DNA of 64,000 nucleotides, taken from contig NZ_FOTD01000011.1 of assembly GCF_900114465.1 (NCBI RefSeq), positions 1 to 64,000 of the forward strand, in the 5' to 3' direction. The translations under genes and the position numbers were made by a program. Below are positions 1 to 64,000 of the stretch, one piece after another. The notes below the pieces were generated by a model, which was given only the letters and a program-made list of their open reading frames with translations, was not told the origin of the DNA and searched no databases. Positions within the stretch are counted from its first letter, which is position 1. Every line of letters begins with the position of its first letter. This DNA is from Trichococcus palustris. Lineage in GTDB: Bacteria > Bacillota > Bacilli > Lactobacillales > Aerococcaceae.

Positions 1-124
1 AAAAACAATGAGGCAGGGACTGCCTTTTGAGCCTACCCATATCCATTCCCTCTGTCTGTAAAGACATACGCAGGCAAGGAAGGAGTTCGTAGGAAGCTCG
101 CGACTTGAGTCGTGAGTAGTTCAC
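1..124 (+). mobile_element. Right end of an IS200/IS605-type element (partial)
   Basis: The stretch contains a terminal hairpin, CTCGCGACTTGAGTCGTGAG at 97-116, directly followed by TAGTTCAC. That layout is what the right ends of IS200/IS605 (tnpB-bearing) elements usually show, and a similar hairpin lies at 21971-21990 beside the complete element of this window. The body of the element, presumably a tnpB gene, would lie upstream of base 1 and cannot be seen. The exact end base is inferred. Confidence 0.55.
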
Positions 125-684
125 AGACGACAATATCCAATTTTTATTATTTTGATTTAGGTGACTGCACAAATGGACCCGCCAATACAAAGGCTAGCCT
201 GTACTGCGACAATCGGTGTGCAATTTGGTTTTTGACAAAATAATAAATGCTGAAATTGTGTCCTTGGAAGATTATCGGCCATGCCCGCACTACTGTCGGT
301 ATCCATATACTTTCACCCCTGTTGATCGTATTATGAAGCGCTTTCTATTTTCAGTATATCCCTTGCCGGCTTTATTATCAATATATAGACCAGGATTTGG
401 GGCATTAGGTTGAAGTACGCCGGAAATGGGAAAACCGATAAGGAACAGCGGCAAATTCTCCTTGTGGAGATGAATGGAAAAATCAAAATAAACTATATTT
501 GATTTTTGTTGATCAAGGAAGTTTTTTCAAGATGAATCGTATCGGATGGAAATATTATTTGAATTTTTTTTAAAAAAGTGCACAATATAACTAAGGATTA
601 TATTATTTTATATTCTAAAATGAGCCCGTATGGCTTGCAGGTTCAGAAAAAATCGTTCGTTTCTGCACAAAGACAGAAAAGGGT
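125..684. other. Intergenic stretch, no gene supported
   Basis: About 560 bases between the insertion sequence end and the phosphate transporter gene. A 65-codon open frame (216-413, +) has no ribosome binding site and no recognisable similarity, so I do not call it. The last 150 bases are very AT-rich (for example 560-620) and probably carry the promoter of the phosphate transporter gene, but no clean -35/-10 pair could be fixed. Confidence 0.4.
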
Positions 685-699
685 GTGGTGGTTTTCAGT

Positions 700-1752
700 A
701 TGACAATTACTTTTAGCGAGTTTTTAGACATGATACTATCCAATCCGCCGTTGCTGATCATAGTGGTGTTGACGCTTGGGGTAGTATTGGTGAATGGCTG
801 GACCGATGCTCCAAATGCCATTGCAACGTGCGTGTCCACGCGCTCGATGAAGGCGGAGAATGCTATCATTATGGCAGCTATCTTCAACTTTTTTGGCGTA
901 TTCGTCATGACAATGGTCAATGCAACGGTTGCGCAGACGATTGCTAATATGGTGGATTTCGGCGGTAGTTCAAGCGATTCCATTGTCGCTCTGTGTGCTG
1001 CGCTCCTTGCGATTGTGATTTGGGCGACGGCGGCATGGTATTTTGGGATTCCGACCAGCGAGAGCCATGCGTTGATTGCCGGCATTTCCGGTGCAGCGAT
1101 TGCCCTGCAAGGCGGGATTGGTGGTATCAATGGCTCCGAGTGGATCAAAGTCATTTATGGGCTGGTGCTTTCCACAGGGCTTGGGTTTGGTTCAGGTTAC
1201 CTTATCGTGAAAGCGGTGACATTTGTTTGTAGAAACATGAAACGGCAAAACACGACAACGTTCTTTAAAAATGGGCAGATTGTTGGCGGGGCAGCGATGG
1301 CATTTATGCACGGCGCACAAGACGGACAAAAATTCATGGGCATTTTCATGCTAGGCATCTTCTTGAGCCAAGGGAACTCGGATGCAACCCATTTTGTCAT
1401 TCCTGTCTGGCTGATGGTGCTCTGTTCCGCTGTCATGGCGCTTGGGACTTCGATCGGCGGCTATAAAATCATTAAGACGGTCGGTATGGATATGGTCAAA
1501 TTGGAAACCTATCAAGGTTTTAGTGCAGATCTGGCCGGTGCCGTCTGCTTGCTGATTGCCTCGCTTCTGGGGTTGCCGGTAAGTACGACCCATACAAAAA
1601 CGACGGCTATCATGGGTGTGGGTGCAGGCAACCGTCTGTCTTCCGTGAACTGGGCAACTGTAAAAGAAATGGTCTGGGCGTGGGTGTTGACTTTTCCGGG
1701 CTGTGGACTCGTTGGTTATGTGATGGCATGGGTTTTCATGAGAATTTTTTAA
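700..1752 (+). CDS. pit: Inorganic phosphate transporter, PiT family
   Basis: A 350-residue integral membrane protein that imports inorganic phosphate by ion symport. Both PiT signature repeats are visible: the N-terminal one contains GWTDAPNAIATCVSTRSM (near residue 30) and the second contains HGAQDGQKFMGIF near the middle, followed by GLPVSTTHTKTTAIMGVGAG close to the C-terminus. About ten hydrophobic segments are present and the length is normal for Firmicute PiT proteins. I take the ATG at 700; the open frame extends to a GTG at 685, but that codon falls inside the G-rich stretch that would serve as ribosome binding site. The DUF47/PhoU-like gene follows after 12 bases, the standard pit operon arrangement. 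Family assignment is secure; the coupling ion cannot be told from sequence. Confidence 0.92.
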   Translation: MTITFSEFLDMILSNPPLLIIVVLTLGVVLVNGWTDAPNAIATCVSTRSMKAENAIIMAAIFNFFGVFVMTMVNATVAQTIANMVDFGGSSSDSIVALCAALLAIVIWATAAWYFGIPTSESHALIAGISGAAIALQGGIGGINGSEWIKVIYGLVLSTGLGFGSGYLIVKAVTFVCRNMKRQNTTTFFKNGQIVGGAAMAFMHGAQDGQKFMGIFMLGIFLSQGNSDATHFVIPVWLMVLCSAVMALGTSIGGYKIIKTVGMDMVKLETYQGFSADLAGAVCLLIASLLGLPVSTTHTKTTAIMGVGAGNRLSSVNWATVKEMVWAWVLTFPGCGLVGYVMAWVFMRIF

Positions 1753-1764
1753 GAGGGGAACTAT

Positions 1765-2394
1765 ATGTTAAAAAAAAAGAAGGATACGCTAAATTATTTT
1801 GATGAATTTATCAAGGTTTCAGAATTAACGATCCAGTCGGCGCAGTTTTTAAAGGAAGCCTTAACGGATTATCGCATCGATGAATTGAACGCAAAAGTGG
1901 ATGAGATGCATGTGATCGAAAATCAAGCCGACCACCAAAAACATGCTTTGATTGCATACCTTTACAGCGACTTTTTGCCACCCATCGGCAGAGAAGATAT
2001 TGTTGCCTTGGCGAACGGTCTGGACAATACGGTTGATCTGATTGAAGACGTCCTGATCCAGATCGAGATGTATCATCTTGAGAATATCACACCGGAAATG
2101 GCGGCGTTCCTGGATTTGGTCGAGAAGTGTGCCCATGATCTCAATCTTGCTTTCAAAGAATTCAAAAACTACAAGAAGTCGAAATTGATCCATGATATCA
2201 TCATTCGGATCAATGAACATGAAAAAGAGGGCGATAAGCTGTACATCCACGCTGTTCGTGAATTATACAAGGAAACAGATGACGTGGTCGGTATCATTGT
2301 CTTAACAAAGATCTACGAAAAATTCGAAAAATGTTGTGACGCTTTTGAAGACATAGCGAATCTTATCGAAGAAGTTGTCTTAAAAAACTCATAA
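1765..2394 (+). CDS. DUF47 / PhoU-like Pit accessory protein
   Basis: A 209-residue, cytoplasmic, all-helical protein of the DUF47 family, distantly related to PhoU. Such proteins are encoded next to PiT transporters and are thought to modulate them. Acidic, PhoU-like stretches are visible, for example the helix with NGLDNTVDLIEDVLIQIEMY near residue 90 and EKFEKCCDAFEDIANLIEEV at the C-terminus. The ATG follows a GAGGGG ribosome binding site, 12 bases after the transporter stop, so the two are co-transcribed. A strong terminator follows directly. There is no sign of truncation. Confidence 0.9.
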   Translation: MLKKKKDTLNYFDEFIKVSELTIQSAQFLKEALTDYRIDELNAKVDEMHVIENQADHQKHALIAYLYSDFLPPIGREDIVALANGLDNTVDLIEDVLIQIEMYHLENITPEMAAFLDLVEKCAHDLNLAFKEFKNYKKSKLIHDIIIRINEHEKEGDKLYIHAVRELYKETDDVVGIIVLTKIYEKFEKCCDAFEDIANLIEEVVLKNS

Positions 2395-2407
2395 AACAAA
2401 GGCTTGG

Positions 2408-2442
2408 GTCATGGATCAGGAAATGGATTCATGGCTTTTTTT
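2408..2442 (+). terminator. Intrinsic terminator after the pit operon
   Basis: GTCATGGATC (2408-2417) can pair with GGATTCATGGC (about 2425-2435) over ten positions with two G-U pairs, followed by seven T residues. Confidence 0.8.
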
Positions 2443-2656
2443 GTCACTCAATAGTGTGAATGACAAAAGGAGCAGTTTGGGGCCGGTTCGATGGGTTTGG
2501 TTAACGCTTACAAATTTAAGGTGGTAAAATGGACATAGCGAGGATAATTGCAAAAAAGGTAGTTGACTCAAGTCAATTCCAAAAATGCTGCGGGCAGAAA
2601 ACGAGTGAATCCAGGGGTAATTGCAAAGAACTTGCGGATAAAGAGGAGGCTTCACC

Positions 2657-3859
2657 ATGAAAAGGGTGCAACAAAAGCGGCGTCTTAAAGGTGCGTTTCT
2701 GGCTTTTATGACTTTATTGCTTCTGTCAGTGACCGTAACGGCGGCGAGGGTGCTGGCAGTCGACGATTCTGATGGCGTCCAGGGTATGCAGACTCTGGGT
2801 AAGGGCGAAACTATCAACGGAGCCGGATTTTTTGCAGGCAATCGCATTGTAATCGATGGTACTGTCGAGGGGACGACATTTGCTTCCGGCTCGGAAGTAC
2901 GGATCGACGGAAACATAAATGGAGACCTGTTTGTCGCCGCTCAAAGCATAACGATAAATGGAGCCGTTACAGGCAATATCTATGTGGCAGGACAGAATCT
3001 GGAACTGGGCGTCCAAAGCGAAGGGGACGTATTCGCAGCAGGACAGAATATAACAATCAGCAAAGATGCTATCATCGGGCGGGACTTCTTTACCGCTGGC
3101 GCCAGCATACTGCAGGAGGGAACGATTAGTCGGGGACTATTTGGCGGCGGATCGGAGATTGTCGTTGACGGTTTGGTTGGCGGGGACGTCAATGTGCAGG
3201 CCGATAAGTTGAAACTGCAGAACAATGCGGTGGTCGAGGGTAAACTTTCGTACGCAAGCGCAAACGAGGCCGTCATTGCTACCGGATCGCAAATCAAGGG
3301 TCTGACGGATTGGAAAAAAATCGAATCCATGACCGCTAAACAAAACAAAATGGAAGCCAACAGACCTTTCAGAATGGTGATGGGCTTTCTGTGGGGTGTT
3401 GCAAGCACATTGCTGATTTGGTTCTTGGTCAAGATATGGAGACCGAATTTTTGGATAAATACGGCCCGGCCGATTGCCGAGCTGCCGCTTAAGACCTTGG
3501 GTGTCGGCTTCTTGACGCTTGTCGTGACGCCGCTTTTGATCATTCTGGCGATGATTACCGTCATCGGCATACCATTAGGGATACTGATGGGGGTTGTCTA
3601 TTGGGTGGCCATGTACCTTTCAAAGATCATTGTCGCAGTGTTCATCGGTCAATGGCTGGCGAAACGCTTCAAATGGCCAGAACTGCACAAAGGTGTCTGG
3701 TATGTGCTGTTGGGGCTTGTCATCCTGGCTCTCTTAAACATGATTCCATTTGTGAATTTCATCGTCGGATTGCTGACGGTCGTGGCCGGATTGGGTTCGT
3801 TGATTCTTGCCCATTACAAGGCGCCCACTGAAAACGCTCCGGCACCTCCAAATCCTTAA
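2657..3859 (+). CDS. Bactofilin-like (polymer-forming) membrane protein
   Basis: A 400-residue protein. A signal peptide or N-terminal anchor covers about residues 10-35. Residues 50-210 are a run of short glycine- and valine-rich repeats of the type IDGNINGDLFVAAQSITING, typical of the right-handed beta-helix of bactofilins (polymer-forming cytoskeletal domain). The C-terminal 170 residues hold about four hydrophobic segments, for example a segment containing VVTPLLIILAMITVIGIPLG, ending in a short proline-rich tail. This combination of an extracytoplasmic beta-helix with membrane segments is widespread in Firmicutes but has no settled function; a role in envelope organisation is a guess. 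The start is the ATG preceded by AAAGAGGAGG. It stands alone between terminators. Confidence 0.8.
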   Translation: MKRVQQKRRLKGAFLAFMTLLLLSVTVTAARVLAVDDSDGVQGMQTLGKGETINGAGFFAGNRIVIDGTVEGTTFASGSEVRIDGNINGDLFVAAQSITINGAVTGNIYVAGQNLELGVQSEGDVFAAGQNITISKDAIIGRDFFTAGASILQEGTISRGLFGGGSEIVVDGLVGGDVNVQADKLKLQNNAVVEGKLSYASANEAVIATGSQIKGLTDWKKIESMTAKQNKMEANRPFRMVMGFLWGVASTLLIWFLVKIWRPNFWINTARPIAELPLKTLGVGFLTLVVTPLLIILAMITVIGIPLGILMGVVYWVAMYLSKIIVAVFIGQWLAKRFKWPELHKGVWYVLLGLVILALLNMIPFVNFIVGLLTVVAGLGSLILAHYKAPTENAPAPPNP

Positions 3860-3910
3860 AAATATTCCTTTGAGATTGTAATTTTTCGGAAAATAACTGT
3901 AGATAGAAAA

Positions 3911-3973
3911 TCCGGGTAAAGAGAGGTCTGAAATGAAATATTCAGACATCTTTCACCCGGGAAATTTATTTTT
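3911..3973 (+). terminator. Long inverted repeat / terminator
   Basis: CCGGGTAAAGA pairs with TCTTTCACCCGG, with an inner TCTGAA/TTCAGA stem, in 3912-3961, followed by AAATTTATTTTT. It closes the bactofilin-like gene. Confidence 0.75.
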
Positions 3974-4119
3974 CACGATTCAGTCGAACCCGCGAGCAAT
4001 GCTTGCTTTCATTGCCGCTGTGCTATTCTGGGTTTAAGAGAAGTGGGAATAGGGGTCAGCTGATTTGGAAAAACTGATTTCAATTTACAATTTACAGAAT
4101 AAGCGAGGTGAGATTACTC

Positions 4120-5376
4120 ATGACTGCGGAAATTGGTGTGTTGAATGCAAATGGTCTGGTTTTGGCCGCCGATTCGGCTTTGACGATGGGGAATATCGAG
4201 AACTTTAAAATATTCAATTCCGGTAACAAGATCTTTACGTTAGGATCAAATCACTCCGTTGGCATCATGATCTTTGGCAACATCGATTTTATGGGCATCC
4301 CTTGGGAAATCATCGTCAAAGGGTTTAAAAATAAAATTGGCGATAAATCGTTGGATGAGGTCCAGGATTATTGTACGGAATTTTTCAATTATGTGGCAAA
4401 TATGGATGAAATCTATTCCCCCATTCAGAGTGAAATATTGATATTGGGTTATGCTGAAAGCTTAAAAAGCATATTGGAGAACACGACCTATGAAATGACG
4501 TCCGAAAAATTTAATCTGGAAGATTATCAAAATGCCGTTCAGAGTAAAATACCCGGATTATTAAAGGAAAGCGAAAAGCTAAAGAGCATCACTAAGAAAA
4601 TTACGGTGAAAGCATTCACGGATGCCTACGGTTCTAAGATCGACGTTGTTTTTCAAGAGTTGTTCGACACCATTTTTTTAGGGACGGACATATATAACAA
4701 GATTAAGTTGAGTCTGTATAAAATCATAAGGAATTATTTTTATAGCGACAGCTATTTTCCTGAAATCTATACGGGCCTAGTCATAGCCGGTTTTGGGGAG
4801 CACGAAATCTTCCCCAGTTTATACCAATTTGACATAGCCGGTGTTGTCGACAGGATCATCAAAAAAAGATTGAATGTGATGTCCGTTGTTTCCAATGAGG
4901 ACGTAGAGGGGAAATGCTCATCGGCGATTGTCCCTTTTGCGCAACAGGATATGGTCCATCTGCTCATAAACGGGATATCTCCCGATCTCCAAGATGATTT
5001 AGCGGAGATTTTAAAAGTCAGTTTCGACACCTTCATAAAGGAAGTGTCGACCAAGCAGCTTGTTAAAAAATCCAAGATTGATGAGATCAATAAAATCAGA
5101 TCAGATGTTGAAGCATCGATCTTCGATGCCTTCGATGACGTGAAAAAACAGCGCTATACGGAACCTGTATTGATGATCATCGATTCAATGCCAAAAGAAG
5201 AACTGGCCACACTGGCAGAAACGCTTGTGAATATGACAGCCTTCAAAAGGAGGATTTCCTTGTCGGTGGAAACGGTCGGCGGGCCGGTTGATGTGCTGTT
5301 GATCACAAAAGGTGACGGTCCCGTCTGGGTAAAACGGAAGCATTATTTCGATCCGGATATCAATAGAAAGGATTGA
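4120..5376 (+). CDS. Predicted Ntn-hydrolase with proteasome-type N-terminus
   Basis: A 418-residue soluble protein that standard annotation would probably leave hypothetical. The start is the ATG at 4120 behind GCGAGGTGA; the upstream GTG at 4108 lies in that ribosome binding site. After removal of the initiator Met the chain begins TAEIGVLNANGLVLAADSAL, which fits proteasome beta subunits and HslV: Thr at position 1, the LAADS motif with Asp exactly at 17, and a Lys at 36 (GNKIF; Lys33 in HslV). Further on, AGFGEHEIFPSLYQFDIAG (near residue 225) resembles the proteasome strand motif for an acidic turn, Gly-Pro, Leu-Tyr and Gly. The roughly 150 residues between look helical and would be an insertion. 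I infer a self-processing or Met-aminopeptidase-exposed Thr hydrolase; the substrate is unknown. The gene stands alone. Confidence 0.6.
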   Translation: MTAEIGVLNANGLVLAADSALTMGNIENFKIFNSGNKIFTLGSNHSVGIMIFGNIDFMGIPWEIIVKGFKNKIGDKSLDEVQDYCTEFFNYVANMDEIYSPIQSEILILGYAESLKSILENTTYEMTSEKFNLEDYQNAVQSKIPGLLKESEKLKSITKKITVKAFTDAYGSKIDVVFQELFDTIFLGTDIYNKIKLSLYKIIRNYFYSDSYFPEIYTGLVIAGFGEHEIFPSLYQFDIAGVVDRIIKKRLNVMSVVSNEDVEGKCSSAIVPFAQQDMVHLLINGISPDLQDDLAEILKVSFDTFIKEVSTKQLVKKSKIDEINKIRSDVEASIFDAFDDVKKQRYTEPVLMIIDSMPKEELATLAETLVNMTAFKRRISLSVETVGGPVDVLLITKGDGPVWVKRKHYFDPDINRKD

Positions 5377-5518
5377 AATCCCACTTGAACAGAAAACCCC
5401 AAAATAAAAACGCACTTTTTCGGTACTCCTTTTAAGCAACTAGTCGGTAGGCTTGCTGGTTAGTTTTGCAGGGAACTGCTATTCGAAAGTAATGGCGGAA
5501 AGTTGAGGCGGGGGGAGA

Positions 5519-6862
5519 ATGGCGAATGGAAACAACGGATTGAAAAAGGAAATCGGGATTTTTGATGGAATCAGCATTATCGGTGGAATCATGCTGGGCT
5601 CGAGTATTTTTTATCTGGGCTCCTATGTATTGATCAGGACGGACATGAATTTTGGATTAGCGATTTTAGCTTGGATAGCCGGTGGCCTTATTTCGCTGTT
5701 GTGCGGACTATGCTATGCGGAGCTGGGTGCAAGTGATCCAAGAGCCGGGGGGATTACAGTCTACCTGTCCACTGCATACAGCCCGATCGTCGGTTTTTTG
5801 TATGGGTTTAATCTGTTCCTGTTGGCTGGTCCAGGCTCCATCGCTGCGGTGGCATTAGTTTTAGCGTCGGTTATACAACAAATTGTGCCGTTCGGAGATT
5901 TTGGAATGAAAAGCGTTGCGGTTTTATCCATCCTAGGACTGAGCATTGTTAATTATCGTGGAGCTGAACTAGGGACGCTTGTTCAAAACCTGTCCATGAT
6001 CGGGAAGATAATTCCGATCATACTCATCTTGGTGGTCGGTTTGATAAAGGGGGGAAATGTGCCGGATTTGTCCATCCCTTTTGGAACAGCAGGGTATGAT
6101 CTAGGGAGTATCATCAACATGGTAGCAGTCGCTGTCGTCGTGACACTTTGGGCCTATGAAGGCTGGGCGAATTTGAACAGTTTGGCCGAAGAAATGAAAA
6201 ATCCCAAACGCACTTTGCCGGCAGCCATCATTATTTCGATTGGGTCGATCACGCTGTTGTATGTACTGTTTAACTATTCCATATTACGCGTGCTTTCTTA
6301 TGAAGAAATTCACACGATGTTACAAGCGGGGGATTTCTATTTAGGTACAGCGGCGGCAATGAAAACAATGGGGAATTTTGGTGGCCGGCTTGTGTCGCTA
6401 ACGATGATCGTCGCGCTATTGGGTTCGCTGAACGGCTGCATCTTAGCTTTCCCCAGAAATTATTACGCAATGAGCATGGAAGGCCATTTCTTTGCCAGCT
6501 TCAAAAAATTGCATCCCAAATATGCTGTGCCGCATTATGCCATCATGGCACAAGCGGGCATTTCGGTAGTGCTCGTATTCATCCAAGAATTGCCTCAACT
6601 GATAGCACTCGTTGTCTTTTCGAGTATGCTGTTCAATATATTGACCACCTTTGCGGTGCTGCGGTACCGCAAAAAGTTTCCGGAGCTGGAAAGGCCGTAT
6701 AAAGTAAAGGGGTATCCTTTCACTGTTGTCATGATCACGGCTTTATTTGTTGGGCTGACGGTAAATACACTAAGAGAAGATCCCGTTACCTCGCTAATCG
6801 GGGTTTGTGTGCCCCTCCTAGGAGTGGGTTTCTATTATTACTTTGATAGAAGAAAAAATTGA
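5519..6862 (+). CDS. APC-superfamily amino acid permease
   Basis: A 447-residue protein with about twelve hydrophobic segments. The first shows the APC pattern with a glycine-rich unwound helix, IGGIMLGSSIFYLGSYVL, and helix six carries the conserved LWAYEGWANLNSLAEEMKNP motif. The overall shape is like the L-amino acid transporter (LAT) branch, which exchanges or imports neutral amino acids; the exact substrate cannot be inferred. The ATG is preceded very closely by GGCGGGGGGAG, an unusually G-rich and tight ribosome binding site. It is monocistronic, closed by the terminator at 6888-6949. Confidence 0.85.
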   Translation: MANGNNGLKKEIGIFDGISIIGGIMLGSSIFYLGSYVLIRTDMNFGLAILAWIAGGLISLLCGLCYAELGASDPRAGGITVYLSTAYSPIVGFLYGFNLFLLAGPGSIAAVALVLASVIQQIVPFGDFGMKSVAVLSILGLSIVNYRGAELGTLVQNLSMIGKIIPIILILVVGLIKGGNVPDLSIPFGTAGYDLGSIINMVAVAVVVTLWAYEGWANLNSLAEEMKNPKRTLPAAIIISIGSITLLYVLFNYSILRVLSYEEIHTMLQAGDFYLGTAAAMKTMGNFGGRLVSLTMIVALLGSLNGCILAFPRNYYAMSMEGHFFASFKKLHPKYAVPHYAIMAQAGISVVLVFIQELPQLIALVVFSSMLFNILTTFAVLRYRKKFPELERPYKVKGYPFTVVMITALFVGLTVNTLREDPVTSLIGVCVPLLGVGFYYYFDRRKN

Positions 6863-6887
6863 AACGATCGGCGCTAACTTTGTACCG

Positions 6888-6949
6888 AAAAAGACAGAAG
6901 AGCAAATGAGGCTGACTACAGCTCATTATTGCCGTTCTGTCTTTTTTAT
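6888..6949 (+). terminator. Intrinsic terminator after the APC permease
   Basis: AAAAAGACAGAA pairs with TTCTGTCTTTTTT around an inner ATGAG/CTCAT stem, giving a T-rich 3' side. Confidence 0.8.
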
Positions 6950-6988
6950 ATACCGACTGTTGTCAGGTACGATCTTTAAAGGAAACTA

Positions 6989-7023
6989 TTGCTCTATCGA
7001 TTCGCTTACTTTTTTGATATAAT
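6989..7023 (+). promoter_or_regulatory. Candidate nifJ promoter and long leader
   Basis: A consensus -10 hexamer TATAAT stands at 7018-7023. No good -35 is found at 17 bases (TTGCTC at 6989 is too far), so an activator could be involved. The transcript would carry a leader of about 185 bases before the nifJ start, long enough to hold regulation, but I see no recognisable riboswitch in 7030-7214. Confidence 0.4.
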
Positions 7024-7214
7024 GAACGAGTGAATCACCTATGCATACTGTTAAAAGGTGAATTTGGCGAAGGATTCGTGGAGATTTAAAAGAGCAGATA
7101 CACTCGAGTTTTGGTAGTGCATTTCTAAGGTCAGGGCTGAAGCTGTTTTTTTGGAATTACATTCCGGGCTTAATGAAACTGGAAAAATTTATGATTTGAG
7201 AGAAGGAATTTTTT

Positions 7215-10200
7215 ATGTCAAAAGAAAAAAGATATTTGACTGTTGATGGAAATACCGCAGCAGCCTACACTTCCTATGCTTTTACGGAAGTCTCAGGTAT
7301 CTATCCCATTACGCCTTCTTCACCCATGGCGGATGCGGTTGACCATTGGGCACAAGAAGGACGCAACAATATATTCGGGCAAACCGTAAAAGTCACGCAG
7401 ATGCAATCCGAAGCCGGGGCAGCCGGCACGGTGCACGGGGCTTTGCAGGCGGGAGCTTTGGCTTGTTCCTATACCTCTTCGCAAGGGTTGTTGTTGATGA
7501 TTCCCGATATGTATAAGATGGCGGGCGAGTTATTGCCGGCGGTTGTCCATGTTGCGGCCCGGGCGGTCGGCAGCCATGCGCTTTCGATTTTCGGCGACCA
7601 TTCGGACGTGATGGCATGCAGACAAACCGGTTTTGCGATGCTGTCATCAGCCAGTGTCCAAGAGGCAACGGATATGGCTGCAGTGGCGCATTTAGCCGCC
7701 ATCAAAGGGCGCATACCTTTTATGCATTTCTTCGATGGCTTCCGCACTTCCCATGAAATTCAAAAGATTGAAGTGCAGGACTATGAGGATTATGCAAAAT
7801 TGCTTGACCGCGATGCCTTGAAAGCTTTCCGGGACCGCAGTTTAAGCCCGAACCACCCGACGATGCGCGGCTCGGCACAGAATCCGGACATCTTTTTCCA
7901 AGGACGCGAAGCTTCCAACAGCTACTACAATGCCATCCCGGAAATTGTCGAAAATTACATGCTAGAAATCAATGAGCTCACGGGCCGCGACTACCATTTG
8001 TTCAATTATTATGGGGCGCCGGATGCCGACAAAGCGATCATTTGCATGGGTTCCGTCTATGATACGGCTTGTGAAGTAGCGGACTATCTGAACAGCCATG
8101 GCGAAAAGGTTGGCGTATTGAACGTCCATCTCTACCGTCCATTCAGCATGGGGCATTTCTTGAAGGCATTGCCTGAAACGGTTAAAAAAATAGCCGTCCT
8201 TGACCGCACCAAAGAATGCGGTTCAATCGGAGAGCCTTTGTTCCTGGATGTCGTGGCTGCATTCAATCAAGTGAAGGATCGCCCGAGCATCATCGGGGGA
8301 CGTTACGGATTGGGCTCAAAAGATACGACACCAAACCAGATCCGTGCCGTCTTCAAAAACTTGGATAAGGAAGAACCGCAGCATCCCTTTACGATCGGCA
8401 TCAACGATGACGTCACGCACCTGTCGCTGGCGATCGAAGAGAAAATCGATGTCCGTCCAGAGGGTACCTTCGAGGCGCAATTCTGGGGCTTCGGTTCAGA
8501 CGGAACAGTCGGGGCAAATAAAAACTCGATCAAAATCATCGGCGACCATACCGATTTGCACGTGCAGGCCTATTTCTCCTATGACTCGAAAAAATCGGGC
8601 GGGGTGACCATCTCGAATCTGCGTTTCGGTAAAGAAGAGATCCATGAACCCTATTTGATTGAGCAAGCGGATTTCGTTGCCTGTCATAACCAAGCGTACG
8701 TCAAAAAGTACGATATGGTGAAGACATTGAAACCCGGCGGCTCGTTCCTGTTGAACACAAACTGGCCCGTCGAAGACTTGGACTCGCGTCTGCCTGCGAA
8801 AATGAAACGCTACATCGCGGATAACGACATCAACTTCTATGTCATCGATGCGATCAACGCCGGCAAAGAGATCGGCTTGGGCGGAAGGATCAACACGATT
8901 TGCCAAGCGGCCTTCTTCAAGATTCTGCCGATCATCCCCTTGGAAGAAGCCGTTCAGCATATGAAAGACGCTGCCAAAAAATCGTATGGACATAAAGGCG
9001 AAAAAATCGTCTTGATGAACGAAAAAGCGATCGAGGCCGGTGTCGAAAGAGTTCAGAAAATCGCAGTTCCGGAAAATTGGAAAGACGCTCAGGATGAACC
9101 GCAGCCAATCAAGGATGAGCCTGACTTCGTCAAAAATATCGCTGATATGATGAACCGCATGGAAGGGGATCAATTACCGGTCAGCGCCTTCTTGGATCGC
9201 GCCGATGGCACCTTCCCGCAAGGAACAACGCAATTCGAGAAACGTGAAATCGCCGTTCAGATTCCGATCTGGAATCCGGAAGAGTGCATCCAATGCAACC
9301 AATGCTCGTTTGTTTGCCCACATGCAGCCATTCGTCCGTTCCTGGTGACGGAAGAAGAGGCCGCAAATGCTCCGGAAGGGATGGGATTTATCGACGGGAT
9401 GCGTCCGTATAAAGATTCCAAGTATCGTATCCAAGTGTCGGCGGCCGATTGCACAGGCTGCGGTATTTGCGTCTTGACCTGTCCGGCGCGCAAAAAAGCG
9501 ATCGAAATGCGGAACCGCGAAGATCATTTGGAAGAAAACGAAAACTGGGATTACATGATCCGTTTGCCGCATAAGGAAAATCCTGTAGGAACGAACACGG
9601 TGAAAGGCAGCCAGTTCGAACAACCTTTGTTTGAATTCTCCGGTGCTTGTGCCGGATGCGGCGAGACACCTTACATCAAATTAGCGACGCAAGTGGTTGG
9701 CGACCGCATGCAGATCGCCAATGCGACGGGCTGCACGTCCATCTATGGCGGATCGGCGCCTTCAGCGCCTTACACAACCAATGACAAGGGCTTTGGGCCT
9801 TCATGGGCTAACTCGCTTTTGGAGGATAATGCCGAATTTGGCTTCGGGATGCATCATGCAACCAAGCAACTGCGTGAAAGAACGCTCGGCTTGGCGCTTC
9901 AATTATTGAAACAAGAGATCGATGAAGACTTGAGAGTGCCTACGCAGGCTTGGGTCGACGGATTCAACGAAAAACGCGGCGCCCGCAATCTGGCGGCGGC
10001 GTTCAGCGAAGCATTGGAGGCTGTGCAAACAGCCGACCAAAACGTACAAAATTTGGTCAGCGATATCCTGCAATACAAAGACTATCTGATGAAACGTTCC
10101 ACTTGGATGTTCGGTGGCGATGGTTGGGCCTACGATATCGACTTCGGCGGCATCGACCATGTGTTGGCGAGCGGAGAAGATATCAATATCCTTGTGCTCG

Positions 10201-10754
10201 ATACGGAAGTGTATTCGAACACAGGTGGACAAGTATCCAAGTCTTCCAACATCGGTGCGATTGCGGAATTCGCTTCCGGCGGAAAACCGGTCAAGAAGAA
10301 AGACCTGGGCATGATGATGATGAATTACGGCTATGTCTATGTAGCGCAAATAGCGATGGGGGCAAACCCTCGCCATACCTTGAAGGTCCTTTCCGAGGCG
10401 GAAGCTTATGATGGTCCGTCCATCGTCATCGCCTATTCACCGTGCATCAATCATGGCATCAAGTGCGGCCTGACGGTTTCACAGAGTCATGAAAAGGATG
10501 CAGTGGATGTCGGCTATTGGCATTTGTATCGCTTCAATCCGGAAGACAAAGCAAAAGGCAAAAATCCGTTTACACTGGATTCAAAAGAGCCACAATTTGA
10601 ACGATTCCAGGATTTCCTGATGGAAGAAGTCCGGTATTCTTCGCTCTATAATCTCTACGATGCAGAGCATGTTCAGAACATTTTTGACCATGGCTTGGAA
10701 TCCGCCAAAGACCGTTACCAATCATACGTACGGATGGCTTCCTACACAGATTAA
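7215..10754 (+). CDS. nifJ: Pyruvate:ferredoxin (flavodoxin) oxidoreductase
   Basis: A 1179-residue single-chain enzyme that oxidises pyruvate and CoA to acetyl-CoA and CO2 and reduces ferredoxin or flavodoxin. Domains run in the usual order: the N-terminal pyruvate-binding domain (YPITPSSPMAD near residue 30, MQSEAGAAGTVHGALQAGA near 65), the gamma-type domain in the middle, a two-cluster ferredoxin domain (CIQCNQCSFVCP near 695 and CTGCGICVLTCP near 750), a cluster-binding CAGCGE near 815, and the thiamine diphosphate domain (GDGWAYDIDFGG near 970 and DTEVYSNTGGQVSKS near 995). Length is normal and no catalytic motif is missing. The ATG follows GAGAAGGAA. It implies anaerobic pyruvate metabolism with reduced ferredoxin as product. 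A large structured RNA begins right behind its stop codon. Confidence 0.97.
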   Translation: MSKEKRYLTVDGNTAAAYTSYAFTEVSGIYPITPSSPMADAVDHWAQEGRNNIFGQTVKVTQMQSEAGAAGTVHGALQAGALACSYTSSQGLLLMIPDMYKMAGELLPAVVHVAARAVGSHALSIFGDHSDVMACRQTGFAMLSSASVQEATDMAAVAHLAAIKGRIPFMHFFDGFRTSHEIQKIEVQDYEDYAKLLDRDALKAFRDRSLSPNHPTMRGSAQNPDIFFQGREASNSYYNAIPEIVENYMLEINELTGRDYHLFNYYGAPDADKAIICMGSVYDTACEVADYLNSHGEKVGVLNVHLYRPFSMGHFLKALPETVKKIAVLDRTKECGSIGEPLFLDVVAAFNQVKDRPSIIGGRYGLGSKDTTPNQIRAVFKNLDKEEPQHPFTIGINDDVTHLSLAIEEKIDVRPEGTFEAQFWGFGSDGTVGANKNSIKIIGDHTDLHVQAYFSYDSKKSGGVTISNLRFGKEEIHEPYLIEQADFVACHNQAYVKKYDMVKTLKPGGSFLLNTNWPVEDLDSRLPAKMKRYIADNDINFYVIDAINAGKEIGLGGRINTICQAAFFKILPIIPLEEAVQHMKDAAKKSYGHKGEKIVLMNEKAIEAGVERVQKIAVPENWKDAQDEPQPIKDEPDFVKNIADMMNRMEGDQLPVSAFLDRADGTFPQGTTQFEKREIAVQIPIWNPEECIQCNQCSFVCPHAAIRPFLVTEEEAANAPEGMGFIDGMRPYKDSKYRIQVSAADCTGCGICVLTCPARKKAIEMRNREDHLEENENWDYMIRLPHKENPVGTNTVKGSQFEQPLFEFSGACAGCGETPYIKLATQVVGDRMQIANATGCTSIYGGSAPSAPYTTNDKGFGPSWANSLLEDNAEFGFGMHHATKQLRERTLGLALQLLKQEIDEDLRVPTQAWVDGFNEKRGARNLAAAFSEALEAVQTADQNVQNLVSDILQYKDYLMKRSTWMFGGDGWAYDIDFGGIDHVLASGEDINILVLDTEVYSNTGGQVSKSSNIGAIAEFASGGKPVKKKDLGMMMMNYGYVYVAQIAMGANPRHTLKVLSEAEAYDGPSIVIAYSPCINHGIKCGLTVSQSHEKDAVDVGYWHLYRFNPEDKAKGKNPFTLDSKEPQFERFQDFLMEEVRYSSLYNLYDAEHVQNIFDHGLESAKDRYQSYVRMASYTD

Positions 10755-10763
10755 TATAAGAAA

Positions 10764-11256
10764 AGCGAGACAAGCCCGCTCTGCTTCGATTAAGGAAACA
10801 CAGTGACCTTGACGGTCAAGTACTCTGATGTCACAGTGCGACATCAGAGGGCCTCACTGCGAGACATTTTGGATAGTCTGATAACAGGATTAAGCGATTG
10901 AAATCGCAAGAGTCATGACAATTTAGGAAATTTGGAAGGGGGCAACGCTCCTTACAGTCGCCTTGTACGGGTAGTCTAAAGAATGAATTCTTAAGACTAC
11001 CATGCAAATGAGCATCGTAGAGCGCAATTGCTGAGAGACTTCTAAATTCAGTGGAATCAACGTGACCGTACCGGTCAGTTGTATCATGTTTCTAAGTCAT
11101 CAGAGATGACAAGAACCATGACAAGTCGAACAGTATGTCTTGGCTCGCAGAGACAAGAGGACCCTTCATCTCCCTTCCTTGAGGCAGGCTTGGATCGCTA
11201 GACATCAATTAATAGAAAGAGCTCCTGGCGGAAGGAATTTCGCTGGGATTTTTTTT
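10764..11256 (+). ncRNA. Candidate large structured non-coding RNA
   Basis: About 490 bases without a credible gene but with dense, mostly perfect base pairing. AGCGA-GAC-AAGCC (10764-10776) pairs with GGCTT-GGA-TCGCT (11187-11199), a long-range stem that closes the whole structure. Inside are CAGTGA/TCACTG (10801-10806/10854-10859) enclosing a perfect 10-bp hairpin (10823-10832/10840-10849), GCGATTGAAATCGC (10894-10907), GGTAGTCT/AGACTACC (10970-11001), TGACCG/CGGTCA (11063-11077) and GTCATC/GATGAC (11096-11110). An intrinsic terminator at 11224-11256 ends it. It matches none of the RNase P, tmRNA, SRP or 6S signatures I know. It could belong to the large ornate RNA classes (ROOL, GOLLD) or be new. 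No clear own promoter is seen, so it may be cleaved from the nifJ transcript. Confidence 0.65.
11224..11256 (+). terminator. Terminator of the structured RNA
   Basis: CCTGGCGGAA (11224-11233) pairs with TTTCGCTGGG (11238-11247) over ten positions including G-U pairs, followed by A and eight T residues. Confidence 0.8.
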
Positions 11257-11306
11257 GAGCGAGCAGACTGTTTCAGGGTGCAAAATATATTTCAACGGGG
11301 TTGCCC

Positions 11307-11335
11307 TTGCTTATTCGAATTATCCATGATACAAT
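11307..11335 (+). promoter_or_regulatory. Promoter of the first cold-shock gene
   Basis: TTGCTT (11307-11312), a 17-base spacer and TACAAT (11330-11335). The same arrangement recurs before the second cold-shock gene at 16219-16247. Confidence 0.75.
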
Positions 11336-11340
11336 GACTT

Positions 11341-11445
11341 TAGCATTTTGTTAGTGAAAGAAAAGAATTGTTTAAAAGCTATTCCAATCCGTAACGTTAG
11401 CAAGAATGTAAGATATGTGCGAAACGCACGAGGAGGAATTTTATT
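11341..11445 (+). promoter_or_regulatory. Conserved 5' leader of the cold-shock gene
   Basis: About 105 untranslated bases. Long blocks are identical to the leader at 16253-16361, for example AGAAAAGAATTGTTTAA, ATTCCAATCCGTAACGTTAG and GATATGTGCGAAACGCACGA. The last contains the hairpin GTGCGAAACGCAC just before the AGGAGGAATT ribosome binding site. Conservation of a leader between paralogues suggests temperature-responsive control at the RNA level, as known for cspA genes. Confidence 0.6.
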
Positions 11446-11646
11446 ATGGAACAAGGTACAGTAAAATGGTTTAACGCAGACAAAGGTTTTGGATTTATCG
11501 AACGCGAAAGCGGAGACGATGTATTCGTACATTTCTCAGCTATCCAATCTGAAGGATTCAAATCTTTAGAAGAAGGCCAAGCAGTAACTTTCAGCGTTGA
11601 AGAAGGTAACCGTGGACCTCAAGCTACAAACGTTAACAAAGCTTAA
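11446..11646 (+). CDS. Cold-shock protein, CspA family
   Basis: A 66-residue single OB-fold domain that binds single-stranded RNA or DNA and acts as an RNA chaperone. Both nucleic acid binding motifs are present: RNP1 as KGFGFIER (residues 16-23) and RNP2 as VFVHF (near 28-32). The protein is nearly identical to that encoded at 16362-16562, differing at only a few positions. The start follows AGGAGGAATTTTATT. It is monocistronic between its own promoter and terminator. Confidence 0.96.
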
Positions 11647-11671
11647 TTTAAACAACTAAATTTAAACTTAT

Positions 11672-11704
11672 AAGGACTTAACTTTCGGGTTGGGTTCTTT
11701 TTTC
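11672..11704 (+). terminator. Terminator after the first cold-shock gene
   Basis: AAGGACTTAAC pairs with GGGTTGGGTTCTT around a TTTC loop (partly G-U), followed by T residues. Confidence 0.75.
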
Positions 11705-11798
11705 TTTCGTTCAGGGAACGGCATGCCTCACAGGGGCCAGTTTCAAAGGGAAGATGAAGCAGTTAGCTCAACATATATACAGAAGGGAAGAAAAAAAT

Positions 11799-12416
11799 AT
11801 GTACCCACCAGTCATTTTGGCAAGCCAGTCCCCCAGGAGAAAAGAACTGCTGTCCTTATGTGTGAAGGATTTTACTGTTCAAGTATCCGAGATCGACGAG
11901 AAGGAAGTTGAACGAAGAATTCTTGCCGAAGCGGGGCAGGAAGATTTCTTCGAAACGGCAAGAAAGCTGGTGGAAACACTTGCACGGGAAAAGGCTGCTG
12001 TCATCCACCGGTTGCAGACAAAAGCGATGGTAATCGGTGCGGACACCGTCGTCATTTTGGATAATCGCGTATTAGGCAAGCCAATGGATGCAGATGAAGC
12101 CTATGATATGCTGCGCTCCTTGGCCGGAAGGACACATTCCGTGCTTACCGGCGTAAGTATCCAGTGGGGCGAACTGGAGGAAACCTTTGCTGTCGAGACC
12201 AAAGTTCATTTTTTTGATTGGGATGCACAGATGGATGCGGAAGTGAGGGCCTACATCGCAAGCGGCAGCCCGCTGGACAAAGCCGGTGCATACGGTATCC
12301 AAGAGGAAGCCGGGCTTTGGGTCGAGCGGATAGAAGGGGATTACAATAATATCGTGGGTCTCCCGATCGCTTCCGTCAACAAGGCGATGCAGCGAATGCT
12401 TTCTGCAGAGGACTAA
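11799..12416 (+). CDS. maf: Maf/YhdE-family nucleotide pyrophosphatase
   Basis: A 205-residue cytoplasmic enzyme of the Maf family, which hydrolyses dTTP, UTP or modified nucleotides to monophosphates; in Bacillus Maf is linked to septum formation control. Motifs present are ILASQSPRRKELL at residues 6-18, GADTVV near 72, GKPMDADEAYDMLRSLAGR near 87 and SGSPLDKAGAYGIQ near 155. The ATG at 11799 is preferred to the longer frame from 11754 because the ribosome binding site AGAAGGGAAG lies just before it and the family N-terminus starts there. It is followed by a very stable terminator. Confidence 0.93.
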   Translation: MYPPVILASQSPRRKELLSLCVKDFTVQVSEIDEKEVERRILAEAGQEDFFETARKLVETLAREKAAVIHRLQTKAMVIGADTVVILDNRVLGKPMDADEAYDMLRSLAGRTHSVLTGVSIQWGELEETFAVETKVHFFDWDAQMDAEVRAYIASGSPLDKAGAYGIQEEAGLWVERIEGDYNNIVGLPIASVNKAMQRMLSAED

Positions 12417-12478
12417 AACTGTTTCGGAGGGTCCGCATTCGGGAAAGGTAACTTATCAAAGAGACTCACCAGTTTCTC

Positions 12479-12535
12479 AACCAAGAAAGCCAGGAATCAC
12501 GCTTTTACGCGATTCCTGGCTTTCTTGGTTATTTG
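12479..12535 (+). terminator. Perfect 20-bp inverted repeat terminator
   Basis: The arms at 12479-12498 and 12511-12530 (starting AACCAAGAAAG and ending CTTTCTTGGTT) are perfectly complementary over 20 bases with a 12-base loop. The run of T is short, so it may also act as an mRNA 3' stabiliser. It is symmetrical and could work on both strands. Confidence 0.7.
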
Positions 12536-12653
12536 TGGATTGTTAAATGGAAATGCAGTAACATATAGATGTAAGCGTTGTCTTGATGAAGTTCAATAGC
12601 TTGGATAAGCCGATCGAACCGGATGTTTGTGCATTGGAAAAAGGAGGGGCACG

Positions 12654-13526
12654 ATGAAAGAGGCCATGTTATACCAAAAATTGGCTGACGGAAAAGTGAA
12701 GTGCGGCGTTTGCCCGCACCGGTGCACGATTGCGGATGGGAAGAGGGGCATTTGCGGTGTGCGGGAAAATCGTCAAGGCATACTGTATGCTTTAAATTAT
12801 GGGAAAGCGGTGGCTGTGGCCATCGAACCAATCGAAAAAAAGCCGCTTTTTCACTTTCTGCCGAGAACGCAAATCTATTCCTTCGCCACTGTCGGCTGTA
12901 ATTTGAGATGCCTCTGGTGCCAGAACTGGGATATTTCGCAAAATCCGAAACCGCAACGACCGATCATCGGCGAAGATATCACGCCGGAAGAACATGTGAA
13001 AAGGGCTCTCGCAGCCGGGGTGCCTTCGATTGCCTATACGTATACGGAACCCATCATTTTTGTGGAGTATGCCCTCGATACGATGAAGTTGGCCAGGGGA
13101 AAGGGGTTGAAAAATGTTTGGAAGACGGCGGGCTATATGACAAGGGAGACATTGGAAGCCATCACGCCCTATTTAGATGCCGCCAACGTTGATTTAAAGG
13201 GGCCGGATGACGCGTTTTACGTGAAGTATTGCGGCGGCGAAGTCCAGCCCGTCATGGAGACCATAAAATATCTCTACAAAGCGGGCGTGCATATCGAAGT
13301 CACGACCCTGGTCATACCGGGTGTCAATGACAGTCCCGAACAGTTGGAAAAGATGGCCCATTTCATCGCCGATGAAGTAGGCAAAGATGTCCCGTGGCAC
13401 GTAAACCGATTTTTCCCGGGATGGAAAATGATGGATGCTCCGATAACGTCCATGGATTCGTTGAAGTTGGCGGAAGAGATCGGGAAAAAGGCCGGATTGC
13501 GGTATGTGCACATCGGCAACGTCTAG
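12654..13526 (+). CDS. amrS: AmmeMemoRadiSam system radical SAM enzyme
   Basis: A 290-residue radical SAM protein. The cluster motif is CNLRCLWC (near residue 84), the CxxxCxxC form, and an additional N-terminal cysteine set, CGVCPHRCTIADGKRGICGV, is typical of the AmrS/pyruvate-formate-lyase-activase-like branch. The family is usually encoded with a Memo-like protein and an AMMECR1 protein; its reaction is unknown. The start is the ATG at 12654 behind AAGGAGGGG. The stop codon TAG merges with the ribosome binding site of the next gene, so the four genes from here to 16099 read as one operon centred on S-adenosylmethionine. Confidence 0.9.
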   Translation: MKEAMLYQKLADGKVKCGVCPHRCTIADGKRGICGVRENRQGILYALNYGKAVAVAIEPIEKKPLFHFLPRTQIYSFATVGCNLRCLWCQNWDISQNPKPQRPIIGEDITPEEHVKRALAAGVPSIAYTYTEPIIFVEYALDTMKLARGKGLKNVWKTAGYMTRETLEAITPYLDAANVDLKGPDDAFYVKYCGGEVQPVMETIKYLYKAGVHIEVTTLVIPGVNDSPEQLEKMAHFIADEVGKDVPWHVNRFFPGWKMMDAPITSMDSLKLAEEIGKKAGLRYVHIGNV

Positions 13527-13540
13527 GAGGGGGTAAGGCA

Positions 13541-14158
13541 ATGTTAACTTTTGGTGTCGTCAGTCCGCATCCGCCCCTGATCATTCCTGAAATAGGCGGC
13601 AAGGACATTGAAAAAGTGAGAAAGACAACGGCAGCTTTGGAAGCAACAGCAAAAAAATTGACAGCTACAAAACCGGAACGCATCGTGATCATTTCGCCGC
13701 ACCCGGAATATGGCTACGAAGTGCCGCTCTATTATCTCGGAAAAGAGTTGTCCCCTGCTATCGAAGTAGAAAAGATCCTGGTCACAAATCCTTCCTATGA
13801 ATACTACTATGAGCTGGGGAAAAAGTACGGCAAAGAAATCGAAAAAACAGATCAACGGACAGCCGTCATAGCTTCGGGAGATCTGTCGCATGTATTAAAA
13901 ACGGATGGGCCCTACGGCTATCATCCAGCGGGACCGATGCTGGATAAACTGATCGTCAAGGCGGTACGCGAAAGGGATGCGGAGAGCTTGTTGCATCTCG
14001 ATCCTTCTTTCCTGGAGAATGGCGCGGAATGCGGCTTACGGTCCATCCTGTTTTTGTTCGGCGTGTTTGAAGGCAGAGACTATGCGACAGAGGTGTTGTC
14101 CTATGAAGGACCTTTCGGTGTCGGCTATATGGTAGCCACTTTCGCTTTGCGGCAATGA
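13541..14158 (+). CDS. Memo/LigB-like extradiol dioxygenase-fold protein
   Basis: A 205-residue protein of the class III extradiol dioxygenase (LigB) fold, as in AmmeMemoRadiSam proteins. Candidate metal-binding histidines lie in VSPHPPLIIPE (near residue 8), IISPHPEYGYE (near 50) and SGDLSHVLK followed by YGYHPAGP (near 110-130). In many Firmicutes this domain is fused to a C-terminal AMMECR1 domain of about 180 residues. Here the chain ends right after the LigB part and no AMMECR1 gene follows. The ATG sits behind TAGGAGGGGG, which overlaps the amrS stop. The function is unknown; tight coupling to a radical SAM enzyme and to metK is what the context shows. Confidence 0.8.
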   Translation: MLTFGVVSPHPPLIIPEIGGKDIEKVRKTTAALEATAKKLTATKPERIVIISPHPEYGYEVPLYYLGKELSPAIEVEKILVTNPSYEYYYELGKKYGKEIEKTDQRTAVIASGDLSHVLKTDGPYGYHPAGPMLDKLIVKAVRERDAESLLHLDPSFLENGAECGLRSILFLFGVFEGRDYATEVLSYEGPFGVGYMVATFALRQ

Positions 14159-14185
14159 TCAGGTGGCGGTTAGGGGGAAAATGGA

Positions 14186-15361
14186 ATGGGAAAATATTTT
14201 TTTACTTCTGAATCGGTTATGGAAGGTCATCCGGATAAAATCTGTGATCAAGTAGCGGACGGCATTTTGGATGCCATCTTGACAAAAGACCCTTTAAGCC
14301 GTGTGGCCTGCGACGTTTCTGCCAGCACGGGCTTGATCATGATTTATGGACAAATCACCACTTCCTGCGCAATCGACATCCCTGTAATCGCCAGAAAGAT
14401 CATCCGGGAAATCGGCTATACGGATACCGCGTTCGGCATGGATGGGGGATCCTGTTCGGTCCTTACGGCAATCGACAAGCAGTCCCCGGACATTGCCGGG
14501 GGTGTGGACGCCTCGTTGGAATACAAGCAGGGATCAGGAGATGAAATGGATCGGCTTGGCGCCGGCGATCAGGGGATTCTGTTCGGGTATGCCTGCAACG
14601 AGACGCCGGAGCTGATGCCGCTGCCGATCACTTTGGCGCATAAGTTGGCAAAAAAAATGGCGGAGTTGCGCAAATCAGGGGCCATCCCTTATTTGCGGCC
14701 GGACGGGAAAACGCAGGTGACGGTGGAATATTTCGGCGATCGGCCCGTCCGCATCGAAGCGGTCGTCGTCGCCTGTCAGCATGACGAATCGGCGACCCAT
14801 GAGCAGATCAGGCGCGATGTGATCGAAAAGGCCATTAAAACGGTCCTTCCGGAAGGAATGCTGGATGAGCGGACAAAATACTATGTAAATGCAACCGGAA
14901 GATTTGTCGTAGGTGGACCGGCCGGGGATTCGGGCTGGACCGGCAAAAAAATCATCGTCGATACCTACGGCGGATACGCCAGACATGGCGGCGGCTCCTT
15001 CTCGGGGAAGGACCCGACCAAGGTCGATCGTTCCGCTACCTATGCCGCCAGATATGTCGCCAAAAATATCGTGGCGGCCGGTTTGGCGGATAAGTGCGAA
15101 GTGCAGCTTGCCTATGTCATCGGTATGTCCCACCCGGTATCCATCATGGTCGACACGTTCGGAACCGGCAAGATGGACGATCAGGAAATAGAAGGTCTGA
15201 TAGCGAGGAACTTCGATCTGCGGCCGTCAGCAATCATAAGGGATTTTGATTTGAGGAGACCGATTTATCAGCAGGTCGCCTGCTATGGCCATTTCGGAAG
15301 GCCGGATCTGGACCTACCTTGGGAAAGGACCGACAAAGCGGAGGCTTTAAAGATGCGTTGA
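14186..15361 (+). CDS. metK: S-adenosylmethionine synthetase
   Basis: A 391-residue methionine adenosyltransferase making SAM from methionine and ATP. Signatures are [20 protein letters not shown] at the N-terminus, [12 protein letters not shown] near residue 118 and the P-loop-like [17 protein letters not shown] near 270. Length and motifs are complete. The gene starts 27 bases after the Memo-like gene behind TTAGGGGGA, with no room for a SAM riboswitch. It is therefore transcribed with a radical SAM enzyme before it and a SAM-dependent methyltransferase after it. Whether the genome has a second, riboswitch-controlled metK cannot be seen here. Confidence 0.96.
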
Positions 15362-15400
15362 TATCTGGATGAGTGCGGAAGTTTCTGAGGAGGTGCAGGC

Positions 15401-16099
15401 ATGAGTAGTAAACCGAATGACGGAATGGATAGGAAGGCGTTGCTCAGGTTGGTTTTGACCCGATTTTTTAATGGGATTGTCGTAATCGGGGCCGTTCTGT
15501 TTCTGACGGCCGGTACGCTGGGATATTGGAACGGCTGGCTATTTCTGGTTGCGCTGGTCATCCCGATGTCCGGGACATTGTATTATCTGTTGAAGGAGGA
15601 CCCCGAGTTGCTCGCTAAACGGATGAGGCTGAAGGAGCCGCAAAAGAAGCAGCGTACAATCGTGAAGGTGGCATCGTTGTTCATGATGATAGCGATAATC
15701 ATGCCGGGCATAGATTATCGCTATCACTGGTCGGATGTCCCTTTTTGGTTGATCATGGCAAGCTTGCTCTTATTTGAAGTTTCCTATGCGATGGTTATTG
15801 TAGTGATGGCGCAGAACAGTTACGCTTCCCGGGTTGTCGAGATCCAGGAAGGGCAAAAATTGATCGATACCGGGCTCTATTCGATTGTGAGGCATCCAAT
15901 GTACCTGGGATCGATCCTCTTGTATCTGGCCATACCTTTGTTGCTTGGATCCTATTATGCATTGATCCCGATGGCTGTGGCTTGCGCCGAAATAATCGCA
16001 AGGATCAAGAACGAGGAAGAAGTGCTGAAGGCTGGACTTGCCGGATACAAGGAGTACACAGAAAAAGTGAAATACCGGTTGATCCCCTATGTGTGGTGA
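15401..16099 (+). CDS. Isoprenylcysteine carboxyl methyltransferase-family protein
   Basis: A 232-residue membrane protein with about five hydrophobic segments. The C-terminal half carries the family pattern: TGLYSIVRHPMYLGSILLYL near residue 158 and RIKNEEEVLKAGLAGYKEY near 205, which in ICMT/PEMT-type enzymes form the SAM- and substrate-binding part. In bacteria such enzymes methylate lipids, quinone-related or other small hydrophobic substrates; the substrate here is unknown. It follows metK after 39 bases with its own GAGGAGGTG site, so product (SAM) and consumer are co-expressed. A terminator follows. Confidence 0.82.
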   Translation: MSSKPNDGMDRKALLRLVLTRFFNGIVVIGAVLFLTAGTLGYWNGWLFLVALVIPMSGTLYYLLKEDPELLAKRMRLKEPQKKQRTIVKVASLFMMIAIIMPGIDYRYHWSDVPFWLIMASLLLFEVSYAMVIVVMAQNSYASRVVEIQEGQKLIDTGLYSIVRHPMYLGSILLYLAIPLLLGSYYALIPMAVACAEIIARIKNEEEVLKAGLAGYKEYTEKVKYRLIPYVW

Positions 16100-16158
16100 T
16101 CAGGACGTGGTTGCTAAGAATATTTTTATCTGAAGAAAAGGATAATCTCTGGAAAAAG

Positions 16159-16206
16159 AATCCGCTCCCCTAATCCTGTTGTCCGGAAGCGGATTTATAA
16201 TTTTCT
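16159..16206 (+). terminator. Terminator of the SAM operon
   Basis: AATCCGCT (16159-16166) pairs perfectly with AGCGGATT (16188-16195), with an inner TCC/GGA pair, then a T-rich tail. Confidence 0.65.
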
Positions 16207-16218
16207 AGTTGTTAAGGG

Positions 16219-16247
16219 TTGCATATTTGGTTTACCCATGATACAAT
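16219..16247 (+). promoter_or_regulatory. Promoter of the second cold-shock gene
   Basis: TTGCAT (16219-16224), a 17-base spacer and TACAAT (16242-16247). The leader at 16253-16361 shares long identical blocks with the leader of the first cold-shock gene, including the GTGCGAAACGCAC hairpin before the ribosome binding site. Confidence 0.75.
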
Positions 16248-16361
16248 AAGTTTAACATTTTGTTAGTGAGTGAAAGAAAAGAATTGTTTAAGAGACATTC
16301 CAATCCGTAACGTTAGCAATAATGTATGATATGTGCGAAACGCACGAGGAGGAATTTAATT

Positions 16362-16562
16362 ATGGAAAAAGGTACAGTTAAATGGTTTAATGCAGAAAAA
16401 GGTTTTGGTTTCATCGAACGCGAAAACGGAGACGATGTATTCGTACATTTCTCAGCTATCCAATCTGAAGGTTTCAAATCTTTAGAAGAAGGACAAGCAG
16501 TAACTTTCGACGTTGAAGAAGGTAACCGTGGACCTCAAGCATCAAACGTTCAAAAAGCTTAA
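16362..16562 (+). CDS. Cold-shock protein, CspA family (second copy)
   Basis: A 66-residue OB-fold RNA chaperone with RNP1 KGFGFIER and RNP2 VFVHF. It differs from the copy at 11446-11646 by only a few substitutions, for example Lys for Gln at residue 3 and Asp for Ser in the TFDVEEG segment. The ATG at 16362 is chosen because AGGAGGAATTTAATT precedes it; the longer frame from 16326 runs through that site. Promoter, leader and terminator are also shared with the first copy, so this is a duplication of the whole transcription unit, about 4.9 kb apart. Confidence 0.95.
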
Positions 16563-16587
16563 TTTTAAAAACTAAATTTAAACTTAT

Positions 16588-16621
16588 AAAGGACTTAACT
16601 TTCGGGTTAGGTCCTTTTTTT
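16588..16621 (+). terminator. Terminator after the second cold-shock gene
   Basis: AAAGGACTTAAC pairs with GGTTAGGTCCTTT around TTTCG, followed by seven T residues. Confidence 0.8.
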
Positions 16622-16642
16622 GTCCTACCGCAAGAATGCGTC

Positions 16643-16651
16643 TGGTATAAT
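16643..16651 (+). promoter_or_regulatory. Extended -10 promoter of the decarboxylase-family gene
   Basis: TGGTATAAT at 16643-16651 is an extended -10 element (TGN plus TATAAT) placed about 38 bases before the gene; no good -35 is needed in this class. Confidence 0.55.
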
Positions 16652-16689
16652 AAATAAAAGCCAATATGATAGAGGAAAAGGAAAAAACG

Positions 16690-18159
16690 ATGAAAGAAAA
16701 AAATGCGTATCCATCTTTGCTGCAACGATTGCAGGTTTATGCCGAAACGGACATGATTCCGATGCACATGCCTGGCCATAAGAGAAACACGGAACTGCTC
16801 GGAGATAGTCTGCCGTACAAGCTGGACATTACGGAGATTGAGGGCTTCGACAATCTGCATGGCGCCGCGGGGATACTGAAAGAATATATGAACAGCTTTG
16901 CCGCTTTTTATGGAACAAAGCAGACCTTCTTCCTCGTCAATGGGAGCACCTGCGGGATTCTTGCCGGGATTCGCGCAGCGACAAAGCCGAGGGATAAGAT
17001 CCTGGTGTCGCGGAATTGCCACAAAGCGGTTTACAACGCCGTCGAACTGATGGATCTGGAACCAATCTATTTATTGCCCGAACTTGAGGAGGATTTCAAA
17101 CTCTATGGTGGCATCGACCCGGATTTGGTCAAAAAAAGGCTGGATGAGAATCCGGATATCAAGCTGGTCGTTTTGACTTCGCCTACCTATGAGGGTGTGG
17201 TCAGCGACATTCGATCCATCGCGGCGCTTTGCCATGCGAGCAACATCCCTTTGCTGGTGGATGAGGCGCATGGCGCGCATTTCAACTATTCTGAAGCATT
17301 CCCTGAGAGCGCGGTCACGCTCGGGGCGGATATCGTCATCCAGAGTCTGCATAAAACCTTGCCTTCGCTGACGGCGACCGCACTGGCCCATGTCTGTGGG
17401 GAACTTGTGAGCGAGCAGGAGATGGCGCGGCAACTCGCCATCTTTGAAACGAGTTCGCCGTCCTACATCCTGATGGCGTCCATCGAGCAATGCATCCGCC
17501 TGATGACGGAGCGGACGGACGAGCTTTTCGGACAATACATGCGCCACCTTGCCGCATTTTCGGAAAAGATGAAGGCATTGAAAAAGCTGAGGATCCTTTG
17601 CCACGGCAACGATGACAAAGCGAAACACAAAAGCTTCCACGATTTTGATTCCGGGAAAATCGTGATTTCCACAAAAGGGACCAGCATCACCGGCAATGAG
17701 CTGATGGGAATGCTTCGGGAAAAACACCACATCGAATTGGAGATGGCATACAGCGGCTATGCCCTCGCAATCACGAGTGTCTGCGACACGGAGGATTCCT
17801 TTTGCGCCTTGGCGGAGGGCCTTTTGGAAATCGATCAAACACTCGAAGAGTCTGCCGAGAATACGGGCGCTTTGCTGCCGGGAATTCCGGAACGCATCCT
17901 TTCCATCCAAGCAGCGTTCCAATCGGAGAAAGCGGTTTGCTCGCTTCATGAATCGATTGGAAGGATTGCCGCGGAATATGCCTGGGCCTATCCGCCAGGG
18001 ATCCCTATCGTCACGCCGGGAGAACGAATATCCGAGGAAATCATCACGGCCATTGCGGGACTTCATCTGCAGGGGATACGCGTAAACAGCGACTCCGGCT
18101 GTCTTCCGGGTGGGCTGCTCGTTGTGACGGAAACGGCCCAACTTTCGCCAAAAATATAG
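16690..18159 (+). CDS. Orn/Lys/Arg decarboxylase-family PLP enzyme
   Basis: A 489-residue, fold-type I PLP enzyme of the prokaryotic Orn/Lys/Arg decarboxylase family (YaaO/Cad type). The N-terminus MHMPGHKRN near residue 25, the VNGSTCGILAGI stretch near 83, VDEAHGAHF near 193 and the PLP-lysine segment SLHKTLPSLTATALAH near 220 are visible. It is shorter than inducible decarboxylases (about 700 residues), lacking the N-terminal wing domain, as the Bacillus YaaO/SpeA group does. The likely product is a polyamine precursor (agmatine or cadaverine), but the substrate cannot be assigned. The ATG at 16690 follows AGAGGAAAAGG. Confidence 0.85.
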   Translation: MKEKNAYPSLLQRLQVYAETDMIPMHMPGHKRNTELLGDSLPYKLDITEIEGFDNLHGAAGILKEYMNSFAAFYGTKQTFFLVNGSTCGILAGIRAATKPRDKILVSRNCHKAVYNAVELMDLEPIYLLPELEEDFKLYGGIDPDLVKKRLDENPDIKLVVLTSPTYEGVVSDIRSIAALCHASNIPLLVDEAHGAHFNYSEAFPESAVTLGADIVIQSLHKTLPSLTATALAHVCGELVSEQEMARQLAIFETSSPSYILMASIEQCIRLMTERTDELFGQYMRHLAAFSEKMKALKKLRILCHGNDDKAKHKSFHDFDSGKIVISTKGTSITGNELMGMLREKHHIELEMAYSGYALAITSVCDTEDSFCALAEGLLEIDQTLEESAENTGALLPGIPERILSIQAAFQSEKAVCSLHESIGRIAAEYAWAYPPGIPIVTPGERISEEIITAIAGLHLQGIRVNSDSGCLPGGLLVVTETAQLSPKI

Positions 18160-18194
18160 CCAAAAACACGGTGAATTGCCGCCGTCAGTATAGA

Positions 18195-18223
18195 TTGACG
18201 GAATGGCTGTTTATTGCTAAAAT
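18195..18223 (+). promoter_or_regulatory. Promoter of scfA
   Basis: TTGACG (18195-18200), a 17-base spacer and TAAAAT (18218-18223). The -35 overlaps the inverted repeat CCGTCA/TGACGG (18182-18201), which may be an operator or the end of the upstream transcript. Confidence 0.7.
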
Positions 18224-18286
18224 GTTAGTAAGAAGCAAATCATTTGACAATTTACTTCTAATATGTAAGTGAAGGAGTTGTTTGTT

Positions 18287-18433
18287 TTGAAAAGAATCGT
18301 TACATTGAACACGCGTAACCTGAAAGAAAGCGCAAAAACCGGCGGCTGTGGAGCATGCCAAACATCATGCCAATCAGCTTGTAAAACTTCTTGTGGGATT
18401 GCCAATCAATCTTGCGAAAACAAAAACAAGTAA
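18287..18433 (+). CDS. scfA: SCIFF ribosomal peptide precursor
   Basis: A 48-residue precursor of the six-cysteines-in-forty-five (SCIFF) family of thioether-crosslinked peptides. The C-terminal half holds exactly six cysteines, at 21, 24, 28, 32, 36 and 43, in a segment containing CQTSCQSACKTSCG, which is the family hallmark. The N-terminus MKRIVTLNTRNL is also typical. The start is a TTG at 18287, nine bases behind GGAG, which is why length filters and ATG-only callers miss it. A strong promoter precedes and a terminator at 18456-18489 separates it from the maturase gene, so precursor and maturase can be made in different amounts. The function of SCIFF peptides is unknown. Confidence 0.92.
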   Translation: MKRIVTLNTRNLKESAKTGGCGACQTSCQSACKTSCGIANQSCENKNK

Positions 18434-18455
18434 TAAACTGAAAAAAGTAAAAAGA

Positions 18456-18489
18456 CCGCCCAATTGCTTTATCGTTGGGCGGCCCTTTT
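18456..18489 (+). terminator. Terminator between scfA and scfB
   Basis: CCGCCCAA (18456-18463) pairs perfectly with TTGGGCGG (18475-18482), followed by CCCTTTTA. Partial read-through to scfB is likely. Confidence 0.8.
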
Positions 18490-18515
18490 ATGGATAAAAG
18501 GAGATCGATTAGTAA

Positions 18516-19922
18516 ATGATCCATCAATATAAATTAAAAGGGTATAACATTGTAATGGATACTTATAGCGGTGCTGTACATGTCGTCGATGACTTGGCTT
18601 TTGACATCATTGCCCTCTATGAACAAATTCCGACCGAAGAAATTGTGGCGCAGATGCTGGAAGCCTATGCGAACGATCCGGAAATCAATGAAGCAGAGAT
18701 CCGCGAAACAATCGCGGACGTGGAAGAATTGAAAAACAGCGGAGAACTCTTCACGGAGGACGCCTACAAGGAGCTTTCCATCGATTTGACGAAGCGCCAG
18801 ACCTACATCAAGGCGCTCTGCCTCAACGTGGCGCACACGTGCAACCTTTCCTGCGAATACTGTTTCGCAAGCCAAGGGAAATACAAAGGCGACCGTGCCA
18901 TCATGAAATTCGAAGTCGGAAAGAGAGCGATTGACTTTTTGATCGAAAGCTCGGGTTACCACCGCAATCTCGATGTCGACTTTTTCGGGGGAGAACCGCT
19001 GATGGACTGGCGCGTCATCAAAAAAGTCGTTGCTTATGCCAGAAGTCTGGAAGAAGAAACCAATAAAAAATTCCGTTTCACGCTTACGACGAACGGGATG
19101 CTGTTGAACGACGAAGTCACCGAATTCTGCAACAAAGAAATGTACAACGTCGTTTTGAGCCTGGATGGCCGCAAAGAAGTGCATGACCATCTCCGCAAAA
19201 CGGTGGCCGGAATAGGCAGCTACGATCACATTGTGCCGAAGTTCCAAGATTTCGTCGATAAACGCGGTGACAAGGAATATTATATGCGCGGGACCTACAC
19301 GCATAACAATGTCGATTTCACCAACGATATCTTCCACATGGCGGACATCGGCTTCGACAAGCTTTCAATGGAACCCGTTATCTGCGATCCGAGCGAGCCG
19401 TATGCGCTCACTGAGGAGGATCTTCCCGAAATCTACAGACAATACGAAATCCTTGCCGATGAAATGCTCAAACGGGATGAAGAGGGCAACGGCTTTACTT
19501 TCTACCATTATATGCTGGATCTTTCAGAAGGACCATGTGTGCAAAAACGGATTTCCGGTTGCGGATCAGGAACGGAGTATATCGCCGTTACACCGTGGGG
19601 CGAAATCTTCCCCTGTCATCAATTCGTCGGGGATGAAGAATTCAGCTTGGGTAACATCTGGGACGGCATCACACAGAAGGATGTTCAATGCCAATTCAAG
19701 CAGAGCAACTGCTACTCCAAACCGGAGTGTGAAAATTGCTGGGCTAAAATGTATTGCAGCGGCGGCTGCCCGGCCAACTCGCTTCACGCTACGGGTTCCA
19801 TCAACGGAACGTATGGATTCAGTTGTGATATCTTCAAGAAAAGAATAGAATGCTCCATGATGGTGAAGGTAGCCCAATCCATCAGAGAAATGGAAGCAGA
19901 AGAACAAGCTGTGACCGAATAG
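18516..19922 (+). CDS. scfB: SCIFF peptide maturase, radical SAM/SPASM
   Basis: A 468-residue radical SAM enzyme that installs thioether crosslinks between cysteines and acceptor residues of the SCIFF precursor. An N-terminal RiPP-recognition-like part (residues 1-95) is followed by the cluster motif CNLSCEYC (near 109), the DVDFFGGEPLMDW motif near 155 and a SPASM region with cysteines in SGCGSG, EIFPCHQF, CYSKPECENCWAKMYCSGGC and the final SCDIF. Sequence and gene order (precursor first) match the conserved scfAB pair. The ATG follows AAAGGAGATCG. This pair is near-universal in Clostridia and much rarer in Lactobacillales. Confidence 0.94.
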   Translation: MIHQYKLKGYNIVMDTYSGAVHVVDDLAFDIIALYEQIPTEEIVAQMLEAYANDPEINEAEIRETIADVEELKNSGELFTEDAYKELSIDLTKRQTYIKALCLNVAHTCNLSCEYCFASQGKYKGDRAIMKFEVGKRAIDFLIESSGYHRNLDVDFFGGEPLMDWRVIKKVVAYARSLEEETNKKFRFTLTTNGMLLNDEVTEFCNKEMYNVVLSLDGRKEVHDHLRKTVAGIGSYDHIVPKFQDFVDKRGDKEYYMRGTYTHNNVDFTNDIFHMADIGFDKLSMEPVICDPSEPYALTEEDLPEIYRQYEILADEMLKRDEEGNGFTFYHYMLDLSEGPCVQKRISGCGSGTEYIAVTPWGEIFPCHQFVGDEEFSLGNIWDGITQKDVQCQFKQSNCYSKPECENCWAKMYCSGGCPANSLHATGSINGTYGFSCDIFKKRIECSMMVKVAQSIREMEAEEQAVTE

Positions 19923-19930
19923 AATCCAAT

Positions 19931-19972
19931 AAGCAGCATCGAACCCTAACACGGATTTGATGCTGCTTTTTT
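19931..19972 (+). terminator. Terminator after scfB
   Basis: AAGCAGCATC (19931-19940) pairs perfectly with GATGCTGCTT (19959-19968), followed by six T in total. Confidence 0.88.
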
Positions 19973-20129
19973 GCAATCAGCTCGAATGAGGGAAGCATCC
20001 TTATCTTTGGATGGTGTTGTCGGTTTTAAAAAATTGCAGGAAGGACCTTGCTAACGATTAAAATGAAAGCATTTTTTTTGAGAAAAGGTTACAATGTAAG
20101 CAAGTACATTTTTTGAAAGAAGGGGAAAT

Positions 20130-20666
20130 ATGAGGAGAAAAGATTTATCTGCATTCTTATTGGCATCATCTGCCATGCTACTTGTTGCTTGTCAAAATCC
20201 GGGGACAGATTCAGCCAACAGTTCCAGTGCGGTGCAGGAATCGTCCGTAAGCGGATCATCCGTAAGCAAAGCGCCCGCCAGCGAGGCTGCGGTAAGCAGC
20301 AAAGCGGTTGCTTCAGTCGTTCAGAGTGGGACAGCATCTTCCCAAGCCAGCAAGGATGCCGTCAAACCATCAGAAAGTACGGCCTCTGAAGCGGCAGTTT
20401 CAGTTCAAACAGCACCTGTAACAGATGAGGCTGCTTTGGTTGAGCGGGCTAAACAAAAGATTACGGAATTGACCGGTTATGTGGAAAATGAAAACTATCT
20501 GTTCATCGTTGAGGCGATCGAAGGAGATACAGTTGCCATAAATGTGCGTGAGAACGGCAAAGATGTCGCAAGTTCCCTGGGTTTCTATCGATACAATGAT
20601 GCGACCGCCAGCCTTCAGGAAATGGACGTCGTAACAGGGGCATATGTCGATTTCCCGGCGCAATAA
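20130..20666 (+). CDS. Putative lipoprotein, serine/alanine-rich
   Basis: A 178-residue secreted lipoprotein. A signal peptide (residues 1-21) ends in the lipobox LLVAC with the acylated Cys at 22. Residues 23-95 are a low-complexity linker rich in Ser, Ala and Val (SSVSGSSVSKAPASEAAV), as found in wall-spanning segments. Residues 100-178 form a small compact domain with alternating hydrophobic residues (YLFIVEAIEGDTVAINVREN). No family is recognised. The ATG follows GAAGGGGAA; a -10-like TACAAT lies at 20090-20095. It stands alone. Confidence 0.8.
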   Translation: MRRKDLSAFLLASSAMLLVACQNPGTDSANSSSAVQESSVSGSSVSKAPASEAAVSSKAVASVVQSGTASSQASKDAVKPSESTASEAAVSVQTAPVTDEAALVERAKQKITELTGYVENENYLFIVEAIEGDTVAINVRENGKDVASSLGFYRYNDATASLQEMDVVTGAYVDFPAQ

Positions 20667-20727
20667 CAGATGAAGTTCACCTGTGAAGTTAGGGTCAAAT
20701 AATTTAGTTGAAGGGTGGAAAGCGAAT

Positions 20728-21663
20728 ATGACTGAGTTGGTAAAGTTGGGAAGAACGGGATTGTCGGTTTATCCGATCGGGCTGGGCGCGAATAAAATTG
20801 CGGAAGCTGATCCGGAAACGAACACAGAATATGGCGGCGATGTGCTGCTGGGCGCGATCGAAAAGGGCTTGAATTTTGTGGATACGGCGTTCCTATACGG
20901 ACAGGGCACTTCCGAAACGATCATCGGCAAGACCTTGAAAGAACACAGCTTGAGGGATAAAGTCGTCATTGCCACAAAAGGGGCGCATCAGTTGACGGAT
21001 AAGGGGATCGTTCTCAATAATTCGCCAGGCTTTTTACAAGAACAGGTCGAGAACAGCCTGCGCCGTTTGCAGACGGATTATATCGATCTCTACTATATCC
21101 ATTTTCCGGATGAGAAAACACCAAAGGCGGAGGCTGTCGGCGCTTTGCAAAGACTGAAAGAGCAAGGGAAGATCCGGGCAATCGGCGTTTCGAATTTCAG
21201 TTTGGAGCAACTGAAGGAAGGGAATGCGGATGGATACATCGATGTCGTCCAAGATGAATTCAACTTGTTGAATCAATCGGCTGAAAACAAATTTTTCCCC
21301 TACTTCAGGGAGCAGGGCATTTCCTTTATCCCTTATTTCCCGTTCGCTTCAGGCTTACTGGCGGGACACTACAATGAGAATAGCACGTTGACGGAGAAGC
21401 AGTCGGCACGTCCGCAATTCCAGGGCGATACCTACAAGGACATCTTGAAACGGGTCGACCAAATCCGTCCGTTAGCGGAAAAACACCAAACAGGCCTGCA
21501 AAATATCGTTTTGGCTTATTATCTAAGCAAGGACGTCATTGACGCCGTTATCCCTGGTGCGCGGAACCGCAAGCAAGTGCTGGAGAATCTGGAGGCAGGA
21601 AAAATCCGCCTGGAAGAAGAGGACATCCAACTGATCAACAAAGCATTTCCTTCATCGTTCTAA
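20728..21663 (+). CDS. Aldo/keto reductase
   Basis: A 311-residue NADPH-dependent oxidoreductase with the TIM-barrel aldo/keto reductase motifs: the catalytic tetrad Asp/Tyr in NFVDTAFLYGQG (near 55), Lys in VIATKGAHQ (near 82) and His in LYYIHFPD (near 125), then ALQRLKEQGKIRAIGVSNFS. It probably reduces aldehydes or ketones; the substrate is unknown. The start is the ATG at 20728 behind GAAGGGTGGAA; the longer frame from 20683 has no ribosome binding site. A terminator follows. Confidence 0.9.
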   Translation: MTELVKLGRTGLSVYPIGLGANKIAEADPETNTEYGGDVLLGAIEKGLNFVDTAFLYGQGTSETIIGKTLKEHSLRDKVVIATKGAHQLTDKGIVLNNSPGFLQEQVENSLRRLQTDYIDLYYIHFPDEKTPKAEAVGALQRLKEQGKIRAIGVSNFSLEQLKEGNADGYIDVVQDEFNLLNQSAENKFFPYFREQGISFIPYFPFASGLLAGHYNENSTLTEKQSARPQFQGDTYKDILKRVDQIRPLAEKHQTGLQNIVLAYYLSKDVIDAVIPGARNRKQVLENLEAGKIRLEEEDIQLINKAFPSSF

Positions 21664-21688
21664 TTAAAAAAATAGCATGAACAACAAG

Positions 21689-21719
21689 GCGGGCACTATC
21701 AAAATGTGCCCGCTTTTTT
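21689..21719 (+). terminator. Terminator after the aldo/keto reductase gene
   Basis: GCGGGCAC (21689-21696) pairs perfectly with GTGCCCGC (21706-21713), followed by six T residues. Confidence 0.85.
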
Positions 21720-22103
21720 CAATATATTGAATAAAAATAGTGTTTTTTTTGAACTCGGATGATGAGGTGAAAGGATTTAATAACATTTTTATTATAAAAT
21801 AATGAAAAAATGGTTTGACAATCATTAGGAGCAAGCATAGAATAACATCATATTCTAACAAATAGAAGGGGAGCGAGTGAAATTAGAGCAAGCAAAACAA
21901 TGTGCCATCATACGAAACATTATGCTATGAACTCTCTTTTATTCGATTCTTTAGGAGTTAGGTGAGAACCCTCGTGACTTTAGTCGTGAGATGGATCGCC
22001 GTTCGGGATTAGGGGTGCCACTGGCACCTCATAGTCCGACTTATGACTTTCTGACTTTCATTATTAACCTTGATTTAATAGAGCTTAAATAATAACGTAT
22101 GAT

Positions 22104-22132
22104 TTGAAAAGGCGAACGTATTTTCGTATAAT
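22104..22132 (+). promoter_or_regulatory. Promoter of tnpA
   Basis: TTGAAA (22104-22109), a 17-base spacer and TATAAT (22127-22132), immediately before the transposase start. Confidence 0.7.
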
Positions 22133-22143
22133 ATTCTTGTGAT

Positions 22144-22554
22144 GTGATAGCTTTAGCAGAAGTCAAACAGGGTCGAGGGTATATCTATTCCTTGCAGTTC
22201 CATTTGGTTTGGTGTGTAAAGTACAGGCGTAAAGTTCTAGTAAATCAAGTAGAGCAATCACTCAAACAAATCGTGCGAGACATCTGTGCTGCACAAGAGA
22301 TTAAAGTGGAAGAAATGGAAACGGATAAAGACCATATCCACCTTCTCATTTCAATGAAACCGCAACACTATATACCATCGGTAGTTACAACGCTCAAAGG
22401 TCAATCAGCAAGACGACTGTTCAAACAGCACCCCGAAATAAAGCAATACTTTTGGGGTGGACACATGTGGAATCCTAGCTATTTCATTGCGACACTCAGC
22501 GAAAATACTGAGGAACAGGTACGGGAATACATCCAGAGCCAACGACAAAAATGA
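22144..22554 (+). CDS. tnpA: IS200/IS605 transposase TnpA (Y1 HUH)
   Basis: A 136-residue HUH single-strand transposase. The two metal-binding histidines are in DHIHLLISM (near residue 63) and the nucleophilic tyrosine is in WNPSYFIATLSENT (near 117), followed by the C-terminal helix. Length is typical for the family and no frame is broken, so the element may be active. It starts at a GTG with hardly any spacing to its promoter and no clear ribosome binding site, which fits the low expression usual for such transposases. The tnpB gene follows at once. Confidence 0.93.
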   Translation: MIALAEVKQGRGYIYSLQFHLVWCVKYRRKVLVNQVEQSLKQIVRDICAAQEIKVEEMETDKDHIHLLISMKPQHYIPSVVTTLKGQSARRLFKQHPEIKQYFWGGHMWNPSYFIATLSENTEEQVREYIQSQRQK

Positions 22555-22569
22555 CAGGAGGTGAAACCA

Positions 22570-23871
22570 ATGTCAGTAGAAACAGTCAATCGTGGTTATG
22601 TGTATAGTGGAACACCAACATCTGATGAAGCAGAAAGCTACTTCCATCAATGTTTTGGTGCAAACCGCTTGATGTACAACCTTCATACCGCTCACTTATA
22701 TGAGTATCTTGAAAAGAATGGCTACACCATCGGTGACAAACTACCCACGTTCAAAGAAATGGGTATGCCGACAGTCAAAGAATTCAAGCAAACGCGTATG
22801 AATGAGGAAGGTAACAAATACCTTTACGAAGTGGATGCATTCGCTTCGAACGAAGCGAAACAGCATTTCAAGAAAGCAATATCCGCATTCGACAAAAACG
22901 CGTTCAAAGGACAATTCAAGAAGTCTGCACTGAAACGTCAGAAAACTCTTGGAATCGAGCCTACTTTCCGCGACCTTAAGGGAATGCCGAAATTCCACTC
23001 TCGTAAGAACAGTAAGCTAAGCTATACTACATTCAACCAACATGACAATATCTTTATTGATGAGAACAAAGTTCTCCATCTTCCAACTGCCCGAAAGAGT
23101 AAGTTATCCGAAGTAACCATCAAATTGAATACACATCGGCCATTACCAAATGGCAGTCGTATCAAGCATGTTACGGTAATGACGAATGCTCAAGGGAAGT
23201 TCGAAGTATCCATCACTGTTGAATTTGAAATGGAAGTCGAAAGCATTGGGATCCCTGCTGTTGAACGTATTCTTGGACTAGATTACTCACAAGCCAATTT
23301 CTTCGTAGATAGTGAAGGTAAGAAAGCCAATTATCCACACTACTATCTCGTTATGGAAGAGTGCCTGGCAAAAGAACAGCGTAAACTATCACGCATGGTA
23401 CAAGGTTCTAAACGATGGGAACGTCAACGTTTGGTAGTAGCGAAACTCAATACGAAAGTTGTGAACCAACGGAAAGACTGGCTCCACAAGAAGGCCTATG
23501 CCCTCGCAAATCGTTATGATATGGTTGTGGTGGAAGACCTTGACCTTCGTGCAATCGGACAAACCTTGAAGTTGGCGAAAAATCAACAAGATAATGGGTT
23601 CGGTAACTTCCGCCTGTATCTCAAGTACAAACTTGAACAACAAGGGAAATATTTTGTGAAAGCACCGAAAACCTTCGCTTCAACACAAATCTGTTCTGAT
23701 TGTGGCGTGAAAAATACAGCCCTCAAGGGCGATATTTCCACGCGTGATTGGACGTGTGATCATTGTCATGAATGGCACGACAGAGACCATAACGCTGGGC
23801 TGAACCTACGCAATTATGGTATCCGCTGGATTGATGAAGTATTGTTGGCACCACTATTGGTGGCTGCTTAA
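22570..23871 (+). CDS. tnpB: RNA-guided nuclease TnpB (OrfB)
   Basis: A 433-residue TnpB, the ancestor-like relative of Cas12, which cuts DNA guided by an RNA transcribed from the element's right end and helps the element persist. The RuvC active site is complete: Asp in ILGLDYSQANFF (near 235), Glu in VVVEDLDLRA (near 325) and Asp in HDRDHNAGLNL (near 408). A zinc ribbon with CSDC and CDHC pairs lies between. The ATG at 22570 follows AGGAGGTG; the longer frame from 22561 starts inside that site. All catalytic residues are intact, so it is predicted active. Confidence 0.93.
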   Translation: MSVETVNRGYVYSGTPTSDEAESYFHQCFGANRLMYNLHTAHLYEYLEKNGYTIGDKLPTFKEMGMPTVKEFKQTRMNEEGNKYLYEVDAFASNEAKQHFKKAISAFDKNAFKGQFKKSALKRQKTLGIEPTFRDLKGMPKFHSRKNSKLSYTTFNQHDNIFIDENKVLHLPTARKSKLSEVTIKLNTHRPLPNGSRIKHVTVMTNAQGKFEVSITVEFEMEVESIGIPAVERILGLDYSQANFFVDSEGKKANYPHYYLVMEECLAKEQRKLSRMVQGSKRWERQRLVVAKLNTKVVNQRKDWLHKKAYALANRYDMVVVEDLDLRAIGQTLKLAKNQQDNGFGNFRLYLKYKLEQQGKYFVKAPKTFASTQICSDCGVKNTALKGDISTRDWTCDHCHEWHDRDHNAGLNLRNYGIRWIDEVLLAPLLVAA

Positions 23872-24017
23872 TCATAGAAACAGGTTTGCTTGGTACCTGA
23901 CAGTTCCTCTCGCTAGGATTAAAGGGCGTGTCACTGGATGCGTAGTCCGCTGTATATAAACCAGAGCCTCGAAAGAGGCTCACAAGTCTATGACTTCCTT
24001 CTAGGAGAAAAGTTCAC
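23872..24017 (+). ncRNA. Omega RNA region and right end of the IS element
   Basis: The sequence behind tnpB folds into several hairpins, among them GAGCCTC-GAAA-GAGGCTC (23964-23981) and TTCCT-TCT-AGGAG near 23995-24007, and ends in AAGTTCAC. In IS605-type elements this region is transcribed as the omega RNA that binds TnpB; the bases just outside the right end, from about 24018 (CGTGGGTGAAAGTCAT), would serve as guide. The 5' end of the RNA may lie inside tnpB. Confidence 0.6.
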
Positions 24018-24397
24018 CGTGGGTGAAAGTCATGGGTTGTTGACCCCAGGATTCTAACTTTCACAAGTAGAGCACTCTTTCCGTTGACGAAGAGCTCATC
24101 ATTTATGAATGAGCCCACACATAAAGGGTTCATTCTTTTTTGTCTAATGAGGGCGCTGTGGATTCTGTTCATTTGTCGCACCGTTTTACCTGATAGACAA
24201 CAACGGTTGGTCCACACAGTTAGGGTATACTTATTGTGCGGAGCAGTGCTGCCTGTGTTGACCACTCACTACGGCAGAGAACAACCTGTTGTGTGCATAC
24301 AAAATGATTCCTTTCAGTGACGCGGGTTTGGAAGTAAATGAATATTCACTAATAATGGCATTTATTAATTAAAATATAGAGATATGGAGTGATTTGA
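24018..24397. other. Intergenic stretch with a terminator, no gene
   Basis: 380 bases between the insertion element and the aminotransferase gene. It holds an inverted repeat GTGAAAGT/ACTTTCAC (24023-24030/24057-24064) around a GGGT/ACCC stem, then a terminator: GAATGAGCCC (24108-24117) pairs with GGGTTCATTC (24126-24135), followed by six T. The rest shows no convincing frame. There is no T-box core, so attenuation of the aminotransferase gene is possible but unsupported. A weak promoter, TTGGAA (24328) with AATAAT at 17 bases, may serve the aminotransferase gene. Confidence 0.5.
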
Positions 24398-25447
24398 ATG
24401 ACCGCAATAACGCAAACAGAAGCTCAAAAAGAATTAAACATCGATTGGGAAAATCTAGGGTTTAGCTACATCAAAACGGATTATCGCTTTATTTCCTATT
24501 GGAAAGACGGAAAATGGGACGACGGCGAACTGACTACGGACAATAAAGTCCATATCAGCGAAGGATCTCCAGCGTTGCACTACGGGCAGTCTTGTTTCGA
24601 AGGAATGAAAGCATACCGCACCAAAGACGGTAGCATCAATCTGTTCCGTCCTGATGAAAATGCAAAAAGAATGATCAAGAGCTGCCAAAGATTGTTGATG
24701 CCTGAATTTCCTGTCGATAAATTCGTCGAAGCGGTAAAAGCTGTAGTAAAAGCGAATGAAAAATGGGTTCCTCCTTATAACACAGGAAGCACATTGTACC
24801 TACGACCTTACATGATCGGCGTGGGTGACAACATCGGCGTAAGACCTGCCGATGAATATATCTTCTCCATCTTCGCGATGCCTGTCGGACCTTACTTCAA
24901 GGGCGGATTGACGCCGACAAACTTCATCGTATCCGATTATGACCGTGCCGCTCCACATGGTACCGGTGCTGCAAAAGTAGGCGGAAACTATGCCAGCAGC
25001 TTGTTGCCAGGACAAGAAGCGCATGACCGCAATTTCAGCGACTGCATCTATCTTGATCCAGCGACACATACAAAAATTGAAGAGGTCGGTTCAGCAAACT
25101 TCTTCGGTATCACAAAAGATAATCGTTTCGTGACACCATCTTCACCATCCATCTTGCCAAGCATCACGAAATATTCTTTGTTGTATCTGGCTGAAAACCG
25201 CCTTGGCATGGAAGTTGAAGAAGGCGATGTATTCATCGATAAATTGGATGAATTCAGTGAAGCCGGAGCATGCGGAACTGCCGCAGTCATCTCTCCGATC
25301 GCCGGCATCCAATACGGGGATAAATTCCATGTATTCTATTCGGAAACGGAAGTGGGCCCTGTCACGCATAAATTATATGATGAATTGACCGGCATCCAAT
25401 TCGGCGATAAAGAAGCGCCTGAAGGCTGGATCGTAAAAGTAGACTAA
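24398..25447 (+). CDS. ilvE: Branched-chain amino acid aminotransferase
   Basis: A 349-residue fold-type IV PLP aminotransferase that interconverts leucine, isoleucine or valine with their 2-oxo acids, using glutamate/2-oxoglutarate. Motifs are LHYGQSCFEGMKAYRTKDG (near residue 62), LYLRPYMIGVG (near 132), the PLP lysine in GTGAAKVGGNYASSL (near 193) and the EVGSANFFGI segment (near 230). Length matches bacterial BCAT (BcaT/IlvE). No other branched-chain biosynthesis gene is adjacent, so a catabolic or recycling role is possible. The ATG follows GGAGTGATTTGA, and a strong terminator follows. Confidence 0.93.
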   Translation: MTAITQTEAQKELNIDWENLGFSYIKTDYRFISYWKDGKWDDGELTTDNKVHISEGSPALHYGQSCFEGMKAYRTKDGSINLFRPDENAKRMIKSCQRLLMPEFPVDKFVEAVKAVVKANEKWVPPYNTGSTLYLRPYMIGVGDNIGVRPADEYIFSIFAMPVGPYFKGGLTPTNFIVSDYDRAAPHGTGAAKVGGNYASSLLPGQEAHDRNFSDCIYLDPATHTKIEEVGSANFFGITKDNRFVTPSSPSILPSITKYSLLYLAENRLGMEVEEGDVFIDKLDEFSEAGACGTAAVISPIAGIQYGDKFHVFYSETEVGPVTHKLYDELTGIQFGDKEAPEGWIVKVD

Positions 25448-25460
25448 AAAATGAAATGAT

Positions 25461-25503
25461 AAAAAGGGGGCATTGAACCGATTTGGTTCGATGCCCCCTT
25501 TTT
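25461..25503. terminator. Strong symmetrical terminator
   Basis: The arms at 25461-25479 and 25485-25503, both starting or ending in runs of A or T around GGGGGCATTGAACC, pair almost perfectly over 19 bases. It has T-runs on both strands. Confidence 0.9.
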
Positions 25504-25588
25504 CCGAAGAATCGGCGTCGTATTTATGGAAAAATAGTTTCATTTTCATTATGATAAGAGTATACAAAGCAAGAAGGGGGGGAGCTAC

Positions 25589-26599
25589 ATGGACTATCTC
25601 GCTAAAATAAAAAATGACAAATTACGCCGCGTCGCCTTATTGATGAAAGCCCATTGGGGAAGACTGCAGATCAGCCATCAGGCAGCCGAACTGGCCTATT
25701 TCGCGTTGTTGGCCTTATTCCCAACCTTGTTGGTTTTCGGGAACCTCATCCCCCTTCTGCCGATACCGAAAGACGAGTTATTAGCTTATTTGGCGCTGAC
25801 CTTGCCGAAAGAAATCAGCGAGGTGATCAATCCGATAATGAGCGATTATTTGTCTGGAGGCAACGGCCAAGCGATCTCGATCGGGATACTCATTTCCATT
25901 TGGACGTCTTCCAAAGCGTTCAGTGTCTTTCAAAAGGTTCTGAACCAGGTTTATAATACGACGGTCCGGAAAAATATCATTGTGCAACGCATGTTTTCGT
26001 TCATCATCGCTTTCCTGATGGTCGTGATCATCGCCCTGGTTGCGTTTATTTTTATGTTCGGGAATTATATTTTGGCGTTCTTGGGAGATATCTTCCCGAT
26101 CCAGATCGCGTACATCAATGCGTTCGATAATCTCAGATGGGTGGGTGCTTTTTTTGTCATTTGGGTCCTTTTGACCTATATCTATTATTTTGTGCCCAAT
26201 GTTTATTGGTCCATCAAATTCTCCATCCCGGGCGCCTTGTTTTCAACGGTTGCGTTCCTGATGATATCGCAATTATTTTCCAGCTATGTGGGATTCGCGG
26301 CCAGGCAAGCCGCCGGGAACGGAGCTGTCGGTGTTTTCATCATCTTGATGCTGTGGCTGTATTTATTGGGAATCGTTTTGATTTTGGGCGGATTTTTGAA
26401 TGTCATGCTTTATTACTATTTCCGACCGCTGAAGGAAGTGCTCCGCGAAGAAAATCGCTACGTCATCCTTTACTCAGCGAAAGGCATGGAAGCTTCGATC
26501 AAAAAGCAGGCCTTGAAAAGGCGACTGATCCGCAGAAATCTGATCATTGTGGAAAATGATGAGATGAGGAAAATGAAAAACAACCGTTCGGCCACATGA
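25589..26599 (+). CDS. YihY/BrkB-family membrane protein
   Basis: A 336-residue inner-membrane protein with about six hydrophobic segments. The N-terminal AAELAYFALLALFPTLLVFG (near residue 32), the SIWTSSKAFSVFQKVLNQVY stretch near 110 and the GAVGVFIILMLWLYLLGIVLILGG segment near 250 are typical of the YihY/virulence factor BrkB family (once misnamed RNase BN). A transport role is suspected for the family but not established. The start follows AAGGGGGGGAG. The C-terminal tail is basic and cytoplasmic. It is monocistronic. Confidence 0.85.
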   Translation: MDYLAKIKNDKLRRVALLMKAHWGRLQISHQAAELAYFALLALFPTLLVFGNLIPLLPIPKDELLAYLALTLPKEISEVINPIMSDYLSGGNGQAISIGILISIWTSSKAFSVFQKVLNQVYNTTVRKNIIVQRMFSFIIAFLMVVIIALVAFIFMFGNYILAFLGDIFPIQIAYINAFDNLRWVGAFFVIWVLLTYIYYFVPNVYWSIKFSIPGALFSTVAFLMISQLFSSYVGFAARQAAGNGAVGVFIILMLWLYLLGIVLILGGFLNVMLYYYFRPLKEVLREENRYVILYSAKGMEASIKKQALKRRLIRRNLIIVENDEMRKMKNNRSAT

Positions 26600-26601
26600 A
26601 G

Positions 26602-26644
26602 GCGAAGGTTTACAGTTAATTTAAATCTTCGCTGCTTTTTTTTT
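26602..26644 (+). terminator. Terminator after the BrkB-family gene
   Basis: GCGAAGGTTTA (26602-26612) pairs with TAAATCTTCGC (26622-26632) with one G-U, followed by GC and nine T residues. Confidence 0.8.
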
Positions 26645-26658
26645 ATGGTAAAATTCTA

Positions 26659-26664
26659 TATAAT
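26659..26664 (+). promoter_or_regulatory. -10 element before the rodA operon
   Basis: TATAAT at 26659-26664 (in CTATATAATG) is a consensus -10, 45 bases before the rodA start. No -35 better than a T-run is found at 17 bases, where it would overlap the upstream terminator. Confidence 0.4.
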
Positions 26665-26709
26665 GAAAGGATGAAATGAGTATAGTTTTGAATGAGAAAG
26701 GATTTAATA

Positions 26710-27909
26710 ATGAGAAATCAGCAAATTAATCAGAAAGCAGATGTGTCGAAGATCGATTACGGCATCATTTTATCTGTTTTTATATTGGCTATCATCAGCG
26801 TCGTGACGATATATTCAACAAGCGTATTACAAACGGAGGGGGGGGGCCTCCAACAAACGATCATGCAAATTGTGTGGTACGGTATCGGAATCATCGCCGC
26901 GGCGATCGTCATGCACTTCGATTCCGAGCAACTTTGGAAAGTGGCGCCGATCGCATACGGCATCGGCGTGTTCCTATTGTTTTTGGTCCTGATCTTCTAC
27001 GACCGCAACACCTACGCCTTGCAAGGAGCGAAAAGCTGGTTCAAATTCGGCGCGGTGACTTTTCAGCCATCCGAGGTCGTCAAAGTTTCACTGATCATCA
27101 TGTTGGCGCGGGTCATAACCGGACACAACATCCAAATCGACGATCGGACCGAAAAGACGGATTTGCGGCTATTGGGGAAAATCGGCATGTGGTCCTTGCC
27201 GATGCTGCTGCTTATCATACTTCAAAACGATTTGGGTACGACACTGGTATTCTTGGCCATCATCGTGGGGATGACCTTCATGTCCGGCGTTTCCTGGAAA
27301 ATCATGTTGCCGGTTTTTGGGACGATTACTCTTTTAGGCGGGGCACTGATTTACCTGGTAGTGTTCAACCGCGACATCTTGTTGCATTTTGGGTTTAAAA
27401 ATTACCAATTCGCCCGCATCGATTCATGGCTCAACCCATTCGGGGACAGCACGGGGGATGCCTACCAATTGGCGCAAAGCATGAAAGCCATCGGTTCGGG
27501 AAAACTCTTCGGCAAGGGCTTGGGCGTCTCTGAAGTATATGTGCCGGTCCGGGTTTCCGATATGATCTTTTCGACCATTGGAGAGAACTTCGGGTTCATC
27601 GGCGGCTGCTTCTTGATCTTCATTTATTTCTTATTGATTTATCAAATGATCCGCATCTGTTTCGATACGAAAAACGAGTTTTATGCATACATGTCGACAG
27701 GGGTTATCATGATGATCCTCTTCCACGTATTGGAAAACATCGGCATGACGATCGGCCTGCTGCCGATTACCGGTATCCCTTTGCCCTTCATATCGCAAGG
27801 TGGATCGGCGTTGCTGGGGAACATGTTGGGCATCGGACTGGTGATGTCCATGAGATATCATTTCCGCAGTTACATGTTCTCCGATGAGGATGAGCATTTT
27901 GGAATGTAA
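26710..27909 (+). CDS. rodA: RodA/FtsW-family SEDS peptidoglycan polymerase
   Basis: A 399-residue polytopic SEDS protein with about ten hydrophobic segments. The extracellular loop containing ALQGAKSWFKFGAVTFQPSE near residue 110 and the C-terminal PITGIPLPFISQGGSALLGNM near 355 are the SEDS signatures. It polymerises glycan strands from lipid II together with a class B PBP. Assignment to RodA rather than FtsW rests on the loop resembling RodA and on the lack of division genes nearby. The ATG at 26710 follows GAAAGGA; an in-frame ATG at 26692 lacks a ribosome binding site. An Spx-like gene and a gcvH-like gene follow at short distances, an unexplained but operon-like grouping. Confidence 0.88.
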   Translation: MRNQQINQKADVSKIDYGIILSVFILAIISVVTIYSTSVLQTEGGGLQQTIMQIVWYGIGIIAAAIVMHFDSEQLWKVAPIAYGIGVFLLFLVLIFYDRNTYALQGAKSWFKFGAVTFQPSEVVKVSLIIMLARVITGHNIQIDDRTEKTDLRLLGKIGMWSLPMLLLIILQNDLGTTLVFLAIIVGMTFMSGVSWKIMLPVFGTITLLGGALIYLVVFNRDILLHFGFKNYQFARIDSWLNPFGDSTGDAYQLAQSMKAIGSGKLFGKGLGVSEVYVPVRVSDMIFSTIGENFGFIGGCFLIFIYFLLIYQMIRICFDTKNEFYAYMSTGVIMMILFHVLENIGMTIGLLPITGIPLPFISQGGSALLGNMLGIGLVMSMRYHFRSYMFSDEDEHFGM

Positions 27910-27930
27910 AGACAGGAGGGGAAAGCTGGA

Positions 27931-28284
27931 ATGATCACGATTTACCAACATCCGACCTGCTCGACTTGCAAAAAAGCCAGAGCATGGTTTGACCAGGAAC
28001 AAATACCGTATGAACTGAAAGATATCCGGGAGGAAGCGCCGGACAAAGAAACGATCAAGCAAGCTTTCGAAGCGGGGAATCTGACCCTGCGCCGCATCTT
28101 CAATACAAGCGGAAATCTGTACAAAGAAATGCAATTGAAGGACAAACTCGATGACATGAGCATCGAGGATGCGCTTGACCTGCTACAATCGGATGGCATG
28201 TTGATCCGCAGACCGTTCATTACGGACGGTAAAAACAGTACCTTTGGTTTTAAAGAAGAAGAATTCGAAACGATTTGGAAATGA
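27931..28284 (+). CDS. ArsC/Spx-family thioredoxin-fold protein
   Basis: A 117-residue thioredoxin-fold protein of the ArsC/Spx/YffB family. It carries the redox motif CSTC (residues 10-13, in HPTCSTCKKARAWF) and the RRPFITDG stretch near 93. True Spx binds RNA polymerase; arsenate reductases need further cysteines that are missing here. Plain assignment to the family is safe, but the activity is open. The ATG follows CAGGAGGGGAAAG, 21 bases after rodA, and the gcvH-like gene follows after 16 bases, so the three are co-transcribed. Confidence 0.85.
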   Translation: MITIYQHPTCSTCKKARAWFDQEQIPYELKDIREEAPDKETIKQAFEAGNLTLRRIFNTSGNLYKEMQLKDKLDDMSIEDALDLLQSDGMLIRRPFITDGKNSTFGFKEEEFETIWK

Positions 28285-28300
28285 AAGAGGAGGAAGCATG

Positions 28301-28660
28301 ATGTCTGAGAAGATGGTGAAATTTAGCGAAAACGGTTTTTGGATAAAGAAAGAAGACGACAAGTACACGATCGGTTTATCGGAAAAAGGGCAGGATGATT
28401 TAGGCCAAGTCAGCTTCATCGATTTGCCGGAGGAAGGGGCCATAACGACTGCAGATTCGCTGGTCGGTGTCGAAGCCGCGAAAGCGATGACGGATCTGAC
28501 TTCCCCTCTGAACGGAAAAATCATAGCGGTCAATGCAGCACTGGAAAACAAGCCCGAGAACTTGAACAGCACTGACGATGCCGTCAACTGGATTGCTGTT
28601 TTGACGGATGTCGATGACGAAGAATTCATGTGTCTGCGGAATCTATCCGGTTTAGAATAG
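28301..28660 (+). CDS. gcvH: GcvH-like lipoyl carrier protein
   Basis: A 119-residue protein with the lipoyl-domain core GVEAAKAMTDLTSPLNG (near residues 57-73). The lysine in VEAAKA aligns with the lipoylated lysine of glycine cleavage protein H, and the domain ends with the NWIAVLTDVDDEEF stretch. No P, T or L protein gene is near. In Firmicutes, stand-alone GcvH or GcvH-like proteins serve as lipoate relay donors, which fits a genome segment without the cleavage system. Two adjacent ATG codons (28298, 28301) follow GAGGAGG; I take the second because of spacing. A very stable terminator follows. Confidence 0.85.
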   Translation: MSEKMVKFSENGFWIKKEDDKYTIGLSEKGQDDLGQVSFIDLPEEGAITTADSLVGVEAAKAMTDLTSPLNGKIIAVNAALENKPENLNSTDDAVNWIAVLTDVDDEEFMCLRNLSGLE

Positions 28661-28661
28661 A

Positions 28662-28719
28662 AAAATGCTCCCCTGGAGAGGAAACGACAACTGTCGGTTT
28701 CCATCCAGGGGAGCATTTT
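28662..28719. terminator. Symmetrical terminator between convergent genes
   Basis: The arms AAAATGCTCCCCTGGA (28662-28677) and TCCAGGGGAGCATTTT (28704-28719) are perfectly complementary, with a further inner stem GGAAAC/GGTTTCC. It can end transcripts from both sides. A second weaker pair, AAAACCCGAC/GTCGGGTTTT (28755-28764/28825-28834), lies between it and the convergent gene. Confidence 0.9.
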
Positions 28720-28849
28720 CATTTTTGTAGTGAAACACTGCCGATAAGTCATAAAACCCGACGAAACTCCTGTTCGTCGTTAGTTTGTAGCGAAATGGGG
28801 GCCGAACTCCCGACAGGAGCGCCAGTCGGGTTTTGTCCACTGTGTTCGC

Positions 28850-29578
28850 CTATTTTTTTGCAGAGCGTTCGATGAAGTCGTTGAAAAAGAGCTGCATCAG
28901 CTCGGAATCGGGAATCATCGTTTCCGGATGCCATTGGATGGCAAGGATGCTTTGCTCCAGATCGGATGCCTCCAAGGCTTCCACGATGCCGTCCGGGCTG
29001 TATCCGACCGGTTTCAGACCTTTGGCGATCTCCTTTACGGCTTGGTGGTGATAGGAGTTTACCTGGATCTTCCCGCCGACCAGCTCATGCAGATGACTGC
29101 CCGGTTCGGTGATGACCGAATGTGTCGGGAATTTGAAGGTGGTCTTTTGCACATGCTGGATTTTGACGTCGGGATAGTCGTGATCCAGATCTTGATATAA
29201 GGTCCCGCCCATTTGCACGTTGAGGATCTGGATGCCGCGGCAGACCGCGAAAATCGGTTTCTTCTGCAGAAGGGCCTCCGCTATCAGCGCCATTTCAAAT
29301 TCATCGCGCAGAGGGAAGGTCGCCTGCATATGCAGCCCCGGCTCTTCTCCGTAGTAATGCGGGGAAACATCCTGTCCACCGGTCAGTAAAATGCCGTCCA
29401 TTCTTGAAACATACTCTTTCGCTGTTTCAGGGGAACCGATCGGGATGACCAGCGGGTTGCCTTTTGCGGCATGGATACCCTTGATGAAACCGTTCGGGGA
29501 ATAAGCAACAGCCATTCCGCCGAAAACAGGGACACTCTCTAATAATTCATTTCCGGCGATGCCGATTAAAGGTCTCAT
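28850..29578 (-). CDS. Gamma-glutamyl-gamma-aminobutyrate hydrolase-family protein
   Basis: A 242-residue class I glutamine amidotransferase-like hydrolase (peptidase C26, PuuD-like). The nucleophilic Cys lies in PIFAVCRGIQILNV (near residue 108), TGGQDVSPHYYGEEP is near 65, and the His/Glu dyad is in AIQWHPETM near 215. The relatives split gamma-glutamyl amide bonds, for example gamma-glutamyl-GABA in putrescine breakdown. The start is the third possible Met, at 29578, because GGAAGGA lies nine bases ahead of it; the frame extends upstream without a site. It is convergent with the rodA-spx-gcvH operon and divergent from suf. The substrate is not proven. Confidence 0.87.
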   Translation of the reverse strand: MRPLIGIAGNELLESVPVFGGMAVAYSPNGFIKGIHAAKGNPLVIPIGSPETAKEYVSRMDGILLTGGQDVSPHYYGEEPGLHMQATFPLRDEFEMALIAEALLQKKPIFAVCRGIQILNVQMGGTLYQDLDHDYPDVKIQHVQKTTFKFPTHSVITEPGSHLHELVGGKIQVNSYHHQAVKEIAKGLKPVGYSPDGIVEALEASDLEQSILAIQWHPETMIPDSELMQLFFNDFIERSAKK

Positions 29579-29745
29579 TTTTATCATTCCTTCCGTTATA
29601 AAACTTGCTTCCCTATTGTACAACAGAACGCTGCCGATGATAAGTTTTCCGACTTGGAACACAGGTAATTATTCCTTTTAGATTATAACGATTATAAAGT
29701 GAAGCATTTTTATTGCTGGATTTGCTCGTTTTCAGTATTAATTCA

Positions 29746-29774
29746 TTGCGAAAGGTTTTCAGTTAGTTTAGAAT
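29746..29774 (+). promoter_or_regulatory. Promoter of the suf operon
   Basis: TTGCGA (29746-29751), a 17-base spacer and TAGAAT (29769-29774), 60 bases before sufC. No RirA-, IscR- or Fur-like box was recognised around it. Confidence 0.7.
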
Positions 29775-29833
29775 AGGGATAGTATTAATTATGAACATTT
29801 GATTAAATTACATAGATTGTGAGGAGTTATTTT

Positions 29834-30607
29834 ATGTCTACATTAGAAGTGAAGGATCTGCATGTCTCCATCGAAGACAAAGAAATACTTAAAGGTGTTA
29901 ACCTGGTTATGAACACGGGAGAAATCCATGCCATCATGGGGCCGAACGGTACCGGTAAATCTACTTTATCACAAGCTATCATGGGCCATCCGAGCTATAA
30001 GATCACACAGGGCGAAATTCTGTTGGACGGCGTAGATGTGACCGAAATGGAAGTCGATGAACGCGCAAGAGCGGGCCTCTTCTTAGCAATGCAATACCCA
30101 AGTGAAATCACCGGCATCACGAATGCTGAATTTATGCGTGCTGCCATCAACGCACGCCGTCCGGAAGACGATAAAATATCCGTCATGTCCTTCATCAAAA
30201 AATTGGATGAAAAGATGGAAATATTGAATATGCCGGAAGAAATGGCGGAACGCTATTTGAACGAAGGCTTCTCAGGCGGCGAAAAGAAACGCAATGAAAT
30301 CCTGCAATTGATGATGATCGAACCGACATTCGCCATCCTGGATGAAATCGACTCCGGCTTGGATATCGACGCACTGAAGGTCGTTTCCAAAGGCGTGAAC
30401 TTGATGGCCGGTCCCGATTTCGGCGTATTGATCATCACGCATTACCAACGTCTGTTGAATTATGTCAACCCTACCTTTGTGCATGTCATGATGGACGGCC
30501 GCATCGTCAAATCCGGCGACGCAAGCCTGGCAAAACGTTTGGAAGCAGAAGGCTACCGCGGCATTCGCGATGAATTAGGCTTAGATATCCACTTGGATGA
30601 AGAATAG
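29834..30607 (+). CDS. sufC: Fe-S assembly ATPase SufC
   Basis: A 257-residue ABC-type ATPase that works with SufB and SufD to build iron-sulfur clusters in the cytoplasm. The Walker A motif is GPNGTGKST (near residue 36), the signature is FSGGEKKRNEI (near 148) and Walker B runs into AILDEIDSGLDIDAL (near 170), all characteristic of SufC. The ATG at 29834 follows GAGGAGTT; the longer frame starts before that site. First gene of sufCDSUB, which here supplies clusters for enzymes such as NifJ and the radical SAM proteins of this window. Confidence 0.97.
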   Translation: MSTLEVKDLHVSIEDKEILKGVNLVMNTGEIHAIMGPNGTGKSTLSQAIMGHPSYKITQGEILLDGVDVTEMEVDERARAGLFLAMQYPSEITGITNAEFMRAAINARRPEDDKISVMSFIKKLDEKMEILNMPEEMAERYLNEGFSGGEKKRNEILQLMMIEPTFAILDEIDSGLDIDALKVVSKGVNLMAGPDFGVLIITHYQRLLNYVNPTFVHVMMDGRIVKSGDASLAKRLEAEGYRGIRDELGLDIHLDEE

Positions 30608-30618
30608 GAGGACGCAAT

Positions 30619-31911
30619 ATGCTGAATGAAGAAAAAGCGTCCCTATTGGATGCGGTTCGACTATTTTCCATCGAAAAAGAAGAGCCGGAATGGATGCGCG
30701 CAAAACGCTTGGATATGTTCGAAAAATACGAAACCCTGGAATTTCCCTTGATGGAACGGATCAGCTACCATCGTTGGCCGCTGCTGGAGACAAACATCTC
30801 GGTTGAAGCGTATGGCGAGGAGCTTGAGAACAGCCAAGGCTTGCAATATGAAATGAACAACAACCCGAAACTGGTGCAATACGGCAAAGTGACCCTAATG
30901 GAACAGTTGCCGCAACATTTGATCGAACAAGGCGTCATTTTCACAGATCTGTTCACTGCCGCCCAAGAATATCCCGAATTGGTCAAGGAATACTATATGA
31001 CGACAGCGGTGAAGCCGGAAGAGGATCGCTTCACGGCATTCCACACGGCGTTCATGAACAGCGGCGTATTCATCTACATCCCCAAAAATGTCGTTGTGGA
31101 GGAACCGCTGGAAGCTCTATTCATCCAGAATGCCCATGTGAAGGAAAGTTTCGTGAAACACGTGCTTTTGGTTGCCGATGTGAACAGCTCCGTGAAATAC
31201 GTCGAGCGTTTCGAAACGGACGGCGCTGAAAAGAACAACGCGAACGTGGTCGTTGAGGTCATCGCCAAATCCGGAGCGCACGTGAAGTTCTCTGCGGTCG
31301 ATACGTTCGGCGAAAACACGAGCGTTTATTTGAACCGCCGCGGCCATCTGCTGAATGATTCCACCATCGACTGGGCCATCGGGGTCATGAATGACGGCAA
31401 TGTCATCTCAGACTTCGACTCAGACCTTATCGGGGACGGTTCGCACAGCGAAATCAAAGTTGTGGCCATCTCTACCGGCAAACAAGTGCAGGGCATCGAT
31501 ACGCGCGTGACGAACTACGGCAAACACTCGATCGGGCACATTCTACAGCACGGGGTCATCATGGATCGTTCCACGTTGACGTTCAACGGCATCGGCCACA
31601 TCATCAAAGGCGCGAAAGGCGCAGATGCGCAACAGGAAAGCCGTGTCTTGATGCTGTCCGATAAAGCGCGAGGGGATGCGAATCCGATCCTCTTGATCGA
31701 CGAGAATGATGTCACTGCAGGTCATGCGGCGAGCGTCGGGCGTGTCGATCCGGAAGATATGTTCTACCTGTTGAGCCGCGGTATCCCGAAAGCGGAAGCG
31801 GAACGTCTGGTCATCCGTGGATTCTTGGGTACCGTCATCGCAGCTATTCCGATCAAGGAAATCCGGGATAACTTGGTAGAGATGATTGAAAGGAAGTTGA
31901 AGAAAGCATGA
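30619..31911 (+). CDS. sufD: Fe-S assembly scaffold subunit SufD
   Basis: A 430-residue SufD, the partner of SufB in the SufBC2D scaffold. The beta-helix core and the C-terminal region are recognisable (LQHGVIMDRSTLTFNGIGHI near residue 310, DPEDMFYLLSRGIPKAEAER near 378). It lacks the cluster-ligand set of SufB, as expected. The gene follows sufC after 11 bases with AGGAGGACG, and its stop overlaps the sufS start in an ATGA, indicating translational coupling. Confidence 0.95.
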   Translation: MLNEEKASLLDAVRLFSIEKEEPEWMRAKRLDMFEKYETLEFPLMERISYHRWPLLETNISVEAYGEELENSQGLQYEMNNNPKLVQYGKVTLMEQLPQHLIEQGVIFTDLFTAAQEYPELVKEYYMTTAVKPEEDRFTAFHTAFMNSGVFIYIPKNVVVEEPLEALFIQNAHVKESFVKHVLLVADVNSSVKYVERFETDGAEKNNANVVVEVIAKSGAHVKFSAVDTFGENTSVYLNRRGHLLNDSTIDWAIGVMNDGNVISDFDSDLIGDGSHSEIKVVAISTGKQVQGIDTRVTNYGKHSIGHILQHGVIMDRSTLTFNGIGHIIKGAKGADAQQESRVLMLSDKARGDANPILLIDENDVTAGHAASVGRVDPEDMFYLLSRGIPKAEAERLVIRGFLGTVIAAIPIKEIRDNLVEMIERKLKKA

Positions 31912-33143
31912 TAGATGCCGATAAAATAAAACAGGATTTTCCGATACTGTTTCAGTCAGTCAATGATGAACCATTGATTTATTTGGACAATGCTGCCACT
32001 TCCCAAAAACCGAGACAAGTGCTGGATGCTATCCAACACTATTACGAGCATGACAATGCCAACATCCATCGCGGGGTGCATACCCTTGCGGAGCGTGCGA
32101 CTACCCACTATGAAGAGGCACGGGAGAAATTGCGCCGTTTCATCAATGCGGCGTCAACGAAAGAGGTGCTCTTCACGAGAGGCACCACGACAGGGCTTAA
32201 CTGGGTTTCGCGCAGCTTCGGCGACAGCGTCATCGAAGAAGGGGACGAAATCTACATCACGCCCATGGAGCACCATTCCAATGTGGTTCCGTGGCAGCAA
32301 TTGGCGAAACGCAAAAACGCCAAACTGGTCTACTTGCCGTTGACGGCGGACGGGTTTGTGGATGTCCAGAAATCTGCTGAAGTCATTTCTGCCAAAGGCA
32401 AAATCTTATCCGTCTGTCATGCTTCCAATGTTCTGGGCATCACGAATCCGATCAAGGAACTGGCGGAGTTGATCCACCAACAAAATGGCTACATCGTCGT
32501 GGACGGGGCGCAATCGGTGCCGCATATGAAAGTCGATGTTCAAGCGCTGGATGCGGATTTTTACGCCTTCAGCGGCCATAAAATGCTGGGGCCTACGGGT
32601 TCGGGCATCTTATACGGGAAGGAAGCCTTGCTTAATGCGATGGAACCCGTCGAATTCGGCGGCGAAATGATCGATTTCGTCTACGATTACGAAAGCACTT
32701 GGAACGTCCTGCCTTGGAAATTTGAAGCAGGGACACCGAACATCGTAGGGGGCATCGGACTCGGTGCCGCCGTCGATTACTTGGAAGCCATCGGCATGGA
32801 TGAAATCGAAGCCTATGAAAAAGAGCTTGTCAGATACGTCCTGCCGAAGCTGCAAACCATCGAAGGCATTTCCGTCTATGGTCCCGCTGACCCGGAACTG
32901 CACACCGGCGTCATCACCTTCAACTTGGACGGCGTTCATCCCCATGATCTGGCTACGGCTTTCGATATGGAGGGCATCGCTGTCCGCGCCGGCCACCACT
33001 GCGCACAGACGCTGATGCGTTACTTGGACGTCCATGCGACGGCGAGGGCTAGTTTCTACTTTTACAATACATTTGAAGATGCGGACCGTTTCATTGATTC
33101 GCTGAAAAAAATAAAGGAGTTTTTCAAAGATGGCTTTATCTAA
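31908..33143 (+). CDS. sufS: Cysteine desulfurase SufS
   Basis: A 411-residue PLP enzyme that removes sulfur from cysteine and passes it to SufU. The PLP lysine is in AFSGHKMLGPTGSGILYG (near residue 226), VVDGAQSVPHMKVDV is near 200, and the catalytic Cys is in VRAGHHCAQTLMRYL (near 366), the type II (SufS) form. It overlaps sufD by four bases and sufU by 14, so the operon is tightly coupled. Confidence 0.97.
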   Translation: MIDADKIKQDFPILFQSVNDEPLIYLDNAATSQKPRQVLDAIQHYYEHDNANIHRGVHTLAERATTHYEEAREKLRRFINAASTKEVLFTRGTTTGLNWVSRSFGDSVIEEGDEIYITPMEHHSNVVPWQQLAKRKNAKLVYLPLTADGFVDVQKSAEVISAKGKILSVCHASNVLGITNPIKELAELIHQQNGYIVVDGAQSVPHMKVDVQALDADFYAFSGHKMLGPTGSGILYGKEALLNAMEPVEFGGEMIDFVYDYESTWNVLPWKFEAGTPNIVGGIGLGAAVDYLEAIGMDEIEAYEKELVRYVLPKLQTIEGISVYGPADPELHTGVITFNLDGVHPHDLATAFDMEGIAVRAGHHCAQTLMRYLDVHATARASFYFYNTFEDADRFIDSLKKIKEFFKDGFI

Positions 33144-33615
33144 ACTTGATAACCTATATCGTTATGTCATTCTGGATCACTCCAGTCATCCGCATAATTT
33201 TGGTACGCTTGAACACGCCGACGAACAGATCGAATTGAACAATCCTACCTGTGGCGATGTCATCACCTTGCAATTGGCTATGGAAGATGGCGTCATCAAA
33301 CAGGCCAAATTCTCCGGCCATGGCTGCAGCATCAGCACGGCCAGCGCGAGCATGATGACCGATGTGATCATAGGCAAAACAAAAGATGAGGCTCTTGCTT
33401 TGGCGAAAGAATTTTTCCTGCTGGTCCAAGATAAGATTGAACCAAATGAAGCACATCTGGGCGAAGCGGTTGTCCTTAACGGCGTGGCCAAATTTCCGGC
33501 CCGCATCAAATGCGCGACATTGGCGTGGAAAGCGTTGGAAAGAGCGATCACGCAAGACGAACAAGAAAAAGGGGAAAAACAAGCTGATTCCTCGCATGAA
33601 GGAGAGATTTTATGA
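33130..33615 (+). CDS. sufU: Sulfur-transfer / Fe-S assembly protein SufU
   Basis: A 161-residue SufU, the zinc-dependent sulfur acceptor of Firmicute SufS. Its three conserved cysteines are in [10 protein letters not shown] (41), [15 protein letters not shown] (66) and [13 protein letters not shown] (near 128), and the SufU-specific insertion between the second and third is present. A short charged tail extends the C-terminus. It overlaps sufS by 14 bases and sufB by 4. Confidence 0.96.
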
Positions 33616-35006
33616 GTGATGTACCAGTAGTTGGCGATTATAAATTTGGCTTTCATGACAATGCGGAAATCATTTATTCGACGGGGAAAAGTCTGACGGA
33701 AGGCGTCATCAGAGATATGTCCGAAGAAAAAGGGGAACCGCAATGGATGCTGGATTTCCGCCTTAAATCATTAGAAGCATACCGGAAAAGTTCGCTTCCA
33801 AAGTGGGGCCCCGACCTATCCGATCTGAATTTCGACGAAATCACCTACTTCCAGAAGGCTACCGATAAAGTAGCCAGAACTTGGGATGATGTACCAGATG
33901 AAATTAAAGAAACGTTTGAAAAAATCGGCATCCCGGAAGCGGAACGCGCCTACTTGGCGGGTGTTACGGTCCAGTACGAATCAGAGGCCGTCTACCACAA
34001 CATGAAGGAAGAATTCGAGAAACTGGGGATCATCTTCACGGATACGGATACCGCAGTGCGTGAGTACCCGGAGCTGTTCAAGGAGTATTTCGCCACGGTC
34101 GTCCCACCGACGGATAACTTTGAAGCGGCATTGAACTCTGCGGTATGGTCAGGCGGAACCTTCATCTATGTGCCGAAAGGCGTCAAATGTGATGTGCCCT
34201 TGCAAACATACTTCCGCATCAACAATGAAGGGTCCGGCCAATTCGAACGGACGTTGATCGTCGTTGATGAAGGAGCTAGCGTCCACTATGTGGAAGGTTG
34301 TACAGCGCCGACTTTTTCATCAGACAGTCTGCATGCTGCCGTCGTTGAGATCATCGTCAAGAAGGACGCGTACTGCCGTTACACGACCATCCAAAACTGG
34401 TCGAACAATGTGTACAACTTGGTGACGAAACGTGCCGTTGCCTATGAAAATGCGACGATGGAATGGATCGACGGCAACTTGGGTTCACGGGTGACCATGA
34501 AATATCCAGCCGTCATCCTGAACGGCCGTGGCGCAAGAGGGACGATGTTGTCGGTTGCTTTTGCCGGCAAAGGACAGAACCAGGATACAGGGGCTAAAAT
34601 GATCCACAACGCGCCGAATACGTCCAGTTCGATCGTTTCCAAGTCCATCGCCAAAGACGGCGGAGCGGTCAACTACCGTGGCCAAGTGAAGTTCGGCAAG
34701 AATTCGCAAGGGTCGATTTCGCACATCGAGTGCGATACGATCATCATGGATGATATTTCGACTTCCGACACAATTCCGTTCAATGAAATCCACAACGGCC
34801 ATGTGTCTTTGGAGCACGAAGCGAAAGTTTCAAAAATATCCGAAGAACAACTGTATTACTTGATGAGCCGCGGATTGACCGAATCCCAAGCGACCGAAAT
34901 GATCGTCATGGGCTTCGTCGAACCATTCACCAAAGAACTGCCGATGGAGTATGCGGTCGAGTTGAATAGACTTATCGCCTACGAGATGGAAGGTTCAGTG
35001 GGATAA
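33612..35006 (+). CDS. sufB: Fe-S assembly scaffold subunit SufB
   Basis: A 464-residue SufB, the scaffold on which the cluster is built. The best conserved C-terminal core is intact: [20 protein letters not shown] near residue 230, [20 protein letters not shown] near 372 and [20 protein letters not shown] near 400. Last gene of the operon, start overlapping sufU in ATGA with GGAGAG in front. A strong terminator follows. Order C-D-S-U-B is the standard one of low-GC Gram-positives. Confidence 0.97.
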
Positions 35007-35022
35007 TAATTGAAAAATACAG

Positions 35023-35060
35023 CCGCAAACGTTGATATAATGACGTTTGCGGTTTTTTTT
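35023..35060 (+). terminator. Terminator of the suf operon
   Basis: CCGCAAACGT (35023-35032) pairs perfectly with ACGTTTGCGG (35043-35052), followed by eight T. Confidence 0.92.
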
Positions 35061-35073
35061 GCGTATTTACTTT

Positions 35074-35339
35074 GAGCGTGGGTGGGGGCCGGGTTCCCGG
35101 CGAGCGTTGCTTCGCCGAGAAATAACGAATGGAACGGCGTCGGATTATCGGTGAGGATTGCTTCACCGGGAAACAGCACATTAATCAGAGCCGAATCTCC
35201 GGTGAGGACTATCTCGCCGGAGGACGGCGGGAAAAGCGGGATCGGATCTTCGGCGAGAACCCGGCAACCGGAGAAGAGCAGGAAAACGAATCCGCTTCTC
35301 CGGTTGCCCTTCAAAAGAAGTGAACCTGTCCCGCTTTTC
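35074..35339. repeat. Palindromic repeat array A
   Basis: GC-rich tandem units of about 50 bases, each with an imperfect palindrome of the form CCGGTGAGG-N5-TCACCGG. Units are recognisable at about 35095-35120, 35141-35170, 35190-35220 and 35241-35272, joined by spacers such as AACAGCACATTAATCAGAG. The array begins with GAGCGTGGG...GGGCCGG, like array C. Its 3' part is enclosed by a perfect nested inverted repeat: GAAAAGCGGGA (35231-35241) with TCCCGCTTTTC (35329-35339), and inside it GGCAACCGGAGAAG (35263-35276) with CTTCTCCGGTTGCC (35295-35308). No coding potential. Confidence 0.75.
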
Positions 35340-35429
35340 TTGCATAATAAAATAACCATGGTTACGCTTCATTTTTTATTTTCATAATCAAACGCACGAT
35401 ATTTACGAATTAAAGTATCAAGAAGGCAC

Positions 35430-35465
35430 CACATCTTGTGCAAGAACTGGATAGTGATGTATTCT
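35430..35465 (+). promoter_or_regulatory. Promoter and candidate Lrp site of the amino acid operon
   Basis: The 11-mer CACATCTTGTG (35430-35440), a near-palindrome, overlaps a candidate -35 TTGTGC (35436-35441) with TATTCT 18 bases later. The identical 11-mer stands at 42796-42806 before the Lrp-type regulator gene that ends this cluster, so it is a plausible binding site of that regulator. Confidence 0.5.
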
Positions 35466-35522
35466 AATGGAAATTCAGAAAAAAAAAGTTCTGAATTCAA
35501 TGGAATGAGAGGAGGGAATAAA

Positions 35523-36290
35523 ATGTCAAGTTTCTTTAGTTGGGATCTAGTATGGGAGTTTTTTCCTAAAATTCTCAGTGCGTTGCCCGTAACATTGTTG
35601 ATTGTAGGCATTGCGACTTTTGTAGGTTTGATGTTGGGAAATTTTATTGCGTTCATGCGGGTGGAGAAAATACCGATAGTGAGTCAAATAGCCGCAGTAT
35701 TTGTTTCCTTTATTCGCGGGACGCCGATTCTTGTCCAACTATACATCGTTTATTACGGTGTACCCAGCCTCTTACAGGCGATTCAAATCGATGTGTCATC
35801 ATGGAACAAAATTATCTTTATCTATATTACGTACGGATTGAATACCGCGGCATTTCAATCAGAAACCATTCGCGCCGCAATCTTGAGTGTACCGATTACG
35901 CAGAAAGAAGCAAGCATTGCTTGTGGACTGACCAAGTCACAAATGTACTTACGTGTCATTCTTCCGCAAGTTGTTCGTGTGGCATTACCAGCATTTGGTA
36001 CCACTACTGTTGCTTTGCTGCAGGATACTTCATTGGCATTTACGATCGGGATAGTGGATGTCGTAGGGAAAGCGCGGGCCATTGGTGCTGTTACCTTCCA
36101 CACGTTAGAAGGCTACGTAGGCGCGGCAGTTCTGTTTATTACCTTGAGCATTATTCTTGAACGAGTCTTTGACTTGTTGGAAAAACGGATGAATTTCACA
36201 GAAGCAAAAAAAACGTCTTTCCAACTCCCAAGTCTATCACTTATTAAAAAAGTTCAAAAAATCGGGATCCAAAAAATCGAGACAAATTGA
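35523..36290 (+). CDS. Amino acid ABC transporter permease (first)
   Basis: A 255-residue inner-membrane permease of the polar amino acid (HAAT) family. The typical N-terminal segment FFPKILSALPVTLLIVGIAT, the SFIRGTPILVQLYIVYYGVP stretch near residue 65 and the EAA loop EASIACGLTKSQMYLRVILP near 135 are present. The C-terminal 40 residues form a basic tail longer than usual. The ATG at 35523 follows GAGGAGGG; the longer frame from 35436 has no site. First gene of a nine-gene run. Confidence 0.9.
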   Translation: MSSFFSWDLVWEFFPKILSALPVTLLIVGIATFVGLMLGNFIAFMRVEKIPIVSQIAAVFVSFIRGTPILVQLYIVYYGVPSLLQAIQIDVSSWNKIIFIYITYGLNTAAFQSETIRAAILSVPITQKEASIACGLTKSQMYLRVILPQVVRVALPAFGTTTVALLQDTSLAFTIGIVDVVGKARAIGAVTFHTLEGYVGAAVLFITLSIILERVFDLLEKRMNFTEAKKTSFQLPSLSLIKKVQKIGIQKIETN

Positions 36291-36303
36291 AGGAGTGTTC
36301 AGG

Positions 36304-37122
36304 ATGAAAAAATCAGCATGGGGATTTGGAGCGAGTTTATTGGTTGCAGGGATACTGTTGGCTGGGTGCAGCAGCGGCTCTGCTGCTACTGAGAGCGCAG
36401 CAGATAGCGGAGCAACAGAGATCAAAGTAGGTACAGGGAACGAAGCTCTGCCGTATGCTTATTTAGATGAAAACGGCAAATATGATGGCTATGATGTCGC
36501 TGTAGTAAAAGCCATTGATGAAAAACTGACGGATTACACGTTCACTTTTGAAGGAGCGGACTTTCCCACAACATTGTCAAATTTAGAGAGCAATAAGGTT
36601 CAGATGGCTGCCTTTGAATATGAAGTGAATGCAGATCGCCAAGAAAAATTTGTATACGGGGATGCCGGCTACGTGGTATGGGATACTTACATCGTTTCGG
36701 ATCCGGATGCAGGAACGGTTTATCAGTCCTTTGCCGATCTTGCCGGGAAAAAAGTATACGCCACAACTGCAACGAATCAGGCAGCGATGGCTGAAACTTA
36801 TTTAAAAGAAAACCCGGGTGCCTTTGAATTAGTTTATGGCGAATACAATAACGAACAGATCGTTCAAGCGGTTACGTCAGGAGCAGTGGATGCAACTTTG
36901 GCGCCAAAATATCAAGTTGACAACTGGAACCGCTCCTTTAATGAAAATTTAGCAGTCGGCAGCGAACCAGTCCACAATTCGGATGCCTACTTGCTCTTCA
37001 ATAAAGAAACGGATCCAGCCCTTATCGCTGCCGTGAATACAGCATTAGAGGAATTAAAAGCGGATGGAACCATTAAAGAACTTTCCGAAAAATATCTAGA
37101 TGGTGATTATGTGCCAGAATAA
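36304..37122 (+). CDS. Amino acid ABC transporter substrate-binding lipoprotein
   Basis: A 272-residue extracellular binding protein anchored by a lipid: the signal peptide ends in the lipobox LLAGC with Cys at residue 22. The mature part has the family-3 solute-binding features, GTGNEALPYAYLDENGKYDG near residue 44 and LTDYTFTFEGADFPTTLSNL near 77, as in cystine or polar amino acid binders. Ligand identity cannot be read from the sequence. Start ATG at 36304 behind GAAGGAGTG, 13 bases after the first permease. Confidence 0.9.
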   Translation: MKKSAWGFGASLLVAGILLAGCSSGSAATESAADSGATEIKVGTGNEALPYAYLDENGKYDGYDVAVVKAIDEKLTDYTFTFEGADFPTTLSNLESNKVQMAAFEYEVNADRQEKFVYGDAGYVVWDTYIVSDPDAGTVYQSFADLAGKKVYATTATNQAAMAETYLKENPGAFELVYGEYNNEQIVQAVTSGAVDATLAPKYQVDNWNRSFNENLAVGSEPVHNSDAYLLFNKETDPALIAAVNTALEELKADGTIKELSEKYLDGDYVPE

Positions 37123-37137
37123 GAAAGGATGAGGGCC

Positions 37138-37848
37138 ATGAGTTTCAAATTTGAGGTGATGTTCCAATCATTGAAAGTAGCTAGCCAATACGTTGGCACA
37201 ACATTGTTCATGGCAATCACTGCTCTAGTAATCGGCGTTATTTTAGGCTTAGGTATTGCGCTGGTTCGACTGTATCGCATCAAAGGACTTAGCCAATTTT
37301 TTCAAGCGGTCGTCACTTTGTTGAAAGGCATTCCCATGGTATTGATTATTCTCGCTTTGTACTTGATTGCTTCTAAACAGTTTGATGTTTGGGCTAAATC
37401 CATGCATTGGTCGCTCCGATTCAAAGATTTCAACATGGTATGGATCGCCGTTGCCGCATTGAGTTTAATGGCCACAATCAATAGCAGCGAGATTTTTCGC
37501 GGGGCATTTGCAGCTGTCAAACCGGGGCAGTTCGATGCGGCCAAATCTATAGGCTTGACCAACCTTCAAACGATTCGTCGCATGCTGTTGCCGCAAGCGA
37601 TTCCTATTTCTTTACCGATGTTCAGTAATTTACTGATCGGCTTGGTCAAGGCCTCTTCCTTAGCGTCAATGGTCAGTGTCGTCGATGTGTTTGCAGCTGC
37701 GAAGATCACAGCGCAGCAAAATTATCGGTTCTTAGAAGCATATGTGGCGGTCGCGGTCATTTATTGGGGAATCAGTTTAGTGATCGAAAAAATTGTGCAA
37801 ATCCTTGAAGAACGCATGAGCCGTAAACTGAGGAGGGCGATTTTATGA
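37138..37848 (+). CDS. Amino acid ABC transporter permease (second)
   Basis: A 236-residue HAAT-family permease. YVGTTLFMAITALVIGVILG at the N-terminus, VTLLKGIPMVLIILALYLI near 60 and the EAA loop DAAKSIGLTNLQTIRRMLLP near 140 are visible. Together with the first permease it probably forms a heterodimer, although two different homodimers cannot be excluded since the operon also has two ATPase genes. Start ATG at 37138 is favoured over 37129 because of the spacing to AAGAAAGG. It overlaps the next gene by four bases. Confidence 0.9.
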   Translation: MSFKFEVMFQSLKVASQYVGTTLFMAITALVIGVILGLGIALVRLYRIKGLSQFFQAVVTLLKGIPMVLIILALYLIASKQFDVWAKSMHWSLRFKDFNMVWIAVAALSLMATINSSEIFRGAFAAVKPGQFDAAKSIGLTNLQTIRRMLLPQAIPISLPMFSNLLIGLVKASSLASMVSVVDVFAAAKITAQQNYRFLEAYVAVAVIYWGISLVIEKIVQILEERMSRKLRRAIL

Positions 37849-38591
37849 TGGAAGTACGCAATATCCAAAAGCGATTTGGCAAGCAAGAAGTTCTCAAAGG
37901 CATCAATATGGAGGTTGCCAAAGGAGAAGTTGTCACCCTTTTAGGGCCAAGCGGTTCCGGTAAAACAACCTTTCTACGCTGCTTGAATTTTTTGGAACGA
38001 GCGGATGAAGGCAGTATTGTGTTAGGGGAGACTGAAACGATTGTAAATAAAGCCAATGCAAAGGAGATTTTGGCGCATCAACGACAAACAGCGATGGTCT
38101 TTCAAAATTTTGCGTTGTTCCAAAATAAGACAGCGCGCGAAAATATTGTGATGCCGCTTTTGCTGACGAAGAACAAGACAAAGCAAGAAGCGTATGAATT
38201 GGCAGATGTGTTGCTGGAACAAGTGGGATTATCCGAGCGCCAAGATTTTTATCCCAGTCAATTATCCGGCGGCCAGCAGCAACGAATCGGAATTGCGCGA
38301 GCATTGGCGTTGAATCCCAAAGTGATATTATTCGATGAACCGACTTCAGCATTGGATCCGGAATTAGTGGGACAGACACTGACTCTCTTGCGGGACATCG
38401 CTGAAACGGGAGCAACGATGGTGTTGGTGACGCATGAGATGAAATTCGCTTATGAAGTGTCAGACAAAATAATCTTTATGGAAAATGGCCAGGTGGTTGA
38501 ACAAGGAACACCTAAAGAAGTGTTTGAACAAACGAAAGAAGAGCGGACCAAAGCCTTTTTGACCCGTTTCACGAATCAAATGGCTAGATAG
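37845..38591 (+). CDS. Amino acid ABC transporter ATPase (first)
   Basis: A 248-residue ABC ATPase of the polar amino acid type (GlnQ-like). Walker A is [19 protein letters not shown] (near residue 33), the signature is [15 protein letters not shown] (near 139) and Walker B is [17 protein letters not shown] (near 160), followed by the H-loop in LVTHEMKFA. It starts in the stop codon of the second permease (ATGA) behind GAGGAGGGCG. It energises the importer. Confidence 0.93.
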   Translation: MMEVRNIQKRFGKQEVLKGINMEVAKGEVVTLLGPSGSGKTTFLRCLNFLERADEGSIVLGETETIVNKANAKEILAHQRQTAMVFQNFALFQNKTARENIVMPLLLTKNKTKQEAYELADVLLEQVGLSERQDFYPSQLSGGQQQRIGIARALALNPKVILFDEPTSALDPELVGQTLTLLRDIAETGATMVLVTHEMKFAYEVSDKIIFMENGQVVEQGTPKEVFEQTKEERTKAFLTRFTNQMAR

Positions 38592-38604
38592 GGGAGGAAA
38601 TAAG

Positions 38605-39825
38605 ATGGCATATCGTTTCGCAAATCGTATCAAGGAATTGAAAACATCTCCTTTAAGAGAAAACGCAAGTAAAAACATGGAACTCAAAGATGTGATCTCA
38701 TTTGCTTACGGCTATCCGCCGGTTGAAGCTTTTCCAATGGAAACCCTACAAAAAATTTCCCAAAAATTATACACGGAAGTCGATCCAGAAACATTTTTGC
38801 AATATGGTGCCTCCGAAGGCTATCCCTTGCTGCGTAAGCTGGTCAAAGAACGGCTGGCGGCAACTGCCAATCTTCAGAATGAGGAGCAGGTGCTGATAAC
38901 TTCGGGTTCCACCCAAGCAATGGATATTGCCGTGAAAGTCTTTTGTGATGAGGGAGACGTCGTTCTGTGCGAAGAACAAACCTTTTCAGGCGCGGTGAAT
39001 GCGATCAAAGGCTATGGAGCCATTCCCGTACCGATTCCGATGAACGTCGCAGAAGAATCCGTCGATTTGGAAGCACTGGAAGAAATGCTGCAATTTGACC
39101 AACGCATCAAGTTCATATACCTCATTCCCACCTTTCAAAATCCGTTAGGGACATCGATTCCTTTAGAAAAGCGCCAAGCGATTTACAGCTTGGCCCAAAA
39201 ATATGATGTGCTGATTTTCGAAGATGATCCTTATGGAGATCTCTTGTACTACGGCGAACCGATCATGAAGCTGAAGGAAATGGATACGGACGGGCGTGTC
39301 CTTTATGCGGGGTCGTTTTCAAAAATTTTAGCACCCAGCACAAGGTTGGGCTTCATCATGGCGCCGGATGAAATCATGGAAAAATTGATTTTAGCGAAGC
39401 AAGTCTCGGATTCCCATACCAATTTTTATTGGCAAGTAATGTTGGCGGAATTCATGATGAATCATCACTTTGAAGAACATGTCTCGGCGTTGAAGCTATT
39501 TTACAAAGAAAAGTTTGAAGCGATGGTTGCGGCTCTTGAAGCATTGCCGAAAGACAAAGTTCAGTTCATCAAACCGGCTGGCGGCTACTTTATCTGCTGC
39601 AAGATGGCGGATGAACTGGATCCGGAAACATTCTATGCGGCATTGGATGAAGCCAAGGTCGCCGTCATCCCTGGAAATGTGATGAGTGTGGCGCAGGAAG
39701 GGTATGAACGCTATTTCCGATTGAACTTCACCAAACCTACACTGCCGGAAATCGAGAAAGGGATAAAAGTGATTGGTGAAGCTTTGGAACAAGCGACGCC
39801 TGCAGCGTACAAACAAGTGATTTGA
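38605..39825 (+). CDS. PLP-dependent aminotransferase, class I
   Basis: A 406-residue fold-type I aminotransferase of the MocR-/LysN-like subgroup without a DNA-binding domain. It shows FAYGYPPVEAFP near residue 33, ITSGSTQAMDIAVKVF near 100, IPTFQNPLGTSIP near 172, FEDDPYGDLLYYGEP near 207 and the PLP lysine in GSFSKILAPSTRLGF near 235. Relatives act on aromatic, branched or 2-aminoadipate-type amino acids. In context it would convert the imported amino acid to its 2-oxo acid, which the next enzyme can reduce. RBS GGGGAGGAAA. Confidence 0.9.
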   Translation: MAYRFANRIKELKTSPLRENASKNMELKDVISFAYGYPPVEAFPMETLQKISQKLYTEVDPETFLQYGASEGYPLLRKLVKERLAATANLQNEEQVLITSGSTQAMDIAVKVFCDEGDVVLCEEQTFSGAVNAIKGYGAIPVPIPMNVAEESVDLEALEEMLQFDQRIKFIYLIPTFQNPLGTSIPLEKRQAIYSLAQKYDVLIFEDDPYGDLLYYGEPIMKLKEMDTDGRVLYAGSFSKILAPSTRLGFIMAPDEIMEKLILAKQVSDSHTNFYWQVMLAEFMMNHHFEEHVSALKLFYKEKFEAMVAALEALPKDKVQFIKPAGGYFICCKMADELDPETFYAALDEAKVAVIPGNVMSVAQEGYERYFRLNFTKPTLPEIEKGIKVIGEALEQATPAAYKQVI

Positions 39826-39838
39826 GGAGGGTATCTAT

Positions 39839-40810
39839 ATGAAATTGATTTATTATGGTGTCAGCGATGACGAAGTAAAATTCGTCAATCGTTGGAGTTT
39901 TAGCAATAAAGTACCCGTGACGATCATCAAAGAAGGGATATCCAGCGAAAATATTCATCTCGCTGGACTTCACGATGGGGTCTGCCTGTATCCAAGTCCG
40001 GAAATGCGTCAAAGTGAACTGCTCTACCGTAAGTTGCGGGAACAAGGGATTCGCCAATTATCGGTCAAATCGACCGGTGTGGATGGGATCAACTTCGAAT
40101 GGGCGCAAAAATATGGATTGACAGTGACGAATGTTCCTTCTTACAGTCCCACTTCAGTCGGTCATTTTGCGATCATGTCGATTTTAATGCTCCTGCGGAA
40201 TATTCCAACCGTCCTGCAAACAAAATCATCCCGTAAAACAGCGATCGGCAGAGAATTACAAGATGTGACGGTCGGAATCTTAGGAACAGGCCGGATCGGT
40301 TCTGTGGTCGCTGAAGGGATCCATGCTTTGGGTGGCCGCGTGATCGCCTCCAGTTCAAGAGAAAATCCTCGTTTGAAAGGGAAAGTCAGCTATGTTTCTT
40401 TTGAAGAACTGTTGAAAGAATCGGATGTTCTGTCCATACACGTACCCTTATCTGAAAAATCCACCTATCTTTTTTCTGAGGAAACATTTGCAAAAATGAA
40501 ACCCGATAGTTGCCTGGTGAATACAGCGCGCGGAAAAATTGTCGATACCGAAGCGCTGATTCAATGTTTAGCAACCGGGAAAATGGGTGGTGCAGCATTG
40601 GATACGTTAGAAGACGAGGAAAAATATTTTTCCGTCGGTTGGGCGAATAACCCGTATTATTCTCGCTTGATGACCTTCCCGAATGTAATGATTACACCGC
40701 ATATTGCATACCATACAGAATTGGCCGTACAAGAAATTGTTGAGACCTCGTTAACAAATGCGCGAGACATTTTATTAGCAGGAAGTTCCCGTAATACGAT
40801 CTCACTTTGA
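39839..40810 (+). CDS. D-2-hydroxyacid dehydrogenase
   Basis: A 323-residue NAD-dependent D-isomer-specific 2-hydroxyacid dehydrogenase. The Rossmann motif is [21 protein letters not shown] (near 144), of which GTGRIG is the core. The catalytic Arg is in [14 protein letters not shown] (near 228), the Glu in [11 protein letters not shown] (near 257) and the His in [13 protein letters not shown] (near 285). D-lactate and D-hydroxyisocaproate dehydrogenases are the closest type. Placed after the aminotransferase, it would reduce the 2-oxo acid to a D-2-hydroxy acid and regenerate NAD+. RBS TTGAGGAGGG. Confidence 0.9.
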
Positions 40811-40836
40811 GAAATCAAAAGAAGGAGGAGACGAAG

Positions 40837-41589
40837 ATGATCCAGGCGCAAATAAGAGGACTGCAAAAAAGTTTTGGTAAGAATGAGATATTGAAAAACG
40901 TAGATTTGACCATCCATAAAGGCGAAGTTGTCTGCATTATCGGACCAAGCGGATCGGGTAAAACCACCTTCTTGCGTTGTTTAAATCTCTTGGAACGGCC
41001 GGATGCAGGGATTTATGCACTTGGCGATCTTCACTATGACCTCAGTCGCATCGGCACACATCAGAGCCGAGAAATTGCCAGAAAAACAGCGATGGTTTTT
41101 CAATCCTATGAATTATTCAGTCACATGACGGTTTTACAAAATGTGATGGAAGGATTGGTTACACCACGAAAAGTCCCCAAAAAACTAGCAGAAAAAGTGG
41201 CCTATTCAGTCTTAGAAAAAGTCGGGATGGCGGACAAAGCAGGGATGTATCCTAGCCAACTATCCGGCGGGCAGCAGCAACGGGTTGGCATTGCCCGAGC
41301 GATGGCGTTATCTCCAGACTTGTTGTTATTCGATGAGCCCACATCTGCCCTTGATCCAGAACTTGTCGGGGATGTGTTGAATGTGATGAGGCAATTGGCT
41401 GACAGTGGTCAAACGATGGTTATCGTTACCCATGAGATGCAGTTCGCACAAGAGGTGGCGGATAAAGTTGTTTTTATGGCTGATGGGATAGTCATTGAAT
41501 CAGGAACGCCTTCAGAAGTCTTTGATGATCCTAAAGAAGTGCGGACAAAACAATTTTTAACACAAGTTCGGTTTAATACAGCAATCTGA
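40837..41589 (+). CDS. Amino acid ABC transporter ATPase (second)
   Basis: A 250-residue ABC ATPase closely related to that at 37845, with Walker [20 protein letters not shown], signature [15 protein letters not shown] and Walker [19 protein letters not shown] second ATPase gene in the same transporter operon is unusual and suggests either a duplication or that each permease has its own ATPase. The ATG at 40837 follows GAAGGAGGAG; the frame extends to 40807 through that site. Confidence 0.92.
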
Positions 41590-41601
41590 GAGGGATGTCA
41601 C

Positions 41602-42795
41602 GTGGAATATACGGGAGAAAAAAGCAAGCTTTGGACCAAAGACTTTCTCTTGGTGAACAGTATCACTTTTTTGGCAATGACGGCAATCACGACCCAAATG
41701 GGAACATTGCCCCTCTATGTGACTGCACTAGGTGGGTCAAAAGCGGTAGCGGGAAGCATTGTGGGGATCTTAGGTATCTCGGCTTTATTTTTCCGCTTGC
41801 CAATCGGCATATTATTGGATCAATACGGTCGCAGGCTATTGCTCAGCATTGGGTTAGGGATTCTTTTCATTGACTTCGCCTTGTTGAATGTGTTTCAAAC
41901 GCTAGTGATGCTGTTTTGTTTACGCTTGATCCAAGGGGTTGGCAACAGTATCCAAGCAACAAGTGCTGCGACCATGGCGGCAGATTTGATTCCAAAGGAA
42001 AAGTTATCTGTTGGCTTAGGGTACTTTAGTATTGCCCAAGCAGTCCCTGGCGCAATAGGGCCTTTGCTGGGGTTGGCGGTGGTGGAAAAATACGGATTTG
42101 AGGCATTGTTTCGAGTGGCGCTTTTGTTGACAAGTGTGGCTTTTGTTTTAAGCTTTTTTTTAAGTGCTCAAACTCCCAGCACTCTTTTTGCGGGAGTAAA
42201 GACGAGTGGCGGAACGACTAAAGCGTTGTCCGTCATGAAGAATCGAGGCGTAACTTTTCCAAGTCTGATCATGTTTTTGATTTGCTTTGCGAATTCCGGC
42301 GTTATTGCTTTTATTGCGCAGTTTGCGATCGAAAAGAAAATCAACGGATCGGGCTACTACTTTACATTGATGTCGATCGTCACAGTTCTGATTCGTTTTC
42401 TCTTCCCCTATATGATGAATCGCATCAACCAATCGTTTTTGATTTGCAGCAGTATAGTGAGCATCAGTGCATCGTTTGGCATACTTGCTTATGCCGATGA
42501 TCTTATGCATTTACTGTTAGCGGCCATGCTATATGGAATCGGTTTTGCCAGTTTGCTGCCGGTCATGAATACGATTGTTTTGCAAAGTATTTTAGATCAA
42601 GAACGCGGACGCGCGACCGCAGTCTTCTCAGCTTCTCTGGACGTAGCGTACGGTGGTGGTGCGATGCTTTGGGGCGTGATCGCCAGTTTGTTTGGGTTTC
42701 ACGTCATGTACCTATTTTGCGGAGGATTTGGACTAGCAGCTCTGCTTGTTTACCTTCTATTTGTTGGCAATGAAAGGAAATGTCATAAAATATAA
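41602..42795 (+). CDS. MFS transporter
   Basis: A 397-residue major facilitator with about twelve hydrophobic segments. The loop 2-3 motif is GILLDQYGRRLLLSIGLG (near residue 70) and the second half repeats the fold. It resembles drug/metabolite exporters rather than sugar porters. It starts with GTG at 41602 behind GAGAGGGA, 12 bases after the second ATPase gene. In this operon it could export the hydroxy acid formed from the imported amino acid; that is inference from gene order only. Confidence 0.85.
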   Translation: MEYTGEKSKLWTKDFLLVNSITFLAMTAITTQMGTLPLYVTALGGSKAVAGSIVGILGISALFFRLPIGILLDQYGRRLLLSIGLGILFIDFALLNVFQTLVMLFCLRLIQGVGNSIQATSAATMAADLIPKEKLSVGLGYFSIAQAVPGAIGPLLGLAVVEKYGFEALFRVALLLTSVAFVLSFFLSAQTPSTLFAGVKTSGGTTKALSVMKNRGVTFPSLIMFLICFANSGVIAFIAQFAIEKKINGSGYYFTLMSIVTVLIRFLFPYMMNRINQSFLICSSIVSISASFGILAYADDLMHLLLAAMLYGIGFASLLPVMNTIVLQSILDQERGRATAVFSASLDVAYGGGAMLWGVIASLFGFHVMYLFCGGFGLAALLVYLLFVGNERKCHKI

Positions 42796-42844
42796 CACAT
42801 CTTGTGAGCCCAATCTTGCACCTCTTATCAATTCTCGATAAAAT
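42796..42844 (+). promoter_or_regulatory. Promoter and candidate autoregulatory site of the Lrp-type gene
   Basis: CACATCTTGTG (42796-42806) is identical to the site at 35430-35440. It is followed by TTGCAC (42816-42821), a 17-base spacer and TAAAAT (42839-42844). Autoregulation by the downstream gene is likely. Confidence 0.6.
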
Positions 42845-42875
42845 AAGAAAACGATGAGAGTGGAGGGGCTTATGG

Positions 42876-43319
42876 ATGGATGCGTTAGACCAGAAAATTT
42901 TAAATATTTTGCAAAAAAATGGCCGGATCACCGTCAAACAAATTGCTGAAGACTGTTTCATCTCGTCTCCTTCTGTATCGGTACGTTTGCAGAATTTAGA
43001 AAGCCTGGGATATATCCATACGTATCAAGCTATTATGGACTATCAGAAATTGGGTTTTTTGATCAAGGCATATGTGAATTGTGCGGTCAATGCGAAGGAC
43101 AAAAAAGATTTCTATCGTTATGTCGAAGAAATCCCCAATGTCGTCGAATGCGACTGCATTACAGGTGATTACTCGATGTTATTGAGGGTCTTCTTTACCA
43201 ACACGATAGAACTTGATGAATTTATTACTGACCTGCAACGCTTTGGCGATACCAAAACGCATATTGTCTTTTCAACAAATGTCGGTCCCCGCGGGCTGCA
43301 AATCCAAATAAACGAATAA
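42876..43319 (+). CDS. Lrp/AsnC-family transcriptional regulator
   Basis: A 147-residue regulator. The N-terminal winged helix (DALDQKILNILQKNGRITV, then SSPSVSVRLQNLESLGYI) is followed by a RAM ligand-binding domain with VVECDCITGDYSMLLRVF near residue 90. Such proteins sense amino acids and usually control uptake or breakdown genes beside them. The start is the ATG at 42876 behind TGGAGGGG. Its promoter shares an 11-base motif with the promoter of the amino acid operon in front of it, which supports it as the operon regulator. Confidence 0.9.
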   Translation: MDALDQKILNILQKNGRITVKQIAEDCFISSPSVSVRLQNLESLGYIHTYQAIMDYQKLGFLIKAYVNCAVNAKDKKDFYRYVEEIPNVVECDCITGDYSMLLRVFFTNTIELDEFITDLQRFGDTKTHIVFSTNVGPRGLQIQINE

Positions 43320-43364
43320 GCAAAGACGCCGATAGTCCTATTTCGGCGTCTTTGCTTATTTTTG
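43314..43364 (+). terminator. Terminator after the Lrp-type gene
   Basis: AATAAGCAAAGACGCCGA (43315-43332) pairs with TCGGCGTCTTTGCTTATT (43343-43360), 18 perfect pairs, followed by T residues. The left arm overlaps the stop codon. Confidence 0.92.
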
Positions 43365-43639
43365 TATTTCGTCCGACAGTTATCTCGGCTCAAGGAATGA
43401 TAGGGGTATAGCCCAATGAGGTCGACGCGAACAGTGCCGATCGATTACCCGGTGAACGCCGATAACTTTCAGAGTGTGATTTAATTTGTAAAATGTACAA
43501 ATTGCGATGTGAAGTAATCGGTGTTTGGGGGTATAATAACCCATCGAAAAAACTTTATGATAATCTACAAAAAGCTTCAGTATGCTATACTGAATTAGAA
43601 TACTTCTCAGAACAAATAATCTGGTAAGAAGGTGGAGGA

Positions 43640-43726
43640 ATGGCAGATAGGTCGTTAGTATATGCAAAACAGCACAAAAATTTCTTGATTTTGTTTATAA
43701 GATTTCCATATAAAAAGCATGAATAA
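43640..43726 (+). CDS. Possible 28-residue peptide
   Basis: A short frame, ATG at 43640, directly behind AAGGTGGAGGA, encodes 28 residues with a hydrophobic centre (FLILFIRF) flanked by basic residues. It lies 46 bases after the perfect dyad at 43576-43594. It could be a small membrane peptide or chance; no family is recognised and the ribosome binding site is very close to the start. Confidence 0.25.
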   Translation: MADRSLVYAKQHKNFLILFIRFPYKKHE

Positions 43727-43792
43727 GTTGACTTGTTTCAATATATAATGCAACAGGAATAAAGAAGTGTAGATAATTAATCATAATGAAAA

Positions 43793-43801
43793 TGATATAA
43801 T
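43793..43801 (+). promoter_or_regulatory. Extended -10 promoter of the HD-GHKL gene
   Basis: TGATATAAT (43793-43801) is an extended -10 element. Transcription would start near 43808, about 30 bases before the ATG at 43837, which argues against the in-frame TTG at 43807 as start. Confidence 0.55.
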
Positions 43802-43836
43802 GGGGATTGAATAACTATGTGATCGGGGACATGTAC

Positions 43837-46800
43837 ATGAATGAGAGTTTTGTGAGAGAAATACTGAGCAATAGTTCAAATAGTTCAGAACATGATACTG
43901 TTAAATTGATAGCAATTTTTAATAATATCATTCCAGATATTGTAAATCATTTGAAAGAAATTAGGCTAACACTTCCAAATTTTGATGTTCATGATGATTC
44001 TCATGCTAAGCAAGTATTAGAAAATATGTTAATCCTCTCTAATTATTACGAAAGTAATTCACTTAAATTAACTAACTACGAATATTTTTTAATTATACTA
44101 TCCGCATATATGCATGATACTGGAATGGCGTTACCGAAGTGGGAGTTAAATTTGTTTAAGGCGACGGAAGGTAATGATTGGTTCAGCTTGTATGACGAAC
44201 TTGAAATAACCATAAATAATGATGGGAAAAAGCCTTTTCTCTTTTCTGAAGCAAAAGAATTTATAATAGACAACAAAAAATTTATTTACGCTGAATTCGA
44301 TAATGTTAAATCTTTCATTTTTATAGAAGATAAAGAAGAACAGTTTATTGATTCTTTAGCGAGAAAATTGGTAAATTATCAACAGTTTAGGAATGGATTT
44401 TCATTCGAGTTAAGTAATATAAAAGACAAAAATGAATATAGAGAAAAGAGTGAGAATATTCGCTATGAATATATTAGAAGAAATCATCATTTTTTTTCAA
44501 AAAAAAATTGTGAACTACTTTCACGCAAAATGGTGGCTTATTCTGATATTTTTACAGCAAGTAAATTAGCTGATGATTTAGCTAAGATAGTAGTAGGGCA
44601 TGGGATAAATTTTTCGGAAATTGAAAAATATGATTTGCGATCAAGATATTCTGATGGAAATTATGCTAACATCTTCTTTATTACAGTTTTAATTCGATTA
44701 GGTGATGTTATACATTTTTCCGCTGAAAGAGCACCTAAGTCTCTAATGGCTTCCAAAATGATACAAGATAATACAAGCATCATTCATTGGGAAGTAAAAC
44801 AAGAAGGAATTAATTCTTGGTTGACAGATTTTGATGAAAAGGGCAACAGAGAGATATCTTATAGCGCGTACTTTAAAGAACCAAAACTTTATTATTTTTT
44901 CCAAGACTATATGGATTGGGTAGATATTGAACTATCAAATTACCATATTTATTACTCCATTCAAATAAAAGATAATAATTTAAAGAAATTCTCTGAGTAT
45001 TATAATTTAAATTTAGCGGAAAAAGTAAATAGGCAAGCGGTACTATACGATGAACATTCGTTTGTACCAGTTGACAACCTGAAGTTTGTACTTAATCAAA
45101 CGCGAATATTAGAATTACTTATGGGGGTAGGTTTATACAAGGATAAATATCTTTGTTTACGTGAATTATATCAAAATTCAATGGATGCTTGTAAATGTGC
45201 TTTAGCCAATGGTTCAATCAAAGAGGGCTTAATTGAATTCGGGATTGAAGAAGATATTAATGGGAGATATCTATATTGTTTAGATAATGGCATAGGAATG
45301 ACCAAGCAAATAATTGAAGACTATTTTTTGAATATCGGAACGTCTTATTATAAATCAAGACAATTTTATGAATTGAAAGCTAGCTGGGAGAAAGGAGTAT
45401 CCCCAACATCTCAGTTTGGAATAGGAATTTTGTCATGTTTTATGATTGGCGATGAGATAGAGGTAATTACTAAGAATTCTGGTGAAAATGGGTCCCCTTT
45501 AATTTCATTCAAAGTAGATGGTCCTCATGAAAAATTTTATTACAAAAATGCAGAAGAAATAGATAAAGAACTAGTTGGTCAAAATGGAACTTTAATTAAA
45601 ATTTATCTGTCTGTTCAAGAATTAAATGATGAACATGTAGAGGAAATGGATAATAAGTTAATCTTTTTTGATGGCAGCACGGATAGACGTGGGGATAATT
45701 CTACAACAAGTATACAAACAATTGAAAATAATATTTACAGCAAATTATTCCATATGATAAATAATACACCTCAAAATATTAAAGTCGCTACAAGATTAAG
45801 CAATAATTCCTTAAAATATATTGTTGATAATTATGAACCTTTCGATTTGACAAAGATAACCAAAGAAAAATTACTAGATGAAACACGGGAGAATTTCTCA
45901 GAAGAATATAAAGAATCCCTAATATGTATAAAGGATAATTGGGATAAGTTTAAATCTCAAGTAGTGAAAGTTTCTTCTAAAAATATCTCCTTGACAACTC
46001 CTATCATTCTACCCACTTCTGATAAAAACGAGGTACTTAATAATCTATATTCATTTCCATTTTTTAAAAGAGGAGGGCTAGTCTCTGTTGATGGAATAAT
46101 AATTGATGATTACAAAGTAATTAAACAATCAATTGATAACGTACTTTTTAAAGACATTAATAATAATCAACCTTTTATTATAAATTTTGATGGTGAATTT
46201 AGACCAAAACTTTCTGTGGATCGTTTGAGTGTAACTGAAATATCAGAGGAATTAGTTGAAGAATTAAAAGCATTGATAGAGATGCTAAAAAATAAAATAT
46301 GTACTGCAATATTGGATTATGTAATGAACTTATCATCTGATATAGGAAATAGCGATTTGATTTTAGAAAAACTCATTGACTATAATAAAATTTTCAAAAT
46401 CGATATAATCGACTTCCTAGCGAATAGTGAAAAAAATATTCCTAATCAATTATTTCCCAATCTTCTAAATTATGTTTTAGAAGTCGATCAAATTACTGAT
46501 TTTTTCAAAGCTGGTATTGTTAAGATTAAGCCAAATTTTTTAATTTCCAAATGTAATAAGCAAGAATGGTTGATATATTTAAGTAAAATAATGTGCTCAA
46601 ATAAAATAGAAATATTTGATGATTATATTCTTGTTACATGTAATGAGCGATTGGTAATAAATCAGAATTTGATTCATCACTATTACGAACATCAAAGTGT
46701 TCCATTTTTAACTTATGCTGAGAACTGGGACACACATTTTCCAAACAATGATGTCGTAACTGGGGTATTTCCGATAGTATCTCCAAATCTATTTAAACTG

Positions 46801-47328
46801 GCAAAATATGATTATCGTGAAAGAATAATGTTTACCAATGATCGGGTGAATTGGATAAGTACGATGGGCAATGGGTTATCTGGAATTGGTTCCTTACAAT
46901 CACTACAGTTAATTCCAGATGTTGGATTTGGCACACTCCCAATAAAAGGATGGTTCCAAAATGATGAACCTAATAGGGTGCTTAATTATAATCAGGTGCA
47001 TAATAACTATTGGCTCTTTGAGTTAAATGATCATGGAAGAACTGTTAGAGAAGAAAAAACAGATTACTTGCTGAGAGTCTATATAACACCAAGTATATTA
47101 AGTGAAAGTGAAAAAATAAAGTTAGAAAAGAAAAAAGGAAAATATCTTGAATATTTTACTGGTGTCTATGAGGGATGGAGTGTACTTTTTTTAGGGGGAA
47201 CTAGTGAGATGGCATATTTATCAGGAAAGCATGATTTAGAAGATTTGATAGAGAATATTCCAGATACTTTTTCGAATGAATCCGATATACATTACTACCT
47301 TTTAGATAAAAAAGAGATAAAGATATAA
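43837..47328 (+). CDS. HD-domain plus GHKL (Hsp90-like) ATPase protein
   Basis: A very large soluble protein of 1163 residues. The N-terminal third has HD-phosphohydrolase features: HDDSHAKQVLENM near residue 50, LSAYMHDTGMAL near 90 and LIRLGDVIHFSAERAP near 290. The middle holds a GHKL ATP-binding fold: N-box LRELYQNSMDACK (near 442), DNGIGMT (near 484), FGIGILSCFMIGDEIEVIT (near 528) and NGTLIKIYL (near 585), as in Hsp90, MORC and MutL. The C-terminal half is unassigned. Proteins of this build recur in bacterial defence or conflict loci, but I know of no proven function. Start ATG 43837 behind CGGGGA. It is strongly AT-rich unlike the flanks, and a nuclease-like gene follows 0.7 kb later. 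Confidence 0.7.
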   Translation: MNESFVREILSNSSNSSEHDTVKLIAIFNNIIPDIVNHLKEIRLTLPNFDVHDDSHAKQVLENMLILSNYYESNSLKLTNYEYFLIILSAYMHDTGMALPKWELNLFKATEGNDWFSLYDELEITINNDGKKPFLFSEAKEFIIDNKKFIYAEFDNVKSFIFIEDKEEQFIDSLARKLVNYQQFRNGFSFELSNIKDKNEYREKSENIRYEYIRRNHHFFSKKNCELLSRKMVAYSDIFTASKLADDLAKIVVGHGINFSEIEKYDLRSRYSDGNYANIFFITVLIRLGDVIHFSAERAPKSLMASKMIQDNTSIIHWEVKQEGINSWLTDFDEKGNREISYSAYFKEPKLYYFFQDYMDWVDIELSNYHIYYSIQIKDNNLKKFSEYYNLNLAEKVNRQAVLYDEHSFVPVDNLKFVLNQTRILELLMGVGLYKDKYLCLRELYQNSMDACKCALANGSIKEGLIEFGIEEDINGRYLYCLDNGIGMTKQIIEDYFLNIGTSYYKSRQFYELKASWEKGVSPTSQFGIGILSCFMIGDEIEVITKNSGENGSPLISFKVDGPHEKFYYKNAEEIDKELVGQNGTLIKIYLSVQELNDEHVEEMDNKLIFFDGSTDRRGDNSTTSIQTIENNIYSKLFHMINNTPQNIKVATRLSNNSLKYIVDNYEPFDLTKITKEKLLDETRENFSEEYKESLICIKDNWDKFKSQVVKVSSKNISLTTPIILPTSDKNEVLNNLYSFPFFKRGGLVSVDGIIIDDYKVIKQSIDNVLFKDINNNQPFIINFDGEFRPKLSVDRLSVTEISEELVEELKALIEMLKNKICTAILDYVMNLSSDIGNSDLILEKLIDYNKIFKIDIIDFLANSEKNIPNQLFPNLLNYVLEVDQITDFFKAGIVKIKPNFLISKCNKQEWLIYLSKIMCSNKIEIFDDYILVTCNERLVINQNLIHHYYEHQSVPFLTYAENWDTHFPNNDVVTGVFPIVSPNLFKLAKYDYRERIMFTNDRVNWISTMGNGLSGIGSLQSLQLIPDVGFGTLPIKGWFQNDEPNRVLNYNQVHNNYWLFELNDHGRTVREEKTDYLLRVYITPSILSESEKIKLEKKKGKYLEYFTGVYEGWSVLFLGGTSEMAYLSGKHDLEDLIENIPDTFSNESDIHYYLLDKKEIKI

Positions 47329-47683
47329 GTTTCCATATACCGAATAAAACGATCTTCTATTGATTGTTGACTGCTTTGCCATATTTTTTAAGTCTAAAAC
47401 TAACACCAATCTGGAAAAATTATCAGAAATAGATATACAGCTATAGAAAGAGACCGTTGATTTAACAAGCTTTATAACCTACTAGCCATCAGTAGAAATT
47501 AGCTCTCTTTACTGTAGATATTTTGGGGGAAGAGACCGCCAATGCTGACTTTTAGACTAAACAGTGCAGGAAAATAAACCACATATTGGGGTATACTACT
47601 ATATCGGGGAAGTGTCAATGTTGATTGATAGTAAGCACTCAATGGGTTCGTTCCATAGTGTTTTTATGTAAAGTAGCCTGAGC
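47329..47683. other. Non-coding spacer in the AT-rich island
   Basis: About 355 bases with stop codons in every frame. No terminator, repeat or gene remnant could be recognised, except that the last 40 bases resemble the region upstream of the intact fic gene (including a decayed AGGAGCC-like site), so the duplication of fic included its ribosome binding site. Confidence 0.4.
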
Positions 47684-47980
47684 ATGTTGGACCATAAATT
47701 GGGAATTACAAACCAAGTTGAGTTAGCGAAAGCGGAAGAAAGAATCAGTAAAGCTAACGCTAAAGGTTTATATGATGCTGGTGATATCAAAGATCTGGAA
47801 GTCGGCACATACAAAGGCTTTGCGGATATTCACAAATATTTGTTTGATGATTTTTATGATTTTGCGGGCAAGACTCGTACTGAAAATATCTCGAAGGGAA
47901 ATTTCAGATTTGTGCCAGTTATGTACTTACTAAATGTCTTTAGATCATATCGATAAAATGCCGCAATTTACCATGAGTGT
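47684..47980 (+). pseudogene. Decayed N-terminal copy of fic
   Basis: The first 85 codons ([20 protein letters not shown] onward) match the intact Fic protein encoded at 49546-50148 closely. Near 47930 an extra base shifts the frame, yet nucleotide similarity continues for about 40 further bases (ATGCCGCAATTTACC against ATGCCGCAATCTACC) before it ends near 47980. The catalytic HPFxxGNGR part is missing. It is a partial duplicate, in the same orientation as the intact gene; the PD-(D/E)xK-like gene lies between the two. Confidence 0.85.
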
Positions 47981-48063
47981 AAACTTAGAAATAGATGTTG
48001 AATATTAAAGGCCTAAGTATCTTGTATCTATTTTTAAAATTCTAAATAGTGGGGGGACTCTAC

Positions 48064-49206
48064 ATGGAAAATGATTTATTTATAAGTATTCCAATAAAAA
48101 ATTCTTTGCATCCAAAGTTTCTAATGCTAAGAGATAACTCAAATTTTATTTTTCATCGTCACCTACTCAATGAGTGGTTCAGTGGTTTTCAAGATAGAGA
48201 TAATAAAATTGTTAAAGAATTCCAAACAACATTTCATTCTAGTTTTTGGGAAATATTTCTTTTTAAAGTATTTCAAGAATTAAATTTTAATGTTGATTTT
48301 ACGCATAATCGTCCGGATTTTATTTTAAAATCTTCAAATTTGGGTACAGAGATTTATGTTGAGGCGACAGTTGCAAATATTAGATACGGTGGTGATCCGG
48401 AGAGTTCAAGGACATTTGAAAATATAAGTAGTATGTTTACTCCGCCGCAATTGATTCCAGATTTTGAACAAGAGCTTGACGAATGTATAGTTCGATATTC
48501 TAATTCATTAAGAACTAAATCTGAAAAATATAAAAAAGACTACAGAAATTGTAGCTGGGTTTCTAATCAAAATCCCTATGTAATCGCTCTCAGTTCTTAT
48601 GATCAAGTAAATTATGGGAGAGAATATATATTTGGAATCATCGCGCTACTATATGGAATGTACTATTCAAAAGACAACAATACTTTTATTAAGAAAGATT
48701 TTATTCGGAAAAAAGAAACTAATGCAAAAATTTCTTTAGATATTTTTAACTCAAAAGAATATGATGATGTTTCAGCTGTTATTTTTACCTCAAATTGCAC
48801 AATAGGAAAATTGACAGCATTAGTACGTTCGCAAAATGAAAACTATAAGTTGAATGATGTTTTTAATTTATATCAGGATTTTTTAGACGAAAGTATGAGA
48901 TTCAAAGTTCAGTATACGACCACTGAATCGCCAGAGATTTTAACTGACGGGCTATGGGTATTTCATAATCCAAATGCTAAAAATAAATTGTCTGTTTTTG
49001 ATTTTTGGGATAGAGGAATAACACAGATATGTATAGAAGACGGTAAAGTTCATATGTATGGAAATTATTGTACAACAATCTCTAGGATGGATATTACTTC
49101 AATTCTTACTGGAGTTGTTTGGCCCGAGATTGAAACTAAATTACAGTATTATAATGAAAAAGTGGAAATTGAATTTGTTGATTTCTATCATGGAATAGTA
49201 AACTAA
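48064..49206 (+). CDS. PD-(D/E)xK-like nuclease candidate
   Basis: A 380-residue soluble protein without a recognised name. Residues 58-105 show the layout of a PD-(D/E)xK nuclease: a helix with Glu in FWEIFLFKVFQELNFNVDF, then RPDFILKSSN (Asp near 84) and, after a strand, IYVEATVAN (Glu near 100, with Thr in the place of Lys). The ExT variant occurs in divergent restriction-like families. Start ATG 48064 behind TGGGGGGACT; the longer frame from 48049 runs through that site. AT-rich like its neighbours, flanked by a broken and an intact fic copy, and downstream of the HD-GHKL gene. I infer a nuclease effector of a defence system; this is not proven. Confidence 0.55.
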   Translation: MENDLFISIPIKNSLHPKFLMLRDNSNFIFHRHLLNEWFSGFQDRDNKIVKEFQTTFHSSFWEIFLFKVFQELNFNVDFTHNRPDFILKSSNLGTEIYVEATVANIRYGGDPESSRTFENISSMFTPPQLIPDFEQELDECIVRYSNSLRTKSEKYKKDYRNCSWVSNQNPYVIALSSYDQVNYGREYIFGIIALLYGMYYSKDNNTFIKKDFIRKKETNAKISLDIFNSKEYDDVSAVIFTSNCTIGKLTALVRSQNENYKLNDVFNLYQDFLDESMRFKVQYTTTESPEILTDGLWVFHNPNAKNKLSVFDFWDRGITQICIEDGKVHMYGNYCTTISRMDITSILTGVVWPEIETKLQYYNEKVEIEFVDFYHGIVN

Positions 49207-49378
49207 TTTTTCAAATAACTTCTCTACATGCTTTTTTGCAACGATATTTTCTGTTCCATTCGATACCTAATAATATTTTATAGTATTATCTAGTGAGTTT
49301 AGTTTACTATAAGAATTGAAATAATAACCTTTTTAACCTTCGTACTTCCCGAAAGAGTCATTGTAAGGAATACTAGGT

Positions 49379-49415
49379 GGTCGAAACGTTGAAATATCAG
49401 CATTTCGATCTTTTT
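49379..49415 (+). terminator. Candidate terminator after the nuclease-like gene
   Basis: GGTCGAAA (49379-49386) pairs with TTTCGATC (about 49403-49410) with one G-U, followed by five T. The remaining bases of 49207-49545 are AT-rich with no gene; a -10-like TATAAT for fic lies at 49492-49497. Confidence 0.5.
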
Positions 49416-49545
49416 GTTTCTATTGAAAGCTAATTCAATTCAAGATGGAGATCTTTTCTCTTTGCCTAAAGTGTACAAGTAGACGATAAGCTATAATAGT
49501 TTTATCAGCTGAAACAGCGTATTTTTCTTGAAAGGAGCCTAATGT

Positions 49546-50148
49546 ATGTTAGACAATAAATTTGGAATTACGAACCAAGTAGAGTTAGCGAAAGCGGAAG
49601 AAAGAATCAGCAAAGCTAATGCTAAGCGTTTATATGATTCGGGTGATATCAATGATCTGGAAGTCGGCACATACAAAGGCTTAAAAGATATCCACAAATA
49701 TTTATTTGGCGATATTTATGATTTTGCAGGGGAGACTCGTACTGTAAACATCTCGAAGGGAAATTTCAGATTTGCGCCAGTAATGTATCTGGAAGCGTCT
49801 TTAAATCATATTGAAAGAATGCCGCAATCTACCCTCGAGGAAATTGTGACTAAATATGTAGAGATGAACATTGCTCACCCTTTTCGTGAAGGGAATGGAC
49901 GCAGCACACGTATTTGGTTGGATTTGATTTTGAAAAAAGAACTCAAGAAAGTTGTTGACTGGAACTTGATCTATAAGGAAAATTATCTGTCTGCAATGGA
50001 ACGTAGTCCCGTCAACGACTTAGAGATAAGATACTTGCTCAGCAATGCTTTGACTTCATCAATTGACGATCGAGAAGTGTACATGAAAGGCATAGATGTC
50101 AGTTATTATTACGAGGGATATACAGAATATACTGTTGATGATTTATAA
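49546..50148 (+). CDS. fic: Fic-domain AMP transferase, class III
   Basis: A 200-residue Fic protein that would transfer AMP to a target protein. The catalytic motif [12 protein letters not shown] (near residue 111) is complete. At the C-terminus SYYYEGY (near 186) matches the inhibitory motif [S/T]xxxE[G/N]; its position behind the Fic core marks class III proteins such as that of Neisseria, which keep themselves inactive without a separate antitoxin and modify DNA gyrase or topoisomerase IV. The target here is inference. The start follows AAAGGAGCC. A decayed second copy lies 1.9 kb upstream. It belongs to the AT-rich island. Confidence 0.9.
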
Positions 50149-50315
50149 AGGTGAAGAGAATGTTGGAAAGACTGTACTTTTTTCAAATCGTGTCTAAGAA
50201 ATTGACTCAGTCCAACCACTCAATAGGTAGAATGGGATTGCTGAGACACTAGAGAATAAGATTAGACATCAGTCATCAATTGTGAAATGCCAACCTTACA
50301 GAAAAGAGTAACTAA

Positions 50316-51248
50316 ATGAGAGAAGAGAAACGAACAATCCATTTGATGGGCACCGTCATCCAACTGTGGATCCAACATGACAATCCCGGAGATATTCTGA
50401 TAAATGCAGAAAACCGATTGAGTGAATATGAAAAACGTTTTAGTGCGAATGATAAACATTCCGATTTAATGAAAATTAATGAACAAGCAGGAAAAAATTC
50501 GGTTCAAGTCGATAAGGACTTATTTGAACTGATAACACTCGGCAAAACACATAGTTTGCCGAGTGATAGTGCTTTGAATATCACCGTCGGACCGCTCGTT
50601 CAATTGTGGCGCATCGGATTTGAAGATGCAAAGCGGCCGTCTGAGCAAGAAATAAAAGAAAAATTGAAAATAATTCAGCCCGAAAATATTATCCTCAATG
50701 AGGAAAAACAGACGGTATACTTGGCACAACCCGGTATGGCGATTGACTTAGGTGCCCTTGCCAAAGGGTATTTTGCGGATAAGATTTTGGAGTATTTCAT
50801 CTCCCAGGGGGTTCAATCGGCTATTATTGATTTGGGCGGGAATGTCGTAACATACGGGGAGGCGCCCCAGCATGAAGACGGCTATTGGCGCATCGGCATT
50901 CAACATCCGATGAAGACGCGAGGAAATTTCGTGCTGGCCCTAAAGTCCAAAAACCAATCCATTGTGACCTCGGGCATTTATGAACGCACCTTTACAGTCG
51001 ATGGAAAAACCTACCATCATATCTTTGACAGCCGGACCGGATACCCTCTGGAAACAGATATCGCCAGCATAACGGTTGTTTCCGATAAATCAGTTGATGG
51101 TGAAATCTGGACAACAAGGCTGTTTGCCCAAAAACCGGAACAAGTTATAGCGACTCTGAATGATCAGGAGGGATTGAGCGGCATCGTCATAACAAAAGAT
51201 GGCAGGTTACTGTATTCTAAATCTTTATCCTCTCAGATCATCAGGTAG
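50316..51248 (+). CDS. apbE: FAD:protein FMN transferase
   Basis: A 310-residue ApbE-family flavinyl transferase, which attaches FMN covalently to Ser or Thr of FMN-binding domains. Motifs are HLMGTVIQLWI at the N-terminus, GMAIDLGALAKGYFADKI near residue 140, IIDLGGNVVTYGE near 170 and HHIFDSRTGYPLETD near 233. There is no signal peptide, so it acts in the cytoplasm. This fits the cytoplasmic enzyme at 52982-55402, whose FMN-binding domain is the obvious substrate. The 3' end overlaps the convergent LysR gene by 24 bases. The start is weakly supported (AGAAAAGAG). Confidence 0.92.
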   Translation: MREEKRTIHLMGTVIQLWIQHDNPGDILINAENRLSEYEKRFSANDKHSDLMKINEQAGKNSVQVDKDLFELITLGKTHSLPSDSALNITVGPLVQLWRIGFEDAKRPSEQEIKEKLKIIQPENIILNEEKQTVYLAQPGMAIDLGALAKGYFADKILEYFISQGVQSAIIDLGGNVVTYGEAPQHEDGYWRIGIQHPMKTRGNFVLALKSKNQSIVTSGIYERTFTVDGKTYHHIFDSRTGYPLETDIASITVVSDKSVDGEIWTTRLFAQKPEQVIATLNDQEGLSGIVITKDGRLLYSKSLSSQIIR

Positions 51249-52172
51249 TGTGAGAGCGCGGATCTCATGGACAAACGTCTCCACAAATGCATGCAGAGTG
51301 GGCGTCAATGTTTTAGCGGCTGAATACGCGATGAAATATTCTATGGAGATGAGGTCGGTCGAAATGGGATATAAGTTATATTCTATGGCTTTCGATTTGG
51401 TAAGCAATCCTTCCGGTACGAAGGCAACGCCAACATCATTTTTCGCCAGTTCAGCTACCGTATATATATTGGAACTTTCCAAAGCAATATGTGGTGTGAT
51501 CTTATACCTTTGCAGCAAACGATCAACTTGTCGCCGAATCGCGGAACCGCTGGTAGTAAGCACTAATTTTTGCTGAAGCAATTTATCGATAGGGATTGTG
51601 CCCTTGGCCAATAAGCGCCTGTCTGCTTGATATAAATCAGAGGATTTGGGAATAATGGCATAATAGGTTTGATGGCCGCAATCATGTGTGATCAATGAAG
51701 GGGAAACGGATTCGGGATTTTGTCCAATGTAGAAATCCAATTCCTGATTTATCGCCTTTATTTCATTGATTTTCGGCAAATCTTCATTGATGGATAAGGG
51801 CGTTTCGGGATAGTTTCGCATAAATGTCGGCAAAACCAACGGCAGTATATACGTTGCTAAACTCGGCAATATGCCGATTCGAATGGCAGGATTGTCTGTT
51901 TTTGTATATTTTGCGAGTTTTCTTATTAGAAAATCGCCTTCCTCTTCGATCGTTTCCAAATATTGATAATAAATTTTTCCCGCATCTGTCAGTTGGATTT
52001 GCGGGCTTTTTCTGTTGATGATTTCTGTACCCAATTCTTTTTCAATCTTTTTGATTGTTTGCGTCAAATAAGGTTGGGAAATATATAAGTCTTTTGCAGC
52101 TTTCGTGAAATTCCCATGTTTTAATAAGGCGTCGATATATTGAAGCGTGTATGGCGATTTCATGTGGGGCAT
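51225..52172 (-). CDS. LysR-family transcriptional regulator
   Basis: A 315-residue LysR-type regulator. The N-terminal winged helix shows LLKHGNFTKAAKDLYISQPY (residues 12-31) followed by LTQTIKKIEKELGTEIINR; the rest is a periplasmic-binding-like effector domain. It is divergent from the FMN reductase and fumarate-reductase-like genes and convergent with apbE, so it most likely controls both. Start at 52172 (MPHMKSPYTLQ) with AGAAGG eight bases ahead; the frame is open further upstream. Confidence 0.9.
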   Translation of the reverse strand: MPHMKSPYTLQYIDALLKHGNFTKAAKDLYISQPYLTQTIKKIEKELGTEIINRKSPQIQLTDAGKIYYQYLETIEEEGDFLIRKLAKYTKTDNPAIRIGILPSLATYILPLVLPTFMRNYPETPLSINEDLPKINEIKAINQELDFYIGQNPESVSPSLITHDCGHQTYYAIIPKSSDLYQADRRLLAKGTIPIDKLLQQKLVLTTSGSAIRRQVDRLLQRYKITPHIALESSNIYTVAELAKNDVGVAFVPEGLLTKSKAIEYNLYPISTDLISIEYFIAYSAAKTLTPTLHAFVETFVHEIRALTLPDDLRG

Positions 52173-52348
52173 AATCATACCTTCTTTTATTATTGATAGT
52201 ACCATTATAACAAATTACTTATAGGGTCATAACAAAATAAATATTTCACAAATAAGTTGATAAGATTTATGATTGGACTATCGAAAAGCAATTTTCATTA
52301 CTTTTTTATATGCTCGAATCATCACATAATGTGCAAAAGAGAGGACTT
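52173..52348. promoter_or_regulatory. Divergent regulatory region of lysR and the flavoenzyme operon
   Basis: 176 bases, very AT-rich. ACTTAT (52215-52220) and ATAAGT (52252-52257) form a spaced inverted repeat, with a further ATAAG behind it, a possible LysR-type site. A -35/-10 pair could not be fixed with confidence on either strand. Confidence 0.4.
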
Positions 52349-52954
52349 ATGGCAATGAAACTTATTGGAATCGTTGGTACAAACTCAGATCAATCTACAA
52401 ACCGGAAGCTGTTGCAGTTCATCCAAAAACATTTTGCCGATAAAGCGGAAATTGAAATCTGTGAAATTAAAGGTTTGCCTGCTTTTAACGAACCGAAGGA
52501 TAAAACAGCACCTGCAGGCATTCAAGAACTTGCAGAAAAAATTGAAGCTGCAGACGGTGTGATCATCAGTACACCGGAGTATGATCACTCCATTCCGGCA
52601 GCGCTGAAGAGTGTCATTGAATGGCTATCATATAGTGTGCAACCCTTTATCGATAAACCCGTTATGATTACGGGCGCTTCGCATGGTTCTTTAGGTTCAT
52701 CCCGTGCGCAAGCACATTTACGACAAATTCTTGATGCACCCGAATTGAAGGCACGTATTATGCCAAGTGCCGAATTTCTGCTTGGTCGTTCCCTTCAAGC
52801 GTTCGACGAAGAAGGAAATTTGGTGGATCGAGAAAAAATAGCAGAATTAGAAGATTGCTTTGAGGAATTTGTTTTATTCGTTGAGATAACGAATGCTTTA
52901 TTGAAAGAGCATCATATTCGCAAAGTACAGAATAAAGATTTTTCTTGGAAATAA
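52349..52954 (+). CDS. NAD(P)H-dependent FMN reductase
   Basis: A 201-residue flavodoxin-fold reductase that transfers electrons from NAD(P)H to FMN. The phosphate loop is in IGIVGTNSDQSTNRKLLQFI at the N-terminus, and the PEYDHSIPAALKSVIEWLS stretch near residue 72 is the family signature. About half its residues are identical to the N-terminal domain of the next gene product, so the two arose by duplication. The start is the ATG at 52349 behind GAGAGGA; the longer frame has no site. It is 27 bases ahead of the fumarate-reductase-like gene. Confidence 0.9.
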   Translation: MAMKLIGIVGTNSDQSTNRKLLQFIQKHFADKAEIEICEIKGLPAFNEPKDKTAPAGIQELAEKIEAADGVIISTPEYDHSIPAALKSVIEWLSYSVQPFIDKPVMITGASHGSLGSSRAQAHLRQILDAPELKARIMPSAEFLLGRSLQAFDEEGNLVDREKIAELEDCFEEFVLFVEITNALLKEHHIRKVQNKDFSWK

Positions 52955-52981
52955 TTCAAGCAGTGATGGAGGGAAAGCTAC

Positions 52982-55402
52982 ATGAAATTTGTCGGAATAG
53001 TTGGTACGAATGCAGAATTTTCATATAACCGTCTGCTTTTAACATTTATGGAAAAACATTTTGCCGATACAGCTGAAATTGAAGTATTGGAAATAAAAGA
53101 TATGCCGTTCTTTAACGAAACGGATGATCAGACGGATAGTGAGCCGGTTCAGTTCTTTTGCAAGAAGATTGAAGAAGCTGACGGCGTCATTATCGCCACA
53201 CCGGAACACAATCACTCGATCCCTTCGGCGTTGAAAAGTGTGTTGGAGTGGTTATCCTTCAAAGTGCATCCATTCGATGGCAAACCGGTGATGATCGTCG
53301 GCGCATCCTATGATGTGCAAGGGTCTTCCCGCGCGCAATTGCACTTGCGCCAAGTATTGGATGCTCCAGGGGTCAATGCAACGGTTATGCCAGGCAACGA
53401 GTTCCTGCTGGGGCGTGCGCATGAAGCATTCGATGAAAAAGGCGATTTGACAAATAAAGGGACGATCGATTTCCTGGAGAGCTGTTTCAGGAAATTCATG
53501 CGCTTTACGGATGTTGCCAATATTTTGAATCTGCCGGAAGATGTCGTATTCGAACCCGGGGAATATACCGTCAAAGCACTTGGCCACAATGGTGATTTGC
53601 CAATGGTCGTTACTTTATCAAGTGACCGCATCGAGTCGATTGACATTGATTCCTCAGGTGAATCCGTAGGGATTGCCGATATTGTCTTCACGCGCATCCC
53701 TCAAGAAATCATTGAGGGTCAAACGTTGAATGTCGATATCATCTCCGGGGCATCGGTGACAAGCCACGGGGTCATTGACGGGGTAGCGGAAGCGATCAAA
53801 TTAGCCGGTTCAAATCCTGACATCCTGAAGAAACGTCCGAAAGCTGGTAGTCAGCCAAAACCGGAAGAAGTGGAACTTTCCACGGATGTTTTGGTTATCG
53901 GGGGTGGCGGGGCCGGATTAAGCGCGGCGGCAACGGCCCTGCAAGAAGGAAAGAACGTCATCTTGCTTGAAAAATTCCCTGCCATCGGCGGCAACACCGT
54001 CCGCACAGGCGGCCCATTGGGTGCGGCTGATCCGCAATGGCAAAACAAATTTGCTGCACTTCCCGGGGAAGACTCCACCCTGGAAAAAATGCTGCATATG
54101 GATGAGTCCGAGATTGATGAAGAGTATCTAGCAGACTTCCGGATTCTGAAAAATCAAATCCAGGACTACCTTGCTGAAGTCGATGGCAAAGATAAATATC
54201 TCTTTGATTCCACCATCTGGCATCGCATCCAGACTTATTTGGGCGGCAAACGGACTGACCTGCAAGGGAATGTCATCTATGGCCAATACGATTTGGTAAA
54301 AACGTTGACGGATGATGCCCCTGATGCAGTGAAATGGCTGGCAGAAATCGGCGTCGCATTCGATTGGGATAAAGTCGAAATGCCGGTAGGTATGATGTGG
54401 CGTCGTGGCCACAAGCCAAAGGAAAACCAAGGCTATGCCTTTATAGCGGCTCTCCAAAAATTTGTCGAAAAAAATGGCGGTCAAATCATCACCGACACAC
54501 CGGTGAAAGAATTGTTGATTGAGGACGGGAAAGTGGTTGGCGTCATCGCAGGCGGACCTCGGAATAAAAAAGTGACCGTCCATGCTGGTGCGGTTGTCCT
54601 GGCAACGGGTGGCTTTGGTGCCAACACCAAGATGCTGAAACAGTACAACACCTTCTGGAGCGAGATTGACGATGACATCAAGACATCCAACTCACCAGCA
54701 ATCACGGGTGACGGCATCAAGTTGGGCGAAAGTGCTGGTGCTGATTTGGTAGGCATGGGCTTCACGCAAATGATGCCTGTATCCGACCCGAACACAGGCG
54801 CGCTCTTCACAGGCCTCCAAGTACCACCTGCCAACTTTGTCATGGTGACCCAGGAAGGCAAGCGTTTCGTCAACGAATACGAAAGCCGTGATAAGTTGAC
54901 TCAAGCAGCGATTGATAACGGCGGACTATTCTACTTGATTGCGGATGATGAAATCAAGAAGACAGCTATGAACACCAACCAAGCCAAAATCGATAAAGAA
55001 GTAGCAGAAGGCATACTTTATCGTGCGGATACGATTGAAGGGCTAGCTGAACAAATAGGGATCGAACCAGAAATTCTCGTGGATTCCGTCAACAAATATA
55101 ATTCCTACGTTGATGCAGGTGAAGATCCTGAATTCGGTAAAAACGTGTTTGACCTCAAAGTAGAAGTTGCACCATTCTATGCGACACCGAGAAAACCGGC
55201 CGTCCACCACACAATGGGTGGATTGAGAATCGACACAGCAACACATGTGTTGACAAAAGACGGCACGATTATTCCAGGATTATATGCGGCCGGAGAAGTC
55301 GCTGGAGGAATCCACGCGGGTAACCGTCTAGGCGGTAATGCTTTAGCGGATATTTTCACATTCGGACGTATCGCAGGAAAAAATGCTGCGAAAAATAGAT
55401 AA
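52982..55402 (+). CDS. Three-domain flavin fumarate-reductase-like enzyme
   Basis: An 806-residue cytoplasmic flavoprotein in three parts. Residues 1-180 are an NAD(P)H:FMN reductase domain ([19 protein letters not shown]). Residues 195-275 are an FMN-binding domain with the flavinylation motif [10 protein letters not shown]. Residues 295-806 are a fumarate-reductase/flavocytochrome c FAD domain, from [17 protein letters not shown] to [20 protein letters not shown]. No signal peptide or heme motif is present. It should pass electrons from NAD(P)H via covalent FMN and FAD to fumarate or a related unsaturated acid such as acrylate or cinnamate derivatives; the acceptor is not established. apbE nearby would load the FMN. 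RBS GGAGGGAAAG. Confidence 0.9.
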
Positions 55403-55446
55403 TCATACTGATTGCTGAATAAGAAGAGCGGTTATGAACGAACGAA

Positions 55447-55486
55447 GAGCGAAGAGAAGGGGGAACCCATCTCTTCGCTCTTTTTT
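55447..55486 (+). terminator. Terminator after the flavin reductase gene
   Basis: GAGCGAAGAGA (55447-55457) pairs perfectly with TCTCTTCGCTC (55470-55480), followed by six T. Confidence 0.9.
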
Positions 55487-55539
55487 ATCGTTTTTGATAG
55501 TAGTAATAAGAATATTTCCTGAAAGAACGGTGGATTTTG

Positions 55540-55790
55540 GACGTCAATCTCTGGCGAGGGATGTCTCACCGGGAAATAGCGACGCGAACGCACTCGAATC
55601 TCCGGTGAGGGTTGGTTCATCGGGAAACAGCACAGGAATCAGAGCCGAATCTCCGATGAGGACTCGCTCACCGGAGATTAACATGACGAACAGACTCGAA
55701 TTCCGAAGAGGTCGCCTGTAGCGATGTGAACGGGGCTCGAATTCCCAGCGAGGCTCATCGGAAAATTCGTCTCGCGAATAGCCAGATTTA
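55540..55790. repeat. Palindromic repeat array B
   Basis: About five degenerate units of roughly 50 bases. Examples are TCTGGCGAGG-GATGT-CTCACCGGG (55549-55573), CTCCGGTGAGG-GTTGG-TTCATCGGG (55600-55623) and CTCCGATGAGG-ACTCG-CTCACCGG (55651-55672); two more decayed ones follow to about 55790. The spacer AACAGCACAGGAATCAGAGC (55626-55645) recurs in arrays A and C. No coding potential. Confidence 0.75.
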
Positions 55791-55852
55791 GACGATTCGT
55801 TGAGATGTATGATGATTTTCTTTACTAAATCAATATGAAGTGGTATTTTATA

Positions 55853-55873
55853 TTGAGAACGTTCATTCTAAAA
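55853..55873. promoter_or_regulatory. Candidate TetR operator upstream of the regulator gene
   Basis: TTGAGAACGTTCATTCTAAA, with dyad AGAA-N6-TTCT and an inner GAACGTTC palindrome. It recurs with two transitions at 57350-57370, upstream of the OYE gene. The regulator probably binds both. Confidence 0.65.
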
Positions 55874-55947
55874 AGAAGGTAACACTTTTTTAGTGTTGTT
55901 CATATCTGGTAAAAAGAGCATCAAATTTTGAAAGGAGGGAAATAGTC

Positions 55948-56544
55948 ATGGCTAGAAGTAAAGAATTTAATGAAGAAGAAGCTTTGGATAAAGCGATGGA
56001 AATTTTTTGGAAACAAGGATATGAAAAAACTTCGGTTCAGGATTTGGTAGATCAGATGGGGATCCATCGCAGGAGTTTATACGATACATTTGGAGATAAA
56101 CATTCTCTTTTTGTCCAAACTTTGGAACGTTACGAATCGCTTATCACTTCTCAAATTAAGAAACAAATAACAGAAGACATGACAACTGTTGAGTCCATCA
56201 GAAAAATATTTGAACTCGCCATCTACTCTGATAATACCTATCCGAAGGGATGCCTACTTGTCAACACGGCAGTAGAATTATCATTACTTGATGACGAAGT
56301 GTCTCAAAGAATAAAAGCTGCTTTTAAGCAGACTGAAAAATTAATAGCGGATCTATTGCGTAAAGGACAAGCAAAAGGGGAAGTTGCAAGTTCATTTGAT
56401 ATTAGCGAACTCTCACGTTATATCCATAACGCACTTATTGGTGTGAGAGTATCAGTGAAAATGGCAGCTAATCAAAAAGAGTTAGATGCGACGATTGATA
56501 TGACGCTATCCATATTGAAAAATGATCAATCAAAGCAATCTTAA
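55948..56544 (+). CDS. TetR/AcrR-family transcriptional repressor
   Basis: A 198-residue TetR-type repressor. The DNA-binding helix-turn-helix is WKQGYEKTSVQDLVDQMGIH (residues 22-41), followed by RRSLYDTFGDKHSLFVQTLE. The C-terminal ligand domain contains PKGCLLVNTAVEL near 92, a pattern seen in NemR/AcrR-like electrophile sensors; a Cys in this stretch (GCLL) could be the sensor residue. It precedes an SDR gene by 24 bases and has a repeated operator-like site at 55853 and at 57350. RBS AAAGGAGGG. Confidence 0.9.
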   Translation: MARSKEFNEEEALDKAMEIFWKQGYEKTSVQDLVDQMGIHRRSLYDTFGDKHSLFVQTLERYESLITSQIKKQITEDMTTVESIRKIFELAIYSDNTYPKGCLLVNTAVELSLLDDEVSQRIKAAFKQTEKLIADLLRKGQAKGEVASSFDISELSRYIHNALIGVRVSVKMAANQKELDATIDMTLSILKNDQSKQS

Positions 56545-56568
56545 AAAATTTAAAGGGGAAAAACAACT

Positions 56569-57321
56569 ATGAAATACACAGTTATCACAGGCGCTAGCTC
56601 AGGGATAGGATACGAAACAGCATTAGCATTTGCAAGACGTGGAAAGAATTTGATTGTTGTCGCAAGAAGAGAGTCCAAACTGGAAGAACTTAAGTCAACA
56701 ATCAAAGGTATTGATTCCAATCTGGATGTCATTATACAAACAAGTGACCTGTCTGATACAAAGCAAGCCCATGATTTATACCATAATTTAAAAGATTATC
56801 AAATTGAGACATGGATCAATAATGCAGGATTAGGGGATTCCTCAATGATAATTGATGAAGACTTAGATAAGGTAGAAAACCTGTTACGGGTGAATATTGA
56901 TTCATTAACGATTTTGTCGGCCTTATATGCGAGAGACTATGCTGATGTAGAGGGCGCACAATTGATTAATGTCTCATCCGCTTTGGGATATGCTATTTCA
57001 CTAGGAAGTGTTGTATATTCTGCTTCAAAATATTATGTCAGTGCTTTTACAGAAGGTCTTGCCAGAGAACTCAAACTACAAAATGCAAAATTGACAGCTA
57101 AAATATTAGCACCAGCTATGACGGAAACAGAATTTGTAAACAATGCAAATAATGTTCAAAACTTTGATTACAAGTCAAAATTTGATAAATTTCATACAGC
57201 TAGAGAAATGGCTGGGTTTATGATGGCTGTTTACGATAGTGATAAAGTTATTGGACTTGTTGATGGTAATTATGAATTTGGATTAAGGGATCAAATTTAT
57301 CCGATTCTAGAAAATTTTTAA
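56569..57321 (+). CDS. Short-chain dehydrogenase/reductase
   Basis: A 250-residue classical SDR. The cofactor motif is TGASSGIGYE (residues 7-16), NNAGLGD lies near 85, and the catalytic Ser and Tyr-x-x-x-Lys are in INVSSALGY and VYSASKYY (near 134-150). It is a NAD(P)H-dependent carbonyl reductase of unknown substrate. Co-transcribed with the TetR gene. The ATG follows AAAGGGGAAAAAC. Confidence 0.88.
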   Translation: MKYTVITGASSGIGYETALAFARRGKNLIVVARRESKLEELKSTIKGIDSNLDVIIQTSDLSDTKQAHDLYHNLKDYQIETWINNAGLGDSSMIIDEDLDKVENLLRVNIDSLTILSALYARDYADVEGAQLINVSSALGYAISLGSVVYSASKYYVSAFTEGLARELKLQNAKLTAKILAPAMTETEFVNNANNVQNFDYKSKFDKFHTAREMAGFMMAVYDSDKVIGLVDGNYEFGLRDQIYPILENF

Positions 57322-57349
57322 TCACGGAACACATATTTTTTTTACTTAT

Positions 57350-57370
57350 TTGAGAATGTTCGTTCTAAAA
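57350..57370. promoter_or_regulatory. Candidate TetR operator upstream of the OYE gene
   Basis: TTGAGAATGTTCGTTCTAAA matches the site at 55853-55873 at 18 of the 20 bases given. It lies in the promoter region of the OYE-MDR gene pair, next to TTTACT (57341) as possible -35. Confidence 0.65.
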
Positions 57371-57457
57371 TAAAGGGAAATAGATAGTTGAATGAAGTTA
57401 CCAGCAGGAAGAAAAAGGGTGACTAAAAAATAATAAAGTATACGAGGAGTGAACATA

Positions 57458-58525
57458 TTGACAAAACTATGGGACAAAACAAAGGTAGGCACTATCGAAT
57501 TGCCACACCGACTAGTAATGGCACCAATGACAAGAAGCAGAGCGCAAGGAGATGGTGTACCAGGAGAGCTAGCAGCCCAATACTATGGGCAACGTGCTTC
57601 AATGGGCTTGATTATTAGTGAAGGGTCACAACCATCAGCTGAGGGCCAAGGTTACTTATTCACTCCAGGAATCTATACTCAGGAGCAGATAGCAGGATGG
57701 AGAACTGTTACGAATGCCGTACACCAGTCTGGAGGTTCTATGTATATTCAGTTGATGCATGTTGGACGCATCTCACATCCAGAAAATACTCCTGATCATC
57801 ATCAAGCAGTCGCACCTTCAGCGGTTGCACCAGGCGTTCCGATTTTTACTGCAAAAGGCATGAGAGAAGTACCCGTTCCCCGCGAATTGACTGAGGAAGA
57901 AATTCAAGGTGCAATTGCAGATTTTCGCAAAGCAGCAGCATCAGCGATTGAGGCAGGGGCTGATGGCGTAGAAATCCATGGTGCAAATGGTTATCTTATA
58001 CACCAATTTTTGGGAGAAAATTCGAATCTTAGAACAGACAGCTACGGAGCCACTGTTGAAAATCGTGCTCGTTTTGCTATAGAGGTGGCTAAAGCCGTTG
58101 TAGATGAAATAGGTGCAGATAGAGTTGGTTTTAGAATATCTCCAAAAAGTCCTCTTGGCGGGATTGACGAAGGAACACTCGGCCCGGATGTCTATCGTTA
58201 TCTTGTGAAAGAACTCAATGCGTTACACCTTTCTTATCTACATGTGATGCATGCAGGTGGAGAAGAATTATTGCAAGACATACGTTCGATTTGGGAGAAC
58301 CCCCTAATTGTAAATCGGGCTGGAAGAGCTTTAGCGGATTTGGATAAAGATATTCAAGCAGGAGCGGCGGATCTTGCATCAGTTGGCCAATGGGCTTTAG
58401 CTAACCCGGATTTTATTGATCGATTAAAAAACGGCTATCCCTTGAACCCAGTCAAACCTGAAACCTTATACGCTGGAGAAGGTAGTGATGGTTATACAGA
58501 TTATCCTACATATGCAGTAAGATAG
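57458..58525 (+). CDS. Old yellow enzyme-family flavin oxidoreductase
   Basis: A 355-residue FMN-dependent ene-reductase of the OYE/NemA group. The FMN barrel shows RLVMAPMTRSRA (near residue 20), the active-site pair in DGVEIHGANGYLIHQFL (near 175; HGAN instead of HxxH), and NSNLRTDSYGATVENRARF (near 192). Such enzymes reduce alpha,beta-unsaturated carbonyls, nitro compounds or N-ethylmaleimide, and are commonly regulated by TetR-type repressors. The start is a TTG at 57458, eight bases after GAGGAG; the in-frame GTG at 57449 overlaps that site. It forms a pair with the following dehydrogenase. Confidence 0.9.
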   Translation: MTKLWDKTKVGTIELPHRLVMAPMTRSRAQGDGVPGELAAQYYGQRASMGLIISEGSQPSAEGQGYLFTPGIYTQEQIAGWRTVTNAVHQSGGSMYIQLMHVGRISHPENTPDHHQAVAPSAVAPGVPIFTAKGMREVPVPRELTEEEIQGAIADFRKAAASAIEAGADGVEIHGANGYLIHQFLGENSNLRTDSYGATVENRARFAIEVAKAVVDEIGADRVGFRISPKSPLGGIDEGTLGPDVYRYLVKELNALHLSYLHVMHAGGEELLQDIRSIWENPLIVNRAGRALADLDKDIQAGAADLASVGQWALANPDFIDRLKNGYPLNPVKPETLYAGEGSDGYTDYPTYAVR

Positions 58526-58548
58526 GTAAAGTAAAAGGAGATGTTGAT

Positions 58549-59556
58549 ATGAAAGCAGCTCAAATTAAGAAATACTCGAAAGAAATGAAAGCTGAAATCG
58601 AAGAAATCCCTATACCGGAGATTAGTGATCACGAAGTTTTAGTGAAAGTAAAGGCAGCAGCTGTTAATCATTTGGAAATGCTAAACATGACAGGAAGCGT
58701 CAAATTAATTCAAGATTACGATATGCCTCTAACGATCGGCAATGAGTTAACAGGGATTATTTCTGAGGTTGGGAAATCTGTCTCAGAATTTAAGAAAGGT
58801 GATGCGATTTATACGCGACTTCCGTTAGAGAAAATAGGCGCTTTTGCTGAATATGTCGCCGTTGACGCTAAAGCAATTTGGTATTTGCCTGAGAATCTCG
58901 ACTTTGTTACAGGGGCAGCCGCTCCCTTAACTGGTCTAACGGCGTATCAAGGATTGCATGAGGAACTAAATGCTAAAGCTGGGCAAACGGTATTCATCCC
59001 TGGTGGATCAGGAAGTTTTGGACAAATGGCTGTTCCCATAGCCAAAGCCATGGGACTGACCGTCATTGTATCCGGAAATCCATCTGCTCGTGAACAGATC
59101 CTCGCCGCCGGTGCCACTCAATACATTGATTATACGAAAGAAAATTATTGGGAAGTGCTGAAGGAAGTGGATTTTGTCATTGATACACTCGGTGCTGCTG
59201 AATTTGATCGTGAATTATCGATAATCAAACCTGGAGGAAGGTTGTTGAGCCTTCGAACAGGACCAAATAAACAGTTTGCAAAAGATCATGGATTTCCAAA
59301 ATGGAAACAACACCTTTTTGCGTTAGCAGGGGCTAAATTTGATCGGAAAGCTAAAAAACAGGGTGTCGTGTATCGTTTTATATTTGTTCGTTCCAACGGC
59401 TCACAGCTGGAAGCAATCTCAAAAATCATAGAAGAAAATAATATTATCCCGGCTGTCGATTCAACTGAATTTACTTTAAGTCAAGTTAATGAAGCGTTGA
59501 ATCTGGTGTCGAGTGGCCATCCTAAAGGGAAAGTTGTCATCAAGATTTCAGATTGA
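58549..59556 (+). CDS. MDR-family NADP-dependent oxidoreductase
   Basis: A 335-residue medium-chain dehydrogenase/reductase of the zinc-free quinone oxidoreductase type. It shows GNELTGIISEVGKSVSEFKKG near residue 65 (core GNELTGIISEVG), AAAPLTGLTAYQGL near 124 and the nucleotide-binding GGSGSFGQMAVPIAKAMG near 150. Zinc ligands are absent. It probably reduces quinones or enones, complementing the OYE gene before it (23 bases). RBS AAAGGAGATG. Confidence 0.88.
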   Translation: MKAAQIKKYSKEMKAEIEEIPIPEISDHEVLVKVKAAAVNHLEMLNMTGSVKLIQDYDMPLTIGNELTGIISEVGKSVSEFKKGDAIYTRLPLEKIGAFAEYVAVDAKAIWYLPENLDFVTGAAAPLTGLTAYQGLHEELNAKAGQTVFIPGGSGSFGQMAVPIAKAMGLTVIVSGNPSAREQILAAGATQYIDYTKENYWEVLKEVDFVIDTLGAAEFDRELSIIKPGGRLLSLRTGPNKQFAKDHGFPKWKQHLFALAGAKFDRKAKKQGVVYRFIFVRSNGSQLEAISKIIEENNIIPAVDSTEFTLSQVNEALNLVSSGHPKGKVVIKISD

Positions 59557-59648
59557 AAAAAACCAGAAGTGAGGACGTATAGGTACAGAAGAAAAAGCGG
59601 CACATTATCACGATCCTCATCATAGTATCACTTTCCAGCCTTCATCTC

Positions 59649-59715
59649 TTGACTTCACCTGAAGGTTAAGGTGTAAGGTTTCAGTAAGCCTAAAGAAAGT
59701 TCCCGGTGTTATAAT
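59649..59715 (+). promoter_or_regulatory. MerR-type promoter plus an extended -10 promoter
   Basis: TTGACT (59649-59654) and TAAGGT (59674-59679) are 19 bases apart, the overlong spacing typical of MerR-regulated promoters. The spacer carries the dyad CTTCACCT/AGGTGTAAG. A second element, the extended -10 TGTTATAAT (59707-59715), lies downstream. No merR gene is in the window. Confidence 0.6.
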
Positions 59716-59803
59716 AAAAATGGACAAGCAGTTGGCAGAATGAGAAGGACGCTGTTCGATTTTTCAAGGATAATACCGGGACAAAATGGAAAGGATGAAG
59801 ATT

Positions 59804-60550
59804 ATGACAATCAAAGACAAAGTAGTGATCATCACGGGGGCATCATCCGGAATCGGTGAAGCATCAGCGCGATTATTGGCGAGAAAAGGCGCTAAATTAG
59901 TGTTGGGCGCACGGAGAGAAGAAAAATTGAAGCAATTAGTGGACGAAATCGTTCAGGGCGGCGGGGAAGCTGTCTACCATGTTACGGATGTCACCAAAAT
60001 CGAGGACAACCAAAAATTGGTTGATTTGGCAAAAGAAAAATTCGGCAAAGTGGATGTCATTTTCCTGAATGCCGGCGTGATGCCGAACTCGCCTTTATCG
60101 CAGCTGAAAACGAAGGATTGGCATCAAATGGTGGACGTCAACATCAAGGGCGTGCTGAACGGGATTGCAGCGGTCCTTCCGGAATTCACGAAACAGAAAT
60201 TCGGTCATGTCATCACCACATCCTCCGTTGCCGGCCTTAAGGCGTACCCGGGCGGAGCAGTCTACGGCGCCACAAAATGGGCAGTCCGCGATCTGATGGA
60301 AGTGCTGCGCATGGAATCCGCGATGGAAGGCACCAATATCAGAACGGCCACAATCTATCCGGCTGCGATCAACACTGAATTGCTTGAAACCATCAGTGAC
60401 GAGAAGACTTCCAAAGATATGGGCGCGATTTATCAAAAATTCGGCATCAGCCCAGATCGCGTAGCCAATGTGGTCGCCTTCGCAATCGATCAGCCCGGGG
60501 ACACCAACGTAAACGAATTTACGATCGGACCGACTATCCAACCTTGGTAA
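59804..60550 (+). CDS. Short-chain dehydrogenase/reductase (second)
   Basis: A 248-residue classical SDR with TGASSGIGEASARLLARKGA (residues 12-31), LNAGVMPNSPLSQ near 88 and the catalytic TTSSVAGLKAY and YGATKWAVRDL (Tyr and Lys near 153-157). It resembles the YdfG/serine-dehydrogenase-like group; the substrate is unknown. Start ATG 59804, nine bases after GGAAAGG. Better codon bias and higher GC than the first SDR in this cluster suggest it is older in this genome. It has its own promoter region with a MerR-like element. Confidence 0.88.
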   Translation: MTIKDKVVIITGASSGIGEASARLLARKGAKLVLGARREEKLKQLVDEIVQGGGEAVYHVTDVTKIEDNQKLVDLAKEKFGKVDVIFLNAGVMPNSPLSQLKTKDWHQMVDVNIKGVLNGIAAVLPEFTKQKFGHVITTSSVAGLKAYPGGAVYGATKWAVRDLMEVLRMESAMEGTNIRTATIYPAAINTELLETISDEKTSKDMGAIYQKFGISPDRVANVVAFAIDQPGDTNVNEFTIGPTIQPW

Positions 60551-60564
60551 TAACTAACGAAAGC

Positions 60565-60604
60565 AAGTCCTTTGTACCGTTAGGGTACGGAGGATTTTCT
60601 TTTT
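60565..60604 (+). terminator. Terminator after the second SDR gene
   Basis: AAGTCCTTTGTACC (60565-60578) pairs over 14 positions with GGTACGGAGGATTT (60584-60597), including G-U pairs, followed by TCTTTTT. Confidence 0.8.
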
Positions 60605-60610
60605 CATTTT

Positions 60611-60815
60611 TTGGAGCGTGTGGGCCGGATCTCCTATGAGGGTTGCTTCACCTGAGGGACGTGAGGCAACCGCACCCGATTTCCCGGCGGGGTTTGCTTC
60701 ATCGGGAGACAGCACAGTAATCAGAGCCGAATCTCCGTTGAGGAACACCTCACCGGAAAAGAGCGAGAGGAACAGAGACGATTCCCGGCGAGACCCGTCT
60801 CACCGGAGATTCTGA
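60611..60815. repeat. Palindromic repeat array C
   Basis: Four units of about 50 bases: near 60625-60655, 60676-60706 (TTCCCGGCGGGGTTTGCTTC), 60727-60756 and 60779-60808 (ending CTCACCGGAGATT). The start GAGCGTGTGGGCCGG resembles that of array A, the spacer AGACAGCACAGTAATCAGAG resembles arrays A and B, and GAGGCAACCGCACCCGATTT is identical to array D. Confidence 0.75.
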
Positions 60816-60830
60816 AAGATGACAGTAAAA

Positions 60831-60873
60831 GGCCCAGGCAAAACTCATCTACTTGATGAGCTTTGCCTGGGTC
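60831..60873. terminator. Symmetrical terminator between array C and the HAD gene
   Basis: GGCCCAGGCAAAACTCATC (60831-60849) pairs with GATGAGCTTTGCCTGGGTC (60854-60872), 19 positions with few wobbles. T-runs lie on both strands; it mainly ends the minus-strand HAD gene. Confidence 0.88.
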
Positions 60874-60887
60874 TTTATTAATTCACA

Positions 60888-61805
60888 TTATTTTAGACAA
60901 CTGGAGGGTAGGGACTGAATATGCCCTTGCTCTTCTAATTGCGTCAACATATTAAAGACTCCAAAATTATCATTCGTATTTGTAACGAAATTTGCATTTT
61001 GTTGCGCTGAAGGAAGGGCGTTTTTCATTGCGACAGAGAATTTTTTCTCATGGAACATGGAGATATCATTTTCGCTATCCCCAAATACTACGATTTCATC
61101 ATTCTCTATGCCTGATAGTTGCAGCAATTCATCCAGTGCATTTCCTTTGGTGATGTTTTTATAGGTAATTTCCATTTTTCTCTCATCAGAAAAAACGAAT
61201 TCAAAATCACCGTATATGGGATGATTGGTCAAAGTTTCTTTGATGAATTCCATGTAATGTGGGTCTTGCACGACGGACATTTTATTACAATATTCGGGTG
61301 ATAAATTAATATCGCGAATCATATGTTGGTTTGGATAGCCATCCCGCGTGTCACATAACCAACCGAACATGCCTCCCATCCATGGATAGTCTTGCGGAAG
61401 CTTCATTTCACCGCGAATATTCTTTTTGAGAGTGTATATTTTTTCAGGCAAGTATGTGTAAACCGTATCGTCTTGACTGTATTGGATTTCCACATTGAAG
61501 AGCGAAAAGTAATCATTGAGTTTCTTGATATCTTCAGTATCCAAAATACCTAATCTATTTCTTTCTTCGGTACTGACATTGTAGATGGAGGTTCCGTTCA
61601 CATCGATGATCATACCATTGTTTTTGTCCATTTCCAATTTCAATGCGTCAGGCAATAAGCGGAGATAACTTCTGCCGCTTGCCAGAATTAATTTTATTCC
61701 GTTTTGCTGAAGAGTTATCAACTTATCTAGTGTTTTTCCATCTATTTCACCATTTGAGTTGAGTAGCGTTCCGTCCATATCGCATACGATCGCTTTTATT
61801 GTCAC
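60888..61805 (-). CDS. Cof-type HAD-superfamily hydrolase
   Basis: A 305-residue class IIB HAD phosphatase. Motif I is AIVCDMDGTLLNSNGEI (near residue 5-20), motif II lies in LILASGRSY near 45 and motif III/IV in VVFGDSENDISMF near 240. Such enzymes dephosphorylate sugar phosphates, flavin mononucleotide or PLP. The start is a GTG at 61805 because GACGGAGG lies eight bases ahead; the frame is open for 39 further codons without a site. It stands alone. Confidence 0.88.
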   Translation of the reverse strand: MTIKAIVCDMDGTLLNSNGEIDGKTLDKLITLQQNGIKLILASGRSYLRLLPDALKLEMDKNNGMIIDVNGTSIYNVSTEERNRLGILDTEDIKKLNDYFSLFNVEIQYSQDDTVYTYLPEKIYTLKKNIRGEMKLPQDYPWMGGMFGWLCDTRDGYPNQHMIRDINLSPEYCNKMSVVQDPHYMEFIKETLTNHPIYGDFEFVFSDERKMEITYKNITKGNALDELLQLSGIENDEIVVFGDSENDISMFHEKKFSVAMKNALPSAQQNANFVTNTNDNFGVFNMLTQLEEQGHIQSLPSSCLK

Positions 61806-62189
61806 TATTTTATCCTCCGTCTTTTTTATATTCAAAGCTTCCCTTATTTCATCAAAAGATTTATTGTTTTCCAATTTATTATTACACATGACACTAACAT
61901 ATAGAATAGCACTTATAACCAAAAATAAAAATATGAGAGGTCACTGCTTCAGATCGAAACGCGGATTCCTCTGCATACACGAAAAAGCAGCATCGGACAA
62001 TTTGACTAATTTAGAATCAGGAGAACTTGTAAAAGAAATTATTTTCACATCATGCTTCCTTAGAAAGGGGTTCTCTCACTCGCAACATTACATGAAAAAA
62101 AGTAATATTCAACTCCAAAATAACGGGTTCAAACACTTGCGGAAATTTATCCACCGGTTTGGACTGATTCTCGGCTGCGGAGATAGCGG
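61806..62189. other. Intergenic stretch upstream of the HAD gene
   Basis: Bases 61806-61925 should hold the minus-strand promoter and leader of the HAD gene. From 61930 to 62189 a plus-strand frame is open but continues straight into repeat array D, has no ribosome binding site and no recognisable similarity; I regard it as chance. Nothing else is seen. Confidence 0.4.
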
Positions 62190-62400
62190 GTTAGCGACTC
62201 CGGAACTTTACGAAATATCCATAGAGGGCCGCCTCACCGGGGAAAGGCGAGGCAACCGCACCCGATTTCCCGATGGGGACTACCTCGACGGGAAATACTG
62301 AGACGATTGACGGCACTCTCCCGGCGAGAGACGGTTCGCCGAGAAACAGCGACCAGGACGCGCCCGAATTATCGGTGAGGGCCGTTTCGCCAGGAAATGA
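62190..62400. repeat. Palindromic repeat array D
   Basis: About four degenerate units: near 62221-62248 (GGGCCGCCTCACCGGGGAAA), 62261-62293 (TTCCCGATGGGGACTACCTC), 62316-62345 (TCCCGGCGAGAGACGGTTCG) and 62366-62396. It shares GAGGCAACCGCACCCGATTT (62249-62268) exactly with array C and the unit start CCCGAATTATCGGTGAGG with array A. It ends just before the promoter of the T-box leader. Confidence 0.7.
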
Positions 62401-62428
62401 AAGTATGTGTAAAAAATATACAAAATAA

Positions 62429-62457
62429 TTGACAAACGATCACAGTTTCTGTATATT
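62429..62457 (+). promoter_or_regulatory. Promoter of the T-box transcript
   Basis: TTGACA (62429-62434), a 17-base spacer and TATATT (62452-62457), close to consensus. Confidence 0.85.
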
Positions 62458-62463
62458 TGTTAA

Positions 62464-62717
62464 AAATATATGAAACTTTGATGAGATAAGTAGTTGAGAA
62501 AGAAACCACAGAGAGTCTGCGAACGGTGAGAGCAGATGTTTCGGCATTAGCGAAAATGGTCTTTGAGTTATCACGTGTGAGGGAAACTTAGCAGGTGACG
62601 GGTACGCCCGTTAGAGCGTGGAGGGATGATAGTCCCTTGCAGAGATAATCTTTTTGATTATGAATTAAGGTGGTAACGCGAGCATTCGCCCTTTCGATAG
62701 GGGGAGTGCTTTTTTTT
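62464..62717 (+). promoter_or_regulatory. T-box riboswitch, probably methionine-specific
   Basis: A tRNA-sensing leader. Stem I features are ACAGAGAG (from about 62507) and the GGTGAGAG segment (62525). The conserved TTTGAGT lies at 62562-62568, with the candidate specifier ATG at 62556-62558. The T-box core AAGGTGGTAACGCGAG stands at 62667-62682. The terminator AGCATTCGCCC with GGGGGAGTGCT and eight T ends at 62717. When uncharged tRNA binds, the antiterminator forms and the permease gene is read. The Met codon is inferred from its position and agrees with the mmuP-like gene behind it. Confidence 0.88.
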
Positions 62718-62749
62718 ATATATTTTAATACATTTTGGAGGGAAAAATT

Positions 62750-64000
62750 ATGGGACAATCTTTTGTTAGAGAAATGAGTTCGAAACATCTGGTTATGCTT
62801 TCATTGGGTGGGGTAATAGGAACCGGAATCTTTTTGAGTTCGGGGTATTTGATTCAAACGACGGGTTCGATCGGAACCATTATTGCGTATTTGATCGGGG
62901 CATTATTGGTGACGCTAGTCATGATGTGCTTGGGCGAATTGTCGGTCCATGAACCCAGCACAAGTTCGTTCCACAACTATGCTTCGAAATATATCCATCC
63001 CGGAGTCGGATTCGTGGTGGCTTGGCTATATTGGTTGACGTGGACAGTGTCATTGGGTTCACAATTTATCACCTTGGCGATTTTGTCGCAGCGCTGGTTC
63101 CCCGGTATTCCGACTTGGATCTGGTGCATCTTTTTCATAGGCATAATTTTATTATCAAACATTATAGATGTGCGTTGGTTTTCCGTAAGCGAATTTTGGA
63201 TGTCTTTGATCAAAGTGCTTGCACTGGCAATTTTCCTTATCCTGGGTCTGGGCGGCATTTTTGGATTTTTGCCGATCCAGGGAAGCGAAACGGCGCCGCT
63301 TTTTCATCATTTGACGGAAAATGGTTGGTTCCCGAAAGGAGCAGGCTCTGTTTTCTTGGCGATACTTTCAGCTAACTTCGCTTTTTCAGGTGCGGAACTG
63401 ATCGGCGTAGCCGCTGGCGAAACGGCGGATCCCAAGAAAAATATCCCTAAAGCGATCCTGCAGACAATCGTCATTTTGGTGGTCCTTTTCATCGGAACTA
63501 TTGTTGTGATTGGTGCGCTGCTTCCGGATGCTGCTGCGAATTTAGATGAAAGTCCGGTGACCTTCATTCTGAGCCAACTAGGGATTCCTTATGCCGCCGA
63601 TATCATGAATGTCGTGCTGATCACCGTGATCCTGTCCGGTGCGAACTCCGGTGTCTATGCCGCATCGAGAATGCTTTGGTCATTGGCCAATGCTGGGACG
63701 TTGCCGAAACGGTTCGCTAACTTATCAAAGCGCGGGTTGCCGATCTATGGGTTGCTCCTGACCATTCTGGGCGGACTCCTCTCCCTATTTTCCAGCATTT
63801 ATTCTGCAGACACCGTTTACCTTGCTCTCGTATCCATCTCGGCATTCGCGGTCGTGGCCGTTTGGTTGAGCATCGCTTGGGCACAACTGAATTTCCGGAA
63901 ACACTATCTGAAATCGGGGCATAAGCTGGCAGAACTGGATTACAAAACACCATTCTATCCAATCGTTCCGTGGCTCGTCATTATCCTTTGCTCCGTGTCG
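62750..64000 (+). CDS. mmuP: S-methylmethionine permease-like APC transporter (partial)
   Basis: The first 417 residues of a transporter that continues past the window end; no stop codon is reached. It belongs to the AAT branch of APC permeases: HLVMLSLGGVIGTGIFLSSG (helix 1), MMCLGELSVHEPSTSSFHNY, VAWLYWLTWTVSLGSQF and the helix 6 segment NFAFSGAELIGVAAGETADP. From memory these and the later GIPYAADIMNVV, AASRMLWSLANAGTLP and SAFAVVAVWLSI segments match E. coli MmuP closely along the whole length. MmuP imports S-methylmethionine, which MmuM turns into methionine; an mmuM gene is expected next. The Met-type T-box in front fits this. ATG behind TTGGAGGGA. Confidence 0.85.
   Translation, partial: MGQSFVREMSSKHLVMLSLGGVIGTGIFLSSGYLIQTTGSIGTIIAYLIGALLVTLVMMCLGELSVHEPSTSSFHNYASKYIHPGVGFVVAWLYWLTWTVSLGSQFITLAILSQRWFPGIPTWIWCIFFIGIILLSNIIDVRWFSVSEFWMSLIKVLALAIFLILGLGGIFGFLPIQGSETAPLFHHLTENGWFPKGAGSVFLAILSANFAFSGAELIGVAAGETADPKKNIPKAILQTIVILVVLFIGTIVVIGALLPDAAANLDESPVTFILSQLGIPYAADIMNVVLITVILSGANSGVYAASRMLWSLANAGTLPKRFANLSKRGLPIYGLLLTILGGLLSLFSSIYSADTVYLALVSISAFAVVAVWLSIAWAQLNFRKHYLKSGHKLAELDYKTPFYPIVPWLVIILCSVS

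Follow-up and report, generated by a model that had tools for sequence, protein, structure and literature searches.

The structured, gene-free stretch behind nifJ in Trichococcus palustris is very probably one copy of a dispersed, non-coding and non-autonomous mobile palindromic repeat of the EFAR/BOX/MITE kind. The repeat consists of a matched pair of ends, which form a closing helix, and of optional hairpin modules that occupy recurrent slots between them. Its sites have been gained or lost between Trichococcus species, as filled and empty sites show. What had been put forward in an earlier note as a candidate new RNA class is now a testable account, and the case carries a warning: mobile palindromes can yield strong folds together with covariation. 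Filled and empty sites among genomes that are near-identical elsewhere, matched ends and modules common to different repeat contexts make Trichococcus well suited to finding the mobiliser.

The copy behind nifJ

The window, by which we mean the whole 64,000-nt stretch of DNA analysed, lies on contig NZ_FOTD01000011.1 of the T. palustris assembly GCF_900114465.1, and its features are collected in Table 1. The earlier note had named the flanking genes as nifJ and a cold-shock gene, and the profile matches confirm both. The stop codon of nifJ abuts the left edge of the repeat. The note had also ended its RNA with an intrinsic terminator; this terminator is real, but the repeat stops at about 11207 and the terminator lies outside it. 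Three of the four open reading frames of at least 50 aa that overlap the stretch were compared with Pfam, all but the one at 10570-10773 on the minus strand, and none had a match. The plus strand between 10600 and 11500 showed no promoter-like site, and transcription from nifJ likely reads through into the repeat.

Table 1. Features of the repeat copy and its neighbours in the window
Feature	Position	Strand	Evidence
nifJ, pyruvate:ferredoxin (flavodoxin) oxidoreductase	7215..10754	+	profile match TIGR02176
Entire copy of the repeat, with type-1 ends, long module A, the core and module B carrying the insert	10756..11207	+	BLAST limits of the family, tails of other copies
5' end, type 1 (ATAAGAAAAGCGAGACAAGCCCGCTCTGCTTCGA), 5' arm of closing helix	10756..10789	+	
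Intrinsic-terminator-like hairpin and T-run at left edge	10762..10782	-	
Module A, long form	10790..10927	+	
Segment separating long from short module A, hairpin 10823-10849	10822..10890	+	
Core: most widely shared motif AACGyTCC..GTCrCCTTGTAC, covarying hairpin 10970-11001	10927..11042	+	
Module B insert, itself a second, diverged module A	11043..11123	+	
Remainder of module B (GTCGAACAGTATGTCTTG and hairpin)	11124..11174	+	
3' end, type 1 (GAGGCAGGCTTGGATCGCT), 3' arm of closing helix	11175..11207	+	
Host intrinsic terminator adjoining the repeat, outside it	11223..11256	+	
Cold-shock domain gene	11446..11646	+	PF00313

Several other features of the window deserve mention. A second cold-shock gene at 16326-16562 is very similar to the one at 11446-11646, about 5 kb away, and a T-box leader (RF00230) lies at 62469-62696 on the plus strand. 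By eye, a gene upstream of nifJ (4108-5376) is similar to one found directly downstream of nifJ in congeners. Gene order around nifJ appears to have changed between the window and its congeners.

The nested helices described in the earlier note go well beyond chance. The minimum free energy of 10755-11260 is -174.5 kcal/mol, whereas 100 shuffles gave -135.8 +/- 6.2 kcal/mol and none was as low (z -6.2). All the named helices are in the sequence. AGCGA..CAAGCC at 10764-10776 pairs with GGCTTG..TCGCT at 11187-11199 to form the closing stem, the CAGTGA/TCACTG pair joins 10801-10806 to 10854-10859, and local hairpins are present at 10823-10849, 10970-11001 and elsewhere in the stretch. The reverse complement folds as strongly as the plus strand (z -6.7), as a DNA palindrome would. 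The note had seen no known RNA signature, and the Rfam search agreed: no family reached its gathering score within the stretch, and E values up to 10 brought only two snoRNA models, both on the minus strand and outside the folded part.

The repeat is spread throughout the genus. With a 506-base query and the best 10 or fewer candidates per genome scored, matches were found in 16 of 60 genomes: in T. palustris itself and all 12 other Trichococcus genomes, in none of 23 genomes from other genera of the family, and in three of 24 from other families of the order. The T. palustris genome holds at least 86 pieces among the best 40 of 55 first-look candidates; joining pieces no more than 400 bases apart chains them into at least 40 places, a lower bound. 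An order-wide search, scoring the best two or fewer candidates per genome, matched 22 of 395 genomes, 11 of them Trichococcus and 11 in two other families. Scanning genome contigs for an exact 18-base pattern gave 23 stretches, 21 in Trichococcus; the other two, from other phyla, had a context unlike the repeat and were taken as chance. Four contigs of the T. palustris assembly stop inside or just past a copy (L036, L037, L042 and L050). The window repeat had no match in phage and plasmid collections at E 1e-5, and a search of the open-access literature found no paper on Trichococcus repeats.

This distribution bears directly on the suggestion in the earlier note that the stretch is a large RNA recalling ROOL, GOLLD or OLE. 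The size, the complex fold and the lack of an Rfam match would all suit a new class of large non-coding RNA behind nifJ. Such a class is scarcely credible, however, for a sequence found at 40 dispersed places per genome with variable modules. The note had also proposed to look for homologues behind nifJ in relatives, and it is there that the repeat is missing: only one of 13 nifJ loci carries it, and none of the 12 congeners has it at E 1e-6.

Matched ends and modules

We analysed 60 distinct copies in which both ends were recognisable, leaving out copies with unrecognised ends and loci of other genera; the set includes some orthologues, so that not all copies are independent. The two end types were always matched (60 of 60 copies), 21 copies having type 1 ends and 39 type 2. 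In both types the 5' and 3' arms are complementary and can form a closing helix, and the internal modules occur behind either type. These modules are optional. Module A may be absent, short or long, the core may be present or absent, and module B may be standard, carry the insert or give way to a short form. A 3' tail of roughly 90-100 bases is found in 41 of the 60 copies, three of 44 tail matches (L012, L019 and L097) having been dropped because they fell in other sequence; the window copy has no tail.

Scoring modules by presence gave 24 patterns in the 60 copies, with an unresolved label in four. As presence labels ignore the slot in which a module sits, the recount was made by slot, and this gave 28 patterns in the 60 copies, 20 of them fully resolved for end type and internal modules. 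Orthologous copies differ from one another by whole modules (L002 and L023, L019 and L022, L005 and L025).

Some observations come from outside the 60-copy set or from outside the element altogether. By eye, one further locus (L038, on contig C40 of genome G000) has an apparent third pair of mutually fitting ends. Module A was seen, again by eye, in an apparently unrelated large repeat context in the same genome (L200, L201 and L209, on contigs C25, C12 and C40), and genomes of another family in the order have it on its own, with no other part of the element (L015 in G036 and L123 in G145). The presence of module A in another repeat context and in another family suggests that modules travel on their own.

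It is possible, if unlikely, that the repeats form a community of DNA hairpin cassettes, each mobile in its own right. Matched ends would hold the slots, small modules would insert and swap, and the same module would move from one repeat family to another, unrelated one and across bacterial families, with a trans-acting enzyme recognising terminator-like hairpins. If so, this would be a modular mobile element that is guided by structure and carries no genes.

Sites, terminators and pairing

Filled and empty sites could be compared at two further genes. At an azoreductase-like gene, four of 11 genomes carry a copy and seven do not, and an empty genome (G006) and a filled one (G011) are 97% identical over 600 bases past the terminator. 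At a universal-stress-like (Usp) gene, with weak family scores, a copy lies on the near side of the terminator in two of 13 genomes, one of them cut by a contig end, an inverted copy lies on the far side in three, and eight have none. Here G006 is filled and G012 empty, 697 bases at the site being 99.6% identical between them; at nifJ the same two genomes are 100% identical over 1012 bases. At one locus (L221 in G001, the site of L003) the stop codon of the Usp-like gene now lies inside the repeat and its last residues are altered.

At the filled sites that we read, the spacer had been replaced and the terminator hairpin retained. Because the spacer is replaced, gain and loss are not separable site by site. 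By eye, neither of the two sites read showed a clean target-site duplication. A terminator comes after nifJ in all 12 congeners; the next gene, where seen, differs from that in the window, so these loci are not strict empty sites.

Under a simple open reading frame rule, the genes flanking the 60 copies were convergent in 22 cases, divergent in six and co-directional in 13 and 15, with no gene on one side in four. Convergent flanks are in excess over divergent ones (p 0.004), and copies between co-directional genes show no preference for either orientation. A plus-strand gene has its stop codon no more than 20 nt from the left edge in 27 of the 60 copies. The left edge itself has a minus-strand terminator in 48 of 60, against 2.05 expected in shuffles. 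To the right of the 3' end, 31 of 60 copies have a terminator on either strand no more than 170 nt away, and 29, by the same rule, have none; minus-strand terminators number 25 (1.2 expected) and plus-strand terminators 16 (3.2 expected).

The frequency of the left-edge terminator and the excess of convergent flanks are also what might be seen if the host had co-opted the repeat as a bidirectional terminator or insulator and retained it against read-through between convergent genes. This seems unlikely as an explanation of the repeat, as congeners have a plain terminator and no repeat at the same sites, and the large internal modules would be superfluous for that role. Such a role can instead be a side effect of a mobile repeat rather than an alternative to it.

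Covariation, which the earlier note had proposed as a check, is present between copies of the repeat, both in the core and at the ends. In the core hairpin region, compared across 47 copies, six of 15 predicted pairs changed on both sides. In a 30-copy alignment 11 of 43 pairs did so, but nine of these are in the closing helix, where they come mainly from the switch between end types and may be one event.

If pairing were kept for the RNA fold of the plus strand, G-U pairs would be tolerated more than A-C pairs in the helices. In oriented copies, counted over distinct hairpin sequences, departures from Watson-Crick pairing were 22 G-U against 23 A-C, which suggests no strand preference. An automated count gave 6 G-U to 4 A-C column types in each of two alignments (12 to 8 in total) and 24 to 9 cells in the two together. 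The same method applied to RNase P RNA of the family, using 30 of the 60 matching genomes, gave 30 to 11 column types and 82 to 27 cells, and like for like the repeats did not differ significantly from RNase P (p 0.38 and 0.82). The counts are thus compatible both with a constrained RNA and with a DNA palindrome. RNase P RNA from Trichococcus alone had no departures in seven distinct rows and was uninformative as a control.

These results frame the question of whether the repeat is a functional structured RNA domain, a 3' UTR element or sRNA that has spread across Trichococcus and is conserved because of its fold as RNA. The strength of the fold, the covarying helices, the 27 copies directly behind a sense-strand stop codon and the likeness of the automated G-U to A-C ratio to that of RNase P RNA all speak for such a domain. 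We nevertheless find it unlikely. The fold is equal on both strands, G-U and A-C departures balance in the oriented count, and orientation is indifferent between co-directional genes. Genomes with near-identical sequence at two other loci differ in whether they carry a copy, modules differ at one and the same site, and the window copy has no plus-strand promoter-like site nearby.

Returning to the mobile palindromic repeat, it seems likely that copies would spread by insertion beside terminator hairpins. Insertion would probably proceed via a hairpin DNA intermediate, either single-stranded or cruciform, with an enzyme acting in trans. Modules may be gained, lost and swapped through nested insertion and through recombination between copies, and pairing would be maintained because DNA hairpins are what is recognised. 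Terminators on one side of the copies, a left edge that itself looks like a terminator, and insertion on both sides of a single terminator suggest that the target is DNA with a hairpin and T-run. When read through, the repeat would become the 3' UTR of the preceding gene, and its left edge could terminate antisense transcription.

We looked for the mobiliser among IS200-type transposases, which are present in 12 of the 13 Trichococcus genomes. Comparing the repeats with nine IS200-type loci gave 132 BLAST lines. Twenty fell on a repeat piece at the edge of one locus (L133), about 1.5 kb from the IS200-type transposase, and the other 112 were short and weak (best E 0.004). With no similarity to the repeat ends at these nine loci, the IS200-type transposase was rejected as the mobiliser, and no autonomous relative sharing the ends was found among them. 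The window has an IS200-type transposase of its own at 22183-22542 on the plus strand (PF01797), 3' of which is what we take to be the start of a TnpB-like gene.

Relatives and known palindromic repeats

Outside Trichococcus, an unannotated record assigned to an Enterococcus faecalis phage contains a repeat beside a terminator, in which 26 of 28 core bases are those of the Trichococcus core. The core alignment scored 46, whereas 60 shuffles reached no more than 35, and beyond the core no similarity was detected between the two repeats. The DNA of this record is 96% identical to genome G302 over 447 bases, and we infer that it is probably E. faecalis chromosomal DNA.

The same core motif, with another hairpin, was seen in tandem arrays of units of about 80 bases in a second family, probably Enterococcaceae (L124-L127). 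An array query found the tandem-array core in 33 of 98 genomes, and the Enterococcus array L126 had no plasmid match and matched three records in the phage collection. At two loci (L016 and L120) a tiny open reading frame that looks like a membrane protein, and presumably resembles type I toxin peptides, begins shortly downstream of the core motif.

The closest described systems appear to be enterococcal. EFAR elements are reportedly 42-650 bp long, vary in length through the assembly of 16 sequence types, and insert at stem-loop targets that are partly removed; we know of no mobiliser for EFAR. The length of the Trichococcus repeat, as is said of EFAR, varies by the assembly of modules, the 60 copies showing at least 20 resolved combinations. 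The stem-loop targeting attributed to EFAR can be set beside the terminator that 31 of 60 Trichococcus copies have close to their 3' end, the replaced spacer and the terminator hairpin that is kept.

Efa-1 of E. faecalis is described as 163 nt long, with 65 intergenic members and, on either strand, a predicted pair of neighbouring stem-loops (PMC2267715). EFAR is listed among bacterial MITEs in PMC3733652, where De Gregorio et al. 2009 (FEMS Microbiol Lett 292:7) is cited, and is not mentioned in PMC10969869, a review of bacterial MITEs. The Trichococcus repeat is, like EFAR and Efa-1, multicopy, intergenic, palindromic and without coding capacity. Unlike them, as far as descriptions can be compared, it has matched, exchangeable ends and carries module A in two slots. 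The Trichococcus repeat is probably related to the described enterococcal palindromic repeats, with EFAR and Efa-1 compared by description only.

Seen as a MITE, the Trichococcus repeat has complementary ends, and an autonomous partner was not found among the nine IS200-type loci. It shares with REPs and BIMEs, elements linked to IS200-like transposases (PMC3733652, PMC2817692), its palindromic structure, its intergenic position and its many copies, and IS200-type transposases are present in Trichococcus. However, it is longer than a REP, for which PMC3733652 gives 20-40 bp, and at the nine IS200-type loci compared no association of its ends with the transposase was found.

BOX of Streptococcus pneumoniae offers a further parallel. 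According to PMC3049150, BOX is built from boxA-boxB-boxC, is structured and 67-637 bp long, contains nested repeat insertions, and varies in module number between strains. It is more frequent between convergent genes, and this enrichment is read there as a sign of mobile, parasitic repeats. What sets BOX apart from the Trichococcus repeat is its description as having terminal inverted repeats, an inner module in tandem and duplications of the target site (PMC3049150). The likeness, drawn from descriptions, is that both are modular, structured repeats found in excess between convergent genes.
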